Shown here: positions 1 through 64,000 of the stretch, piece by piece | Layout: every line of letters begins with the position of its first letter | Numbering within the stretch: the stretch's first letter is position 1 | Assembly: GCF_950295315.1 (NCBI RefSeq) | Contig: NW_026647565.1 | Location: forward strand, 17,277-81,276 | Length of the DNA stretch: 64,000 bases | DNA from: Erinaceus europaeus | Taxonomy: Eukaryota; Chordata; Mammalia; Eulipotyphla; Erinaceidae | Reading direction: 5' to 3' | Notes under the pieces: model-generated | The model's input: the letters and a program-made list of their open reading frames with translations, nothing else | What the model was told of the DNA's origin: nothing | Database searches by the model: none | Position numbers and translations under genes: made by a program

Positions 1-201
1 GGACAGAAAGGAATCAAGAGAGGAGGGGAAGACAGAGTGGGGGGAAACAGAGATAGCCACCTGAAGACCTGCTTCACTGCTTGTGAAGCGACCCCCACCC
101 CTCCACAGGTGAGGAGCCGTGGGCTCGAACCCGGATCTTTATACCAGTCTTTGACCTTCCCACCATGTGCACTTAACCCACTGCCCTCCTGCCCAGTTAC
201 C
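1..201 (-). repeat. tRNA-derived SINE, reverse copy, cut by the window edge
   Basis: Reverse copy of the dominant SINE of this genome. Read on the minus strand it has a tRNA-like head, a box-B-like GGTTCGAGCCC region, a block reading CCCACCTG, a CT-rich stretch and CTCTGTCC-like text. The A-rich tail lies outside the window. Confidence 0.85.
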
Positions 202-624
202 CAAAATCTGCATATTTAAAGCCAAATTAGAGGCAATTTATGAATATAGTTACTCTCATCTTTCAACATACACAACTGAAAGTGGACTATAGTCCATAAG
301 GGAGAAGAAAGACCTGTGAAAGATCAATTCTATTGCGAAATGCAAGCCATCTAATATATCAAAATGAGTGGCATTTGATTTCTTATACCTTTAATAATGT
401 AACAATAATCTGTCCATCTCTTCATTTCTAATAAAAACAAGTACTTTATTAAATTCTTCCTAGGATTTGTCAAGTAGAAATTTAGCATGTGTTTACTCAG
501 CTGTTTTAGTGACTATCCCCCCACCACTGGAAAAAAAAAATTGAAGAAAGTCACATGTTTTTTTTCAGCATAAACTCCTGTTGAGCTTTAAGCAAATCAG
601 GATTGGAGTGTAACTGGTAATTCT

Positions 625-815
625 TTTTAAAATTTCTTTATTGGGGAATTAATGTTTTACAGTTGACAGTAAAATACAATGGTTTGTATATGCCTAACAT
701 TTTCCACATAACAAGTTGACCCCCATTAGGTCCTCCTCTGCCATTATGTTCCAGGACTTGAGCCTTCCCCCCACCCAAGAGTCTTACTTTGTTGAAATAT
801 TCCAGCTCCAGAACT
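625..815 (-). mobile_element. L1 3'-end fragment, short-3'UTR subfamily
   Basis: A T-rich left edge is followed by text that recurs at 9010-9215 and 22165-22360 in the same orientation: TTTACAG, then a CAGTAAA block, then TTCCAGGACTTGA-like and TTACTTTG-like blocks. The left edge would be the poly(A) end of a minus-strand element. It is probably a short 3'UTR form of the local L1; an unrelated retroposon is not excluded. Confidence 0.5.
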
Positions 816-817
816 GG

Positions 818-1125
818 TAATTTTTTTTTTTTTGCCTCCAGGATTATTGCTTGGGCTCTGTGGCTGCACTATGAATGCACTGCTCCTGGAGTCCATTTTT
901 TTCCCCCATTTTGTTGCCCTTGTTGTTGTCGTTATTGTTATTGTTTCCATTGATGTTGTTGGATAGGACAGAGAGAAATGGAGAGGAGGGGAAGACAGAG
1001 AGGGGGATAGAAAGACAGACACCTTCAGATATGCTTCACCACTTGTGAAGCCACCCCCTTGCAGGTGGGGAGTTGGCGGCTCAAACTGGGATCCTTTCGC
1101 GGTCCTTGTTTCATGTGCGAACTGG
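818..1125 (-). repeat. SINE, reverse, long-tail variant
   Basis: Same SINE as at 1-201 but with an extra 3' module that on the plus strand reads from GCCTCCAGGATTATTGC to the Thr/Val-like GTTGTTGTCGTTATTG tail. The same module occurs at 44290-44390 and 46020-46100, so it defines a SINE variant. Confidence 0.8.
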
Positions 1126-1149
1126 TAATTTTATGTCTTCTCACTTTTC

Positions 1150-1461
1150 TTTTCTTTTTTTTTTATTTTTAAAAATTTATTTATTTATTTTCCCTTGTGC
1201 TGCCCTTGTTGTCTTTTTATTTTTGTTGTAGTTATTATTGTTGTTGTTATTGATGTCGTCCTTGTTAGATAGAACAGAGAGAAATGGAGAGAGGAGGGGA
1301 AGACAGAGAGGGGGAGAGAAAGACACCTGCAGACCTGCTTCACCACTTGTAAAGCGACCCCCCTGCAGGTGGGGAGCCGGGGGTTGGAATCAGCATCCTT
1401 AAGCTGGTCCTTGTGCTTTGCGCCACGTGCGCTTAACCCCCTGAGCTACCCCCGATTCCCT
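1150..1461 (-). repeat. SINE, reverse copy
   Basis: Near full-length copy. A T-rich tail at the left (TTTATTTATTTATTTT) leads through the GTTGTT tail and GACAGAGAGAAATGGAGAG to the head at GCTACCCCCGATTCCC. Confidence 0.85.
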
Positions 1462-1884
1462 CTTCTTTTCTTATACTTTTGGTCCCCACCAGTTCTAGGA
1501 TTCATTTCAAGTGGCAAAGGGCAAGGTTGGATACACATTACAGCAAGTGGAAAATTGTCATTTTAGTTAAGACTAAACTCCCCACACTAAAAACCCTTGT
1601 TAGGATATCTCACCCATCTCTTCTCCACTATATCAAGTGTTTCCCAAGGCAAGCATTTCTTTTTTGTTCATGCTCCAGTCATGGTTTGTTTCTACTGACC
1701 TTCGATAAAAGCATCAAGTAAGTTATCTTTTCTAGATGAGAATGATTTAGTGATGATAGCATAAAATGAACTGCTCTGTTTTGTTTTCAAAATTGGAAAA
1801 TGAGATGAGGAAACCCAGTTCTAAAATTTCTTCCTTCTTCATTTTTGCATTTTCCCTTCCCTCCTGCTCTCTCTTTTCCTTTTT

Positions 1885-2030
1885 TTGTTCCTTTAGTATT
1901 TATTAATTTATTTATTGAGAGAGAAAATGAGCAGAATACCACTTGATCATCTGTGGTGACAATGATCAAACTTAGAAGAAATCTTCTAGGTTTTGCAAAG
2001 CATATGCTTTATCCACTGAAAAACCTACCT
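1885..2030 (-). repeat. Old diverged SINE, reverse
   Basis: TATTTATTGAGAGAGAAAATG at the left and GCTTTATCCACTG at the right are the ends of an older tRNA-headed SINE type that also occurs near 21690 and 60600. Strongly diverged. Confidence 0.55.
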
Positions 2031-2247
2031 AACTGGTTCTTCTAGAATCTTTTGAACTCCTTTTAAAATTGCTTTGTTCAAATTCATTCTTAATCTCTAC
2101 AATCCCTCTGAGTGCTCTCAGAACCAGATCTTTTGCAAAATCTGTTTCCAAGTCCATATTTCCAATTATAAAAAATTACTGTAAACTACTATGTTGAGAA
2201 GCATTTCTTTATTTACCTTGAAACTGAAATCAGTAAACTCAAAGCTA

Positions 2248-2285
2248 TACACACACACACACACACACCCACACACACACACACT
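2248..2285. repeat. (CA)n microsatellite
   Basis: About 18 CA dinucleotides with one CC interruption. Confidence 0.95.
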
Positions 2286-3224
2286 CAACAGCTTCTACCG
2301 ACATTGGGAGTTAATGTGACAACAATATTACTTTCATGTAGTAAAAGATTTGCCATATTAATTAATGTTTTTTGTGCAGTAGATTTTTTTTTGAGATTTG
2401 TTATTTTTATTTTTCTCATTCATTGATGGAAACTGAGTAATAGATCCTTCCTTTCTTCTGCATTGTAGAGCAGATATTCTAACCCATGCTATTCTGGGCC
2501 TTGTGGTTGCTATTTAGAGGTTGCATATGTTTTAAAATGCTTAAAATCTACCCTTTTAGACTCTGTGATAGGAATTGTACACTGATAAGAGTTCTTTTTA
2601 CTAATGGTTTTGAGCTTTTCTTTATTCTTTGACCTTGACTCATAGACTCTGTCTAGAATGATTTTACTCCTTTCTGTTTAGGTAATTTTTACTGGATTAA
2701 TTTTTAACTTTGCATTTCATATCATGCTTTCTTTATGAAGTTCTCCCTAATACTGCATTTGTCACAAATCCATATTTTTCAGTGTTCTCAGGGTGCTTAT
2801 GATATTTAACTTTTGACATCTTCTGCTAAACTAGTGATGTGTGACAGAAAAGCTCAGAAAGTCTGACTACTGGACCTGACACAAGATACCACTTATTCAC
2901 TACAATCTTGGTTTTCTTGTCTGTAAAATAAATGAAATAATTCTCCAGTTATTTTAACAATTAGAAGAAATGTTAAAACATTTTACAAGCAGTAAATTAT
3001 TGTACAGGAAAGGGCACTGTTTCTCTTACAAGCATACACAAAACAAAGTAATAAACCAATCAATCAGGAAGCTAAAGATCTGAGTTCCTGAGCTCCTTTT
3101 TCCAGTTGCTAGACCTTTGACCTAACATCTGAATTCTGTTCACTTTTTTGCAAGATGAGAATATTTGTTTGGAGTTTAGACCAAAGTGTTTCAACTCTGG
3201 TTGTACACTGGAAACACCTAGGGG
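2286..3224. other. Mostly unique sequence with a possible MIR fragment
   Basis: AT-rich with no convincing reading frame. At 2865-2985 the text CTTGGTTTTCTTGTCTGTAA resembles the MIR core, read on the plus strand, at low confidence. Nothing else was recognised. Confidence 0.4.
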
Positions 3225-3368
3225 AATATTAGAAAAATAGATCTGCAGTGTTGCTTCACCACTTGCAAAGCTTTCCTTCAGCAGATGTGAACTGGGGGAT
3301 TGAACTAAAGTCCTTGTCCACTGTAACATGTGTTCTCAACCATGTGTGCTAGACCATAGCTCTGGGTA
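3225..3368 (-). repeat. Diverged SINE, reverse
   Basis: TGCTTCACCACTTGCAAAGC, GGGGGATTGAAC and a closing ATAGCTCTGGG match the SINE body and head with many differences. Confidence 0.6.
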
Positions 3369-3439
3369 TATGTCCCTTCAACCTAAGCACTTAAAACTTC
3401 AAAGTGGTAATCAAATTGAATTGTTAAATACATTTCTAA

Positions 3440-5765
3440 TAATGACTTGCTCTTTGAAATATTAAATCTCCTAAAAACTTAGACTAGGGAGAACAGAAGC
3501 AAATGGCAGCATTACTTTATAAAATACAGCTCTATGTAAGTAGCATAAAAGGACATAAATTATGGTGAGGTATTGAATGATACAACAAATATTAACAAAG
3601 TTAACCCAACTGACAAATAATTTGGTTATAGCAATAACTATCTATTGCCTTCTTAAACCCTAGGACAGCAGGAAACTTTCTATATAAAACTCATATTTCT
3701 CCCAGGCATGGAAACTCTAGGGTGGGGCTCACTTTCCTGCATGCTTCTCTCAATTCATACCAACTGATACTGCATCTGCTGATCCCTACCTAAGCAATGT
3801 AACAAGTACCACCTCAGCATGCTTCACTTTGGACCATGTTCAGAGACATCAGGTATGGAATGTCATCCCTTCAGCTTCATTACCCTGGTGAGACCTTTCC
3901 TAGCTCACAGGACTCCTTAATTCCATTTTGGTGGTGCACTTCTCAACAAAACCTCAAAACCTAGGTATAGACCAGTGCCCATGAGATAGGGTTTATGTAC
4001 ACATATATCCACAAGTTGGGGGAAAACAGATATGTCAAAGCAAAAGTACACAATAGTTTGCGGAGAGTCAATAAATGAAGCAAGCAAGTAGAAAGACTGT
4101 TGGGAAATTGTGCAGATGTGGTTGAGTTAGGCAGAGCCCAGAAACCACCCTATGGCCAGTCCCTTTATTTATATACCAATCTTCTGCTTTGTCTTATAAA
4201 TGACTAAAGGTCTCCTCCCCACCACATTATCCCCTCAGGGTATTGCTAATTCCTGCCAGCTAAAACCATAGCAAAGGTAGCTAAGGAAGTTCCTAGCATG
4301 CTTTTTTCTTTTCTCCACCCCCTTTCCTAGCCATCTCCATTCCCAGCTTGCCACTTCTGGTTTGATCCCATAAAACCCACTTCTGTTCCTGATTTTGCTC
4401 TCTTTTCTCTCCTGCTTCCCGACCTGGAGAAAGGCTGGAGTGCTGAGCAGGAGGCAGCCATAGTGGTTTGGCGCCACGTGGCTTAACCCGCTACACTCAC
4501 ACCTGACTCTGGGGTGCCCACACGAATAAAGAATTGTATTACCACACGGCCACAATTTCCTGGTCTCTCTCCCTTGAAGCTAGCCTGGCAAAAGACCCAA
4601 AAAGACACCATAAGCTACCTAAAGAAATAATTTCTACTTAGACCTCGATACCTTCCTCACTTACTTCCTATTACACTTCTCTCAGTCAGTAAAGCTAATC
4701 TTAGCAAAATAAGGACTGTGAAAGCTGAATAAGGGCAAGAGACTGGCATACTTTAATGATAATTCTTTAGTCACTACTAGGCCACCCCATCAGCTGGGGG
4801 TCCTTGCCAGGGAGTCCTGAGATTCCCACACAGACATGATGAGCCAAGACCTCTAACACATCCTTCACTCCACTGTCACTGGTCATCTCCATCAGGAACA
4901 ACATAATAGACCCTTTTGGGGGGCCCTATAGGACCTTGCCCTCAGTGTGGATCAACAGTGGTAGGGAATGGTCCATTCTCCAAAGAGAGGGTGGACAATA
5001 TACTTTACCTACCACCCCAGGAAGATGTGTCCTGAAATTAGTGCAGCCTGGAATGTTACTAGTTGTGACCACAGAATGCAAACTCAGACCTACAGGATGC
5101 ATGTGCTCAATATGTTTGGGAGCTACTCTCTTCCTCCAGCTTTCTCGCCCTTTTTCCAACTATGAAACCATCTCCCCAGACAATAACCTGAGTCCACCTG
5201 CATATTAGATGTCAGGTTCAGACAAAAACTAGGAAAACCATGGGCTCCTACTAATATACCTAAAATAGACCTCCTAGCTTTTTCCAAAATAGGGACCCCA
5301 AATCTTCATCTGCAATATTTTTGCCTTTAGGTTCATGATTAGTCAACAATTTGCTCTGCCTTACATCATAACCCTTTTTCAGCCACCAGGTTCCAGATGC
5401 TACCATGATGACAACCTGACTTCACTGGGCAGAGGACCCCATCCTTATGTCCTGGAGCCCTGCCTCCCCAGAGCCCTGCCCCTCTAGGCAAAGAAAGAAA
5501 CAGGCTGGGAGTATGGGTTGACCTGCCAATGCCCATGTTCAGAGGAGAAGCAATTACAGAAACCAGATCTTCACCTTCTGCACCCCATAGTGATCCTGGG
5601 TCCATGTTCCTAGAGGGATAAAGAATAGGAAAGCTACCAAGGAGTGGGATGGGATATGGAGTTCAGGTGGTAGGAATTGTGTGGAAATGTACTCCTCTTA
5701 TCCTATGGTCTTGTCAATATTTCCATCTTATAAATAAAAAATATGTAAATAAAAAAAGAAAAAGA
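3440..5765 (+). mobile_element. 5'-truncated L1: long 3'UTR only
   Basis: This is the long (>1.8 kb) 3'UTR of the resident L1, ending in an A-rich tail near 5735-5765. Shared blocks such as GACAGCAGGAA, CCCACCTGCATATTAGATGTC and GGTTCCAGATGCTACC align with 26100-28290 and, in reverse, with 6650-8800. A solo LTR (4098-4590) is inserted in it. No ORF2 is retained. Confidence 0.8.
4098..4590 (+). mobile_element. Solo LTR, class II ERV-like
   Basis: Starts TGTTGGGAAATTG and ends GCTAGCCTGGCA, with a perfect 6-bp target-site duplication AAAGAC at 4092-4097 and 4591-4596. AATAAA lies at 4525-4530, followed by the U5-like block TCCTGGTCTCTCTCCC, which resembles the other LTRs in this window. No internal sequence remains, so it is a product of LTR-LTR recombination. 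Positions 4467-4510 match the antisense head of the resident SINE (see findings). Confidence 0.85.
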
Positions 5766-6650
5766 AATCTGTATGCCTGGGTTCCATATCAAGTCACTTT
5801 TGATTCTCTGTAGATGAGCCTCATGTGTATTAAAACTCATTTTGATCTTGAAAAACTATAAAATGAGACCTATTATGGGAAAATGAAAATTTGTACCCAT
5901 GTGTCAACAAATGTACTGTAAAACTCCCCCTCAATAAAGTGATTTTAAAACTTAAAAAAAAAGTATATAAAATGACAAGTGCAGAATAAAGGACGTTTTT
6001 TCTTGAAACATTTTGACTTAGTTACCCACCTTGTGATCCATGAACCCTGAAAACTTTATTGTGAATTCCCTCTAAATAAGGACATTTGCTAACTCAGATG
6101 CAACATAGCTTTCAACATCAGATGATTAACGCAGATGCATTCAAGACCCTGTTCAAGTTTCACTGATTCCTTCAGAAATCGTTCTAGCAAACACAACTTG
6201 TTTAGAGGTCATGATCTGCATGTAGCCATCATGTCTATTTAGTTGACTTTAGATTACAGCAGTTCCTTGGAATTTTCTCTGCTTTCATAACCTTGATACT
6301 TTTGAAAATTATGGAATATCTATTCTGTGAAAATCCTCATCTATGCATGTATTTTGTGTTTGCTCCTGGTGATATTCAAGTAATATATGTTTGATAAGAA
6401 TTTAGCAGATATAATGCTGGTTCTATCAGGACACATGATTTAAAATTATTATCTTACCGGTGAGATTCATTTTGATAGTCTTCTCAAGTGGAAAGTTAAA
6501 ATTTGCCTACTCTGTGATAAATATTTTATGGGGAGAAACTTTAAAACATTGAAAATTTAATAAATAAATAAATAAATAGTAAATATAGAAATAAAATTAT
6601 TTTTAATGTATTTTCAGTTTGCTCTGTTATGAACTTAAATATATTACTAT
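5766..6650. other. Unclassified sequence; possible old retroposon end near 5965
   Basis: AT-rich. CTCAATAAAGTG followed by an A-run near 5930-5970 looks like a poly(A) signal plus tail of an old retroposon on the plus strand, of uncertain family. The rest shows nothing recognisable. Confidence 0.35.
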
Positions 6651-6651
6651 C

Positions 6652-8310
6652 ATTACTTTTTACTGATTTAATTATGATTGACAAGGTTGTAGAATAAAAG
6701 GGGTACAACTTCATACAATTCCCATCCCCTCCATTGGAAGGTTCCCTAATCTTTATCATTCTAGGAGTATGGACACAGGATCATTATATGCAGAAGTAGG
6801 GGGTTCTGGCTTCTGTAATTGCTTCTCCACTGGACACAAGAATTGGCAGGTCGATTCATACCCCAGCCTGTTTATATCTTGCCCCATCCAGGTAAGGCTC
6901 TGTGGAGGTGGGGTTCCAGGATACATTGATGAGGTCTCTGCCCAGGAATGTCAGGTTGGACTCATGGTATTTGCAACTTGGTGGCTGAAAAGCACTTAGA
7001 TATAAAGCAGAACAAGTTGTTTAATAAGCAGGAACATAAAGGTAATAATATAGCATTTGGGGTCTTCATGTTTGAAGAAGCTAGGAAGTCTATTTTAGGA
7101 TATTCCAAGGGGCCCATGAGCTTACTGATTTTTGCCTGAGCCCCACAGATAACATCCAGGTGGGCTAAAGGTATTGTCTGGAGAGATGGTGTCAGAGTTG
7201 GAAATAGGACTAGAAAGCTGGATCAGCAAAGAGAGTAGCTCCCAAATATGGGAAAAGTACATAAATATCCTTAAATGTAGACTCCATTGATCTGATCTGA
7301 GCCCCTCATCTATTCATATTTAGCATAGGATCTGGTGTAATCTGCATTCCTATAAGTCTAAGCTCACATTCCATGGCCATGGCTAGAAACATTCTGGGCT
7401 GCACTCATTTCAGGACCAATCTTGCTCAAGTGGTAGAGTCTGTTGGCCCAGTCTCCCTTTGGAGAGTGGGGAAATTCCTACCACTGTTGTTCTAAATTAA
7501 GGGCAAGGTTGTGTACTGGCCCACAAGAGGGTTTAATATATTGTTCCTGATGGAGACAACAAGTGGTGGTGGAGAGAGGGATCTGTTAGTGATCTAGGCC
7601 CATCATATCTATGTGGGAATCCCAGGATTCCATGACTAGGGCCCCAGATGATGGAGTGGCCAGGTAGTGATCAAGAGAGCCATCATTATAGTGTGCCAGC
7701 CTCTTGTTCTTATCCAGCTTTTGTAGTGCTAACTTTATCTGACAAGGTTGGACTTAGAGTGATCGATGGAAGTAAAATAGGGAGTAGGTGAGGAGGGTAT
7801 CCAGGCCTAAATAGAAACTATTTGACTAAGTACTTTATGGTGTCATTTTTAGGTCTTTCTACTTGCTTGCTGCACTTATTAAGTTGCTGTAGACTATTAA
7901 GCCTTTTACTTTAAGGTATATATTTTCCCCCTAACTTCTGGATACATGTACACATGTGCCCTAGCTCATGGGCCCTGGTCAATATCTAGGTTCTGTAACT
8001 TTGTTAGGAAGTGCAGCAGCCTAAATGGAACTAAGGAGTCCTATGAGCTAGGAAAGATCTTGCCAGAGTATCGGAGGTGGAGGGCTGATACTCCAGGCCT
8101 AGTGTCTTTGGACACAGTCCAAAGTGAAATATGTTGAGGTGGCACTGATTGTGTTGATTTGGTTGAGATCAGCAGATGCAGTATCCAATGGTAAAGACTG
8201 AGAGAAGCATGAATAAAATGAGTCAAGAGGTTCCAGGACTGGGAGAGGTGTGGGTTTTTACATATAATGGAGAAAGTTCCTTGCTGTCTTAGAGTTTAAG
8301 AGGCAATTAT

Positions 8311-8343
<33 letters not shown>

Positions 8344-9003
8344 TACCAGGTTAGTTGGGAACTTTGGTTATGTTGAAAATCCCTTGGTTAGGATTTACTG
8401 TACCATACAAGACATTACCAAGATTTATGTCATTTAATGCTATTTACAAATATCTATATCTTATATACTGAGAAAAACCAGTTGCTTCTGGTCTCCCTGG
8501 TCTAAGATTATAGGTGATTCAATATTTCAGAAGAAAAAATTCATTATTAGAAATACATTAGCAATTTAAGCCCACTGTTAAAATTCTGAGGTTACTAATT
8601 TGAAACCTTAAGTGCTTAGATTAAAGGAATATATACTCAGAACTGAAGTCTATACATTGAAAAGCTTGAGACAATCTATTTCTCCTCTTATATTGATTAG
8701 TGATTTATAAATCTATAAATTAATCAAAGTATGTATTAACACCATTCCTGCCCCTCAAGGTCTGTGTCTATGCCCCCTAATTCCCATATAGTGGAATTAT
8801 AAATCTACCCTCCTCTCCCCCTAGACTTTTTGACTTTGGTGCAATACTCCAAATTCAGTCAAATTTTGCTTTCCATTTCCCCTGTTCTTCCTTCTCACTT
8901 TCTATTTATGAGAGGGATCATCCATATTTGTCTTTCTTGGCCTTATCTCACTTACCATAATTCCTTCAAGCTCCATCCAAGATGGGTCAAAGAAGGTGAA
9001 ATT
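6652..9003 (-). mobile_element. 5'-truncated L1, reverse: ORF2 end plus long 3'UTR
   Basis: Minus-strand L1. The 3'UTR runs from about 6652 to 8830 and the last part of ORF2 lies at 8830-9003, where TATTTATGAGAGGGATCATCC corresponds to the ORF2 stop region of the copy at 12343. It is closely similar to the plus-strand copy at 34.9-37.0 kb, down to an incidental shared 60-codon frame. A (TTA)n stretch at 8308-8345 has expanded inside it. Confidence 0.8.
8305..8345. repeat. (TTA)n microsatellite
   Basis: About 12 tandem ATT units within an L1 3'UTR. Confidence 0.9.
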
Positions 9004-9249
9004 ATTATTATTTTTTCTCTATGGTGGTATTAATGGTTTACAGTCAACAGTAAAATACAATAGTTTGTACATGAATAACATTTCTCAGTTTTCCAAATAA
9101 CAATTCAACCCCCTCTAGGTCTTCCTCTGTCAGTGTATTCCAGGACCTGCACCATCTTCCACACCCCAAAGTCTTTTACTTGGTGCAATTCACTAAACCC
9201 AGTCCAAGTTCTCCTTTGTGTATTCTTATTTGTCAACTTCTCTTTTTTT
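9004..9249 (-). mobile_element. L1 short-3'UTR fragment, reverse
   Basis: Second copy of the family seen at 625-815. TTTACAGTCAACAGTAAAA and CCAGGACCTGCACC align with it. The right end meets the target site of the adjacent solo LTR. Confidence 0.5.
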
Positions 9250-9255
9250 ATTAGT

Positions 9256-9635
9256 TGTTGGTATGCTTCTAATTCTGCTTCTAAAAACCCCTTTTGTTTC
9301 ATTTGGTTTAATCCCCCCTTCTTAACACTGTATTCTATTTACATAACCATTGTTAATTAAGCACCACCCTCCCTCCAGGGCATTGGTGGTTCAGTGGTAG
9401 AATTCTCGCCTGCTCTGCCCCCTCTCCTTGTCATACCCTGATTTTCACCAGTCACTTTTCTCTCCACCCTCTCTACATCACATCCTGTTTACATCCTACT
9501 TGGCAAGTATATTAGTTTTAGTTTAGCTTAGCTTGTCGTAGATTGTGCTGCGTTCTGCATGAATAAAGAGATACTGCATACAGCTCAGCCATGAGTCCCT
9601 GGTCGTCTGTCTCCGCTTGCGAAGCTAGTCCGACA
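9256..9635 (+). mobile_element. Solo LTR with embedded tRNA-Gly 5' half (copy A)
   Basis: Begins TGTTGGTATGCTTC and ends GCTAGTCCGACA. The six flanking bases are ATTAGT (9250-9255) and ATTAAT (9636-9641), a 6-bp duplication with one change. AATAAA is at 9562-9567; the TATA region has decayed to AAGTATATTAG. Positions 9380-9413 are identical over 34 nt to the 5' end of mammalian tRNA-Gly-GCC. Related copies lie at 35243-35626 and 44502-44939. No internal viral sequence is present. Confidence 0.9.
9380..9413 (+). other. tRNA-Gly-GCC 5'-half sequence inside LTR U3
   Basis: Seen: 34 nt beginning GCATTGGTGGTTCAGTGG and ending CTCGCCTGC. Known: this equals nt 1-34 of mammalian tRNA-Gly-GCC, stopping within the anticodon. 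The T-arm and 3' half are absent, so it is not a tRNA gene. An A-box-like TGGTTCAGTGG is retained, the B box is not. Confidence 0.85.
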
Positions 9636-9641
9636 ATTAAT

Positions 9642-10335
9642 TGCTATTTAATACTGACAGACAATGTTGTGGGATACAAGGGGTACAATTCACACAACTC
9701 CCACCACCAGAATGTCATATTTCATCCCCTACATTGGAAGCTGCCCCATTCTTTATCCCTGTGAGAATATGGATCAATGATCTCCAAGGAGCATAGAAGG
9801 TTGGAGGTCTGGCTTCTGTAATTGCTTCTCCACTGGACATGGGCACTGATAGGTCAATTCATACTCTCAGATTGTCTCTGCCTTTCCCTAATATGGTAGG
9901 ACTCCATGGAGATGGAGTTCCAGGACACAATGACAAAGTTGTCTGCCCAGGGAATGCAGATTGGTGGAATCATGGTAATATTTTTCAACTTCTGTCTATG
10001 AGTAAAATAATCTTATATTCATCCTCTTTCTGACTTAGCTCACTTAATGTGTAGAAGGTGAAGTACCATTTTTAATTGCTGAGTAGTATTCCATTGTGTA
10101 TATATACCACAACCTTCTCAGCCACTCATCTGTTGTTGGACACCTGGGTTATTTCCAGGTTTTGGCTAGTCAGAATTGTGCTGCTATGAATGTAGGAGTA
10201 CATGTATCTTTTTGCATGGGTGTGACTGAGTACTTAGGGTATATCCTAGGAGAGGAATTACTGTATCATAAGAAAGATTAATTTCTAGCCTTGTAAGGGT
10301 TCTCCAAACTGCTCTCCACAGGAGTTGAGAAGTCC
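9642..10335 (-). mobile_element. 5'-truncated L1, reverse
   Basis: L1 3'UTR (9642 to about 9980) joined to the ORF2 C-terminal region (about 10000-10335; GTATTCCATTGTGTATATATACCAC is shared with other copies). The joined parts are much closer than in full copies, so an internal deletion is present. Frame is lost. Confidence 0.75.
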
Positions 10336-10339
10336 CAAA

Positions 10340-10980
10340 TTCTATCCCAGCATCACATTTGCCAGAGTGATGCTCTGTTTGTCTATTTCCTGAGTGAATG
10401 AATGAATGGTTGATTGAATTAATATTTTTAGAAAGAATAAGATCTCTCACAAAGAAGAGCATGGGGCTCTGTGAGAGGACATCTTTCTAGTTAGCCAAGG
10501 TCTTGGGAAGCTAACAAAAGTGGTGCAAATGAAGGTTCTCAGTGAAAATACTCTTTTAGAGGCATGGGAAGAATTGAGGAAGCAATAATGGATGGTGACA
10601 CATGCAGAAGTCACATCCTTCAGGAAGCTCTTTTTTCTTCTAAGGGTAAAGGATCCAGGGAAGATAAATTAGAGCCCACAAAATCCATACTAACTTGCAA
10701 TGATAGATACACAGAGTCAGCAACATTGGACCAAAGAGAGAGGGAATACCCCCATATTTCCATCCTGCTGGCATTTCCCATTAACTATTTACTAAAATAG
10801 CAGAAACCAGCCAGAAAGAAAGTTTGAGAGAAAGTCTCAAAGGGGTGAGCCTTCTGGGACACACAGTTGAGTAGATAAAGGCAAAGATAGAAGAGACAAA
10901 GGGCCAAGCAGAGAATGGCTAGGAACCTCCTTCCATTACCACACTCATATGCTCTCCACTGCCTTAATTACAAAGATACC
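10340..10980. other. Unclassified sequence
   Basis: No family recognised. A 78-codon open frame at 10564-10800 has no recognisable motif and is considered chance. Confidence 0.3.
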
Positions 10981-10984
10981 AGAT

Positions 10985-11857
10985 TCCTGGTGGTGGTGGA
11001 CCAGGTTTAGTGCATGTACAAAGACTCAGGTTCAAGCCCCAGGTCTCTACCTGCAGGGAGAGACTTCCCAAGCTGTGAAAGAATGTGGTAGGTATCTCTG
11101 TCTCTTTCTCTCTCTTCCCCCCCCAATTTCTCTCTGTCTCTATCTGATAAATAAAAGTTAGGAAAAAATGACCATCAGGAGTGGTTGACTTGACAAAAAC
11201 AAAACAAGGACCCCACATTGGGGAAGAATAATAGGAGTATTGCAAGAACATTGAGTATTATCTGAAGAGACTACATTGCTAAAAAGAACTGCTAAAATCA
11301 CTGAAACAGGCTAGTTTGTTTAAATATAGTTTTTTTGTTTGCCCATCAGATTATGGTCATGAGAAAATAGACTAGTTATGAAAAAAATGGAAAGATCTGG
11401 TAGATACCTGATGTTAGAAGCCCCAGGTTGAATCCCTGATTCTGTTATATACTACAATTGAGTAATATTCCCCTCCTTACTCTCTCCTCCCAAAATAAAA
11501 TAAACAAATAGGCCCGGGTGGTGGGTGAACAGGTAGAAAGAAGAAGTTACCATGCTCAAGTTTAAGGCACTAGTTCCCATCTGCAGGGGTGGGACAGTGC
11601 TGCAGATATTTCAACTTCTCTATTCCTCTATACTCTTCTATTTCTCATTCTCTCTCACCTTCTATAAAAAGAAAGGACAAGATATCCAGTGAAATAGTTC
11701 ACTTGCATAATGTGTTGCTTTGGCAAGTAGATGCAATTTAAATCTAGTACCCATCGCATTGAAGGAAGCTCTGCTGTGGTGGCTTCATAGGAATTCCCCC
11801 CCCTTTCTCTCTGTCCTCCCTCTCCTCATTCTCTCTTACTCTCTGCCTCTCTGTAAA

Positions 11858-11889
<32 letters not shown>

Positions 11890-12342
11890 AGAAAGAGAAA
11901 AAATAAAGCCCTGGTGACAAAAAGAGAGGTTAGGTGGTGGTTGAAGGGCTCAAGGTTCAAGCACCTGATCCCCACCTGCAGGGGGGAAACTTTATGAGTG
12001 AAGTAGAGCTGCAGGTGTCTCTCTGTCTCTCTCCATATTACCCCTCAATTTCTCTCAGTCTCTAATAATAAGTAAATTTTTTTCTATATATTTATTTATT
12101 TTTATTTTCCCTTTTGTTGCCCTTGCTGTTTTATTGTTGTAGTTATTATTGTTGTTGTTACTGATGTTGTTGTTGTTGGATAGGACAGGTAGAAATGGAG
12201 AGAGGAGGGAAAGACAGAGGGAGGAGAGAAAGATAGACACCTGTAGACCTGCTTCACCACCTGTGAAGTGACTCCCCTGCAGGCAAGGAGCCAGGGGCTG
12301 GAACCAGGATCCTTACTCCATTTCTTGGTTTTACAGCACTAC
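10985..12342. repeat. Cluster of six SINE copies
   Basis: Five forward copies lie side by side (about 10985-11170, 11384-11512, 11513-11690, 11691-11905 and 11925-12084), then one reverse copy (12085-12342). Recurrent head text is AGGTTCAAGC or AGGTTGAATCC, followed by CCACCTGCAGGG and CTCTCTCTGTCT. A (GA)n tail at 11859-11900 belongs to the fourth copy. Divergence differs between copies, so they arrived at different times. Confidence 0.75.
11859..11901. repeat. (AG)n microsatellite
   Basis: AG dinucleotides grading into AAAG; the tail of a SINE. Confidence 0.9.
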
Positions 12343-12823
12343 TTTTTTTTTTTTTCTGTTTCCTTCTTTTTTCTTTTCTCTATTTTTTCCCATCTTCCTT
12401 TCTCCCTTCCTCCTCCCTCTGCCTTCTGAATTCACTGATACTTATTTGTGAACTATTTCAGGGAAGAAGTCTGACACAGAGCAGACTCTTTTTGTGTGTG
12501 TCTCTGCTCTACTCCCTCTTCCCCTCTTGCTACCCCTAGAATCTACAGTGGACAGTAGATTTGCATAATTATCTATTCCTGCTATCCCTTTTTTCCTTTC
12601 TTTTTCTTTTTCATTTAGATTTGGTAGCTATATTTTCTTGAACTGGAGGCATTGTGGGACTAACTGGTATCGGTTAAACTGCTTCAGTAATTGCTTTAGT
12701 TACTATTGTAATTTCTGAGGGTGGTGATTGCATTTGTCATAAAGGTATTTAGCATAGTGTGGCTAGTACATAAAACAAAGCAACTAAGGAACATCAGAAC
12801 ATAAAAATAAAAAACACATTAAA
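12343..12823 (+). promoter_or_regulatory. L1 5'UTR (one unit) with octamer motif
   Basis: Pyrimidine-rich leader that aligns with the 5'UTR unit at 32620-33120 on the other strand. ATTTGCAT (12559-12566) is a perfect inverted octamer site (POU/OCT type). The expected function is the L1 internal promoter; activity is not shown by sequence. Confidence 0.6.
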
Positions 12824-13738
12824 ATGGGTAGATCAAAAGCAAATAAAACTGCTAATACAATGAATGAAGACAAGAGCCTAGAAGAAACTACAAATCAGCC
12901 AGAAGTAACCATAGATAAGAAAAGCATGCAAGCAATAATAAATTTATTAATCATAGAAATGAAAACAACTTTGAAGGAAAGGAATAGCAATGTTAGGGAA
13001 ACAACAGATGAGACCCTCAAGGAAAATACTAACAACCTTGAGGCAATTAGAGAATTGAAAGCTGAAATAGCTGTATTGAAGAAAGCAGCCGAGGGAAGGG
13101 AAAGCAGACTAGCAGAAGCAGAAAACAGCACTAGCCAGACAGAGGATGAGCTAGAGAAAACTAAGAAAGAGGTGAAAGAGCTCAAAAAGTGATTGAGAGA
13201 CACTGAAAACAACAACAGAAACATATGGGATGATCTCAAAAGAAGTAACATTCGTATAATTGGCCTGCCAGAGGAAGAAAGAGAGGAAGGGGAAGCAAGC
13301 ATTCTAGAGGAAATTATAGAAGAAAACTTCCCAGACCTGAACAACAGAAAGGACATTAAGATCTAAGAGGCTCAGAGAGTCCCAAACAGAATCAACCCAG
13401 ACCTGAAGACACCTAGACACATCATAGTCACAATGAAAAGAAGTAAGGATAAAGAAAGGATCCTAAAGGCTGCAAGAGAAAAACAAAAAATCACATACAG
13501 GGGAAAACCTATAAGACTATCAGCAGACTTCTCTACCCAAACTCTAAAAGCAAGAAGAAAATGACAAGATATCTGTCGAGCCCTGAATAAAATAGGGTTT
13601 CAACCAAGGATAATATATCCTGCTAGACTTTCATACAAACTAGATGGAGTCATCAAAACCTTCTCAGACAAACAACAGTTAAAGGGAGCGACTATCACCA
13701 AACAGGCCCTGAAAGAGGTTCTAAAAGACCTCTTATAA
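12824..13738 (+). pseudogene. L1 ORF1p, three in-frame stops
   Basis: ORF1 encodes the trimeric RNA-binding chaperone of the L1 particle. The frame from ATG 12824 to TAA 13736-13738 is 304 codons, close to the usual length, and stays in one frame. It is interrupted by TGA at 13190-13192, TAA at 13364-13366 and TGA at 13562-13564. Residues about 40-122 form a Glu/Lys-rich heptad region with segments such as LKAEIAVLKKAAEGRESR, the coiled coil expected of ORF1p. The part after the second stop corresponds to the RRM and C-terminal RNA-binding region. The minus-strand copy at 32617 has the same start. Not functional as written. Confidence 0.9.
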
Positions 13739-13791
13739 AAAAGAACATCACTATAATACTTGCAACATACCAAATAAAAACTTGTTGAACA

Positions 13792-16700
13792 ATGGCACTA
13801 CAACACATTAAATCCATAATATCAGTAAATGTCAATGGCTTAAACTCACCCATCAAAAGGCACAGAGTGGGAGGATGGATCAGAAAACATAACCCAATCA
13901 TATGCTGCTTGCAAGAATCCCACTTGAACCAACAAGATAAACACAGACTTAAAGTGAAAGGATGGAAAACTATCCTACAGGCTAATGGACCAAAAAAAAA
14001 AAAAAAAAAGGCAGGAACAGCCATTCTCATTTCTGACACAACAGATTTTAAATTAAATAAAGTAATAAAAGATAGGCAAGGTCATTACATAATTATTAAA
14101 AGATCAATCAGCCAAGAAAATATAACAATTATTAACATCTATGCACCCAATGAGGGACCATCTAAATACATCAAACACCTTCTTAAAGAACTTCAAAAAT
14201 ACATCAATAGTAATACAATAATAGTGGGAGACTTTAACACCCAACTCTCACACTTAGACAGATCAAAAAAACACAGAATCAACAAAGAAACAAGAGAATT
14301 AAATGAAGAGATGGACAGACTAGACCTCTTGGACATTTTCAGAGCTCTTCACCCCCCAAAATTGGAATACACATTCTTTTCAAATCCACACAACACATAC
14401 TCAAGGATAGACCACATGTTAGGCCACAAAGACAGCATCAATAAATTCAAGAGCATTGAAATAATCCCAAGTATCTTCTCAGACCACAGTGGAGTAAAAC
14501 TAACATTTAACAACAAACAGAAAATTATTAAAAGTCACAGAATCTGGAAACTAAACAACATACTGCTTAAGAACCACTGGGTCAGAGAGACACTCAGCAG
14601 GAAATACAAATGTTCCTGGAAACAAATGAAAATGAAGACACAACCTATCAAAATATTTGGGACACAGCTAAAGCAGTACTGAGAGGGAAACTCATAGCCA
14701 TACAATCACATATTAAGCAACAAGAAAAAACCCAAATAAACAACCTTACTACACACCTTAAGGACTTAGAGGAAGAGGAAAAAAGGAACCCTAAAGCAAC
14801 CAGAAAGACAGAAATCACTAAAATTAGAGCAGAAATAAACAACATCGAAAATAAGAGAACCATACAGAAGATCAATGAAGCCAAATGTTGGTTCTTTGAG
14901 AAATTAAACAATATTGACAAACCCCTAGCCAGACTCACTAAACAAAAAAGGGAGAAGACTGAAATTCATAGAATTGTACACGATAGAGGAGATATCACAA
15001 CTGACACCACAGAAATCCAGAAAATCATGCGAGACTTCTATGAAGAACTATACGCCACCAAGCTAGAAAATCTGGAAGAAATGGAAGAATTCCTAGAAGC
15101 ATATGCCCTTCCAAAACTGAACCAAGAAGGACTACAAAACCTAAATGCACCAATCACAGACAAAGAAATCAAAACAGTTATTAAGAATCTCCCCAACAAC
15201 AAAAGTCCTGGACCAGATGGCTTCACAAATGAATTCTACAAAACCTTCAGGAAATAGTTAATACCCATACTCCTAAAGCTTTTCCATAAGATCAAAGAAA
15301 CAGGGACTTTCCCTTCCACTTTCTATGAAGCCAACATCACTATGATACCCAAAGCAGACAGAGACATAACAAAAAAGGAAAACTACAGACCAATATCTCT
15401 GATGAACATAGATTCTAAAATATTAAACAAGATCTTGGCCAACCGGATACAGCAGCACATCAAAAAGATTGTTCATCACGACGAAGTGAGATTCATCCCA
15501 GGAATGCAAGGCTGGTTCAACATCCATAAGTCAGTCTGTGTCATTCACCACATCAATAAAAACAAAGCCAAAAACCACATGATTATCTCAATAGATGCAG
15601 AGAAAGCCTTTGACAAAATCCAACACCCATTCATGCTCAAAACTCTACAAAAAATGGGAATAGATGGGAAATTCCTCAAGATAGTGGAATCCATATATAG
15701 CAAACCTACAGCCAACATCATACTCAATGGACAGAAGTTGAAAGCATTTCCCCTCAGATCAGGGACTAGACAGGGCTGCCCACTATGACCATTACTCTTC
15801 ATCATAGTATTGCAAGTTCTTGCCATAGCAATCAGGCAAGAGAAAGAAATCAAAGGATAGGAAGGGAAGAAGTCAAACTCTCACTATTTGCAGATGACAT
15901 GATAGTATACATAGAAAAACCTAAAGAATCCAGTAGAAAACTACTGGAAGTTATTAGGCAATATAGCAAGGTATCAGGCTACAAAATCAGTGTACAAAAA
16001 TCAGTGGCATTTCTCTATGCAAACACTAAAACTGAAGAAGAAGACATCCAGAAATCACTCCCATTCACTGTTGCAACAAAATCAATAAAATACCTAGGAG
16101 TAAAGCTGACCAAAGAAGTGAAAGACTTGTATACTGAAAACTATGAGTCACTCTTCAAGGAAGTAGAAACTGATACCAAGAAATGGAAAGACATCCCATG
16201 CTCATGGATCGGAAGAATAAATATCGTCAAAATGAATATTCTCCCCAGAGCCATATACAAATTTAATGCGATACCCATCAAAATTCCACCAAGCTTCTTT
16301 AAGAAAATAGAAAAAAAATTACATTCATTTATCTGGAACCAAAAAACACCTAGAATTGCCAAAACGATCTTGAGGAAAAGAAACAGAAATGGAGGCATCA
16401 CACTCCAAGATCTCTAACTATATTATAATGCCATCATCATCAAAACACCCTGGTACTGGAACAAAAATAGGTACAATGACCAGTGGAACACAATGGAAAG
16501 CCCAGATCTAAACCCCCACACCTATGGACATCTAATCTTTGATAAGGGGGCCCAAGGCATTAAATGGAAGGAGGCTCTCTTCAATAAATGATGCTGAGAA
16601 AACTGGGTTGTAACATGCAGAAGAATGAAATTGAACCACCTTATCTCACCAGAAACAAAAATCAACTCCAAATGAATCAAAGACCTGGATGTCAGACCGG

Positions 16701-17610
16701 AAACTATCAAATACTTAAAGGAAAACATTGGTGGAACACTTTCCCACCTAAAGCTCAAGGACATCTTTGATGATACAAACCCAATTGCAAGGAAGACTAA
16801 AGCAGAAACAAACCAATGGGACTACATCAAATTGAAAAGCTTCTGCACAGCCAAAGAAACTATCACACAAAGAGACCCCTCACAGAATGGGAGAATATCT
16901 TCACATGCCAAACAGCAGACAAGAGACTAATCACCAAAATATACAGAGAACTCATCAAACTTAGCACCAAAAAAGCAAATGACCCCATCGAAAAATGGGC
17001 AGAGGATATGAACAAGACATTCACTTCAGAGGAGATCCAAAAGGCTAACAAACATATGAAAAACTGTTCCAGGTCGCTGATTGTCAGAGAGATGCAAATA
17101 AAGACAACATTGAGATACCACCTCACTCCTGTGAGAATGGCATACATCAAAAAGGACAGCAGCAACAAATGCTGGAGAGGCTGTGGGGACAGAGGAACCC
17201 TTCTACACTGCTGGTGGGAATGTAAATTGGTCCAGCCTCTCTGGAGAGCAGTCTGGAGAACCCTTACAAGGCTAGACATAGACCTTCCATATGACCCAGT
17301 AATTCCTCTTCTGGGGATATACCCCAAGGATTCCATAATGCCCAACCAAAAAGAGGTGTGTACTCCTATGTTCATAGCAGCACAATTCATAATAACTAAA
17401 ACCTGGAAGCAACCCAGGTGCCCAACAACAGATGAGTGGCTGAGAAAGCTGTGGTATATATACACAATGGAATACTATGCAGCTATCAAGAACAATGAAC
17501 CCACCTTCTCTGACCCATCTTGGACAGAGCTAGAAGGAATTATGTTAAGTGAGATAAGTCAGAAAGATAAAGATGAGTATGGGATGATCCCACTCATCAA
17601 CAGAAGTTGA
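13792..17610 (+). pseudogene. L1 ORF2p (endonuclease-reverse transcriptase), broken
   Basis: ORF2 supplies the endonuclease and reverse transcriptase for target-primed reverse transcription. Visible blocks: N-terminal AP-like endonuclease (SVNVNGLNSP, INIYAPNEGPSKYI, VGDFNTQL, IFSDHSGVKL) at 13792-14550; reverse transcriptase ([60 protein letters not shown]) at about 15330-15920; C-terminal Cys-rich segment ([18 protein letters not shown]) near 17170-17230. Breaks: a frame change between 14600 and 14680, an in-frame TAG at 15255-15257, a stop and frame change around 15786, a small deletion near 15858 relative to the copy at 23.65 kb, a TAA at 16415-16417, and another shift before 16816. The FADD catalytic core survives; the reading frame does not. 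Confidence 0.95.
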
Positions 17611-18519
17611 CTTAGAAGATCTGAAAGGGAAACTAAAAGCAGGACCTGACCAAATTGTAAGTAGGGCACAAAAGTAAAAACCCTGTGGTAGGGGTAGACG
17701 TGCAGCTTCCTGTGCCAGTGGGGGGTGGGAGTGGGTGGGAGGGATGGGTTACAGTCTTTTGGTGGTAGGAATGGTGTTTATGTAAACTCCTAGCAAAATG
17801 TAGACATATAAATCAGTAGTTAATTAATATGAGAGGGGGAAAATCAATTGTATGTCTCAAAGTTTCTCAAAACACAAACTGAATCTTTTTAATATATAGG
17901 CTGTGTATTTGATATGCAGACTCTCTCAAAAGCCTAGACCAAGTAGATTAGAAGCATCCAATAGCACAGCTATATACAAGATACTGGATACTGTACAGCA
18001 AACCATAACAAAAGGACTTTTCAAAGTTAACCCAATTACCAAATAATGTGATAATAACATTAACTATTGATTGTCTTTTGCAACACTTCATCTGCACTAT
18101 TACAGTCTTTAGGTCCATGATTGTTCAACAATTTGTTTGGCTTTGTATGTTAACTCTCTTTTCAGCCACCAGGTTCTGGATGCTGACCAGACTTCCCTGG
18201 ACAGACGACTCCATCAATGTGTACTGGAGCACCACTTCCTCAGAGCCCCACCCTACGAGGGAAAGAGAGAGACAGACTGGGAGTATGGATCGACCAGTCA
18301 ATGCCCATGTTCAGCGGGGAAGCAATTACAGAAGCCAGACTTCCACCCTCTGCAACCTACAACTACCCTGGATCCATACTCTCAGAGAGATAGAGAGTGG
18401 GAAGGCTATCAGGGGAGGGGGTAGGAATGTGGAGATCAGGTTATGGGAATTGTGCGGAATTGTAGCCCTCTTATTCTATGGTTTTGTTAATGTCTCCTTT
18501 CTTAAATTAAAAAAAAAAA
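17611..18519 (+). other. L1 3'UTR, short form, with G-quadruplex-prone tract
   Basis: At 17720-17748 there are six runs of three or more G separated by 1-3 nt, matching the G4 consensus. A similar tract is at 59014-59050. This short form jumps from a TAACTATTGATTGTC block directly to the CATCTGCACTATTACAG block near 18060-18090, skipping about 430 bp present at 59350-59830. Confidence 0.7.
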
Positions 18520-21500
18520 CTGTATGTTGCCACTTCAAAGTGCCATGAAGTATGAAGAAATCAATTAATCTTCTCCATTTTGTAATATGCAACTGAGTTG
18601 AATTATAGGGGACACATCAACACTATTTGGAAAAGAATATTTGGGAAAGAATGTGTATTTTCATGACACAATAAACATTTTTCAAGTTTAAAGAAAAACA
18701 TCTACACTTCAGTGAGCAATTTATTTAAGACAAGATTATGTATGTGATTCTTTCTTTTAAAAGTTTCTATCAAAACTAAGTTAAATACTAAATATTTTGA
18801 TGGCCACCCTATCCTCTTCTCCCTATACACATGTACACTTAAACTAACCATTTTCTGTGAAGTCACCTGAAACCAGTGGGATGAGGAGCCTAGTCTAAGG
18901 GAACCCTTAGTGAAAAATAGCATTTCTTGAAGACTTTATGCTCAATCATTTTTGGTTTGTGGGAAGAACTTTGAAGGGTAACTCATGGTACATTTTCCTA
19001 ACCATTTGCTACTCTTCTGTGTAGTTGCATGTTAAACATGATGACTTGCTGTATAGAAGCCATGTGTTGTCATAATGTAACATCATTAAACAAAGTGTTT
19101 AGAGCAGTTTTAGCAGAGCCAGAACATGAACAAAAAAACCTGCAAATTAAAGTGTCATTTTGTGTAGTTGTTAAGGTTTCAAATGTCTCCAACTTTTTCT
19201 GGTAGGCCATATTGAGCATGTCACAGTGAACATCTGAGATAGCGATTTGCTAGGCAATGTGCAATTCTCACTCCCCCCTTCTTTTTTAAAATCAGAGAAG
19301 AAAGAGTTCTTTATAATAATTTGGCTCAAATGTCTACACACATTGCTCCAGCGTCTGTAGCAGCATGTGTTTCTAGGATTGTTCTGGAAGAGAAAATGCA
19401 GAAACAGCAGGGAGCAGAAGCTAAACAGGCAATCCGTGACTCATTAAAACAAGCATTGGTAGCCAACATTGTGGAGTGTGTGAAGACCCCAGATCCAACT
19501 TGCCTATAAACTTTTTTTACCAGCTGGACTTAGCATCTGTCAGAGTTTGGAAGGAAAGATAATCTGGTACAAATGATTTCAGTGTGTCGTATTTATTAAC
19601 CTGCCACCTTACATAACTCTGCTGATTGGGAACTCAGGGAAATGTTTGAGCAATGACACAGCTTATTGTTGGAATGTTGCAACTTCAGTAATAAAGATGC
19701 AAGTTGCTATTTAAAAAATACACAGACCACAGAGTAATTGGAAAATGATAATGAAGCAAAGTTAAAAAGCCTCACAATCTTGAGAAATGTACGTGCCAGA
19801 AGAATAATTGAAATTCAGTTTGGACTTTGATAATTTTCAATTTTTGCATTAATTAGGCAGGGAAAGTATTTTATTTTTAATAGTTGTCACATTAGCTTTG
19901 TTAACAGCTTTGATGTAAACAAATGCCAAATAGGGAGCATTATCATGCCTTTTTCCAACTACTTACCATTCTGAATTAATGTTCTGCTTCTGTTGCTATA
20001 TCCCTGACAATTGTTAGAAGAACATCTTATGTTTTTTTTTTTGCCCCCCTATATTTTTACAACAGAACTGAAGGAAAGACAAATGAAGATTTCTGTAAAA
20101 GTCATGTTCATTTCTGTCTTAAAACAGTTTTGACTTGTCTCACAGTTCATGGAGGACAAAGAACACCACTCCAGAAGTAAAAAATCTGACAAATAATTCA
20201 AACCTTATTTATTATTATTTCAACTCCTTTTTTGCCTGAAAGTTTGCTTAAAATTATTTGGATAAAATAAGGAAAATATCACAAAGCTACTTCCCATTTC
20301 TTATCTAGATCACATGCCAGCAATTTCAAATCACTGAGAATGTTCCCTTTTAGATACAAAATTGCACATATTTGCTCATAAAATATGAATAAGATGGTTT
20401 CTTACACTAAAATATAAACCTATCATTTCAAAAATGAAAATTACAGAGACTTTGGGAAAAAATATCAGCTAAAGGAATGCTTCATGTTTTGCAATGGTTA
20501 GCCTATTATTTGTAGTTTTGAAACTTTATTGGTCCCCAATCTAATCTTTTCTTAGTATAAAAACATTAACATATGGTTTAACACAGCACAGGGCTGGAAA
20601 GTCCATATCCCAAATGCACATTGTAAGCAGGGTGACATTCACACTAAATATCATCCCTCAGGGTCTGCACTCCATTTTACCTGGGATTGGAGAGCCATGA
20701 AATCCCTGGAAAAGTTGTTCATGATTCTGAACCAAATGGTGCACAGTGTACTGAGATACTAACAGTGTATGTTCCTGCCAAAGGTTGTGGCTCAAATGTC
20801 TCTCTAAGTAACATTAAAAATCTGCTGCTTCATGCCTATGAATTTCAATATTTATGGCATTCAATAAAATGGTCCACTGTCAGAGAGAGTTGTGCCACTG
20901 TGCACTCTCTGAGCAGATGGGCAGCAATATGGCACATTTACATGGACCAGCTGTGGAGTGCAGAAATGGATGTTGGTCAGAGGCAGGGTACAGGCCCCAC
21001 ATCTGGAATTCTAACCAACTGGCCTGGTACCCATTGTAAACTTTCCTTCCCCAGAATGAGCTCTGATTTAGAGCTGCTCACTAGTGTGCCTTAAACTGCA
21101 TCAAGAGTCCTCATTAACACAAGAGACTAGAGGGAGGTTAGGGCCTGGTATTCCTCTGTTGGGCATCTGTTAGAATCTGTGGATGGCACTCTGTAGTCAG
21201 TTATAGATGCACCCAGGGGAAGATTCTCTCATGCATGATGCAATGTTCTCTACTTAACTGGTTTTTATAAAAAAGAGAGAGAGAGAGGTTTATTATAAAC
21301 AATGCCACTTTCTCCATATTTTCATTTCTAAATAGGTCAGAAAATAAACTGAGGGAAAGGACAATCCCTAGGATATTTTTAAACTTGGTAGAAATATCTA
21401 TGTTTGGCCAAGTCTCAAATGGAACACTGTTATTTTAGATACAATATGGGCAATATTTCAAAGTCACAACTAGAAATTTCTATAATACATAAAGTTCTTA

Positions 21501-21685
21501 CACTAGCTCATCTCTTTGTCAAGTGACCACTATTCAAATCATCAGAAAAATAAGATAGTATTATTTCCTGTAGTTTAGAGCACTTGACTAAAATGATTTT
21601 AAAATACTGGTTTAAATACATTACCAGTATGAATAAAATTAGTTTCTTTATGAAAATGCTCCTAAGGTATAATTTCCTAGTTTTA
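18520..21685. other. Unique sequence, no recognised gene
   Basis: Not covered by the L1 or SINE families of this window. Two open frames stand out only by length: 19321-19509 (62 codons, Ala/Lys/Gln-rich, with EEKMQKQQGAEAKQAIRDSL) and 20687-21094 (135 codons). Neither has a motif I recognise nor a clear splice or promoter context. They could be old retroposed fragments or chance. AT-rich, with (GA)n runs at 21274-21287. Confidence 0.3.
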
Positions 21686-21689
21686 TTTT

Positions 21690-21713
21690 TAATAAACTTT
21701 TTTTAAGATAAAG

Positions 21714-21745
<32 letters not shown>

Positions 21746-21895
21746 CTATAGCATTAAGCTTTTTTTTTTTTTAACCAAAGCATTGATAACTCCTGTTTTA
21801 TGGTGGAGTGGGGGATTGGATCTTTGGAGCCTCAGGCATGAGAATCTCTTTGCATAACTATTATGCTGTCTACCCCCACCACATACTACCACATA
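21690..21895 (-). repeat. Older SINE type, reverse
   Basis: A (AG)n run at 21719-21746 is followed by GCATTGATAACTCC, GGGGGATTGGAT and CTCAGGCATGAGAATCTC, ending ATTATGCTGTCTACCCCC. The same order is seen at 60600-60775. Confidence 0.7.
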
Positions 21896-22164
21896 CTAAG
21901 CTTTTTCCAAAGACATAGGAGGCAGTCTTGAACCCGGGTTGCCCACATGGCAAAACAGCACGCTGTTCAGGTGAGCCCTGTCACTAACCCTAGTAAACAT
22001 TTTCTCTGGAGAAAATTCTCATTCTCCTCATTTCATTTTATTACTACTTTCCCCAACATTTCCTAACGATTCGTGTTAAAATTCACTTATCTTTAATGGT
22101 ACCGTATCTTAAAAGTTGCTCAAAGCCTCATACTACTGATGATGCATTTTCTAAGCAATTTCTT

Positions 22165-22360
22165 TTTAGAAAAATTTCTATTGGGGAAGGGATTAATTAT
22201 TTACAGTCAACAGTAAATTCAGTTGTTTGACATGTTTCTCAGTTTTCTGCAAAACATTCTAGCCCTCCACCTAAATCTTCCACCATCAAGCACCAGGACT
22301 TGAACTCCCACCATCACCCCTCAGAGTCCTTTACTTTGGTGTAATATACCAATATAAATT
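22165..22360 (-). mobile_element. L1 short-3'UTR fragment, reverse
   Basis: Third copy of the family at 625-815 and 9004-9249. TTTACAGTCAACAGTAAA and CACCAGGACTTGAACTCCC are shared. Confidence 0.5.
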
Positions 22361-22364
22361 ATTA

Positions 22365-22713
22365 TTATTTTTTAATATTTACTTATTTATTTTCCCTTTT
22401 GTTGCCCTTGTTGTCATAAACAGATTTTTCTTTCTGTCCTATCTAACAATGATGACAGCAATAACAACAGTAATAATACTACATTGTTGTAGTTATTATT
22501 GTTGTTATTGATGTTGTCATTGTTAGGACAGAGAGAAATGGAGATCGGAGGGGAAGACAGAGAATGTGAGAGAAAGATAAACACCTGCAGACCTGCTTCA
22601 CCACCTGTGGAGCGACACCCCTGCAGGTGGGGAGCCGGGGGCTCGAACCGGGTTCCTTCCACTGGTCCTTGAGCCACATGTGCTTAAACCCGCTGCACTA
22701 CCACCCGACTCCC
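22365..22713 (-). repeat. SINE, reverse copy
   Basis: T-rich tail, GTTGTTATTGATGTTGTC, GACAGAGAGAAATGGAGAT, then a well-preserved head ending in CACTACCACCCGACTCCC. The tail carries an extra inverted AAT-rich segment at 22440-22485, so it is either rearranged or two copies have fused. Confidence 0.85.
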
Positions 22714-23650
22714 TATAAGTGATTTTTTAACATATTTCCTACCTCTTCTCACTCCCCAAGAGAAACAAAAATATTTTAAATCACTCAATTCAACTAGTTT
22801 CCAAAGAGAATATGCTAACTTGATTCTGTTTTTACAAGTATTTGAAGATCTTATAATTCAATAATTATCAACTTAAAAAATTGAAAGCAAACTGTACTCA
22901 TGATATTTTGTTTTAATCTATAAAATCAATTTTTGACTAGAACTCGCATAGATATTTTAAGTGATAATTAGTAATGAAAAGCTAAGAAGCTAAAGATATT
23001 GATTGAATCATTATTTGGCTGGCTGATTGAATGGCACTAGGGGTTAGTAATTAATTCTTTACTGTATAGCCATCTAAGATATAGTAGTTAGAGCAATGAT
23101 TTATTTTTATAAAATGGCATCCACTGTGGAAAATGTCCATGTAATATAGAGTACAGAAGCACACCTCTCAACAAAGAGAAAATATAAAGCAATAAAGAAA
23201 AGATGAACTACACTGAACACAGGAAATTATCCAATAAGAGGCATGGAAGTATTAAGAGCCATGCAGTGTTTAGGTAATTCATAGTGAATTCAAATTGACA
23301 ATCCTCTAAGTGTGTATGATCATGGCAGTTTCAAATAATTCAGTGTGGGAACAATGTAATTTTCTATTATTTTTCAATCATGAATAAGGTTTGTGTTGGC
23401 AACTGAACATGCCAAATGTATCTTGTGTTTATTTATACAGAAAATGTCAATAGTAGAACATCCTAAACCCTCTTATAACCATTTTTATGGTCATGAGAAA
23501 TTGTGAGAAAAAAATGTGTGATAGCTCTTTAGATGGAAATATGACTTTTTAACAAGGGGAGTATTGATAACAAAATGTATATGAAGGAAAGTGGACATGA
23601 ACATTTCCAAATAGCTGTCTCTCTCCATCCACATCTTCATTGTGACTAAT
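22714..23650. other. Unclassified AT-rich sequence
   Basis: No coding, RNA or repeat family recognised. It ends at the 5' junction of the next L1. Confidence 0.3.
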
Positions 23651-23654
23651 ACAA

Positions 23655-25855
23655 GCTTCAGCATAGTATTGGAAGTTCTTGCCATCACAATCAGGCAAGA
23701 GAAAGAAATCAAAAGAATACAAACTGGAAGGGAAGAAGTCAAGCTCTCACTATTTGCAGATGATATGATAGTATTCATAGAAAAATGCAGAGAATCTAGT
23801 GGAAAGATACTGGAAGTTATTAGGCAATATAGCAAGGTGTCAGGCTACAAAATCAGTGTACAAAAACCAGTGGCATTTCTTTATGCAAACACTAAATCTG
23901 AAGAAGAAGACATCCAGAAATCACTCCCATTCACTGTTGCAGCAAAATCAATAACATACATAGGAGTAAATCTGACCAATGAAGCGAAAGACTTGTATAC
24001 TGAAAACCATGAGCCTCTACTCAAGGAAATAAAAACTGATACCAAGAAATGGAAAGACATCCCATGCTCATGGATTGGAAGAATTAATATCATCAAAATG
24101 AATATTCTTCCCAGAGCCATATACAAATTTAATGCAATACTCATCAAAGTTCCACCAAGCTTCTTTAAGAGAATAGAACAAAAACTACAGTCATTTATCT
24201 GAAACCAGAAAACACTTAGAATCACCAAAATAATCTTGAGGAAAAGAAACAGAAATGGAGGCATCACACTAACAGATCTCAAATTACATTATAAGGCCAT
24301 CACAATCAAAACAGTCTGGTACTGGAACAAAAATAGCTACAATGACCAGTGAAACAGAATGGAAAGCCCAGAACTAAAGCCCTGTTGTTAAAATTCGGAG
24401 GCTTTAGCTGGCCGGGCTAGCTTCATGGGTGGGTAACAGAGACGACCAGAGACATACGGCTGGGCAGGGAAGCTGTATTTCTTTATTCAGGAACAACGAT
24501 TCATAAACAAAACCAAACTAATCACCAAACAGAACTCTGCTGCCTCTTTGCCCCAGCGGCAGCGCAAGCACTCTCTCTTACTCTCGAACTCTGGAACTCT
24601 CCCACTCTCACACTCTGGAACTCTGTCGGGGTTCCTAGGAGCGGGGCCAAGCAGGCCCGCGAAACTAACAGGACTGATCCAATTCTCTTAGCGCGGGAGA
24701 GCTAAAACAAACCAATGTAAAGCATACAACAAACCCCCACACCTATGGACATCTAATCTTTGAAAAGGGGGCCCACAGTATTAAATGGAGGAAGAAGGCA
24801 CTCTTCAATAAATGGTGTCTGGAAAACTGGGTTGAAACATGCAGATGAATGAAACTGAACCACTTTATCTCACCAGAAACAAAAGTCAACTCCAAATTGA
24901 TCAAGGACATGAATGATCAAGGACCTGAATTTTAGACCAGAAACTATTAAATACTTAGAGGAAAACACTGGTGGAACACTTTCCCACCTAAACCTCAAGG
25001 ACATCTTTGATGATACAAACCCAATTGCAAGGAAGACTAAAACAAAAACAAATCAATGGGACTACATCAAATTGAAAAGCTTCTGCACAGCCAAAAAAAC
25101 CATCACACAAACAACGAGGCCCCTCACAGAATGGAAGACCTTCATATGCCATACATCAGACAAGAGACTAATAGCCAAAATATGTGAAGAGCTCAGCAAA
25201 CTTAGCAACAGAAATGCAAATGACCCCATCTATAAATGGGCAGAGGATATGAACAGAACATTCACTCTGTACATAAAATACCCAAAGGGCTAATAAACAC
25301 TTGAAAAATTCCTCCAGGTCACTGATTGTCATAGAAATGCAAATAAAAACAACATTGAGATACCACCTCACTCCTGTGAGAATGGTATAAATCAAAAAGG
25401 ACAGGAGCAACAAATGCTGGGGAGGTTGTTGGGACAAAGGAACACTCTTACACTGCTGGTGGAAATGTAAATTGGTCCAGCCTCTGTGGAAAACATTCTG
25501 GAGAACTCTCACAAGGCTAGACATGGACCTTCCATATGACTAAGTAATTTCTCTCCTAGAGATATACCCCAAGGACTCCATAACACCGAACCAAAAAGAT
25601 ACATAAACACTTTATTTTCATAGCAGCACAATTCATAATATCTAAAACCTGGAAGCAACCCAGGTGCCCATAAACAGAAGAATGGCTGAGAAAGCTGTGG
25701 TATCCACAATGGAATCCCATGCAGCTATGAAGAACAATGAACCCACTTTCTCTGACCCATCTTGGATGGAGCTAGGAGGAATTAAATTTAAGTGAGTTAA
25801 GTCAGAAAGACAAAGACAAGTATGGGATGATCCCCTCATAAACAGAAGTTGAGAA
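23655..25855 (+). pseudogene. L1 ORF2p C-terminal part, broken
   Basis: The open segment at 23642-24202 has the RT palm block [13 protein letters not shown] and the following thumb region ([20 protein letters not shown]). After a stop at 24200-24202 the frame is lost, then cut by a solo LTR. A later segment (24913-25293) matches the region before the Cys-rich C-terminus. The Cys-rich block itself is at 25400-25470 in another frame. N-terminal endonuclease and the first RT blocks are absent through 5' truncation. Confidence 0.85.
24383..24731 (-). mobile_element. Solo LTR inside L1 ORF2, minus strand
   Basis: On the minus strand it starts TGTTGTATGCTTTACATTGG and ends in CA. The flanks AAGCCC (24377-24382) and AACCCC (24732-24737) form a 6-bp duplication with one change; removal restores alignment with the L1 at 16500. 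Minus-strand AATAAA is at 24482-24487, followed by a GTCTCTGGTCGTCTCTG block close to the U5 of the LTRs at 9256 and 44502. Internal sequence is gone. Confidence 0.88.
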
Positions 25856-26814
25856 AGAAGAACATAAAGGGAAATACAAAGCAGGATTTGACTGAATTTG
25901 GAGTAGGGCACAAAAGTAAAAACCATGGAGTGAGGGTGAGGGTGGATGTTTGGCTTCACAGGGTGCGGAGTGGGTAGGTGGAGGGGGGAGGATGGGATGG
26001 AACACAGTTTTTTGGTGGTGGGAATGGTGTTTATGTAAAATAACTGTACATAACTGTAGTTATATAAATCACTATTTAATTAATATGAAAGGGGAAAAAT
26101 TCATTGAATGTCTCAAATTTTTAAATGCACAGACCATAGGCTGAGTCTTTGAAATGTTGACTCTCTTAAAAGCTTAGACCTGAGAGAACAGAAGCAACTG
26201 GTGGCATTACTCTGAAAGACACAGCTATATATATATATATAATGTCAAAGGACATAAATTATGGTGATGTTGTGTATGATAGAGCTAATCCTAACAAGGG
26301 GATTTTCAAAGTCAACCCAACTGCCAAATGATTTGATTACAGCAATAACTCTCTATTGCCTTCTTAAACCCTAAGACAGCAGGAACCTCCCACTTCCTCT
26401 ATAGAGCCTATATTTCCCCCAGTCCTGGAACCTCTAGGGTGGGGTTCACTTTCCTGCATGCTTCTCTTATTCATACCAAATGATATTACATCTACTTATC
26501 CCTACCTAATCAACACAATGGGTACCACCTTGGCAGGCATGCTTCACTTCAGACTGTGTCCAGAGAGGTCAGTCATGGAATGTCAACCCTTCAGCCTCAT
26601 TACTCAGGTGAGCACACCTTTCCTTTCATAGGGTCTCTAATTCCATTTCAGGTGGTACACTTCCTAACAAAGTCCCAAAACCTAGACATAGACCAGATGC
26701 CATGAGATAGGGCATATGTTCACATGTATCCATAAATTAGGACAAAATATATACCTGAAAGCAAAAGTGTACAATAGTCTGCAGTGAGTCAATATATGCA
26801 GCAAGCAAGTAGAA

Positions 26815-26872
26815 AGACCTAAAAAGACCTAAAAAGACCTAAAAAGACACCAGAAAGACCTAAAAAGACACC
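26815..26872 (+). repeat. Short tandem repeat, 11-mer
   Basis: Several copies of AAAGACCTAAA in tandem within the L1 3'UTR; the copy at 4591 has a single AAAGACCCAAAAAGACACC unit here, so the array is local. Confidence 0.8.
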
Positions 26873-27739
26873 ATCTAATGAAATAGTTTCTACTTAGACC
26901 TAGATCCCCTCCTCACCTGTTTTCTATTATACTTCCCTCAGTCACTCAAAAGTTAACCTTATCAAAGTAAGGACTGCAAATGCTGAATAAGGGCAAGAGA
27001 CTGGCATACTTTAAGGATGACTCTTTAGTCACTATCAGGCCACCCCATCAGCTGGGGCCCTAGTAGGGGAGTCCTGAGATTCCCAAATAGATATGATGGG
27101 CCTAGACCTCGAATAGATCCCTCTCTCCTTTGTTACTGGTCATCTCTATCAGGAACAGCACAACAGAACCTGTTGTGGGCCCCCATAGGACCTTTGCCCT
27201 CAATGTGGACCAACAATGGTAGAGAATGTTCCATCCTCTGAAGGGAGGCTGGACAACATACTCTATCATCAACCTGAGGAAGATGAGTCCTGAAATTGGG
27301 GCAGCTTGGAACATTCCTACTTATGACCACAAAATGTGAGCTCACATCTAAAAGGATGCAGCTGAATATGGACCCCAAATCATATCAAATCTATGGGGTT
27401 TATAGTCAACAGTATGTATACACCTATCCCATATTTGGGAGCTATTGTCTACCCTAATCCATCTTTCTGGTCCTTTTTGCAGACATGATATTATCTCCTC
27501 ATATAATAACTTGGATCCACCAGCATATCAGTTGTCAGGCTCAAAAAAAAAAAACAACCCCAAAACAAAAAAAAACTAGTATAGTCATGGGCCCTTTGTA
27601 ATATAACTAAAATAGGCTTACTGACTATCTACAAAACTGAGACCCTCAGAACTTCATCTGCACTATTCCAGCCTTTAGGTTCATGAATAGTCAACAATTT
27701 GTTTGGATTTATATATTAAATCTTCTTTTAGTCACCAAG

Positions 27740-27931
27740 TGGGATGCATTGGATCCACCTTCTCGTGGTGCATCCCGTGAGTACCCATTTATTGGGGAAA
27801 CTGACGATCCTTCCTAGCCAACTGAATCCACATGGATCCCAGTCACTTTCAAAGCCAGGAACAAGCAGACATCAGGCTCAGCCTGACGCTATTGACTGGC
27901 TACGGAAGAAGGGCAAACGCTAGAAGAAGAA
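27740..27931. mobile_element. Unidentified 192-bp insert in L1 3'UTR
   Basis: Absent from the other copies of this L1 3'UTR. Flanked by GTCACCAAG (27731-27739) and GCCACCAAG (27932-27940), an 8/9 match compatible with a target-site duplication. The left part can fold: GGGATGCA pairs with TGCATCCC, with an inner CCAC/GTGG. The right end is purine-rich (AGAAGAAGAA). It is richer in GC and CpG than its host. Not a recognised SINE, snRNA or LTR. Confidence 0.6.
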
Positions 27932-28290
27932 GCCACCAAGTTCCAGATGCTACCATGATGACAACCAGACTTCCCTGGGCAGATGACCCCACCAATGTGT
28001 CCTGAAGCCTCACTTCCCCAGAGACCGGCCCCACTAGGGAAAGAGAGAGGCAGGCTGGGAGTATGGATCAACCTGCCAATGCCCATGTTCAGCAGGGTAG
28101 AAATTACAGAAGAGAGACTATCAACCTTTTGCACCCCACAATGACCTCATGTTTACACTCCTAGAGGGTTAAAGAATAGGAAAGCTATCAGGGGAGGGAA
28201 TGGGCTACAGAGTTCTGTTGGTGGGAATTGTGTGGAGTTGTACCCCACATATCCTGTGGTTTTTGTTAGTGTTTCCTTTTTATAAATAAA

Positions 28291-28712
28291 CTTTTTTTTA
28301 AATAAGCTTTAGTAGCACTAGTAATCCCATCTCTGTGTGTCCATCAGGCAGGCAGAGCTCCAGAACAGCATTATCTGGCTCACTGTGTGCTTTCCATAGG
28401 TTGATAAATGCACAAGGATTCCTTTCTCATAGAAGGACTTCCACTCAACTGAACCTGACCAGAAACAAATCTACTGATAAAACCTATTTCCAGTTTTTAA
28501 TTACCAAAAGGTCATTTTTCTATAATATTTTACTTTACAAAGACAGTATTTTAAATGTACTCAAATCAGATGACCCAATCCTATAAACCTAGATACAGCA
28601 ATACTACAATGTCTGACAGAATCTGATATTTCTTAGCTTTAAAAATGTGTGGGTTTCACTATATATACCTGCCAGCATGCTTTAAGAAACTTGATTGTGA
28701 CTGAGCTTCAAA
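28291..28712. other. Unclassified sequence
   Basis: Nothing recognised between the L1 tail and the next L1 3'UTR. The frame at 28335-28586 has no recognisable motif. Confidence 0.3.
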
Positions 28713-28788
28713 TATTGCACCAAAGTGAAAACAAAACAAAACAAAACAAAAAACTCTGGTAGGTGGGGGTGGGCAAAGGTAAATTTTC
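28713..28788 (+). mobile_element. Left part of an older L1 3'UTR (host of the next L1)
   Basis: ATTGCACCAAAGTGAAAAC corresponds to the start of the L1 3'UTR. It continues at 33950 after the younger minus-strand insertion. The last 14 bases (28775-28788) are one copy of the target-site duplication. Confidence 0.7.
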
Positions 28789-30140
28789 TTTTTTTTTTAA
28801 AATTTTTTTATTTAATAAAGGATTAATTAACAAAACCATAGGGTAGGAGGGGTACAATCATACAATTCCCACTACCCAATCTCCATTTCCCACCCCCTCC
28901 CCTGATAGCTTTCCTATTCTCTATCCCTCTGGGAGCATGGAACCAGGGTCATTGTGGGTTGCAGAAGGTAGAAGGTCTGGCTTCTGTAACTGCTTCCATG
29001 CTGAACATGGGCGTTGACTGGTCAGTCCATACTCCCAGTCTGCCTCTCTCTTTCCCTAGTAGGGTGTGTCTCTGGGGAAGCGGAGCTCCAGGACACATTG
29101 GTGGGGTCTTCAGTCCAGGGATGCCTGGCTGGCATCCTGATGACATCTGGAAACTGGTGACTGAAAAGAGAGTTAACAAACAAAGCCAAACAAATTGTTG
29201 AGCAATCATGGACCCAAAGCTTGGAATAGAGGAGAGGAAATATTAGGGGGGTACTCACTGCAAACTCTAGTGCACTTCTGCTTTCAGGCATATATTTTGC
29301 AGTAGTTTACAGATACATGTGAACATATGCTCTCTCTCACAGAAACTGGTGTATATCTAGGTTTTGGGACTTTGTTAGAAAGTGAACCACCTGAGATGAA
29401 ATTAGAGTATACTATGAAAGGAAAGGTCTCAACCAAGTAATGAAGTTGAAGGGTTGTCATTCCACACGTGAAGTCTCTGGACACAGTCTGAAGTGAAGCA
29501 TGTTGAGGTGGCAATCGTTGTGTTGGTTAGTTTGTGATCGGCAGACGCAATATTATTTGATATGGATTGGGAGAGGCATACGGGAAAGTGGGCCCTATCC
29601 AAGGATTCCAGGACTGGGGGAAGTAGGGGATCTATAGTGGAGATGTGAGGTTCCTGCTGTCTTAGGGTTCCAAAAGACAATCGATAGTTAATGTTATCAT
29701 CACATTATTTGGTAATTGGGTTAACTTTGAAAAGTCCTTTTATTAGGGTTTGCTGCACAGTACCCAGTATCTTGTATATAGCTGTGCTATTGGTTGCTTC
29801 TGATCTACTTGGTCTAGGCTTTTGAGAGAGTCTGCATATCAATTACACAGCCTATATATTGAAAACATTCAGTTTGTGTTTTGAAAAACTTTGAGATTTA
29901 CAATTAATTTCCCCCTCTCGTATTAATTAAGTAGTGATTTATATGACTACATTTTACTAGGAGTGTACATAAACACCATTACCATCACCAAAAGACTGTG
30001 ACCCATCCCTCCCACCCACTTCTACCCCCCACTGTCCCAGGAAGCTGCATGTCCACCCCTCACCACAGGGATTTTACTTTGGTGCCCTACTTACAATTTG
30101 GTCAGGTCCTGCTTTTAGTTTCCCTTTCAGATCTTCTTAC

Positions 30141-30759
30141 TCAACTTCCGTTGATGAGTGGGATCATCCCATACTCATCTTTACCTTTCTGACTTAGCTC
30201 ACTTAACATAATTCCTTCTAGCTCTGTCCAAGATCGGTCAGCGAAGGTGGGTTCATTTTTCTTGATAGCTGTATAGTATTCCATTGTGTATATATACCAC
30301 AGCTTTCTCAGCCACTCATCTGGTGTTGGGCACCTGGGTTGCTTCCAGGTTTTAGCTATTATGAATTGTGCTGCTATGAACATAGGAGTACACACCTCTT
30401 TTTGGTTGGGTGTTATGGAGTCCTTGGGGTATAACCCCAGGAGAGGAATTACTGGATCATATGGAAGGTCCATGTCTAGCCTTCTGAGAGTTTTCCAGAC
30501 TGCTCTCCACAGAGGCTGTACCAATTTACATTCCCACCAGCAATGTAAAAGGGTTCCTCTGTCCCCACATCCTCTCCAGCATTTGTTGCTGCTGTCCTTT
30601 TTGATGTATGCCATTCTTACAGGAGTGAGGTGGTATCTTAGTGTTGTCTTAATTTGCATTTCTCTGACAATCAGTGACCTAAGCAGTTTTTCATATGTTT
30701 GTTAGCCTTTTGGATCTCCTCTGAGGTGAATGTTTTGTTCATATCTTCTGCCCATATTT
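30141..30759 (-). pseudogene. L1 ORF2p C-terminal fragment
   Basis: An open frame of 172 codons (30659-30141) keeps the Cys-rich motif [19 protein letters not shown] and the terminal segment [13 protein letters not shown], in line with the other copies. Upstream text (AEDMNKTF equivalent) continues to 30759, where the inserted L1 tail begins. The C-terminal domain is required for ORF2p RNA binding in studied L1s; here it has no upstream RT. Confidence 0.85.
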
Positions 30760-31137
30760 CTTTTTTTTTTTAAATTTTTTATTTAAGAAAGGATTAATGA
30801 ACAAAAACATAAGGTAGGAGGGGTACAACTCCACACAATTCCCACCACCCAATCTCCATAACCCACCCCCTCCCATGATAGCTTTCCCATTCTCTAGCCC
30901 TCTGGGAGCATGGACCCAGGGTCGTTGAGGGTTGCAGAAGGTAGAAGGTCTGGCTTCTGTAATTGCTTCCCCGCTGAACATGGGCGTTGACTGGTCGGTC
31001 CATACTCCCAGTCTGCCTCTCTCTTTCCCTAGTAAGGTATGTCTCTGGGAAGCTGAGCTCCAGAACACATTGGTGGGGTCTTCAGTCCAGAGATGCCTGG
31101 CCAGCATCCTGGTGGCATCTGGAACCTGGTGATTGAA
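30760..31137 (-). mobile_element. L1 3'-end fragment replacing the ORF2 core
   Basis: T-run at 30761-30771 on plus (poly(A) on minus), then TTTATTTAAGAAAGGATTAA and a 3'UTR close to 28800-29150. It ends at 31137 next to endonuclease text. No target-site duplication is visible. About 2.7 kb of ORF2 present in the copy at 13792 (from about 14340 to 17000) is missing at this place. Confidence 0.9.
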
Positions 31138-31684
31138 AAGAGAATGAAAATGTCCAAGAGGTCTAGTCTGTCAATCTCTTCATTCAATTCTCTTGTATCT
31201 TTATTGGTTCTCTGCTTTGTTGATCTGTCTAAGTGTGAGAGTGGGGTATTGAAGTCTCCCGCTATTATTGCGTTACTGTTGATGTATTTTTGAAATTCCT
31301 TCAGTAAGTGCTTGATGTATTTAGATGGTCCCTCATTGGGTGCATAGATGTTAATGATTGTTAAGTCTTCTTGGCTGATTGATCCTCTAATCATTATGTA
31401 GTATCCTTGCCTATCTTTTATTACTTTATTTAATTTAAAATCTATCGTGTCTGAGATGAGAATGGCTGTTCCTGCCCTTTTTTGTGGTCCGTTAGCCTGT
31501 ATGATAGTTTTCCATCCTTTCACTTTAAGTCTGTGTTTATCTTGTTGTGACAGATGGAATTCTTGCAAGCAGCATATGGTTGGATTATGTTTTCTGATCC
31601 ATCCTCCCACTCTGTGCCTTTTGATGGGTGATTTAAGCCATTGACATTTATTGATATTATGGATTTAATGTATTGTAGTGCCAT
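31138..31684 (-). pseudogene. L1 ORF2p endonuclease domain, 3' lost
   Basis: From the start at 31684 the AP-like endonuclease can be followed (GGWIRKHNPTICCLQE, INIYAPNEGPSKYI, AGDFNTPLSHLDRS) to RLDLLDIF, where it runs into unrelated 3'UTR sequence. A 1-nt deletion near 31635 shifts the first part of the frame. The conserved SDH motif seen in the copy at 14478 is beyond the break. Confidence 0.9.
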
Positions 31685-31738
31685 GCCAGTATTATAGTGA
31701 AGTTCTTGTTTATAAGAAGTCTTTTAGAACCTCTTTCA

Positions 31739-32617
31739 GGGCTGGTTTGGTGATGGTTGCCTCCTTTAACTGTTCTTTGTCTAAGAAGATTTTGATCCCT
31801 CCATCTAGTTTGAATGAAATTCTAGCAGGATATATTTTCCTTGGTTGAAACCCTTTTTCATTCAGGGCTCGATAGGTATCTTGCCATTCTCTTCTAGCTT
31901 TTAGAGTTTGAGTGGAGAAATCTTCAGATAATCTTATGGGTTTTCCCTGTATGTGACTTTTTGTTTCTCTCTTGCAGCCTTTAGGATCCTTTCTTTATCC
32001 TTACTTCTTCTCATTGTGACTATGATGTGTCTTGGTGTCTTCAGGTCTGGGTTGATTCTGTTTGGTACTCTCTGGGCCTCTTGAATCTTGATGTCCTTTC
32101 TGTTATTCAGGTCTGGGAAGTTTTCTTCTATTATTTCCTCTAGAATGTTTGCTTCCCCTTCCTCTTTCTTCCTCTGGCAGGCCAATTATGCAAATGTTAC
32201 TTCTTTTGAGATCATCCCATATGTCTCTGTTGTTGTTTTCAGTGTCTCTCAATCTCTTTTTAAGCTCTTTCACCTCTTTCTTAGTTTTCTCTAACTCATC
32301 CTCTGTCTGACTAATTCTGTTTTCTGCTTCTGTTAGTCTGCTTTCCCTTGCCTCATCTTCTTTCTTCATTACAGCTATTTCAGCTTTCAGTTCTCTATTG
32401 CCTCAAGATGATCAGTATTTTCTTTGGGGGTCTCAACTGTTGTTTCCCTCATACTGCCATTCCTTTCCTCCAATGTTTTCATTTCTGTGATTATTAAGTT
32501 TATTATTGCTTGCATACTTTTCTTATCTATGGTTACTTCTGACTGATTTGTAGTTTCTTCTGGGCTCTTGTCTTCATTCATTGGAATAGCAGTTTTATTT
32601 GTTTTTGATCTACCCAT
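31739..32617 (-). pseudogene. L1 ORF1p, two frameshifts
   Basis: Same start as the copy at 12824. The frame is kept to about 32390, where a 1-nt deletion relative to the other copy shifts it; a second shift occurs near 32165. A Glu/Arg/Lys-rich heptad region with RLTEAENRISQTEDELEKT is the coiled coil. The last part, with PRHIIVTMRRSKDKERILK (32185-31934 frame), corresponds to the RNA-binding RRM/C-terminal region. Not functional as written. Confidence 0.9.
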
Positions 32618-33949
32618 TTTTTTTATTTATGTGTTTCTTTTTTTATGCTCTGTTGTTCCTCAGTTGTTGTGTCTTGAGCACAAGCCACACTTTACTAAAT
32701 ACTTTTATGACAATTGCACTCACCAACCTCAGGAGTTGCAGTAGCAACTGAAGCATGTATTGAAGCAGTTTAATCATTACCAGTTAGCCAAACAATTTCT
32801 CCAGTCCGTGAAAAAATAGTAACCAAATCCCAGTGAAGAAGAAAGAGAAAAGAAAGAAGGGATAGCAAGAAAAGACAGTTACGCAAATTTACTATCCACT
32901 GTATATTCTAGGGTTAACAAGAGGGGAAAGGGAACTAGAACAGAGATACACACATGGAGAGTCCACTCTGAGTCAGATTTATTCCCCAAAATAATTCACA
33001 AATTCAGAAAGGCAAAGAAGAAGGAAGGAAGAAGTGTATGACAAGATAAAAAAAAGAGAAAGAAAAAAAAAAGAAAAAAGAGACAAGTGAGAGAAAAGGG
33101 AAAAGATAAGAAAAAGTGCTGTAATTAAAGAGCAGTGAAAAGAAAGAAACAACCCTCAGGACTAGACAAGGATGGCTGAAATAGACAGTTATGCAAATCT
33201 ACTATCCACTGTATATTCTAGGGGTGTCTAAAGGAAGAAGGGAATTTGAGCAGAGACACTAGCAGTGAGAGTCCACACTGAGTCAGAATTCTTCCCCCAT
33301 ATAATTCCCAAATGTGTATCAGTAAATTCAAAAAAACACACTGTTTGGTGGTGTGGGGGCTGGGGCCTATGGCTTTGGAAGCTGTAGGATTAAGGAAGAA
33401 AGGATGACAGGAATGAGAAAAAGAAAAAAAATAAAGAGAGAGCGAGAAAAAAGAAAAAAAGAAAAGAAAAAGAACAGTCATAAAAGAGCAGTGAAAGGAA
33501 AGATTTATTTATTTATTTATTTTTAATTATTTAATTAGCTATGTGGGGTGAGGTGGGGGGGTTGGCTACTTAGAAAGAAAAAAAAGGCCAGAGGTTTCAG
33601 AAGGGTATAGACTTAGAATGAATGATACTCCCTGGTGGGACAGGAATTTGGTAAAGATAGAAGCTCAGCAGGGGAGCCTGCTAGGAGCTGGTCCCCAGGG
33701 ACTGGTTATGGGGGGGGGTGGCGAGGGGGAGGTGGTGTGCTTTATAATTAAATGGAAAAAAATTTTTCCCCCTTTTTTTCTACTCTATTTATTAACCCAA
33801 ATTAAGTTATAGTCACCTCCTTGGTGTAACTGCTAGGACCCCTTATTGACTGGCCTACTAAAGGCAGAAAATCCTACCGTTTCCAGAAGATGTGGTTAGA
33901 GCTCAAGCCACTAGCAGCTTCTCAGTCTGCCATCTTCCTGGAACCACCT
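32618..33949 (-). promoter_or_regulatory. L1 5'UTR with YY1-type start and tandem units
   Basis: 1.33 kb. Read on the minus strand it opens GGTTCCAGGAAGATGGCAG, holding AAGATGGC, the core of the YY1 site found at the start of primate L1 elements. Two related blocks follow, about 33500-33184 and 33140-32870, each with CACTGCTCTTT, a poly-pyrimidine tract, GAATTA, GACTCAG and the TACAGTGGATAGTA motif. The first has a perfect octamer (ATGCAAAT on plus, 33191-33198); in the second it is ACGCAAAT. This resembles monomer-type L1 promoters. Confidence 0.7.
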
Positions 33950-34215
33950 AAAGGTAAATTTTCATCTCCATTGTAGGAGGCCAGGGGTTGGGACAGAGAT
34001 ATTAGTTGTCAGGAATGGAGTCAATATATACTCCTTCTAACATATAGTCTTGTAAATCACTATTTAATTAATATGAGAGGGGAAAAATAGATTGCCTCAA
34101 GCTTTCAAATGCATAGATTTCAGTTCTGAGAATATATTCCTTCAATCTAAACCCTTAAGGTTTGGAATTAATAAACTGCTTAAATTATAACACTGGGCTA
34201 AAATCATTAATAGAT

Positions 34216-34430
34216 TTTAATTTTAAGTTTTTTATTATAAAAAAGGAAACACTAATAAAACCATAGGATAAGAAGGGTACAACTCCACACAATTCCTACC
34301 ACCAGAACTCCACATGCTATCCCCTTCCTTGATAGCTTTCCTAGTCTTTAATCCTCTGGGAGTATGGACCTAGGGTCATTGTGGGATGCAGAAGGTGTAA
34401 GGTTTGGCTTCTCTATAACTTTTTTCGAAA
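34216..34430 (-). mobile_element. L1 3'-end fragment, reverse
   Basis: T-rich edge, then AATAAAACCATAGGATAAG, CACACAATTCCTACCACC and TATGGACCTAGGGTCATTG, shared with 28800-28950 and 47680-47820. Confidence 0.8.
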
Positions 34431-34619
34431 TATTAAATCATCTATAATTTTAGACCAGGGATACCAGAGGCAACCGATTTTGTCAGTATATAAGGTACAG
34501 TTATTTGTAAATAACCTTAAATAAAAAATCATGATAAGGTCTATATGATACAGTAAATCCTAACCACAGGATTTTCAAAGTAAATGAATTTGGAAATAAC
34601 TTGGTTATAATAAAAATTT

Positions 34620-34910
34620 GGGGGGGCCAGGAGGTGGTATATTGGGTTAAGCACACAGTACAAAGCACAAAGACACACATAAGGATCCTGATTCAGGCCA
34701 GTAGCTCTCCACCTGTAGGGGGTTCATTTCACAAGCAATTAAGCAGGTCTGCAGTTGTCTGTCTTTCTCTCCCCTATCTCACTCTCCCTTCTCAACTTCT
34801 CTCTGTCTTATCCAATAAATAGTGAAAAATTAACAGCCTCCAAGAGCAATGGATTCGTAGTGCAGGCACTGAGCCCCAGTGATAACCCTGGGGGCAAATA
34901 ATAATTATTA
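34620..34910 (+). repeat. SINE, forward copy
   Basis: Head from GGCCAGGAGGTGGTATATTG, CACCTGTAGGGGGTTCATTT, CT-rich middle, TCTCTGTCTTATCCAATAAA, then a GATAACCCTGGGGGCAAATA module and an ATT-rich tail. Confidence 0.75.
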
Positions 34911-35192
34911 TTACTACTAGTAATGATTATTAATTATTACTAATAACAGATTATCTATTGTATCTTAAACTCTAAGACATCAAAGAACTTTCTCCATTAT
35001 CTGTAAAAGCCCACAACTCTCCCAGTCGTGGAACCTCTTGGCTCATTTTATTCATGCTTCTCTCAGTCCTCACCATTGGATACTGCCTCTGCTGATCTCA
35101 ACCAAATCAACACAACCAGTGGAACCTTGATATATTTCACTTTTGACTGTGTCCAGAGACACTAGACATGGAGTATCAGCCCTCCACCTCCG

Positions 35193-35659
35193 ATACTCTG
35201 GTGAGATCTTTCCTAGCTCATAGGACTAGGAAAATACTCTGGTGTTGGTATACTTCTAATTCTGCTTCTAAAAACCCCTTCTGTTTCATTTGGTTTAATC
35301 CCCCCTGCTTAACATTATTCTATTTCATAACTAAGCACCAGCATGCCTGCATGGCATTGGTTTAATCCCCACTGGTTCATAATGTCTTTTTGCTCCGTCC
35401 CCTTTGTAGTACACCCTGATTTGCACCACTTTTCGCTCCACCCTCTCTGCGTCACTTCCTGTTTCTGCCCTACTTGGCGAGTATATATAGGATTGTGTTT
35501 TTAGTTTTTAGTTTAGTTTTAGCTTAGCTTGGTTTAGATTGCGCTGCGTCCTACATGAATAAAGAGATATTGCGTACAACCATGAGTCCTTGGTCGTCTG
35601 TCTCCGCCCACGAAGCTAGCCCGACACTCTGGTGAGATCTTTCCTAGCTCATAGGACTC
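35193..35659 (+). repeat. 41-bp tandem duplication split by a solo LTR
   Basis: The block CTCTGGTGAGATCTTTCC to CATAGGACT occurs at 35196-35227 and again at 35627-35658. Without the LTR and one TSD the two copies would be 41 bp apart, so the duplication pre-dates the LTR, which entered the second copy. Confidence 0.8.
35243..35626 (+). mobile_element. Solo LTR of the tRNA-Gly-half family (copy B, diverged)
   Basis: TGTTGGTATACTTC to GCTAGCCCGACA with a perfect 6-bp duplication CTCTGG (35237-35242 and 35627-35632). TATATATA lies near 35482 and AATAAA at 35558-35563. In the place of the tRNA-Gly sequence it has GCATTGG (35354-35360), 13 other bases, GGTTCA, then text that no longer matches. 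It is either a degraded form or an ancestor without the full capture. Confidence 0.9.
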
Positions 35660-37068
35660 CTTAGTTCCATTTAGGCTGCTGCACTTCCTAACAAAGTTAC
35701 AGAACCTAGATATAGACCAGGGCCCATGAGCTAGGGCACATGTGTATCCAGAAGTTAGGGGGAAATATATACCTTAAAGTAAAAGGCTCAATATTCTACA
35801 ATGACTCAATAAGTGCAGCAAGCAAGTAGAAAAACATAAAAATGACAACATAAAGTACTTAGTCAAATAGTTTCTACTTAGGCCTTAATACTCTCCTCAC
35901 TTACTCCCTGTTTTACTTCCCTCAATCACTCTAAGTCCAACCTTGTCAGATAAAGTTAGCACTACAAAAGCTGGATAAGAACAAGAGACTGGCACACTAT
36001 AATGATGGCTTTCTTGATCACTACCTGGCCACTCCATCATCTGGGGCCCTAGTCATGGAATTCTGGGACTCCCACATAGATATGATGGGCCTAGATCACT
36101 AACAGATCCCTCTCTCCACCACCACTTGTTGTCTCCATCAGGAACAACACCATAAACCCATTTGTGGGCCTGCACACAACCTTGCCCTTAATTTAGAACA
36201 ACAGTGGTAGGAATTTCCCCACTCTCCAAAGGGAGACTGGGCCAACAGACTCTACCACTTGAGCAAGATTGGTCCTGAAATGAGTGCATCCCAGAATGTT
36301 TCTCGCGGTGGCCATGGAATGAAGCTTAGGCCTATAGGAATGCAGAGGTTACACCAGTTCCTGTGCTAAATATGAATAGATGAGGGCCTCAGATCAGATC
36401 AATGGAGTCTACATTTAGGGATATTTATGTACTTTTCCCATACTTGGGAGCTACTCTCTTTGCTGATCCAGCTTTCTAGTCCTATTTCCAACTCTGACAC
36501 CATCTCCCCAGACAATACCTTTAGCCCACCTGGATGTTATCTGTGGGGCTCAGGCAAAAATCAGTAAGCTCATGGGCCCCTTGGAATATCCTAAAATAGA
36601 CTTCCTAGCTTCTTCAAACATGAAGACCCCAAATGCTATATTATTACCTTTATGTTCCTGCTTATTAAACAACTTGTTCTGCTTTATATCTAAGTGCTTT
36701 TCAGTCACCAAGTTGCAGATAATACCATGAGTCCAACCTGACATTCCTGGGCAGAGACCTCATCAATGTGTCCTGGAATCCTACCTCCATAGAGCCTTAC
36801 CTGGCCAGGGCAAGATATAAACAGGCTGGAGTATAAATTAACCTGCCAATGCCCCTGTCCAATGGAGAAGCAATTTACAGAAGCCAGACCTCCCACCTTC
36901 TGCACTATATAAAAATTTTGGTGTACTCCCAGAGGCATAAAAATAGGGAAGCTTCCAATGGAGGGGATGGGATATGGAATTCTGGTATTGGGAATTGTAT
37001 GGTATAGTACTCCTCATATCCTACAATCTTGTTGGTCATTATTAAATCACTGATAATAATAATTTAAA

Positions 37069-40000
37069 AGATTTTTGTTTTGTGCTCTTAGCTCCAAAAC
37101 TTTAAATATTTCAGGTCACAAAAGCTCTTATTCTTTCATTCCTTATCTTGCTGCACTTTTGACTGAAAACTAGTGAACACAGAAATTGTTATCTCTCAAT
37201 GTATTTATCAGAATCTTCCATGCCTATTGAAGGCTGTTTTAACTATCACTGGAAATTTATACTCCCACTGAGTTTTTCCTTATCCTAATTTCTGACTTAG
37301 AATGTGAACTGCTTAACTATGTCTAGCTGGCTGTCCCAGAACTCACTTACTTCTGTTTATAAAGTACTCTCCTCACCTTCTCCAATGGACTCTTTTCTTA
37401 TCATGCACATCTAGAGGAAAGCTTGGAATAAGTGAATTTAATGATATGATTTTTTTTCTAACTGTACTGAGAAAAGTGGCTGAGTTCTCACTCACCTCCT
37501 AGTTTGGGTGCTATCTTCTGTGACATTATATCTCTTCCTTTCTTTCATAGTAGCTATTTTCCTAGAATTGTAATCACAGAATTGTTAGTAGAGAATTATG
37601 GTAAAATGTTGAAAATATAACAACTTAATATTTTCCATATTCTTAAATCATTTGGAAGATTCAGTCACAGAAGAGCAGTTTTACCCAATGGGCAAGAAGT
37701 AAAGAATCTAGTATTGTAATTATAACAATGAAATAAAGGTATTTTCTGATCAAATACAATGTGTGTATTCCTGGGAATCTTCTTGTTTTACATAACTGCA
37801 AGACACATACTCAACATAGTAAATGACAAAGGAAGCACACAATGCAAGTGAACTATCTTACTAGTCCTCACATCCTTACTTATTACATTTAGCCTAATCA
37901 ACTCCAGTTCCATCTGTCTTGCACCAAATAATATCATAAAATCCATTGAATATATACTTCAAAGATCATTTATCCAGTCATTTGTTAATGGACATTTATG
38001 TTGCTTCCATAGCCTATCTATTGTGAATAATTTAGCTACAAGGACAAAGGTGCATATGTCCCTTTAAATTTGTTAACGCAGCATTTTTTATTGCAATTAG
38101 GTCCAGACCATATTTCTAGTAAAATCATTGCACTGCTTGGCAAGAAATAAAAAATCATAGAAAAAAATCTTTTTTTTAATATTGTTTAAGTTGTAAAATA
38201 CCCATTCCACTCTACTGACTGATTCAGTGTTTAAGAAGCACAAAGGGTATTTTTTATGTCTTTCAATTATTTACAGAAAAATTAATTTTTGTTTTTCTTT
38301 AGCATGGGAAACTGAATAATATCGTGACAAGTTCCCAATCACCAAATATATGTCCATCTATTTAGAAAGACAGTGGACATTATAAATTGGCTAAGAATAT
38401 TTATCTGGAGAGCTTGCCCATCATCTGTTGTGTTTAGCTAAGAGAAATTTAGTGCTAGTTATTCTACATTCTCTCAGAAGGAATCATCATTATCCCATCT
38501 ATGACTTCTTTTTTTCTCAACTATTGCTTTTATGAAAAGGCCTGTGAATTTTACATTCCCACAGGAATCATTCTTTACAGCAGTCTTGATGACTGTGTTC
38601 TCATTTCATTTAGCTGTTTTAACAGTATGCTAATGACAGGAAGAAAACGTACATATAAAATATTGTAAGCATCAGGACTTGGTAGGAGAGAGTAAGTTTG
38701 GCTTCTGACCATGAAATCTTCTTCTGTGGTTGCCTTCTTAATGGCATCTCTTGAGTCCATTGGCTTTGAATTCTCCCAATTGTGTGAGGTCACTCTGGCA
38801 GCACTGACCAAGTAGAAAATATTCAGTCAGAGAAAACAATAGCAGAAGTCACCCTTTTGGTGTCCTGTCTTCTATATCATGCAGTTGACTCAGGCTCCCC
38901 ACGAAGATGTCACTGTTTGACCAGTTTGCTTTAAAACAGCTTAATTAGCTGAAAGGAAAGTTATGTCTGAGCATGTTTGTGAGAAAAAAACAAAAAGCTC
39001 TCTCCTTTCAGAAAGCCCATGCTCTATCTTGTCGGAAATCTTTGGTTCTGGAACCAAACAACATTCCTTTCATACACAATCAAGTCCCTGACAACAAATT
39101 TTCCTGAATTGGGAAATAAGTGATTTGCAGTAGTCTCCATGTGGGCATACAGGCCCAGGGTTTATGTATTTGGGTCTGTGTGAGACCTAGACAGTTTCTT
39201 ATGGCATTACTCCTAGATTCTTGCTTATGGCATGTGCTTGATTTTCTTTATCAGCAAGGTCTAAAACTGATATGACTATATAAAAGACCATTTAGATTTT
39301 CTGATCGAAATATATAATGTAATGTAATTACACTTAAAAGCACTATTTATTAATTTATGGTTACAATTCTTTTAAATGTTCAAATGAGATTTTATTGCTA
39401 GGATAATATAGCAAGAAAACATTTGTCATACAACCTGAAAATATCCCTGACTTGATGAAGATCTGTGAATGCATGCATGCCATCTGCAGTTTCTAGACTT
39501 GGAAGTTATGTTGAGGGTCCATCTTAAATTCCTGAATGCAAGAGAAAATTCACTGGTAATGTGTAAATTACACACATTCTTCCTTAAAAAATTTTTTGCA
39601 TGTGTTTTTATAACTAAATTCACCAGAGAAACAAAAATCTCATGGTTTCAATTTTTTAGAGGTAAGTTGATAGGGATTTGCTTGCAGTTTGATGGAAATT
39701 TTAGCTGCTACAGCTAAGGAAACTTTAAATTTGCACAGAGGTCTCTCTAGGCTAATATGAAGCACTGATCTTTTACTGTCCCATCCCAGAAAGCCAGTCT
39801 GCCTTCCTTCCTCCTTTCCTTTATTCTCTCCTTTCTTTACATTGTAGAAGAAAATCCTTACAGTCCAAACAATATCCCACTACAAAAAAAAAAAAAAAAA
39901 AATCAAATACTTCTAGCAGTTGATCTTTCATAGTTTCCTCCACATTCTGGTCTGGTTTCTCATTCTCCTGCCCATCACCAATAGTGATTAACTGATGAAC

Positions 40001-41590
40001 ACACAAATTCTCAGGCATCTTTAGCTTATTTATTTATTTTTTTTACAATTTCTGAATTACAAGGAATACCAAATTCTAACTAAATTCTAAAGAGTATTTG
40101 CTCTCCCCAACACTATGTTGAACTAGATAATTTGACAGAGCTCTGTAAATAATAGCAGCGAGTATGTGTGTTTGTGTGTGTGGTGTTTTGCTATTCAAAC
40201 TACAGAAAGTTTAATTGTAATTATTTGAAAAAAAATCCTTTAAACAATGATAGCATTCTTCCTAAAGGAGCATTATGTTTTAAACAGAAATCGTATCTCC
40301 TTTTCTTAATCAAGAGAAAGATAACTAAATTAGGAGGAGGGAGCCTATAATTAGCAATATAAATCTTTCACCGATTTCAGGAGGTCATCAGATGAACTGA
40401 TGCAGACTTCAGGCACATCTGCTCTTTTGGCAACTACTGCCTCTTCCGAGCTTTCTCATTGGCTCCTGCTAATCATATGCGAGGTCTCTTGGAAGCGATT
40501 TGTGCCTCCTTGGGCTAAAGCTGGGTAAGAGCATGGAACCAGGATGCTTTGCTGAACTCGCAGCAAGGACGCAGACACTGAGATGAGCTGCAAATCTCTT
40601 TTAAGAGACCAAAACACAGAACTCTGTAATGAGACTATGGTGTGCGTAAGGACCAGGGGTAAGAATGGCAGCTAGAAGTGACCTTGAAAAACTCTGAAGA
40701 GTAAACTGGGTAGGCTGACAGGCAGATAAGGAGCAGGTATTTTGAGAAGAGGGATTAATGCCCACAAGGTGGCATCATTGGCGTCAATTTCAGAATGAAG
40801 TCCTTGACATGTTAATTTTTGGATTTGAAGCGTTATGGGATGAGACTAGAGTGAGGACGGAAAGCACATTCTCAGGAAATAAATCAGACATTAACGAAGT
40901 TGTTTCTTTTAATGTGCATCAACACTACTGAGGAAAATGGGCTAATAGTGTCACTTTTACTTCTCATTGGCTATTATACTATTGGAAAGAAAAGGACAAG
41001 TACTTTGCTCAGAGCTGACTGTGAATTTATGACAAACACTAGACCCTGGTCTATTATCAAGTTCACTGTTATATAAATTATTTCAATTGTAATTTGTTGG
41101 CTTTCTTAATAGCTACCTGCTTGATTCATGACCAAAGTACCAGGCTCAATTTAGATTGTATATCTGCAAAATTTAAACTGGAAATGAAATAATAACAAAT
41201 TTCCTACTGTTCTTAAAAAGATGAAACATACTGTGTGTATGTACAGTGATCCAGAGGAATAAGAAACCTGAAACCTTTTTATTAAACATTGGTGCAAGAT
41301 TGAGAGAGAGAATGTAATCTGAGTGCAGTGCACTCCATATGCACCACTGGCTTCCTGCTTTTTTCATTTTGGTAATAGTTTCACCTTGTCTCTGAGACTC
41401 CCTTCTGATTAAATAAGTTCATCAACCTCACTGGATTATACAGATACAGTATATGAGTATATTCATTTCCAGAGAAACAATTCTACTCCTTTTTCACAGT
41501 GCCTAAAAGTTAACAAAGCCCTTTGTTATTTTTTATTTGGACAACTATCCTATGTTTATTATGTTATGCATTTAAAGATGAATATACAGG
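37069..41590. other. Mostly unique sequence; one ancient L1 piece
   Basis: No coding gene recognised. At about 37930-38150 the text TGTTAATGGACATTTATGTTG and CTATTGTGAATAATTTAGC matches the end region of ancient mammalian L1s, read in reverse. A long A-run is at 39884-39901. The segment 40361-40650 is described separately. Confidence 0.5.
40361..40650. promoter_or_regulatory. CpG-richer unique segment, candidate exon or promoter
   Basis: At least seven CpGs occur in about 290 bp, in a window where CpG is otherwise nearly confined to young repeats. CTCATTGGCTCC (near 40458) holds an inverted CCAAT box, and AGCTGGGTAAGAG (near 40520) and GTGTGCGTAAGGACC (near 40640) resemble splice donors on the plus strand. 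No TATA or open frame supports a coding exon. Speculative. Confidence 0.25.
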
Positions 41591-41599
41591 ATTTCTACA

Positions 41600-42185
41600 C
41601 AAATGTGATGGACATAGACCTCTAATAGGTCCCTCTCTCCATCATCACTCGTCACTTCCATTAGGAAGTCATCATAAGTCCTCTTGTGGGCCTCTCCAGA
41701 ACCTTGCCCTCACTATAAAATAGCAATGGTAGGTATAGCCCCACTCTTTGAAGGGAGGCTGGATCATCCTACCCTGCCACTCAAGGAAAACTGGCCCTGC
41801 TATGAGTACAGCCTAGAATATTCATAGCTGTGACCATGAACTTCGATAAGGGGAAGATAGCCAGTGGGCTCTGAACTCCAACTGCATCAGGGTCCTGAGA
41901 GAAAAAAAAGGAAAAAAGGAGAGACATTTGACTAGTAGGTTTATTTGTGACATGGAAAGGAAGAAAAGATGGGACAATAGAGAAAAATAGGCAAATATAT
42001 ACAATTATAGACAGTTGTAGAAATAATATTGACCCATATCTGCAACCCAAATTTCCATTAGGAGAATTGCTATAGCTTCCAGTGGAGGGACTGGGTATAC
42101 TATGGTGGTTAGAATGGTTTAGAGCTGTACCCCTCTTATCTTATAACTTTGGGAATCAAAGTTAAATCACTAATACATTTTTTAA
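41600..42185 (+). mobile_element. 5'-truncated L1 3'UTR
   Basis: Shares GACCTCTAATAGGTCCCTCTC and TTGAAGGGAGGCTGGAT with the 3'UTR at 4850 and 27110. It ends in ATTTTTTAAAAAG near 42185. A unique stretch replaces the usual text at 41870-42060. Confidence 0.7.
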
Positions 42186-42775
42186 AAAGATGAATACATA
42201 AATTTTATGGTGCTCTTTCCCCTTAACTGATGTTCACCAGTTAACATGTGGGTCCAACTCTGAAGGCAGAAAAGATAGGGGTCACACTTAATTGCATAGA
42301 AGACTAGTGGGTAGAATATCAGGGAGGGGGACAAGGGAAGTAGAGGAAGTCAGGAGCCTCCCAGTACTAAAGACCCTGAGGAGGGGTGACCCTGGCTGAG
42401 CATTGATTGAGGGAAGTCCACGGAGTCTTTTTGCCTTGAGACCATTTAACAAGAGGAAAGAAGAAAGAAGTGAAAATAAAATAAAATAAAATAAAATAAA
42501 AGCTCCTCTTCCATTTTTTTTTTACCAGTTTATTTAACTCTGACATCTGCTCTTATTTTCATCTCTTCACACACAAAATTTGAGGAGATAATACTGCTGC
42601 AACCTGTTTCTAGAATCCATACTTTCTAGCACCTCTTAAGTGGAAGAATGTAACCAAGACTCCCCTGCCAACTGGGCATTCCACTAAGAATTATATTTAT
42701 TCCACAGTATATATAGTCTTGGAGTCTTTTGTGTATCAATAAAATGTTACTTTAGAATTGTGTTAAAAAAAAAAA
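42186..42775 (+). other. Unclassified segment ending in AATAAA plus A-run
   Basis: GTATATATAG near 42709, CAATAAAATG near 42738 and an 11-A run at 42765-42775 give it the look of an LTR or a retroposed 3'UTR on the plus strand. (AAAAT)n lies at 42473-42500. Family unknown. Confidence 0.35.
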
Positions 42776-42920
42776 GATGATACCTATTTTAGGAACTTAC
42801 TGTTAATGCTTTCATTGAGAATAGGTCACCTCTCAGCCATCTTTACCTGGATTTCTTTATTTCTTTCTTTCTCTATTTTTTATAGACCAGGCAAAGTTTA
42901 TTATTAAAAAAACATTATTT

Positions 42921-43208
42921 GGGGGTCCGGCGGTAGTGCAGCGGCTTAAGCGCAAGTGGCGCAAAGCACAAGGCTAGCTTAAGGATCCAGGTTTGAGCCC
43001 CCTGCTCCCCACCTGCAGGGGAGTCCCTTCACAGGCGATGAAGCAGGTCTGAAGGTGTCAATCTTTCTCTTCTCCACTCTGTCTTCCTCTCCTCTCTCCA
43101 TTTCTCTCTGTCCTATCTAACAATGATGACATCAACAATAACAATAATAACCACAATAGGACTACAACAACAAGGGCAACAAAAGGGAAAATAAATAAAA
43201 AAAGAAAG
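42921..43208 (+). repeat. SINE, forward, perfect 15-bp TSD
   Basis: Complete copy with head GGGGTCCGGCGGTAGTGCAG, box-B-like GGTTTGAGCCC, CT-rich body and AATAAATAAA tail. AAAAAAACATTATTT flanks it exactly (42906-42920 and 43209-43223), so it is relatively young. Confidence 0.95.
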
Positions 43209-43224
43209 AAAAAAACATTATTTT

Positions 43225-44161
43225 TAGTTTTTAAAATTTTTAAAAGTTTTATTTTTGAAATAATTGTTTTATTGATTTAATAATGATCAACACTACTGTA
43301 GGATAAAGAGGAGTACAATTCCACACAATTCCCACCACTAGAGTTCTGTATCCCATCCGCTCCGTTGGAAGCTTTCCTGTTCTTTATTCATCTGTGAGCT
43401 TGGACCCAGGATCATTATGAGGTGTAGAAGGTGGAAGGTCTGACTTCTGCAATTGCTTTGTCACTGGACGTCGACATTGGCAAGTCTACCCATGCTCCCA
43501 GCCTGTTTATATCTTTCCCTAGTGGCGCAGGACTCTGGAGATGTGGGGTTCCAGGGTACATCAGTGAGGTCATCTTTCCAGTGAAGTCTGGTTGGCATCA
43601 TGGTAGCATCTGCAACTTGGTGGCTGAAAAAGCACTAAGATATAAACCAGAACAAATTGTTTAATAATCAGGAATCTAAAGGTAAGACTATAGCTGATGA
43701 GATTTGGCATCTCCATGTTGGAAAAAGCTAGTAGGTCTATTTTAGGTATTTCCAAGGGGCCCATGACTTTACTAATTTTTGCCTGAGCCTTATAGCTAAC
43801 ATGTAGATGGGTCAAGGGCACTGTCTGGGGAGATGGTGTCAGAGTTGGAAATAGGACTAGAAATCTGGATCAGGGAAGAGAGTAGTGCCCAGTTATGGTA
43901 TAAGTATACAAATACTGTTAACCTTAAACCTCACTCATTTGATTTGGGGCCCATGTTCAGCACAGGAGCCTGTGCAACCTCCATATCCTTACAGATCTGA
44001 GCTCACATTTCATAGTCATAGCTAGAATATTCTAGGCTGCAGTCTTTGTAGGACCTGTCTTCCTCGAGTGGTAGAGTATGATCCAACCTCCCTTCAGAGA
44101 ATGGGGAAGTCCCTACCATTGTTGACCCACATTGAGGGCAAGGTCATGTAGAGGCCCATAT
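43225..44161 (-). mobile_element. 5'-truncated L1, reverse, 3'UTR
   Basis: T-rich edge near 43225-43275, then GAGGAGTACAATTCCACAC, TTGGACCCAGGATCATTATG and further 3'UTR blocks up to GCAAGGTCATGTAGAGGCCC. It ends at the target site of the next SINE. Confidence 0.8.
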
Positions 44162-44185
44162 AAAAAGAATTTCTTCCTTCCTTTC

Positions 44186-44188
44186 TCC

Positions 44189-44238
<50 letters not shown>

Positions 44239-44251
44239 CTCTTTATCTTTC

Positions 44252-44291
<40 letters not shown>

Positions 44292-44292
44292 T
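44186..44292. repeat. (CTTT)n microsatellite
   Basis: About 25 units with two interruptions; the tail of the SINE on the minus strand. Confidence 0.95.
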
Positions 44293-44382
44293 CATTCACC
44301 TCCAAGGTTATTGCTGGGGTTCAGTGCCTGCACCATGAATCCACTACTCCTGGAGGCTATCATTTTTCCATTTTGTTGCCCT

Positions 44383-44383
<1 letters not shown>

Positions 44384-44434
<51 letters not shown>
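44384..44434. repeat. (TA)n microsatellite
   Basis: About 25 TA units inside the SINE. Confidence 0.95.
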
Positions 44435-44439
<5 letters not shown>

Positions 44440-44501
44440 GTGGTTATTGTTATTGATGTCATTGTTGTTGGATAGGACAGAAAGAAATGAGAGAGGAGGG
44501 G

Positions 44502-44939
44502 TGTTGGTATGCATGAGACCCCTTCTGTTTCATTTGGTTTAAATCCCCCCCTGCTTAACACTATTCTATTTACATAACCACTTCATTCTATTTACATAAC
44601 CACTGTTAACAAGCACCACCCTCCCTCCAGGGCATTGATGGTTCAGTGATAGGATTCTCGCCTGCTTCGCCTCCTCCTTGTCACACTCTGATTTTCACCA
44701 GTCACTTTTCTCTCCACCCTCTCTATGTCACATCCTGTTTCCACCCTACTTGGCAAGTATATATAAAGACAGCATTGTGAGTTTTAGGGTACTTTAGTTT
44801 AGCTTAGCTTGGTATAGATTGTGCTGCGTCCTGCATGAATAAAGAGATACTGCCCACAGCTCAACCTTGAGTCCCTGGTCATCAGTTACCCGCCATGAAG
44901 CTAGCCCGGCGAAAACAACATAACCCGTCGAAAACAACA
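44502..44939 (+). mobile_element. Solo LTR with embedded tRNA-Gly 5' half (copy C)
   Basis: Starts TGTTGGTATGCATG; the end is taken at AACAACA with flanks GAGGGG (44496-44501) and TAGGGG (44940-44945). TATATATAAAG at 44758 is a good TATA box and AATAAA lies at 44838-44843. CATTCTATTTACATAACCAC is duplicated at 44560-44603. The 3' end carries a duplicated CGAAAACAACATA block that the other two copies lack. The tRNA-Gly match is at 44632-44665 (31 of 34). Confidence 0.88.
44632..44665 (+). other. tRNA-Gly-GCC 5'-half sequence inside LTR U3 (copy C)
   Basis: 34 nt in the same LTR position as 9380-9413, with three transitions (G to A, G to A, A to G). It has the same start and the same end point within the anticodon. 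Confidence 0.8.
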
Positions 44940-45199
44940 TAGGGGAAACAGCGAGGGGAAGAGAAAGATAAACACCAGAAGACCTGCTTCACCACCTGTG
45001 AAGAGATCCCCTTGCAGATGGGGAGCCAGGGGCTCAAACTGGGATTCTAACTCCGGTCCTTGCACTTAGCGCCACCTGCACTTAACTCGACGCACTACCG
45101 CCCGACCCCCAAAAAGAATTTCTTAAATCAAGATGATAATTTAAGACACTTAAATGATAATTTAAGATACAAAGAAGGATAATTAAAATATTAAATACT

Positions 45200-46978
45200 A
45201 CCTAAATTAAAACACCATAATTCAAACTGTTACTTATAATCTGTGTCTTGTTAGGACCAGCTGATGAGCTATCTTTCAGGAAATTCACCCCACCAACTCA
45301 TGAAGCATACTAAGCCACATCATACATTGAGTCCTACAGTTTACAGTCACCAGTGCTTGGTTTTCTGTCCATAAGCATGCAACTATTACAGAAAACACAA
45401 AATTCTATTAACAGGCATGTTTTGTTTCTTTGCATCTTTTAAAGGGCAAGCTACCAATATATTGTATCCTTTAAGAAAAATATTCTATAGGAAATATGAG
45501 ATAGCTATCCAATATGGTCCAACATGGTTATACACCCAACTGAAGGAACCCAGCAATAAGTACTCTGCTAACTCTGTTTTAGAGCAGTAATTGTCTCCAT
45601 TGTACTTGTGTCCTTAGTTCTTGTTACGCAACTAGCTGAACATGCACTTCATTGCTTTGGATACAATGCTTTCACCTTTTTTTTTTTTTTTTTTTTGGTG
45701 TCTATCAGAAATGACCTGATAGTCACTAGTATATGCTTTGCATGATGTAGTTAGAGGCCTCATGATAGAAGTTCTAGAGGTGCTTCCAGGTTGACTTGGT
45801 ATCCCTAAGGTTTTGGTGGATGATGTGAAGACTACAGGTGAAAATGGCAAAGCACTCTTTCCATAACACTTATGTATACGTGGTTTTGCACCAATCATGA
45901 TGAACTCTCTAAAAAAATCTTCCCATCTTTACTTAAGACTTTTCAGGACTGCAGTTTAAACTGATAACAAATATGCATCCAATTCCCTGTGTTGAACATC
46001 ACATGTTTTTGTTGTTTGTTTTTGCCTCCAGAGTTGCTGCTGGAGTTCAGTGCCTGCACTATGAATCCATTGCTTTTGGAGTCCATTCGTTTCCATTTTG
46101 CTGCTGTTGTTATTGTTGTCATTATTATATTATTGTTGTTATATCTGCTATTGTTGTTGTTGAAGATAACAGAGAAATTGAGAGAGGACGGGAAGACAGA
46201 GAGCAGGCGAGAAGACACCTGCAGACCTGCTTCACCGCTTGTGAGGAGACCCCACCCTTCCCTGTAGGTAGGGAGCAGGGGGCTCGAACCAGGACCTGTG
46301 CATATGTCCTTGTGCTTTGTGCCATGTGCGCTTAGCCCGTTGTGTTACCACCTGGTCCCCGGACAGCACGTTTTTAAGATATTCCCATATCGTGCAAACT
46401 GTAATAATATTTAGGAAGCAAATGCTTGAGAAAACTCAAACACAGTCACCCTAATGTCATCAATATGTTTTTCTGAAGTCAGAGAATCTCCTTGAGTATA
46501 AAAAGGATCCAGCTCGGCAGGTGATAATGCTGTTTTTCGTGGTTGACCAATGCCTGTTGAACTAAATGTACTTTGCCCTGTTCCAGGAGTAGTTGACATA
46601 ACTCCAACAAGGGGGCTCTGCATTACTGAAATGTTTGGCTGTCTTCTTGAAGCTAAAGAAGACATGCATTTCCTGGGCTGGAAATGTCATCATATATGCT
46701 TGTAACTGGTGGAGCTGCACTTTTATCCTTATGTGCTGGGACAACTATTTGCGGTGGTGAACCACCTGAACCATCTGATCTCATCTCCATTACTACAGCT
46801 GAAGGATCACTAATTGATCAAGGTTATGGGGTCACCAGCTCTGGCAAATCCCCCATTAAAAATCCAGTTAGGAATTGTGTATTAACCCCTGGTTTTGTAG
46901 ATATGGATGAACCTGGCATCATTGGTTCAGAACCTAACCTCAGCACCTGGGGTTCCACAGTGAAGGCAGCCATCATAG
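45200..46978 (-). pseudogene. NUP35P: NUP35 processed pseudogene
   Basis: An intronless, decayed copy of nucleoporin NUP35 (Nup53), a scaffold component of the nuclear pore inner ring that binds membrane and NUP93/NUP155. On the minus strand the start region is near 46978. Recognisable segments follow: [16 protein letters not shown] text at about 46660-46640, [37 protein letters not shown] (start of the RRM-like domain) near 46450, TGNWMHICYQFKLQS near 45960, MIGAKPRIHKCYG near 45890, SQPGSTSRTSIMRPL near 45790, and VSKAMKCMF* at 45640. Frameshifts and stops occur throughout, and an A-run of 18 has grown at about 45680-45697. A SINE (46011-46361) splits the RRM region. Text from 45640 to about 45200 is probably the 3'UTR; the exact 3' end and tail are not clear. 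It is certainly not functional. Confidence 0.9.
46011..46361 (-). repeat. SINE, reverse, inside the NUP35 pseudogene
   Basis: Long-tail variant (GCCTCCAGAGTTGCTGCTGG module) ending CACCTGGTCCCCGG. Imperfect duplication of about 13 bp at both sides (CATCACATGTTTTT and CAGCACGTTTTT); removing it joins two adjacent parts of the pseudogene. Confidence 0.9.
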
Positions 46979-47373
46979 CAGCCACTCAGGTCCGAACCAC
47001 TCCAAAATCAAAAAATCCCCTGGATTTCTTATAGACAGTTACAAAGAAAAATTAAAGAAACTCTTAAAGAAACTGTGGTATGATGTGAAAAAAGAGAATT
47101 GTGCATAGTATTTCTTCTATTGGTATTACTTCGATGCTATTTTACTAATATCTTAGGAATATAATTTTATGCAGAGATTTATTATTTGAGACTATTCTAA
47201 AAAATTTGGAAAACACTTTTTCATTTTTATCGAGCTAAATTGATATTCAGTACTAAATATGTTTAATCCACATAGCATAATGACTTGACATATATATGCA
47301 TCATTGAATGAATGAAAAAACACATCTTGATTTAAAACCATACATGCTTTAGGGGGAATAATTGCATTTTTTA
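46979..47373. other. Unclassified sequence upstream of the pseudogene
   Basis: The first 60 bp are probably the 5'UTR of the retroposed mRNA. The remainder is AT-rich and unassigned. Confidence 0.35.
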
Positions 47374-47388
47374 ATTTATATAACTTTT

Positions 47389-47645
47389 TTCTTTTCTTTA
47401 TTTTCCTTTTTGTTGCCCTTGTTTTTATCATTGTTGTGGCTATTATTGTTGTTGTTGATGTCGTTGTTATCAGATAGGATAGACAGAGGGGAAGACAGAG
47501 AGGGGGAGAGAAACATAGACACCCGCAGACCTGCTTCACCCCTTGTGAAGTGACTCCCCTGCAGGTGGAGAACCGGTAGCTCTAACCGAGATCTTTGTGC
47601 TTTACGCCATGTGTGCTTAACCCATTGCATTACCACCCAACTCCC
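47389..47645 (-). repeat. SINE, reverse
   Basis: Complete copy with a 14/15-bp duplication ATTTATATAA(C/T)TTTT at about 47374-47388 and 47647-47661. Head ends CATTACCACCCAACTCCCT. Confidence 0.9.
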
Positions 47646-47649
47646 TATT

Positions 47650-48266
47650 TATATAATTTTTATTTATAAAATGAAAATATTTGACAAGACCATAGGATAA
47701 GAGGGGTGCATTTTCACACAATTCCCACCACTAGAACTCTGTGCCCAGTCTTCTTCCTTGAAAGCTTTCCTATTCTTTATCCCTTTGGGAGTATGGACCC
47801 AGGATCATTGAGGAATGCAGAAAGTGGAAGGTCTGGCTTCTGTAATTGCTTCCCCACTAAGCATGGGCATTAAAAGGTCGATCCATACTTCCAGCCTGTC
47901 TCTCTCTTTCCCTAGTGGGGCAGGCATCTGGGTAGGTGAGGCTTCAGGACACATTGGTGGGGTCATCTTCCCAGGGAATTCAGGTATGGTGTGATCCCAC
48001 TCATAAACAGAATGACAAAAAAGAACAGAAAGGGAAACTCAAAGCAGAATCTGACTGAGTTTGGAGTATGGCACCAAAGTAAAAATCTCTGGGTGGAGGT
48101 TGAAGGTAGATGGTCAGCTTCACTTGGGGGTAGGGGCACAGACCTTTGGTGGTAGGAATAGTGTTAATATACACTTCTATTAATTTATAGTCTCATAAAT
48201 CACTATTTAATTAACATGAGAGGGGAAAATGAATCGAATGTCTCAGACTTTTTGATGAGTAGAATG
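47650..48266. mobile_element. L1 3' end with 5' inversion (twin-priming type)
   Basis: From 47650 to about 47985 the L1 3'UTR is on the minus strand with its T-rich tail edge at the left. From about 47986 the text turns to plus orientation (GTGTGATCCCACTCATAAAC, the ORF2 stop region) and runs into the early 3'UTR until the provirus target site. This is the arrangement expected of a minus-strand L1 whose 5' part was inverted during insertion, with loss of the middle. Confidence 0.75.
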
Positions 48267-48695
48267 TGTTGGTTGTGGCCAGGTGTTGGGCTGCATCAAA
48301 GAGAAGAGAGAGAGAAGGTCCGGAGCAAGTGGGGTACACAAATCTTTATTATAGGATGGGGGGGGGCAGAAAGAGAGAGAGCCGAAGGAGCCTAGAGAGA
48401 GAGAGAGAACGAGAGGGGGAAGGGAGGGAGCTTTTATTGGGCCATAACCAGGGATGACGTGTGGGGGCAGGATTGGTTAAGGGGGCACTGACGTGTGGGG
48501 GCAGGATTGGTTAAGGGGGCACTGACGTGTGGGGGCAGGATTGGTTGAAGGGGCACTGACGTATGGGGGCAGGATTGGTTGAAGGGGGCACTGACATGTG
48601 GGGGCAGGATTGGTTCAAGGGGGCACTGCTAGGATTTTGTGGGGCATGGTAAAACCTGGGGGCGGAGACTGCATCAGAATAATTCCTCAGCATCA
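48267..48695 (-). mobile_element. 3' LTR of the provirus
   Basis: 429 bp. The minus strand starts TGATGCTGAGGAATTATTC and ends in ACCAACA. U3 holds five tandem 34-35 bp units (48455-48627), then CCCAATAAAAGCTCCC (TATA-like). The poly(A) signal AATAAA is at 48345-48350 (TTTATT on plus). A purine-rich run with AGAGAG repeats lies between them. Confidence 0.92.
48455..48627 (-). repeat. U3 tandem repeat, five units, CCAAT and CRE-like half-sites
   Basis: Unit starts (TGACGT or variants on plus) are at 48455, 48489, 48523, 48557 and 48592, giving a period of 34-35 bp. Each unit has GATTGGTT (a CCAAT box on the minus strand). TGACGTGTG is intact in units 1-3; unit 4 has TGACGTATG and unit 5 TGACATGTG. 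The 5' LTR has three such units. Confidence 0.93.
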
Positions 48696-48712
48696 TCTCC
48701 TCCTTTCCCTTT
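48696..48712 (-). promoter_or_regulatory. Polypurine tract of the provirus
   Basis: On the minus strand AAAGGGAAAGGAGGAGA lies directly before the 3' LTR start TGATGC. This is the expected primer site for plus-strand DNA synthesis. Confidence 0.9.
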
Positions 48713-48825
48713 ATATCTAAATGGACACAGTAAAGAAAAATGGAATGGAGCAGGCTTAAATGTTTTTAAGGAATGCCATGCTCAGGTGGGAAGATGTAGG
48801 ACTTTCTGTGGAGGAGGGAAGTCTT

Positions 48826-49122
48826 TTTTTTTTTAACTTTTTTAAATATTTATTTTATTTATTTATTCCCTTTTGATGCCCTTGTTGTTTTATTGTTGTA
48901 GTTATTATTGTTGTTGTCATTGTTGGATAGGACAGAGAGAAATGGAGAGAGGAGGGGAAGACAGAGAGGAGGAGAGAAAGATAGACACCTGCAGACCTGC
49001 TTCACCACCTGTGAAGCGACTCCCCTGCAGGTGGGGAGCTGGGGTTTGAACCGGGATCCTTATGCCGGTCCTTGTGCTTTGTGTCACCTGCGCTTAACCC
49101 ACTGCGCTACAGCCCGACTCCC
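48826..49122 (-). repeat. SINE, reverse, perfect 15-bp TSD, inside the provirus
   Basis: GAGGAGGGAAGTCTT at 48811-48825 and 49123-49137. The copy is complete, with head CACTGCGCTACAGCCCGACTCCC. It is younger than the provirus. Confidence 0.95.
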
Positions 49123-49137
49123 GAGGAGGGAAGTCTT

Positions 49138-50850
49138 AAATGGCTGCCAACCTTGTGAGATTTATGTGTCCTCCTGTGCTCAACCCCTCTTTAGAGAGAG
49201 AGACTTACCTGGAGGGACTCATCTCATAGGTTTAAGGGCAGCCTGCTCAACCATCTCTTCACAATATCTCTACATCTTTTCTATCTTTCTATCTAGTCAT
49301 AGCATAACAAAACAGGAAGGGACAAGTAGGGGAGTAGTAAAGGCCAGTGTGATGTGAAGGGAAGGGTTGGTGTGTAAAGGAACGTTCCCTGCTTGGGGGG
49401 GGAAGGGACAAGGGTACATAATGAGGGGGAGGTGGGAGGGCATGACCCACCAAACAGAGGGGCTATTTGACATTGTATAGTCCTCAAGGCAACAGTCTGT
49501 AAAGTCTATGAACTACTCAGGATCAGTCTATGAAAAACCAGCAGCGTGAAGGGAAATAAGCTGCTTTAAAATTGTGTAAAATGTCTATAGGGTATGCCAG
49601 AAAGTCTGATACAAGTCTCAGTCCAAAGTAGATGGCTAGGGGAAGAATTGGCAGGGGATGAGACACTGCATGAGGGAGGTCAGCTGCTGGAATTCTGCTT
49701 TTCTGTAGATAGCCAGCTGGAACCACCAACACGTGACAGGCAGATCAGAAGCAGGAACAGCAAGCAGGCATTAAGAAAGTTCTGTCCTTGGAGTCTGTAT
49801 ATCAGGTTCTTCAGATCGAGTTAAGTGACATTTAGGGTTTCGGGGGGTGTGTCACTGTAGTTGTGCCATCTAGTGGGTGACATCAGGTTGTGCAGGGGTT
49901 CAGATGGTTTTTCCGGGATTCCTGTGAAAGAAACACAAACAATCTGCTTCTCGTGGTTAATTTGAACTTGTAACAAGTTATAGGTTTATTATAGTAGATA
50001 CCTCGATAATTATAATTGGTTTAAATCTCTTTATGATTTTATTTAAAGGTCATCTAATGTGACCTCCTGTAGCAGTCTCTACAGCAGGATCTTGAGATCA
50101 ATTTTAGTTAAAATGTGTATTTTAAACAGACTCAATTTGCTTAGAGAGTTAACGCATTTTCGTGACAATGATTTTAACATTTACAGTGCTAGATTGATGC
50201 CAGATCTATTGTGGATTAATTTCCACAAGACAGTTTACAGGGCATTTTTGGGGGCCCTCCAAAGGTGTCCTGTATAGAGAATTTATATTTTAGTTTTGGG
50301 AATGTATTGTCATTAAACATTTAGAATTTTACCTTAGTTAGTTACCTTAGCAAATTAATTTTTACCTTGTCTGATAATAATGTAGCTGTAGGGTTACACT
50401 TTTGACCATTAAGTTAGTGTTACCAAACTTGAGACATACCCATAAACATTTAGTTATAACACACTTGAGGAAAAAGAACTTTTGTTATAAAAACATATCA
50501 TTTTAAAAACAAATTTATATCTGTCATTAGTCACACAGTTTAAGACTAAACGCTTACATATATACCAAAACTATATATAAAAATCAGAGGGAAAAAAACA
50601 AAAATTTTGGAATGTTTCTGGACATCTCCAGAAACTTTGGCTGTGTCTAGCATTTTTATATAAAGCCAATTACCTTTTAGAGTACTCTGAGCAGATGGGT
50701 CATGCAAAAAAAATATTTTCGTCATTCAACACACTCACTCACAAAACACAACTGGCCAGTTATAACTGGGAAAGGGTAGGAGAGAGGTCTCTGTGAGCCA
50801 GATTTTGTAGGTTCTGCCATGTCGTGTTATGGGTCTTGGGATGTATCCTG
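49138..50850 (-). other. Provirus 3' region without recognisable env
   Basis: Between integrase and the polypurine tract no frame longer than 76 codons on either strand shows signal-peptide, surface-unit or transmembrane-unit features. The region is AT-rich at 49980-50700. It is either a decayed env or the non-coding 3' part known from env-less IAP-like elements. Confidence 0.5.
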
Positions 50851-52159
50851 CATATGGTCCTCTTGTAGTATTTCTTGTTCTTCAGGGATAACAGCGCCAT
50901 CCTGTGGGTATTGTCTGACATGGCGGGCAGGAACCCAGACAGGTTTAGAGAAATTTTGAGGGAAAATGCATGCGAAACCTCTTCTCATGGTCAATAGGGG
51001 GTCAGGCCCTTTCCAAATTTTGTCGAGTGGGTCTTTCCATTTGACCTTAATGTATGGGAGGGTAGATGGTGTTTGCCAGTGAAGAATAATAGGAGGTAGG
51101 TCCGAATTATTGTAGATATTAAAAAGATTTAATGTAGTTAAGGCTTTTGCTAGCTGGATATTGGGGGATATGTTCCTCCTTTATCTTTATTTAATTGAGC
51201 CTTCAGAGTTTGATGGGCCCTCTTGACAATGCTTTGTCCCTGTGGATTGTAGGGAATGCCAGTGGTATGAGTAATATTCCAGAGGGAACAAAAATCTTTA
51301 AATTGTTTGCTGGTAAACATAGGCACATTGTCTGTTTTCAAAAAAAAGGTAAACCCATAACGGCAAAACAAGAAAGCATATGGCTTACAAGCTTTTTAGC
51401 GCTTTCTCCCATCTGAGCTGTTGCCCACATAAATTTAGAAAAGGTATCAATTGTGACAAACACATATTTTTGTTTGTCAAAGTTTGGTATGTGGGTGACA
51501 TCGATTTGCCAAATAGCATTAGCTTTTAAACCTTGGGGGTTAACCCCAAGAGTCTGGATAGCAGGTGTCTTTATGAGACTTGCACAAGAAGAGCATGTAG
51601 TGAGAATACATTTTAACTGTGGTAAAGGAACATCAGGAAATCGAGCTTGAAGGCCTTTAAGATTAACATGGGTTAGAGAATGAAAATTAGCAGGATCAGA
51701 GACAGAGACCGGGAAAGTTCCTGTGGAGGCAAGGTGGTCAACTGCAGCATTCCCTTCTGTCAGGGAACCAGGAAGAGGGCCGTGGGAATGAAGGTGTTGA
51801 ATATACAGTGGTTGGGTTCGAGAACAGAGCATAGAGGTGATTTGAATCAAGAGAGGAGAAAGTGGGTTGTCATCAATTTTTACATAAGAATGAGCAAGCC
51901 ATGAAAGTAAGTTAACAGTATACACACTGTCAAAAAAAAGGTTGAAGGATTCTGGTACAGCTTTTAATGCAAGGAAAACAGCATAAAGTTCTTTGTACTG
52001 AGGGGAATTCTCAGGAATCTCAGTAAAGAGAGGTTTAGGAGATTGTTTGTCTGGGTAATATATAAGGGCTGCAGCTCCCCCTTTTCCGCCATCAGTAAAG
52101 ACTGTAGGAGTAGAGGGAATGGGATCCCAAGAGAAAAGTTTAGGTGCTAGTAGAGGCAA
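50850..52159 (-). pseudogene. Provirus RNase H and integrase, frameshifted
   Basis: Continues the RT frame after an in-frame TAG. RNase H: FTDGG, KELYAV, FFDSVYTV and NAAVDHLAS hold the D-E-D-D residues. Integrase: zinc-binding part with HSLTH and CSSC, core with QIDVTH (first D) and, after a frame change near 51345, KTDNVPMF (second D). In the third position the segment reads [12 protein letters not shown], with Lys in place of the catalytic Glu. The C-terminal GPD-type segment (IWKGPDPLLTMRRGF) is in the 50940-51030 region, in another frame. The enzyme would insert viral DNA; here it cannot. Confidence 0.9.
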
Positions 52160-52201
52160 AAGAGATAAAGAAGCTATAAATTTAAGAAGGAAAATGGCTA
52201 T

Positions 52202-53422
52202 CTATTTGTCCTGGAAATTCCACGAAGCTTGTGGCAAAGCGGGAATGATGGTGTATAAGCCACTCTGTATCTGTGAGAGAAAAGGGCAGGAAATTAAATC
52301 CAGTTCTTTCCCTAAGACCTGCACAGACCTATTACTCCCTTGGCGAACCATGAATGCTAATGCGTCTATCTCAGTGAGGAGTCTTGAAGCTCCGCCTACT
52401 GGCATGTGAAGCAACTCAAGAACCCCAAGGTCTTGCCACAATGCCCCTACTACTGTGGGGGTGGAGTTGAAGATTAGAAGGTTTACTGGAGAGGAGGGGG
52501 AGAATTGAACAAGGTGCATGTCCTGGAGGGCCTGGTTAAACCTTTCCAGTGCCAAGGAGGCCTTGGGAGTTAACTTAAGTTTTGAGAAGGGGTGTTTGTT
52601 TCCTTTCAACAGGTTAAACAGCAGTTGGAGGCAGCTTGTAGGCAGATAGAGATACTGCCTAAGCCAATTTAAATTTCCTAGAAAACTTTGTAAAGAAGCA
52701 AGAGTAAGGTTAGAAGGAAAGGTGACATTAAGTTTTAAGGGACGAATTTGCATTAGAGAAATCTCTGAACCTAGGAAAGATATTGGAGGAATTAGCTGTA
52801 TCTTCTCAGGTGCTACATTAAGGTCACTTTTCTTTAATGCAGGAATGAGAAAATCACGTAAGGCATAGAGATCTGTATCTGATTTTCCCCATATTAAAAT
52901 ATCATCTGTATAATGAAAAACATTAAGGCCCTTGTAAATATATGGGAAAAGGGCAGATTTAACAGCCTTCTGACAGATTGTAGGACTATTGGCCATACCC
53001 TGGGGCAGCACCACCCATTCAAATCTATCAACAGGGCTGGCATTATTAATAGAAGGAACAGAGAAGGCAAAATGTTTACAATCTTGCAGATGCAAGGGAA
53101 TAGAGAAAAAACAATCTTGTATATCAATAGCTATGACTGGAATTCCCGTGGGAATTGCAGAAGCAAGAGGCAAACCCCTTTTGGGGGAGCCCCAGACCTG
53201 CATGGTTTTATTTACCGCATGGAGATCTTGGAGGTGGCGCCATTTTCCAGAGCACTTTTTAATCACAAAGACTGGAGTATTCCATGGGCTTCGAGAATGA
53301 CGAATGTGTCCCAAGGATAACTGCTCTTGGACAAGCTCCTTTAAAATTTCTAATTTATCCCTAGGTAAAGGCCACTGTTCCACCCAGACAGGCTCATTAG
53401 AAAGCCAGTGGGGAGTTTGCAT
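52202..53422 (-). pseudogene. Provirus reverse transcriptase, open over 406 codons
   Basis: The longest open frame of the window. It contains an N-terminal WVEQWPLP segment, WNTPVFVIKK and KWRHLQDLHAVN (fingers), LPQGMANSPTICQ, the catalytic YTDDILIW, FLGSEI and the NWLRQYL connection-type region. All RT blocks are in order and the YxDD core is intact. TAG at 52202-52204 stops the frame before RNase H, which follows in the same frame, so the break is a point nonsense change rather than a frameshift. RT normally comes from a gag-pro-pol precursor, so this fragment has no start of its own. Confidence 0.92.
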
Positions 53423-53439
53423 ATGAACAGTGGCAGTTA

Positions 53440-53800
53440 GTATTGGGGGTGCTGATTAGATCTGGTCTCGCAGGAGCGAGTGTTACGCTCTGCAGAGGCA
53501 TCTGTGGATATCCTAACATCAAGACATTCCAGAAGATCCCTGCCCAGTAGGTTGGTGCTAATATCAGATACCAAAGGCCGGAAGTGTCCAGTAGAACCTT
53601 CCGGGTCTTCCCACACGAGCGAGTCTCATGTGTGAAATGATGGGGTCACCCCTCCTACTCCATGTATACTGGGTCCAGGGGGGAGTTCCCAATCTTGTTG
53701 AACCTCTTCTTGCCTTAAAATCGTCTTTTCTGCCCCCGTGTCAATCAAAAATTTTAAAGGAATATTGCCAATCTTTACTGTCATAGAAGGCTGACCTCAT
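53440..53800 (-). pseudogene. Provirus protease remnant
   Basis: On the minus strand, PLKFLIDTGAEKTIL (about 53765-53720) has the DTGA active-site motif of retroviral aspartic proteases, and LLGRDLLECLD (about 53550-53515) matches the conserved GRDLL region. Frame changes separate the two and the link to RT is out of frame. The dUTPase-like and nucleocapsid parts that usually precede it are missing. Confidence 0.8.
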
Positions 53801-54225
53801 TAGCCAGTTAATGGAAACTGACGAATCTATATTGGGTGGGGTCACCCTTTCCCATGCTTGTGTTGCACAGATGCGTACCTGTTCAAAATAACCGGTTGGA
53901 AACCTGGCTTCTGCCTGCTGAGTTCCAGATTCAAACGCTCCTGCTCCAAAAAAAGGATCAAAATTCCATTCTACCTGTTTTTACTATTTTCCTGCGATTG
54001 TCTAGAGCATTCATCACTGAAGCATGCTTTCCATTGTAGGTAGAGGGGGTCTGGGAGTGCAGCACAAGCCAGGTCTTTCCAGTCCTGGGGGGTGTTAAGG
54101 TGATGGTAAAAACTCCTTAAAATGGACTTACTCCATGGTGCATTAATCTCGTCCTCCCTGACCGCTTGTCTAAGTTATCTGAGTAACAATAGCCATCCCC
54201 ACTACCTCACCACAGGGCGAGAAAG
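53800..54225 (-). pseudogene. Provirus gag remnant (capsid N-terminal part)
   Basis: Minus-strand text contains NTPQDWKDLA and DPLYLQWKACFSDEC (about 54100-54010), then a shifted frame with GYFEQVRICATQAWERV (about 53900-53850). These fit the N-terminal capsid region of class II retroviruses. Matrix, the start codon, the capsid C-terminus and nucleocapsid are absent. At about 54225 the gag text joins truncated LTR text directly. Confidence 0.7.
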
Positions 54226-54235
54226 GAGAGGGCGC

Positions 54236-54491
54236 AGAGAGACAGCCGAAGGAGCTCAGAGAGAGACAAAGAGCGAGAGGGGGAAAGGAGGGAGCTTTTA
54301 TTGGGCCATAACCAGGGATGACGTGTGGGGGAAGGATTGGTTGAAGGGGGCACTGACGTGTGGGGGCAGGATTGGTTGAAGGGGGCACTGACGTGTGGGG
54401 GCAGGATTGGTTGAAGGGGCACTGCTAGGATTTCGTGGGGCGTGGTAAAACCTGGGGGCGGAGACTGCATCAGAATAATTCCTCAGCATCA
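54236..54491 (-). mobile_element. 5' LTR of the provirus, truncated
   Basis: Aligns with the 3' LTR from TGATGCTGAGG through the tandem units and CCCAATAAAAGCTCCC to the GCCGAAGGAGC block, then stops; R end, U5 and the primer binding site are missing. Three tandem units start at 54319, 54354 and 54389. Few substitutions separate it from the 3' LTR outside the repeat. Confidence 0.9.
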
Positions 54492-54627
54492 AGAATGATT
54501 GCATTTTTAAGGCCACTTTAAGAATTTAATCAGCTGTTGATTTTGTTAAATTGAAACCTTTCTTTTAAATGCATTTATAGTTATCTTTTCACTGGTAAAG
54601 TCTTGTCTTTAAGAAATATATAATTAT

Positions 54628-54917
54628 GGGAGTCGGGCAGTAGCACAGCAGGTTAAGCGCACCTGGTGTAAAGCTCAGGGACCGGCTCAAGGATCCCGGT
54701 TCGAGCCCCCAGCTCCCCACCTGCAGGGGAGTCGCTTCACAAGTGGTGAAGCAGGTCTGCAGGTGTCTGTCTTTCTCTCCCCCCTCTCTGTCTTCCCCTC
54801 CTCTCTCCATTTCTCTCTGTCCTATCCAACAATGATGACATCAACAACAATAATAGCTACAACAACAATGGAAACAACAAGGGCAAAAAAAGGAAATAAA
54901 TAAATAAATATTAAAAA
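54628..54917 (+). repeat. SINE, forward
   Basis: Complete, head GGGAGTCGGGCAGTAGCACA, GGTTCGAGCCC box B, and AAATAAATAAATATT tail. Flanks AAGAAATATATAATTAT (54611-54627) and AAGAAATATATATTTAT (54918-54934) differ at one base. Confidence 0.95.
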
Positions 54918-54934
54918 AAGAAATATATATTTAT

Positions 54935-57900
54935 GTACATTAAATTCATATTTGGGGTCCCTGGCTCAGAGCCTTATGCATGCTCAGTTTCACTACTTAG
55001 GGCCACTTATTTTTTTTATCAAATAAACAGGCAGAGAGAGAGACACAGAGAGAAAGGCAGAGAGATACCATAGCATGGAGCTTATTCCACTGTCATAAAT
55101 ACCTTTCAAGTGCCCTTCATGTGCCTTAAACCTGGATCTCTGTGCACCCTACTCAGTGAGCTGTCACTCAAGCTCCCATATTAAATACTTTTAGACACCT
55201 CAGTACATATTAATATAATGCGTTAAGTAACATTACTTAAGTCATAGTGTGTCATATCTAAGAATAATTTGTATAAAATATATATAGTCAAGTAAAATGA
55301 AAGTTTTTGAGGGTAAATAAAAGCTACAAGAGTCATGAACCTGCGTGGCAACCACTTTTGCATGTATAAAATTTTTATTATTTAATTTTTACTAATAAAT
55401 TAATTTTGTGCATGTATATTTATTTAAAAACATTTATTTAATTAACTACTGATTTATATGTCTACATTTTGAGAGGAGAGGGGTAAATAAAGAGGGAGAG
55501 AGACCGAGAGATAACTGCAGTATTGCTTCGCCACTTGTAAAACTTTCCCCCTGCAGGTGGGAACCAGAGGTTTGAACCCAGGTAATTCCATATTATAATC
55601 TGTGAGTTTAACCAGGTGCATTACCACCTGGCTCTGAAAAAAAGTGAAAAGTGAAAAGTGGTAATATTCTTACTAAACTGTATATATTGTTGCTGCTGTT
55701 TATCTTCACAAACTGAATTCTCCAGAGTTCTTAAGATTTCTTGGACCTCTGTCAATGCTCTACCATACGAAGGAGGAGCTGAATTTGCCTTAGACTGATC
55801 CAGTTAAGAACAAAAAAGACACAAAAACAATTGTTAGAATTAATTGAATAAATGAGTTAGGGTCTGAGGTAGCAAGACTGAGAGATGTGGAAGATACCTT
55901 ACATGTAAATTTTAGTTCATGTATTTGGAACTCTTAGACACCAAGAGACTGGTCAATCTCTTTCCAAAGGACACCTCAAGATTACTGGTCTGAGACAGAA
56001 CAGTCAGGACTTGTGATGAGCCCTTGCTTTCTCATAATTTCTCTTTCATGATACACCACACTTCTTTCTTCCACCAGTGTCCCAGATAACAGGTAGACTC
56101 TTCCTGTAACTTCTATAGACTAGTTTCTTTTGGAGGTCAAACAGAGGAAACTTATATATTTTCAAATTCTATTTATTCTTCTAGGGATGGGATGGTACAA
56201 GTGATGGATAATTAGCTTGGCAACCTGAATTCATTACTGAAAAGTCAAGCAGGTGCCACGAGAATTCTTTCCATTGTTTTTGCACACTTGTCCATTTTTT
56301 TCTCTGAAATGCCAGGTAAGTATGGACATATCTTTTATTGAGGCCCTCACTTATAGAATTTGATAAATTAAAAGCCAAAGGAGATAAAGGGGTAGGGAGA
56401 AAAAAAAAACACCAAAGGAAATTCCAAAGCATAAATTTCTCTCTCCTGCGATATGTTATGCTTCAGAATACATGAAGTTTAAGTCATAATGTCTGCACGA
56501 ATGTAAAAGGGAAGTGATTTTTCTTTTGTAGTGTGGAGATGACACTAACTGTGCTGAAATAACCATACAATATCTATGTACTTTATAAGGAAGAAGAAGT
56601 GGAAGATGAATCATCTGTGATGTCCCTCGTCTGGAGAAGAAAGGGAAGGTAATTTATTATCTTTTGAACATAAGCTATAGAAAGGTAAAAAAAAAAATAA
56701 ATTAAAGTGATGAAGAATAACCTGAAGTATTCAAACCCAGCAGGTCCATAATTCCCAAGAAGATCTCCAAATGGAGCTTTTTATGAAAATGTTCCTTTCA
56801 TACCAGTGTGACCTTTCACAATAAGGCACAATTTCAAGTCAAAACGTTTGTCTGCTGTGATGCTGACAGCTGCCCAGTGGGATGGGGTCACATAACAGCA
56901 CTGCAGGCATCTAAAGGACATTGGTTCTCGACCCCTGTGTCAACCTCTAGAGTTCCCAGGGTCGGGTCAACAACCTAAGGATGCCTATGGTCTTATTCTG
57001 GGATACCTCTGGGACATCCCACAGACTAGGGGCATTCTTTGCCAAAAGCATTCCCAGCCCTATTTTGTGACTTGCTTTGTAGAGTGTTACTGTGGAGCAT
57101 GAAAATAGAAAAGAGTGAGAGTGGAGGTTGGGGTAAGGATTGTCAAATCATCCTTCAAAAGCCGGGAAAAGATAGCCCTTCTTTCTAATATGACTTTGAT
57201 GGGAGTTATGGATTCAGATTTTTGGAGACTGAGATAAAAGTCCCCCATAAAATATATGATCCACACATGTTGCACATTCACATTATAGAGTTTATTATTT
57301 TCAACTATTTGGCAAATGTGGGATTATAACCTTAAAGGGATACACAAACTATCATGCAGAAATCTGCCTTTCCTTCTTAAGAAACCTTTTGTGTTAGATG
57401 CCATAGTAAGTAAAAATGACCACTAGCCTCCAAAGGCTTTGCTCAAAATTCTTTATCCTAGACCTATTTACTTTAATTCTGTAGTGATGCCTTCCACACC
57501 ATAAACATGTTCAGTTACAAGATAAATGCATCTTAGGAGGTGTAATATTCAGCACTCTGACTATAGCTAAAATAATGTATTAAATATTTGAAAGTATCTA
57601 AAACAGTAAATCTTAAGAGTTCTCATCACAGGAAAAAATGTTCACTCTAAGATGATTAGTGTTAACTAAATTTATTTTGGTGATCATTTCACAATTTATC
57701 AAATCATTATGTTGTATGCATAAAACTAGTACATGTATATTATACCTCAATTAGAAAATACAAGTGTTGCAAAGACTCCAAAATGTCAAATAAGTAAAGA
57801 AATTAATGTTTATATACATTATTATTCTGTCATAACATAGTCCATTCTGTCATAATAGTGGCTACTATATACAAATGGAAAATGAAATTTCTTTACAAAT

Positions 57901-58811
57901 ATCTTAATTAGCTAAATTTTGCATATAGTAGGAATTAAGGGTTGCAGATATATTCTCATCAAATCCTATTTCTTTTGTCATGAAGAATGACATAAAATTT
58001 CTGACATCAGTCTCTTGAACTGTAGTGCTCTTCAACTGCTGTTAGTTTGTCTAACATATTTTCACTGTTAGTTTGTCTAACATATTTTCGCTCTTAAAAT
58101 TCTGATGTTCTTCCTGGGACTTTGAGAATTTATTTACCATGCTTAGTGTAAAGTGCATATACAGAACACATTTTTTCTGTATGTGTTTCCCTGTCAACAC
58201 CATCTGCTGATTGAGGCTTTTCTCCTGAAACATAAAGACTGACTGCCATGCATGATCCTAGATAATCTATGGAAATATGGGACCATAAGGTTGATCTGAT
58301 AAGGATCTTTTATTTGTAACATCAAAAACTTCTCTAAAAATTGTTTAAAAAGTTGAAAATGTGGTATATCTTGAAAATAGTAATGATATGCAATCATTTA
58401 TAACAAGTAGAAAAATAGAGGAATAAACAATACACTAAAAATATGAGTCTTGTCATAGCAAATGCTTAGGTTTGAGTCAAATGCATGTAAATTACTTTAA
58501 TAACGTATGTTCACTGATTATTTTTAACCTTCTATCTATCATCAGAGACTGGTCCCAAGAGCTACCAAAATGTCTATCTCAGATATGATCTATGTAGACA
58601 TAGTCTTATTTGCATATGGTAAGTGAATGAAGTTTCTTAACAGACATTTTTCCTTGATTGTCTAAAAGCCAAAAACCACATGGTATGAGTATGGGCATAT
58701 ATTTTTGATTTGGCAGTAATCTGAGTAATTTCAGATGCTATAAGACTCTGCTTTGGAGAGGTAATGCATACTTATTCCTGAAGGAAGTTGGGAAGCTCTG
58801 GGAGACTGAAA
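54935..58811. other. Old SINEs and unique sequence
   Basis: Diverged SINEs in reverse at about 55000-55185 and 55435-55640 (GCCACTTGTAAAACTTTCCC, CACCTGGCTCTG). An ancient L1 3' end in plus orientation at about 57500-57765 (GGTGATCATTTCACAATTTA, ATTATACCTCAATTAG). The rest, 55650-57480 and 57780-58800, is AT-rich unique sequence with no recognised gene. Confidence 0.5.
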
Positions 58812-60262
58812 GGACAGAGCTAGAAGGAATTATGTTAAGTGAGCTAAGTCAGAAAGATAAAGATGAGTATGGGATGATCCCACTCATCAACAGAAATTGA
58901 GAAAGAAGATCTGAAAGGGAAACTAAAAGCAGGATCTGACTAAACTGAAAGTAGGGCACCAAAGTAAAAACCCTGTGGTGAGGGGGAGGGTAGACATGTG
59001 GCTTCCTGGGCTGGTGGGGGATGGGAGTGGGGATGGGTGGGTGGGATGGGACACAGTCTTTTGGTGGTGGGAATGGTGTTTATGTACACTTCTAGTAAAG
59101 TGTAGTCATATAAATCACTAGTTAATAAATATGAGAGGGGGAAAATTAATTGTATATCTCAAACTTTTTAAAACACAGAGTCTTTTTAATATATAGGCTG
59201 TATATTTGATTTGTGACTCTCTCAAAAGCCTAGACCAAGTAGATCAGAAACAACCAGTAGCACTGCTATATAAGATACTGGGTACTATACAGCAAACCCT
59301 AACAAAAGGACTTTTCAAAGTTAACCCAATTACCAAATAATGTGATGATAACATTAACTATCCATTGTCTTTTTGAACCCTAAGACAGCAGGAACCTCAC
59401 ATCTCCACTAGAGAGCCTATATTTTCCCCCAGTCTAGGAACCTTAGGATAGGGCCCACTTTCCCACATGCCTCTCCCAATCCACATCAAATAATATTGCA
59501 TCAGCCGATCACAACCTAATCAACGCAACGAAGCCTCCTCAACATGCTTCAGCTCAGACTGTGTCCAGAGACTTCAGGTGTGGAATGACAGCCCTTCAGC
59601 TTCATTACTCGGGTGAGACCTTTCCTTTCATAGTATTCTCTAATTCCATCCCAGGTGGATCACTTTCTAACGAAGTCCCAAAACCTAGATATACACCAGG
59701 TTCTGTGAGAGAGAACATATGTTCATAAACTAGTGAAAAATATATAACTGAAAGCAGAGTTACACTAGAGTTTGCAGTGAGTAACCCCCCCACACACTTC
59801 CTCTCCACTATTCCAACCTTTGGGTCCATGATTGCTCAACAATTTATTTGGCTTTGTATGTTAACTTTCTTTTCAGCCACCAGGTTTCAGATGCCATCAG
59901 GATGTTGGTCAGGCTTCCCTGGACTGAAGACCCCACCGATGTATCCTGGAGCTCTGCTTCCCCAGAGACCCACCATACTAGGGAAAGAGAGAGGCAGACT
60001 GGGAGTATGGACTGACCAGTCAACGTCCATGTTCAGTGGGGAAGCAATTACAGAAGCCAGATCTTCCACCTTCTGCAACCCACAACTACCCTGGGTCCAT
60101 GCTCCCAGAGGCATAGAGAATGGGAAAGCTATCAGGGGAGGAGATGGGATCTGGAGATTGGGTGGTGGGAATTTTGTGGAGCTGTACCCCTCCTACCCTA
60201 TGGTTTTGTTAATTTTTCCTTTCTTAAGTAAAAAATAAATTAAAAAAAAGAAAAAAAAAACA
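58812..60262 (+). mobile_element. 5'-truncated L1: last ORF2 codons and 1.35-kb 3'UTR
   Basis: Starts at GACAGAGCTAGAAGGAATTA in the last part of ORF2 (stop near 58900) and ends in an A-rich tail at 60225-60262. A G-quadruplex-prone tract lies at 59014-59050. The 3'UTR has the same medium length as the minus-strand copy at 28789-30141. No clear target-site duplication. Confidence 0.9.
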
Positions 60263-60344
60263 GGCACATATCTCCTCTGTGGCCTTGCATCAGTATTGAT
60301 ATGCTATGAATCTCCTTGATATTTTACTATTTAAAATATGAATT

Positions 60345-60600
60345 GGGAGTCAGGCGGTCATGCAGCAGATTAAGTGCAAGTGGCGCAAAGCGCAAAGACC
60401 TGCATAAGAATCCTGGTTCAAGCCTCTGGCTCCCCACCTGCAGGGGCGTCGCTTCACAGGTGATGAAGCAGGTGTCTGTCTTTCTCTCCCCCTCTCTATC
60501 GTCCTTCCTCTCTCCATTTCTCTCTGTCCTATCCAACAACAACGACAACAATAACTACAACAACAAGGGCAACAAAAAGGAAAATAAATAATTTAAAAAA
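60345..60600 (+). repeat. SINE, forward
   Basis: Head GGGAGTCAGGCGGTCATGCA, GGTTCAAGCC, CACCTGCAGGGGCGTCGC, and tail AAAATAAATAATTT. Confidence 0.92.
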
Positions 60601-61140
60601 TATTTTATTTATTTAATTTTTGAGAGAAATGCATGGAGAGACACAGAGAGAAACACCAGAGCACAGCTCTTCTCTGGCTTACGGTGGTGCGGGGGATTGA
60701 GCCTGGGATATAGGAGCCTCAGGCATGAGAGTCTGTTTGCATAACCATGAGACTGTCTCCCCTGCCCTAAATATTTTTAAAATTAAAATATTTCTAAGAA
60801 ATTAAAATATGAATTTATTTAATTTTGAATACAGACAGAAAGACATTGACATCAAAGCGAAGATGAAGAGGAAGAGAGAGACACCTGTATCACTGCTTCA
60901 CCACCCATGAAGCTTCCTCCGTGGCCTATATTGCGTTCATTCTCTCTCTCTTTCTCTCTGTCTCTCTCTTAAATTTTTTATGTTTTTAAATTTATTTCTT
61001 TTTTGCCTTTGTTTCGTTGTTGTAGTTATTATTGTTATTGTCGTTGTTAGGACAGAGAGAAATGGCAAGAGGAGGGCAAGACAGAGAGGGGGAGAGAATA
61101 AGATAGACACCTGCAGACCTGCTTCACCACAGGTGGGGAG
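60600..61140 (-). repeat. Three SINE pieces in reverse
   Basis: 60600-60775 is the older type (GGGGGATTGAGCCTGGG, CTCAGGCATGAGAGTCTG). 60805-60925 is a partial diverged copy (TCACTGCTTCACCACCCATG). 60965-61140 is the common type, cut before its head. Confidence 0.7.
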
Positions 61141-63690
61141 AGGTAGGTATCTTTAAACCTATCATTGAAAGTGATTTTTATAAGATGAGAATAAATATAT
61201 ATCTGCCTGTCAGAGCTGTTGAGAACATTACAAGAAACATATATGTAAGGGAAATGGCTATCTGATATTCCTGTATTAATGAGTAATGTGTGTCCATGAA
61301 TCAGACTCACTGAGCAGAGAGAAACAATGACATTAACTATTATAAAAATATATTTTGCCATGAACATGACCCAAGTCTGAACCTTGAAGGAAGCTTCAAT
61401 GTTGTGTTCTCTTTCACTGTCTGCCTCTATTTATAATATGAGTGTGTATATATATATGAATATATCCATAAGTCTATACATACATATGTAGATATATTAG
61501 AGACAGAGAAGCATAAAGGCAGACAGTGAATGAAAAGAGCACAGCATTGAAGCTTACATATTTATATTAGACACATGTATAGATTTATATATAGATTCAT
61601 ATTTTAGAGATAGAGGATCAGAGAGAAAGAGAGGGAAGCCTTTTATGCTTGAGACTCCAATGTCCCAGTTTCAGTCCACAGCACCACCATAAGGCAAAGC
61701 TGAGCAGTATTCTGGTTCAATATGTAATTAGAATCTTAAAAACAAAAAATCTGTGTTCAGGGGCCAAGTGACACCTACCCTGTGAGCAGTATACTGTGCC
61801 ATAAAAAAGACCAGGGTTTGAGGCATCTATCACACAGGAATCTCACACAAAGGGGAAGTTTTTCTAGCAGTGAAGCAGTGCTGTACTGTCTCTCCCATTT
61901 CTCTATCTCTTGCTCCCTCTTTACCTTTCCCTCTATATATGAAAGCAAACAAACAATCACTTGTGTTACAGGATCAGTGGAATTATGCAGCATAGAGACC
62001 CAGTGAAGCCCTGGTTGTAAGTGAATTAAAAAATAATTGCTTTATAAACAAAGGTCAGAGAAGAATAAGATTTTAAGGTTACCTAGTTACTTAAGGATGA
62101 GAATGATATAAGAACCTAAATCTTTTCATTCCTGATACTTTCCATTTTGATACAATAGGCTTGCTTTTTAAATATGTATATATATTCTCAGACCCCCTCG
62201 GGAACATTATTTTTTAAATTTATTTAATTTAATTTATGTATTTTTGCAAATGTATAGTTTTCTGGGAGGATAAGAACATTTTGAAAAATGTTTTGGAATA
62301 TTAAAAGTTAGATGCAGTCACTGCTCATTTTAGTTATTTGTCTGAAATTGCCAATACTCTGTGCACATACCTTCTATGGCAGAGATTACAGGGCTCAGCT
62401 AGCTAGATACCATCACTGTCTGTATCCTTCAGGAAAAAAAAATCCACAACTACAAATAATATGCATTTTCATAACGAAGGCTAAGCACCAGTCAATAATC
62501 ATATCTCTTCAACATCACAAGGTAAGTCAAGTAGATGGATTCTAGGAGTGAAAGAGGTTTGCTTGCATGTAGATATCATAAGATTAAAGGGAGAGTAGAT
62601 ACTCTTGGGAAAGGGAAAAATAGGCCAAACAAGAGATTGTGAGGAAATTAGCTCATCTGATTTGATGTGAACATCTGCAGAAATTGTTAATGGGCACTGT
62701 GTCTAATTAAATCCACCAGACATATGCATGCCTATTATCTGTAGAATGGTGTTCTTCCCCATGCTGCACCTGTTGCTGGCAGGAATAGACTTGCATTCTA
62801 TCACATTCAATGTCAAAAAAAGTTCAATGAAGAGAAATATGAAACTCCAGTCTAATTCACTTAGAGACAGTCATATCACCAATGGAATATAAGTAGACTC
62901 AAAACCAAATGCAGTCTGAAAGGCAGATATTCAATACATTCAAAGACCTTATTACTCTCCATAATAAAAATCAATCTGTTACTTCTCATATTTAAATAAT
63001 TTCTGTGGCAGTGGGTCTCTGAGTTGTGCAAATTTAGGAAAGAAATTAACAGTATGAACCAGATTTTAAATAAAAGATTCAACCTGTTCCTTTGGAGTGA
63101 CCTAAAATTTAGGTTCATCTCAGTCTCCATTGGTATGTAGATGACTGGTGTACAAATAATAAGTCATCTTTTTACATTCAAGCAGACTTGGGTTAGGCAG
63201 AAGTTTCCTTGATTACCTCACATTTGATTAGACCTTAAAGTCCAAATTGTTCCTCTGATAAACTGGTCTCTACTAATCGAATATAACACCTACTCAATGT
63301 ATTAGTAGTGGATGTTTGATTCTCCCAGTCCATAGGATTTCAAGTTAGTATACATTTTATTGAGGAAAACTAAGAATATAACAATTAATAATGCAGATTC
63401 TGGATTTAATTCCAGTTCCCTATTTACTGGTTATATGACCTCCAGTAACTCACTGCAGTTATTATAACCTTGTCTCATCTAATAAAGATAACAATAATAT
63501 CCACTTCATATGGTACTGGTGAAGTTCAAATGCCATAATGAATTCCATGTACATATGAAAATGCCCACTGATGTCAAATTCTTTCATTAGTTGTTGCTAA
63601 TAAAAGGCTGTTTCAAGCAGATATTGTAACTCCATGATCATATTTTTCTTAAAGTAGAAAATATAAATTAATTTGAATGGGCTTATTTAT
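61141..63690. other. Old SINE pieces, a MIR and unique sequence
   Basis: Diverged forward SINE pieces at about 61640-61730 and 61760-61960. MIR in plus orientation at about 63390-63560 (GATTCTGGATTTAATTCCAG, GGTTATATGACCTCCAGTAA). Short (TA)n at 61449-61458. No gene recognised in the remainder. Confidence 0.45.
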
Positions 63691-63835
63691 TTTAAAATTT
63701 TTATTGTTGGTTTAATAATGATTTACAGGATTATAAGATTAAAAGGGCATAGTTTTCACACAACATGCACTACCAAAATTCTGTACCCTTTCCCCCATGA
63801 CCATTCTCACAAAATCTTAGAGACTATTTTACTGT
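63690..63835 (-). mobile_element. L1 3'-end fragment, reverse
   Basis: TTTTATTGTTGGTTTAATAATG, then GCATAGTTTTCACACAACA and CTACCAAAATTCTGTACCC, an older relative of 43260-43350. Confidence 0.65.
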
Positions 63836-64000
63836 TTCTTCTCTCCTCCTCCGCCTCCTTTTTTTTTTAAATTCTTTAGATGACTGAATAAAGAACTTAT
63901 GAAACATATTCAACATATATTGGATCCTTTGGAACAAAAAGGATGGAAGTGGAGGTGACTATGCTTAGTGCAGTAAGCAATGAGATGAAAGACAAACAAC

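Follow-up and report, generated by a model that had tools for sequence, protein, structure and literature searches.

Across a large family of retroviral LTRs in the hedgehog Erinaceus europaeus, the U3 region carries the 5' half of tRNA-Gly-GCC, and this is a real capture, confirmed in the window (the whole 64,000-nucleotide stretch of DNA analysed here) and in LTRs across the family. The family appears to be a class II-like ERV family, and we consider it fairly probable, judging from the junctions, that reverse transcriptase switched onto a putatively packaged 34-nt half, so that about 30 nt of the U3 would have been replaced.

The tRNA Half and its LTRs in the Window

Four LTRs of the window are relevant here, two with the half (A and C), one of the same family without it (B), and one distant relative (D); their features are as follows.

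9256–9635, plus strand: LTR A, solo, 380 bp, TG...CA ends, exact tRNA half; TSD ATTAGT/ATTAAT (5/6) at 9250–9255 and 9636–9641
9380–9413, plus strand: tRNA-Gly-GCC half in LTR A, 34/34, ending between anticodon bases 2 and 3
9380–9387, plus strand: left block GCATTGGT, common to LTRs without the half; its first base is tRNA base 1
9388–9410, plus strand: unambiguous tRNA core, bases 9–31, from comparison with LTRs without the half
9411–9413, plus strand: right block TGC, common to LTRs without the half (CTGC in some)
9562–9567, plus strand: AATAAA polyadenylation signal of LTR A, with the tRNA half upstream of it
24383–24731, minus strand: LTR D, distant relative with the common R-U5, used as outgroup; R-U5 match, ends and TSD-like GGGGTT/GGGCTT
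35243–35626, plus strand: LTR B, solo, family of A and C by alignment, without the half; perfect 6-bp TSD CTCTGG at 35237–35242 and 35627–35632
35354–35393, plus strand: alternative slot of LTR B, GCATTGGT + 29 nt + TGC, the 29 nt being similar to part of the U3 farther upstream
44502–44939, plus strand: LTR C, solo, TG...CA ends, half with G7A, G18A and A22G; TSD GAGGGG/TAGGGG (5/6)
44632–44665, plus strand: tRNA-Gly-GCC half in LTR C, 31/34; G18A and A22G are marks of a larger lineage

The original prediction had read 9380–9413 as the first 34 bases of tRNA-Gly-GCC, and alignment and BLAST agree: all 34 bases are identical, the E-value of the 34-mer in the window is 1.4e-14, and the runner-up ungapped 34-mer there reaches only 21 of 34. 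These values, along with a reversed control that finds nothing genome-wide, rule out a chance origin. Three further points of the prediction also held, namely that copy C differs by transitions only (G7A, G18A and A22G), that the half occupies the corresponding LTR position in A and C (offset 125 and 131, respectively, with upstream indels in C), and that the segment stops inside the anticodon, between its second and third bases. The anticodon of the genome's own tRNA-Gly-GCC genes starts at base 33 according to ARAGORN (one prediction says 34, its start lying one base earlier), and the three genes examined, all called tRNA-Gly(gcc) by that program, carry the same 34-mer. The reference sequence of this tRNA is in print in a table of PMC11277137, and, in the available portion of PMC13127386, the published fragment tDR-1:34-Gly-GCC is letter for letter the 34-mer of the window.

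Because the half lies upstream of the AATAAA signal in LTR A, it falls within U3. Since LTRs without the half have the same left block, GCATTGGT, and the same right block, TGC, only tRNA bases 9–31 (9388–9410) are surely of tRNA origin. ARAGORN reported no tRNA gene in the window and Rfam, at the gathering threshold, no match there; no repeats were found within LTR A. A tRNA gene or pseudogene is rejected because there is no cloverleaf or tRNA 3' part and only three of the 415 exact genomic copies of the 34-mer run on into tRNA, and insertion of a tRNA-derived SINE because the LTR directly flanks the half in all 20 sampled exact copies and in 30 half-bearing rows of the alignment.

As for the surroundings, LTR B is inserted in tandemly repeated host DNA (35195–35658), with ACTCTGGTGAGATCTTTCCTAGCTCATAGGACT flanking it on both sides. 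The 3' end of LTR C (44910–44939) is longer and holds two copies of CGAAAACAACA; A and B differ there. The sequence around LTR C is one that we take to be SINE-like. Neither the 34-mer nor an R-U5 pattern found a match among the viral contigs scanned.

Copies Across the Genome

In the 2.72 Gb of genome surveyed, the exact 34-mer occurs 415 times and its exact G18A+A22G variant 1,440 times, i.e., 1,855 exact copies for the two main variants together, and the reversed control of each gives none. The half is thus more than a two-locus oddity and, as had been proposed, it has spread in subfamilies, one lineage with the exact half and a larger one with G18A and A22G. The outcomes that would have told against a captured segment, random boundaries or a full tRNA gene or SINE present at two loci only, are not what the genome holds; the boundaries are fixed and the copies number in the thousands. 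The next five bases of the tRNA follow the 34-mer at three of its 415 exact sites, all of them tRNA-Gly-GCC genes, and when about every fifth of 100 exact halves listed on contigs C1–C3 was inspected, 20 of 20 lay in this LTR context.

LTRs A, B and C were also used as queries. With part of LTR A, 40 of 1,141 first-look candidates were scored and the half was present in all 40 fetched, a sample biased towards this outcome since the query contains the half. Adding copy C of the window gives 41 places (L002 was left out, being the same place as L009), whose halves have no mismatch in 22, one in 14 and three in five; the half starts at an LTR offset of 113–126 across the places found with LTR A. 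An own 6-bp TSD with at most one mismatch, scored at whichever of several candidate 3' ends fitted best, accompanies 23 of the 41, and hence these places represent separate integrations. With LTR B, 40 of 3,163 candidates were scored, and the 30 fetched, window B among them, all lack the half. LTR C (40 of 713 candidates scored) returned 30 of 30 with a half bearing G18A and A22G, window C among them, some with further changes or indels. These two substitutions are carried by 38 of the 54 half-bearing rows scored.

An estimate of abundance came from a U3 pattern downstream of the half, which has 12,451 exact matches in the genome. The first 80 of 100 listed matches, from the first 5.5 Mb of contig C1, served as 80 consecutive LTRs chosen regardless of the half: 58 contain it, 22 have another segment of ~40 nt in the same slot, and none is unclear. 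Extrapolated from these 5.5 Mb of one contig, with a pattern that misses diverged copies, half-bearing LTRs would number about 9,000 genome-wide.

The Retroviral Family

The LTR ends, TSD and primer site of these elements suggest a class II-like (betaretrovirus-like) ERV family. The ends are TG...CA with a 6-bp TSD, perfect in window B and within one mismatch in the 23 places mentioned above. Primer sites read beside the LTRs of eight selected elements are Lys-like in all eight, by a motif and assignment that we take to be of the Lys type: exact in L009 and L167, with two mismatches in L031, and with small indels or changes in L004, L064, L164, L165 and L166. The best match to a Gly-type site, among the four stretches scored, has 8 mismatches in 18 positions, so that a Gly primer relationship is ruled out, in line with the earlier statement that the half does not reflect the usual pairing of a retrovirus with its primer tRNA. 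A purine tract precedes several 3' LTRs, and in L009 the 5' and 3' LTRs show 9 differences over 315 aligned positions.

Pairs of LTRs lie ~7.25 kb apart at three places on G000:C1 (2101906/2109170, 3030536/3037811 and 3345718/3352974), the first pair being near-identical in the trees, and other pairs lie ~2.1–2.2 kb apart, e.g., C92:44988678/44990812. The two spacings apparently represent a longer and a shorter form of the family.

Two States of One U3 Slot

LTRs with the half read GCATTGGT, 23 tRNA bases and TGCTCCGCCCCC, and those without it read GCATTGGT (or GCACTGGT and similar), ~29 nt and TGCTCCGCCCCC (CTGC in some). The two states therefore have in common a microhomology of 7–8 nt on the left, GCATTGG(T), and one of 3–4 nt on the right, (C)TGC. 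Since LTR B and others hold another segment in the slot, the event was the replacement of a U3 segment and not a pure insertion; the half had been described as an insert at a fixed LTR position, and the fixed boundaries stand but the insert does not, as the third copy in the window, B, makes plain. The segment in the other slot is no decayed tRNA half, as 605 of 5,000 shuffles of the LTR B core match the half equally well globally and 577 do so locally.

Two minor features touch the slot. A tandem duplication of ~22 bp directly after it (CTCTCCTTGTCACACCCTGAT), in L132, L134, L144, L145 and others, marks a sub-lineage with and without the half. L136, L144, L145, L168, L188, L205 and L207, all half-less, have GGTTCAATCCC in the slot, a match to the short form of the B-box consensus, GWTCRANNC.

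To read the order of the two states, a tree of 49 rows was built from the part downstream of the slot and rooted on LTR D, which is distant and offers 95 columns. Its first three branches, L143, window B and L042, are all without the half. Furthermore, diversity is greater among half-less slots (mean 0.14 in 10 rows) than among half-bearing ones (0.087 in 30 rows). From this one distant outgroup with its 95 columns, together with the slot diversity, we favour the half as the derived state and the other slot as the older one. Collecting the family, building its tree and mapping the boundaries had been the check envisaged at the outset, and it speaks with two voices: the boundaries are fixed and three half-less branches come first, but five half-less rows (L135, L144, L145, L155 and L158) are placed among rows with the half.

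Recombination may account for this pattern. When the regions upstream and downstream of the slot were each put into a tree without the outgroup, with five of the 40 sampled rows left out for want of an anchor (every one of them half-bearing), each tree showed two main types, and the half occurs in more than one combination of them; L140 and L149, both half-less, fall inside a half group. The half/no-half label changes 4–6 times on the trees. Because G18A+A22G is found in different LTR backgrounds, these data suggest one capture followed by recombination between backgrounds rather than repeated capture.

One provirus (L064/L015, G000:C96, ~57469953–57472687, minus strand) has a 5' LTR without the half and a 3' LTR with it, within one TSD, ATATGA, so that both slot states stand together in one element. 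Either recombination between genomes or later gene conversion would produce such mixed LTRs.

Probable Template and Proposed Mechanism of the Capture

The position of the microhomologies points to the template. The left block GCATTGGT opens exactly at tRNA base 1, and the base before it in the three tRNA genes (a, a and t) differs from the G of the LTR, i.e., the homology stops short of the tRNA gene leaders; the exactness of this start is blurred by the block itself, which is common to both slot states. The right block TGC closes at base 34, which is also where tDR-1:34-Gly-GCC terminates in the available portion of PMC13127386. As the blocks coincide with the 5' and 3' termini of a known RNA, we prefer the tRNA half as template, copied during minus-strand synthesis. 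Minus-strand DNA ending in ...GCA would have annealed to the 3'-terminal UGC of the half, and reverse transcriptase would have copied the half as far as base 1; the extended strand would then have annealed by its new end to GCATTGG(T) already in the U3, with copying of the viral RNA resuming. One founder element would have been amplified, and recombination between co-packaged genomes would have moved the slot between LTR backgrounds.

The junctions fit the switch onto a tRNA half that the original prediction had put forward, but the half as donor is deduced from them, and the main rival is a full-length packaged tRNA-Gly-GCC, which reverse transcriptase would enter at the anticodon loop via TGC and copy to the 5' end. 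The same junctions are expected from it, TGC falls within the 7-nt anticodon loop (as placed from the anticodon position), and retroviruses package full tRNAs; it needs, however, an internal entry into a folded tRNA and does not predict that the segment should end at the 3' end of the half as printed in the accessible text of PMC13127386, and we regard it as rather unlikely. Much less credible is copying at the DNA level from a tRNA-Gly gene, by microhomology-mediated template switching while a single provirus was being repaired or replicated. Such switching uses short homologies of the same kind, and three exact candidate donor genes exist in the genome, but it would predict ends anywhere in the tRNA gene, and the blocks lie at the mature 5' end and the anticodon loop, without leader or downstream tRNA sequence.

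Two other readings concern the history of the slot rather than the donor. If the half were ancestral in the family, the other state would be a later replacement by a copy of the upstream U3, which its core indeed resembles (only 2 of 5,000 shuffles of the LTR B core are as good), and the common GCATTGGT would simply be the start of the tRNA; the flanks are almost equally diverse in rows without and with the half (0.226 and 0.214), and the outgroup-free tree places L140 and L149 within a group of half rows. The rooted tree with its three half-less first branches and the greater diversity of the half-less slots argue against this order, which we hold to be doubtful, about on a level with the full-length tRNA. 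Least probable of all is that the half was selected, with tRNA-Gly-half pathways or Pol III factors acting on the LTR through sensing, sponging or the A box. In its favour, LTR A contains an exact Pol III A-box consensus, the half is frequent in the family (58 of 80 LTRs), and 5' tRF-Gly-GCC, according to the part of PMC7599909 at hand, suppresses MERVL-associated genes in mouse, an action exerted via U7 snRNA and histone expression. Against it, this exact A box is absent from LTR C and is broken in the larger lineage because of G18A; A, B and C have no exact B box, the nearest being two mismatches from GGTTCGANTCC (in C) and one from GWTCRANNC (in all three); and the half is not conserved in excess of its flanks. 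A Pol III promoter function is ruled out by the missing exact B box and the broken A box.

A half that is most likely without function beyond that of tolerated U3 sequence agrees with these data. In the 41 places, mostly A-like, the mean pairwise difference is 3.9% inside the half and 4.7% outside, i.e., no extra conservation is seen in this set. The exact tRNA match was not kept, as the larger half-bearing lineage has G18A+A22G, and, because the segment is in sense orientation, antisense RNA and minus-strand DNA would be the only partners for base pairing with a tRNA half. The proposal that the LTR is sensed by, sponges, or is regulated by tRNA-Gly halves thus finds no support: the segment diverges like its flanks, most of its carriers have lost the exact match, and its orientation is sense. 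The portion of the review PMC7599909 at hand makes no mention of a sequence match of 5' tRF-Gly-GCC to an LTR.

Relation to Known Systems

The available part of PMC4997597 describes "patch repair" of retroviral genomes, in which host sequences are joined in at chance microhomologies; an experimental 7SL recombinant is among the cases. The hedgehog family resembles it in having a short host segment in a retroviral genome with microhomology at its junctions, the blocks being present in LTRs without the half. It differs from what that part describes in that the donor is a tRNA half (or tRNA), that the segment lies in U3 and hence in both LTRs, and that it was fixed and amplified in a germline family. 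Among the matches listed (titles and abstract openings, with subscription literature mostly outside), no report of an LTR with a captured tRNA piece appeared. As far as these matches show, the capture seems known in kind and new in donor, position and scale.

Other tRNA fragments offer partial parallels. As excerpted, PMC5318995 describes a 32-nt piece of tRNA-Gly-GCC inside and outside tRNA space in human; copies outside tRNA genes are common to both cases, and all 20 of the hedgehog ones sampled belong to a single LTR family, in which the boundaries of the segment are fixed. In the same part of PMC7599909, 3' tsRNAs compete at the ERV primer site, so that there, too, a tRNA fragment meets an LTR element; unlike that case, in which the tRNA 3' end acts at the PBS, the hedgehog segment is a 5' half in U3 and the primer sites are Lys-like. 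With respect to tDR-1:34-Gly-GCC in the available text of PMC13127386, the 34 nt and both ends are identical, and the hedgehog copy differs in being part of an LTR in the genome rather than a processed RNA.

The family records the patching of a retroviral genome with part of a host tRNA, family-wide and with both junctions readable, and the packaging and copying of tRNA halves by retroviruses thereby becomes a directly testable question. We tentatively put forward, from the genomic copies, that the LTRs may be a germline fossil in which tDR-1:34-Gly-GCC, a tRNA half of the kind seen in stress and sperm, templated retroviral reverse transcription, the chimera having become the commoner form of one of the large LTR families of the genome. 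Nearly all exact copies of this regulatory RNA would then reside in LTRs that could make or mimic it. A practical consequence follows for this widely studied fragment: with 415 exact copies, three of which run into tRNA genes, small-RNA reads of tDR-1:34-Gly-GCC in hedgehog are not assignable to tRNA by mapping alone.
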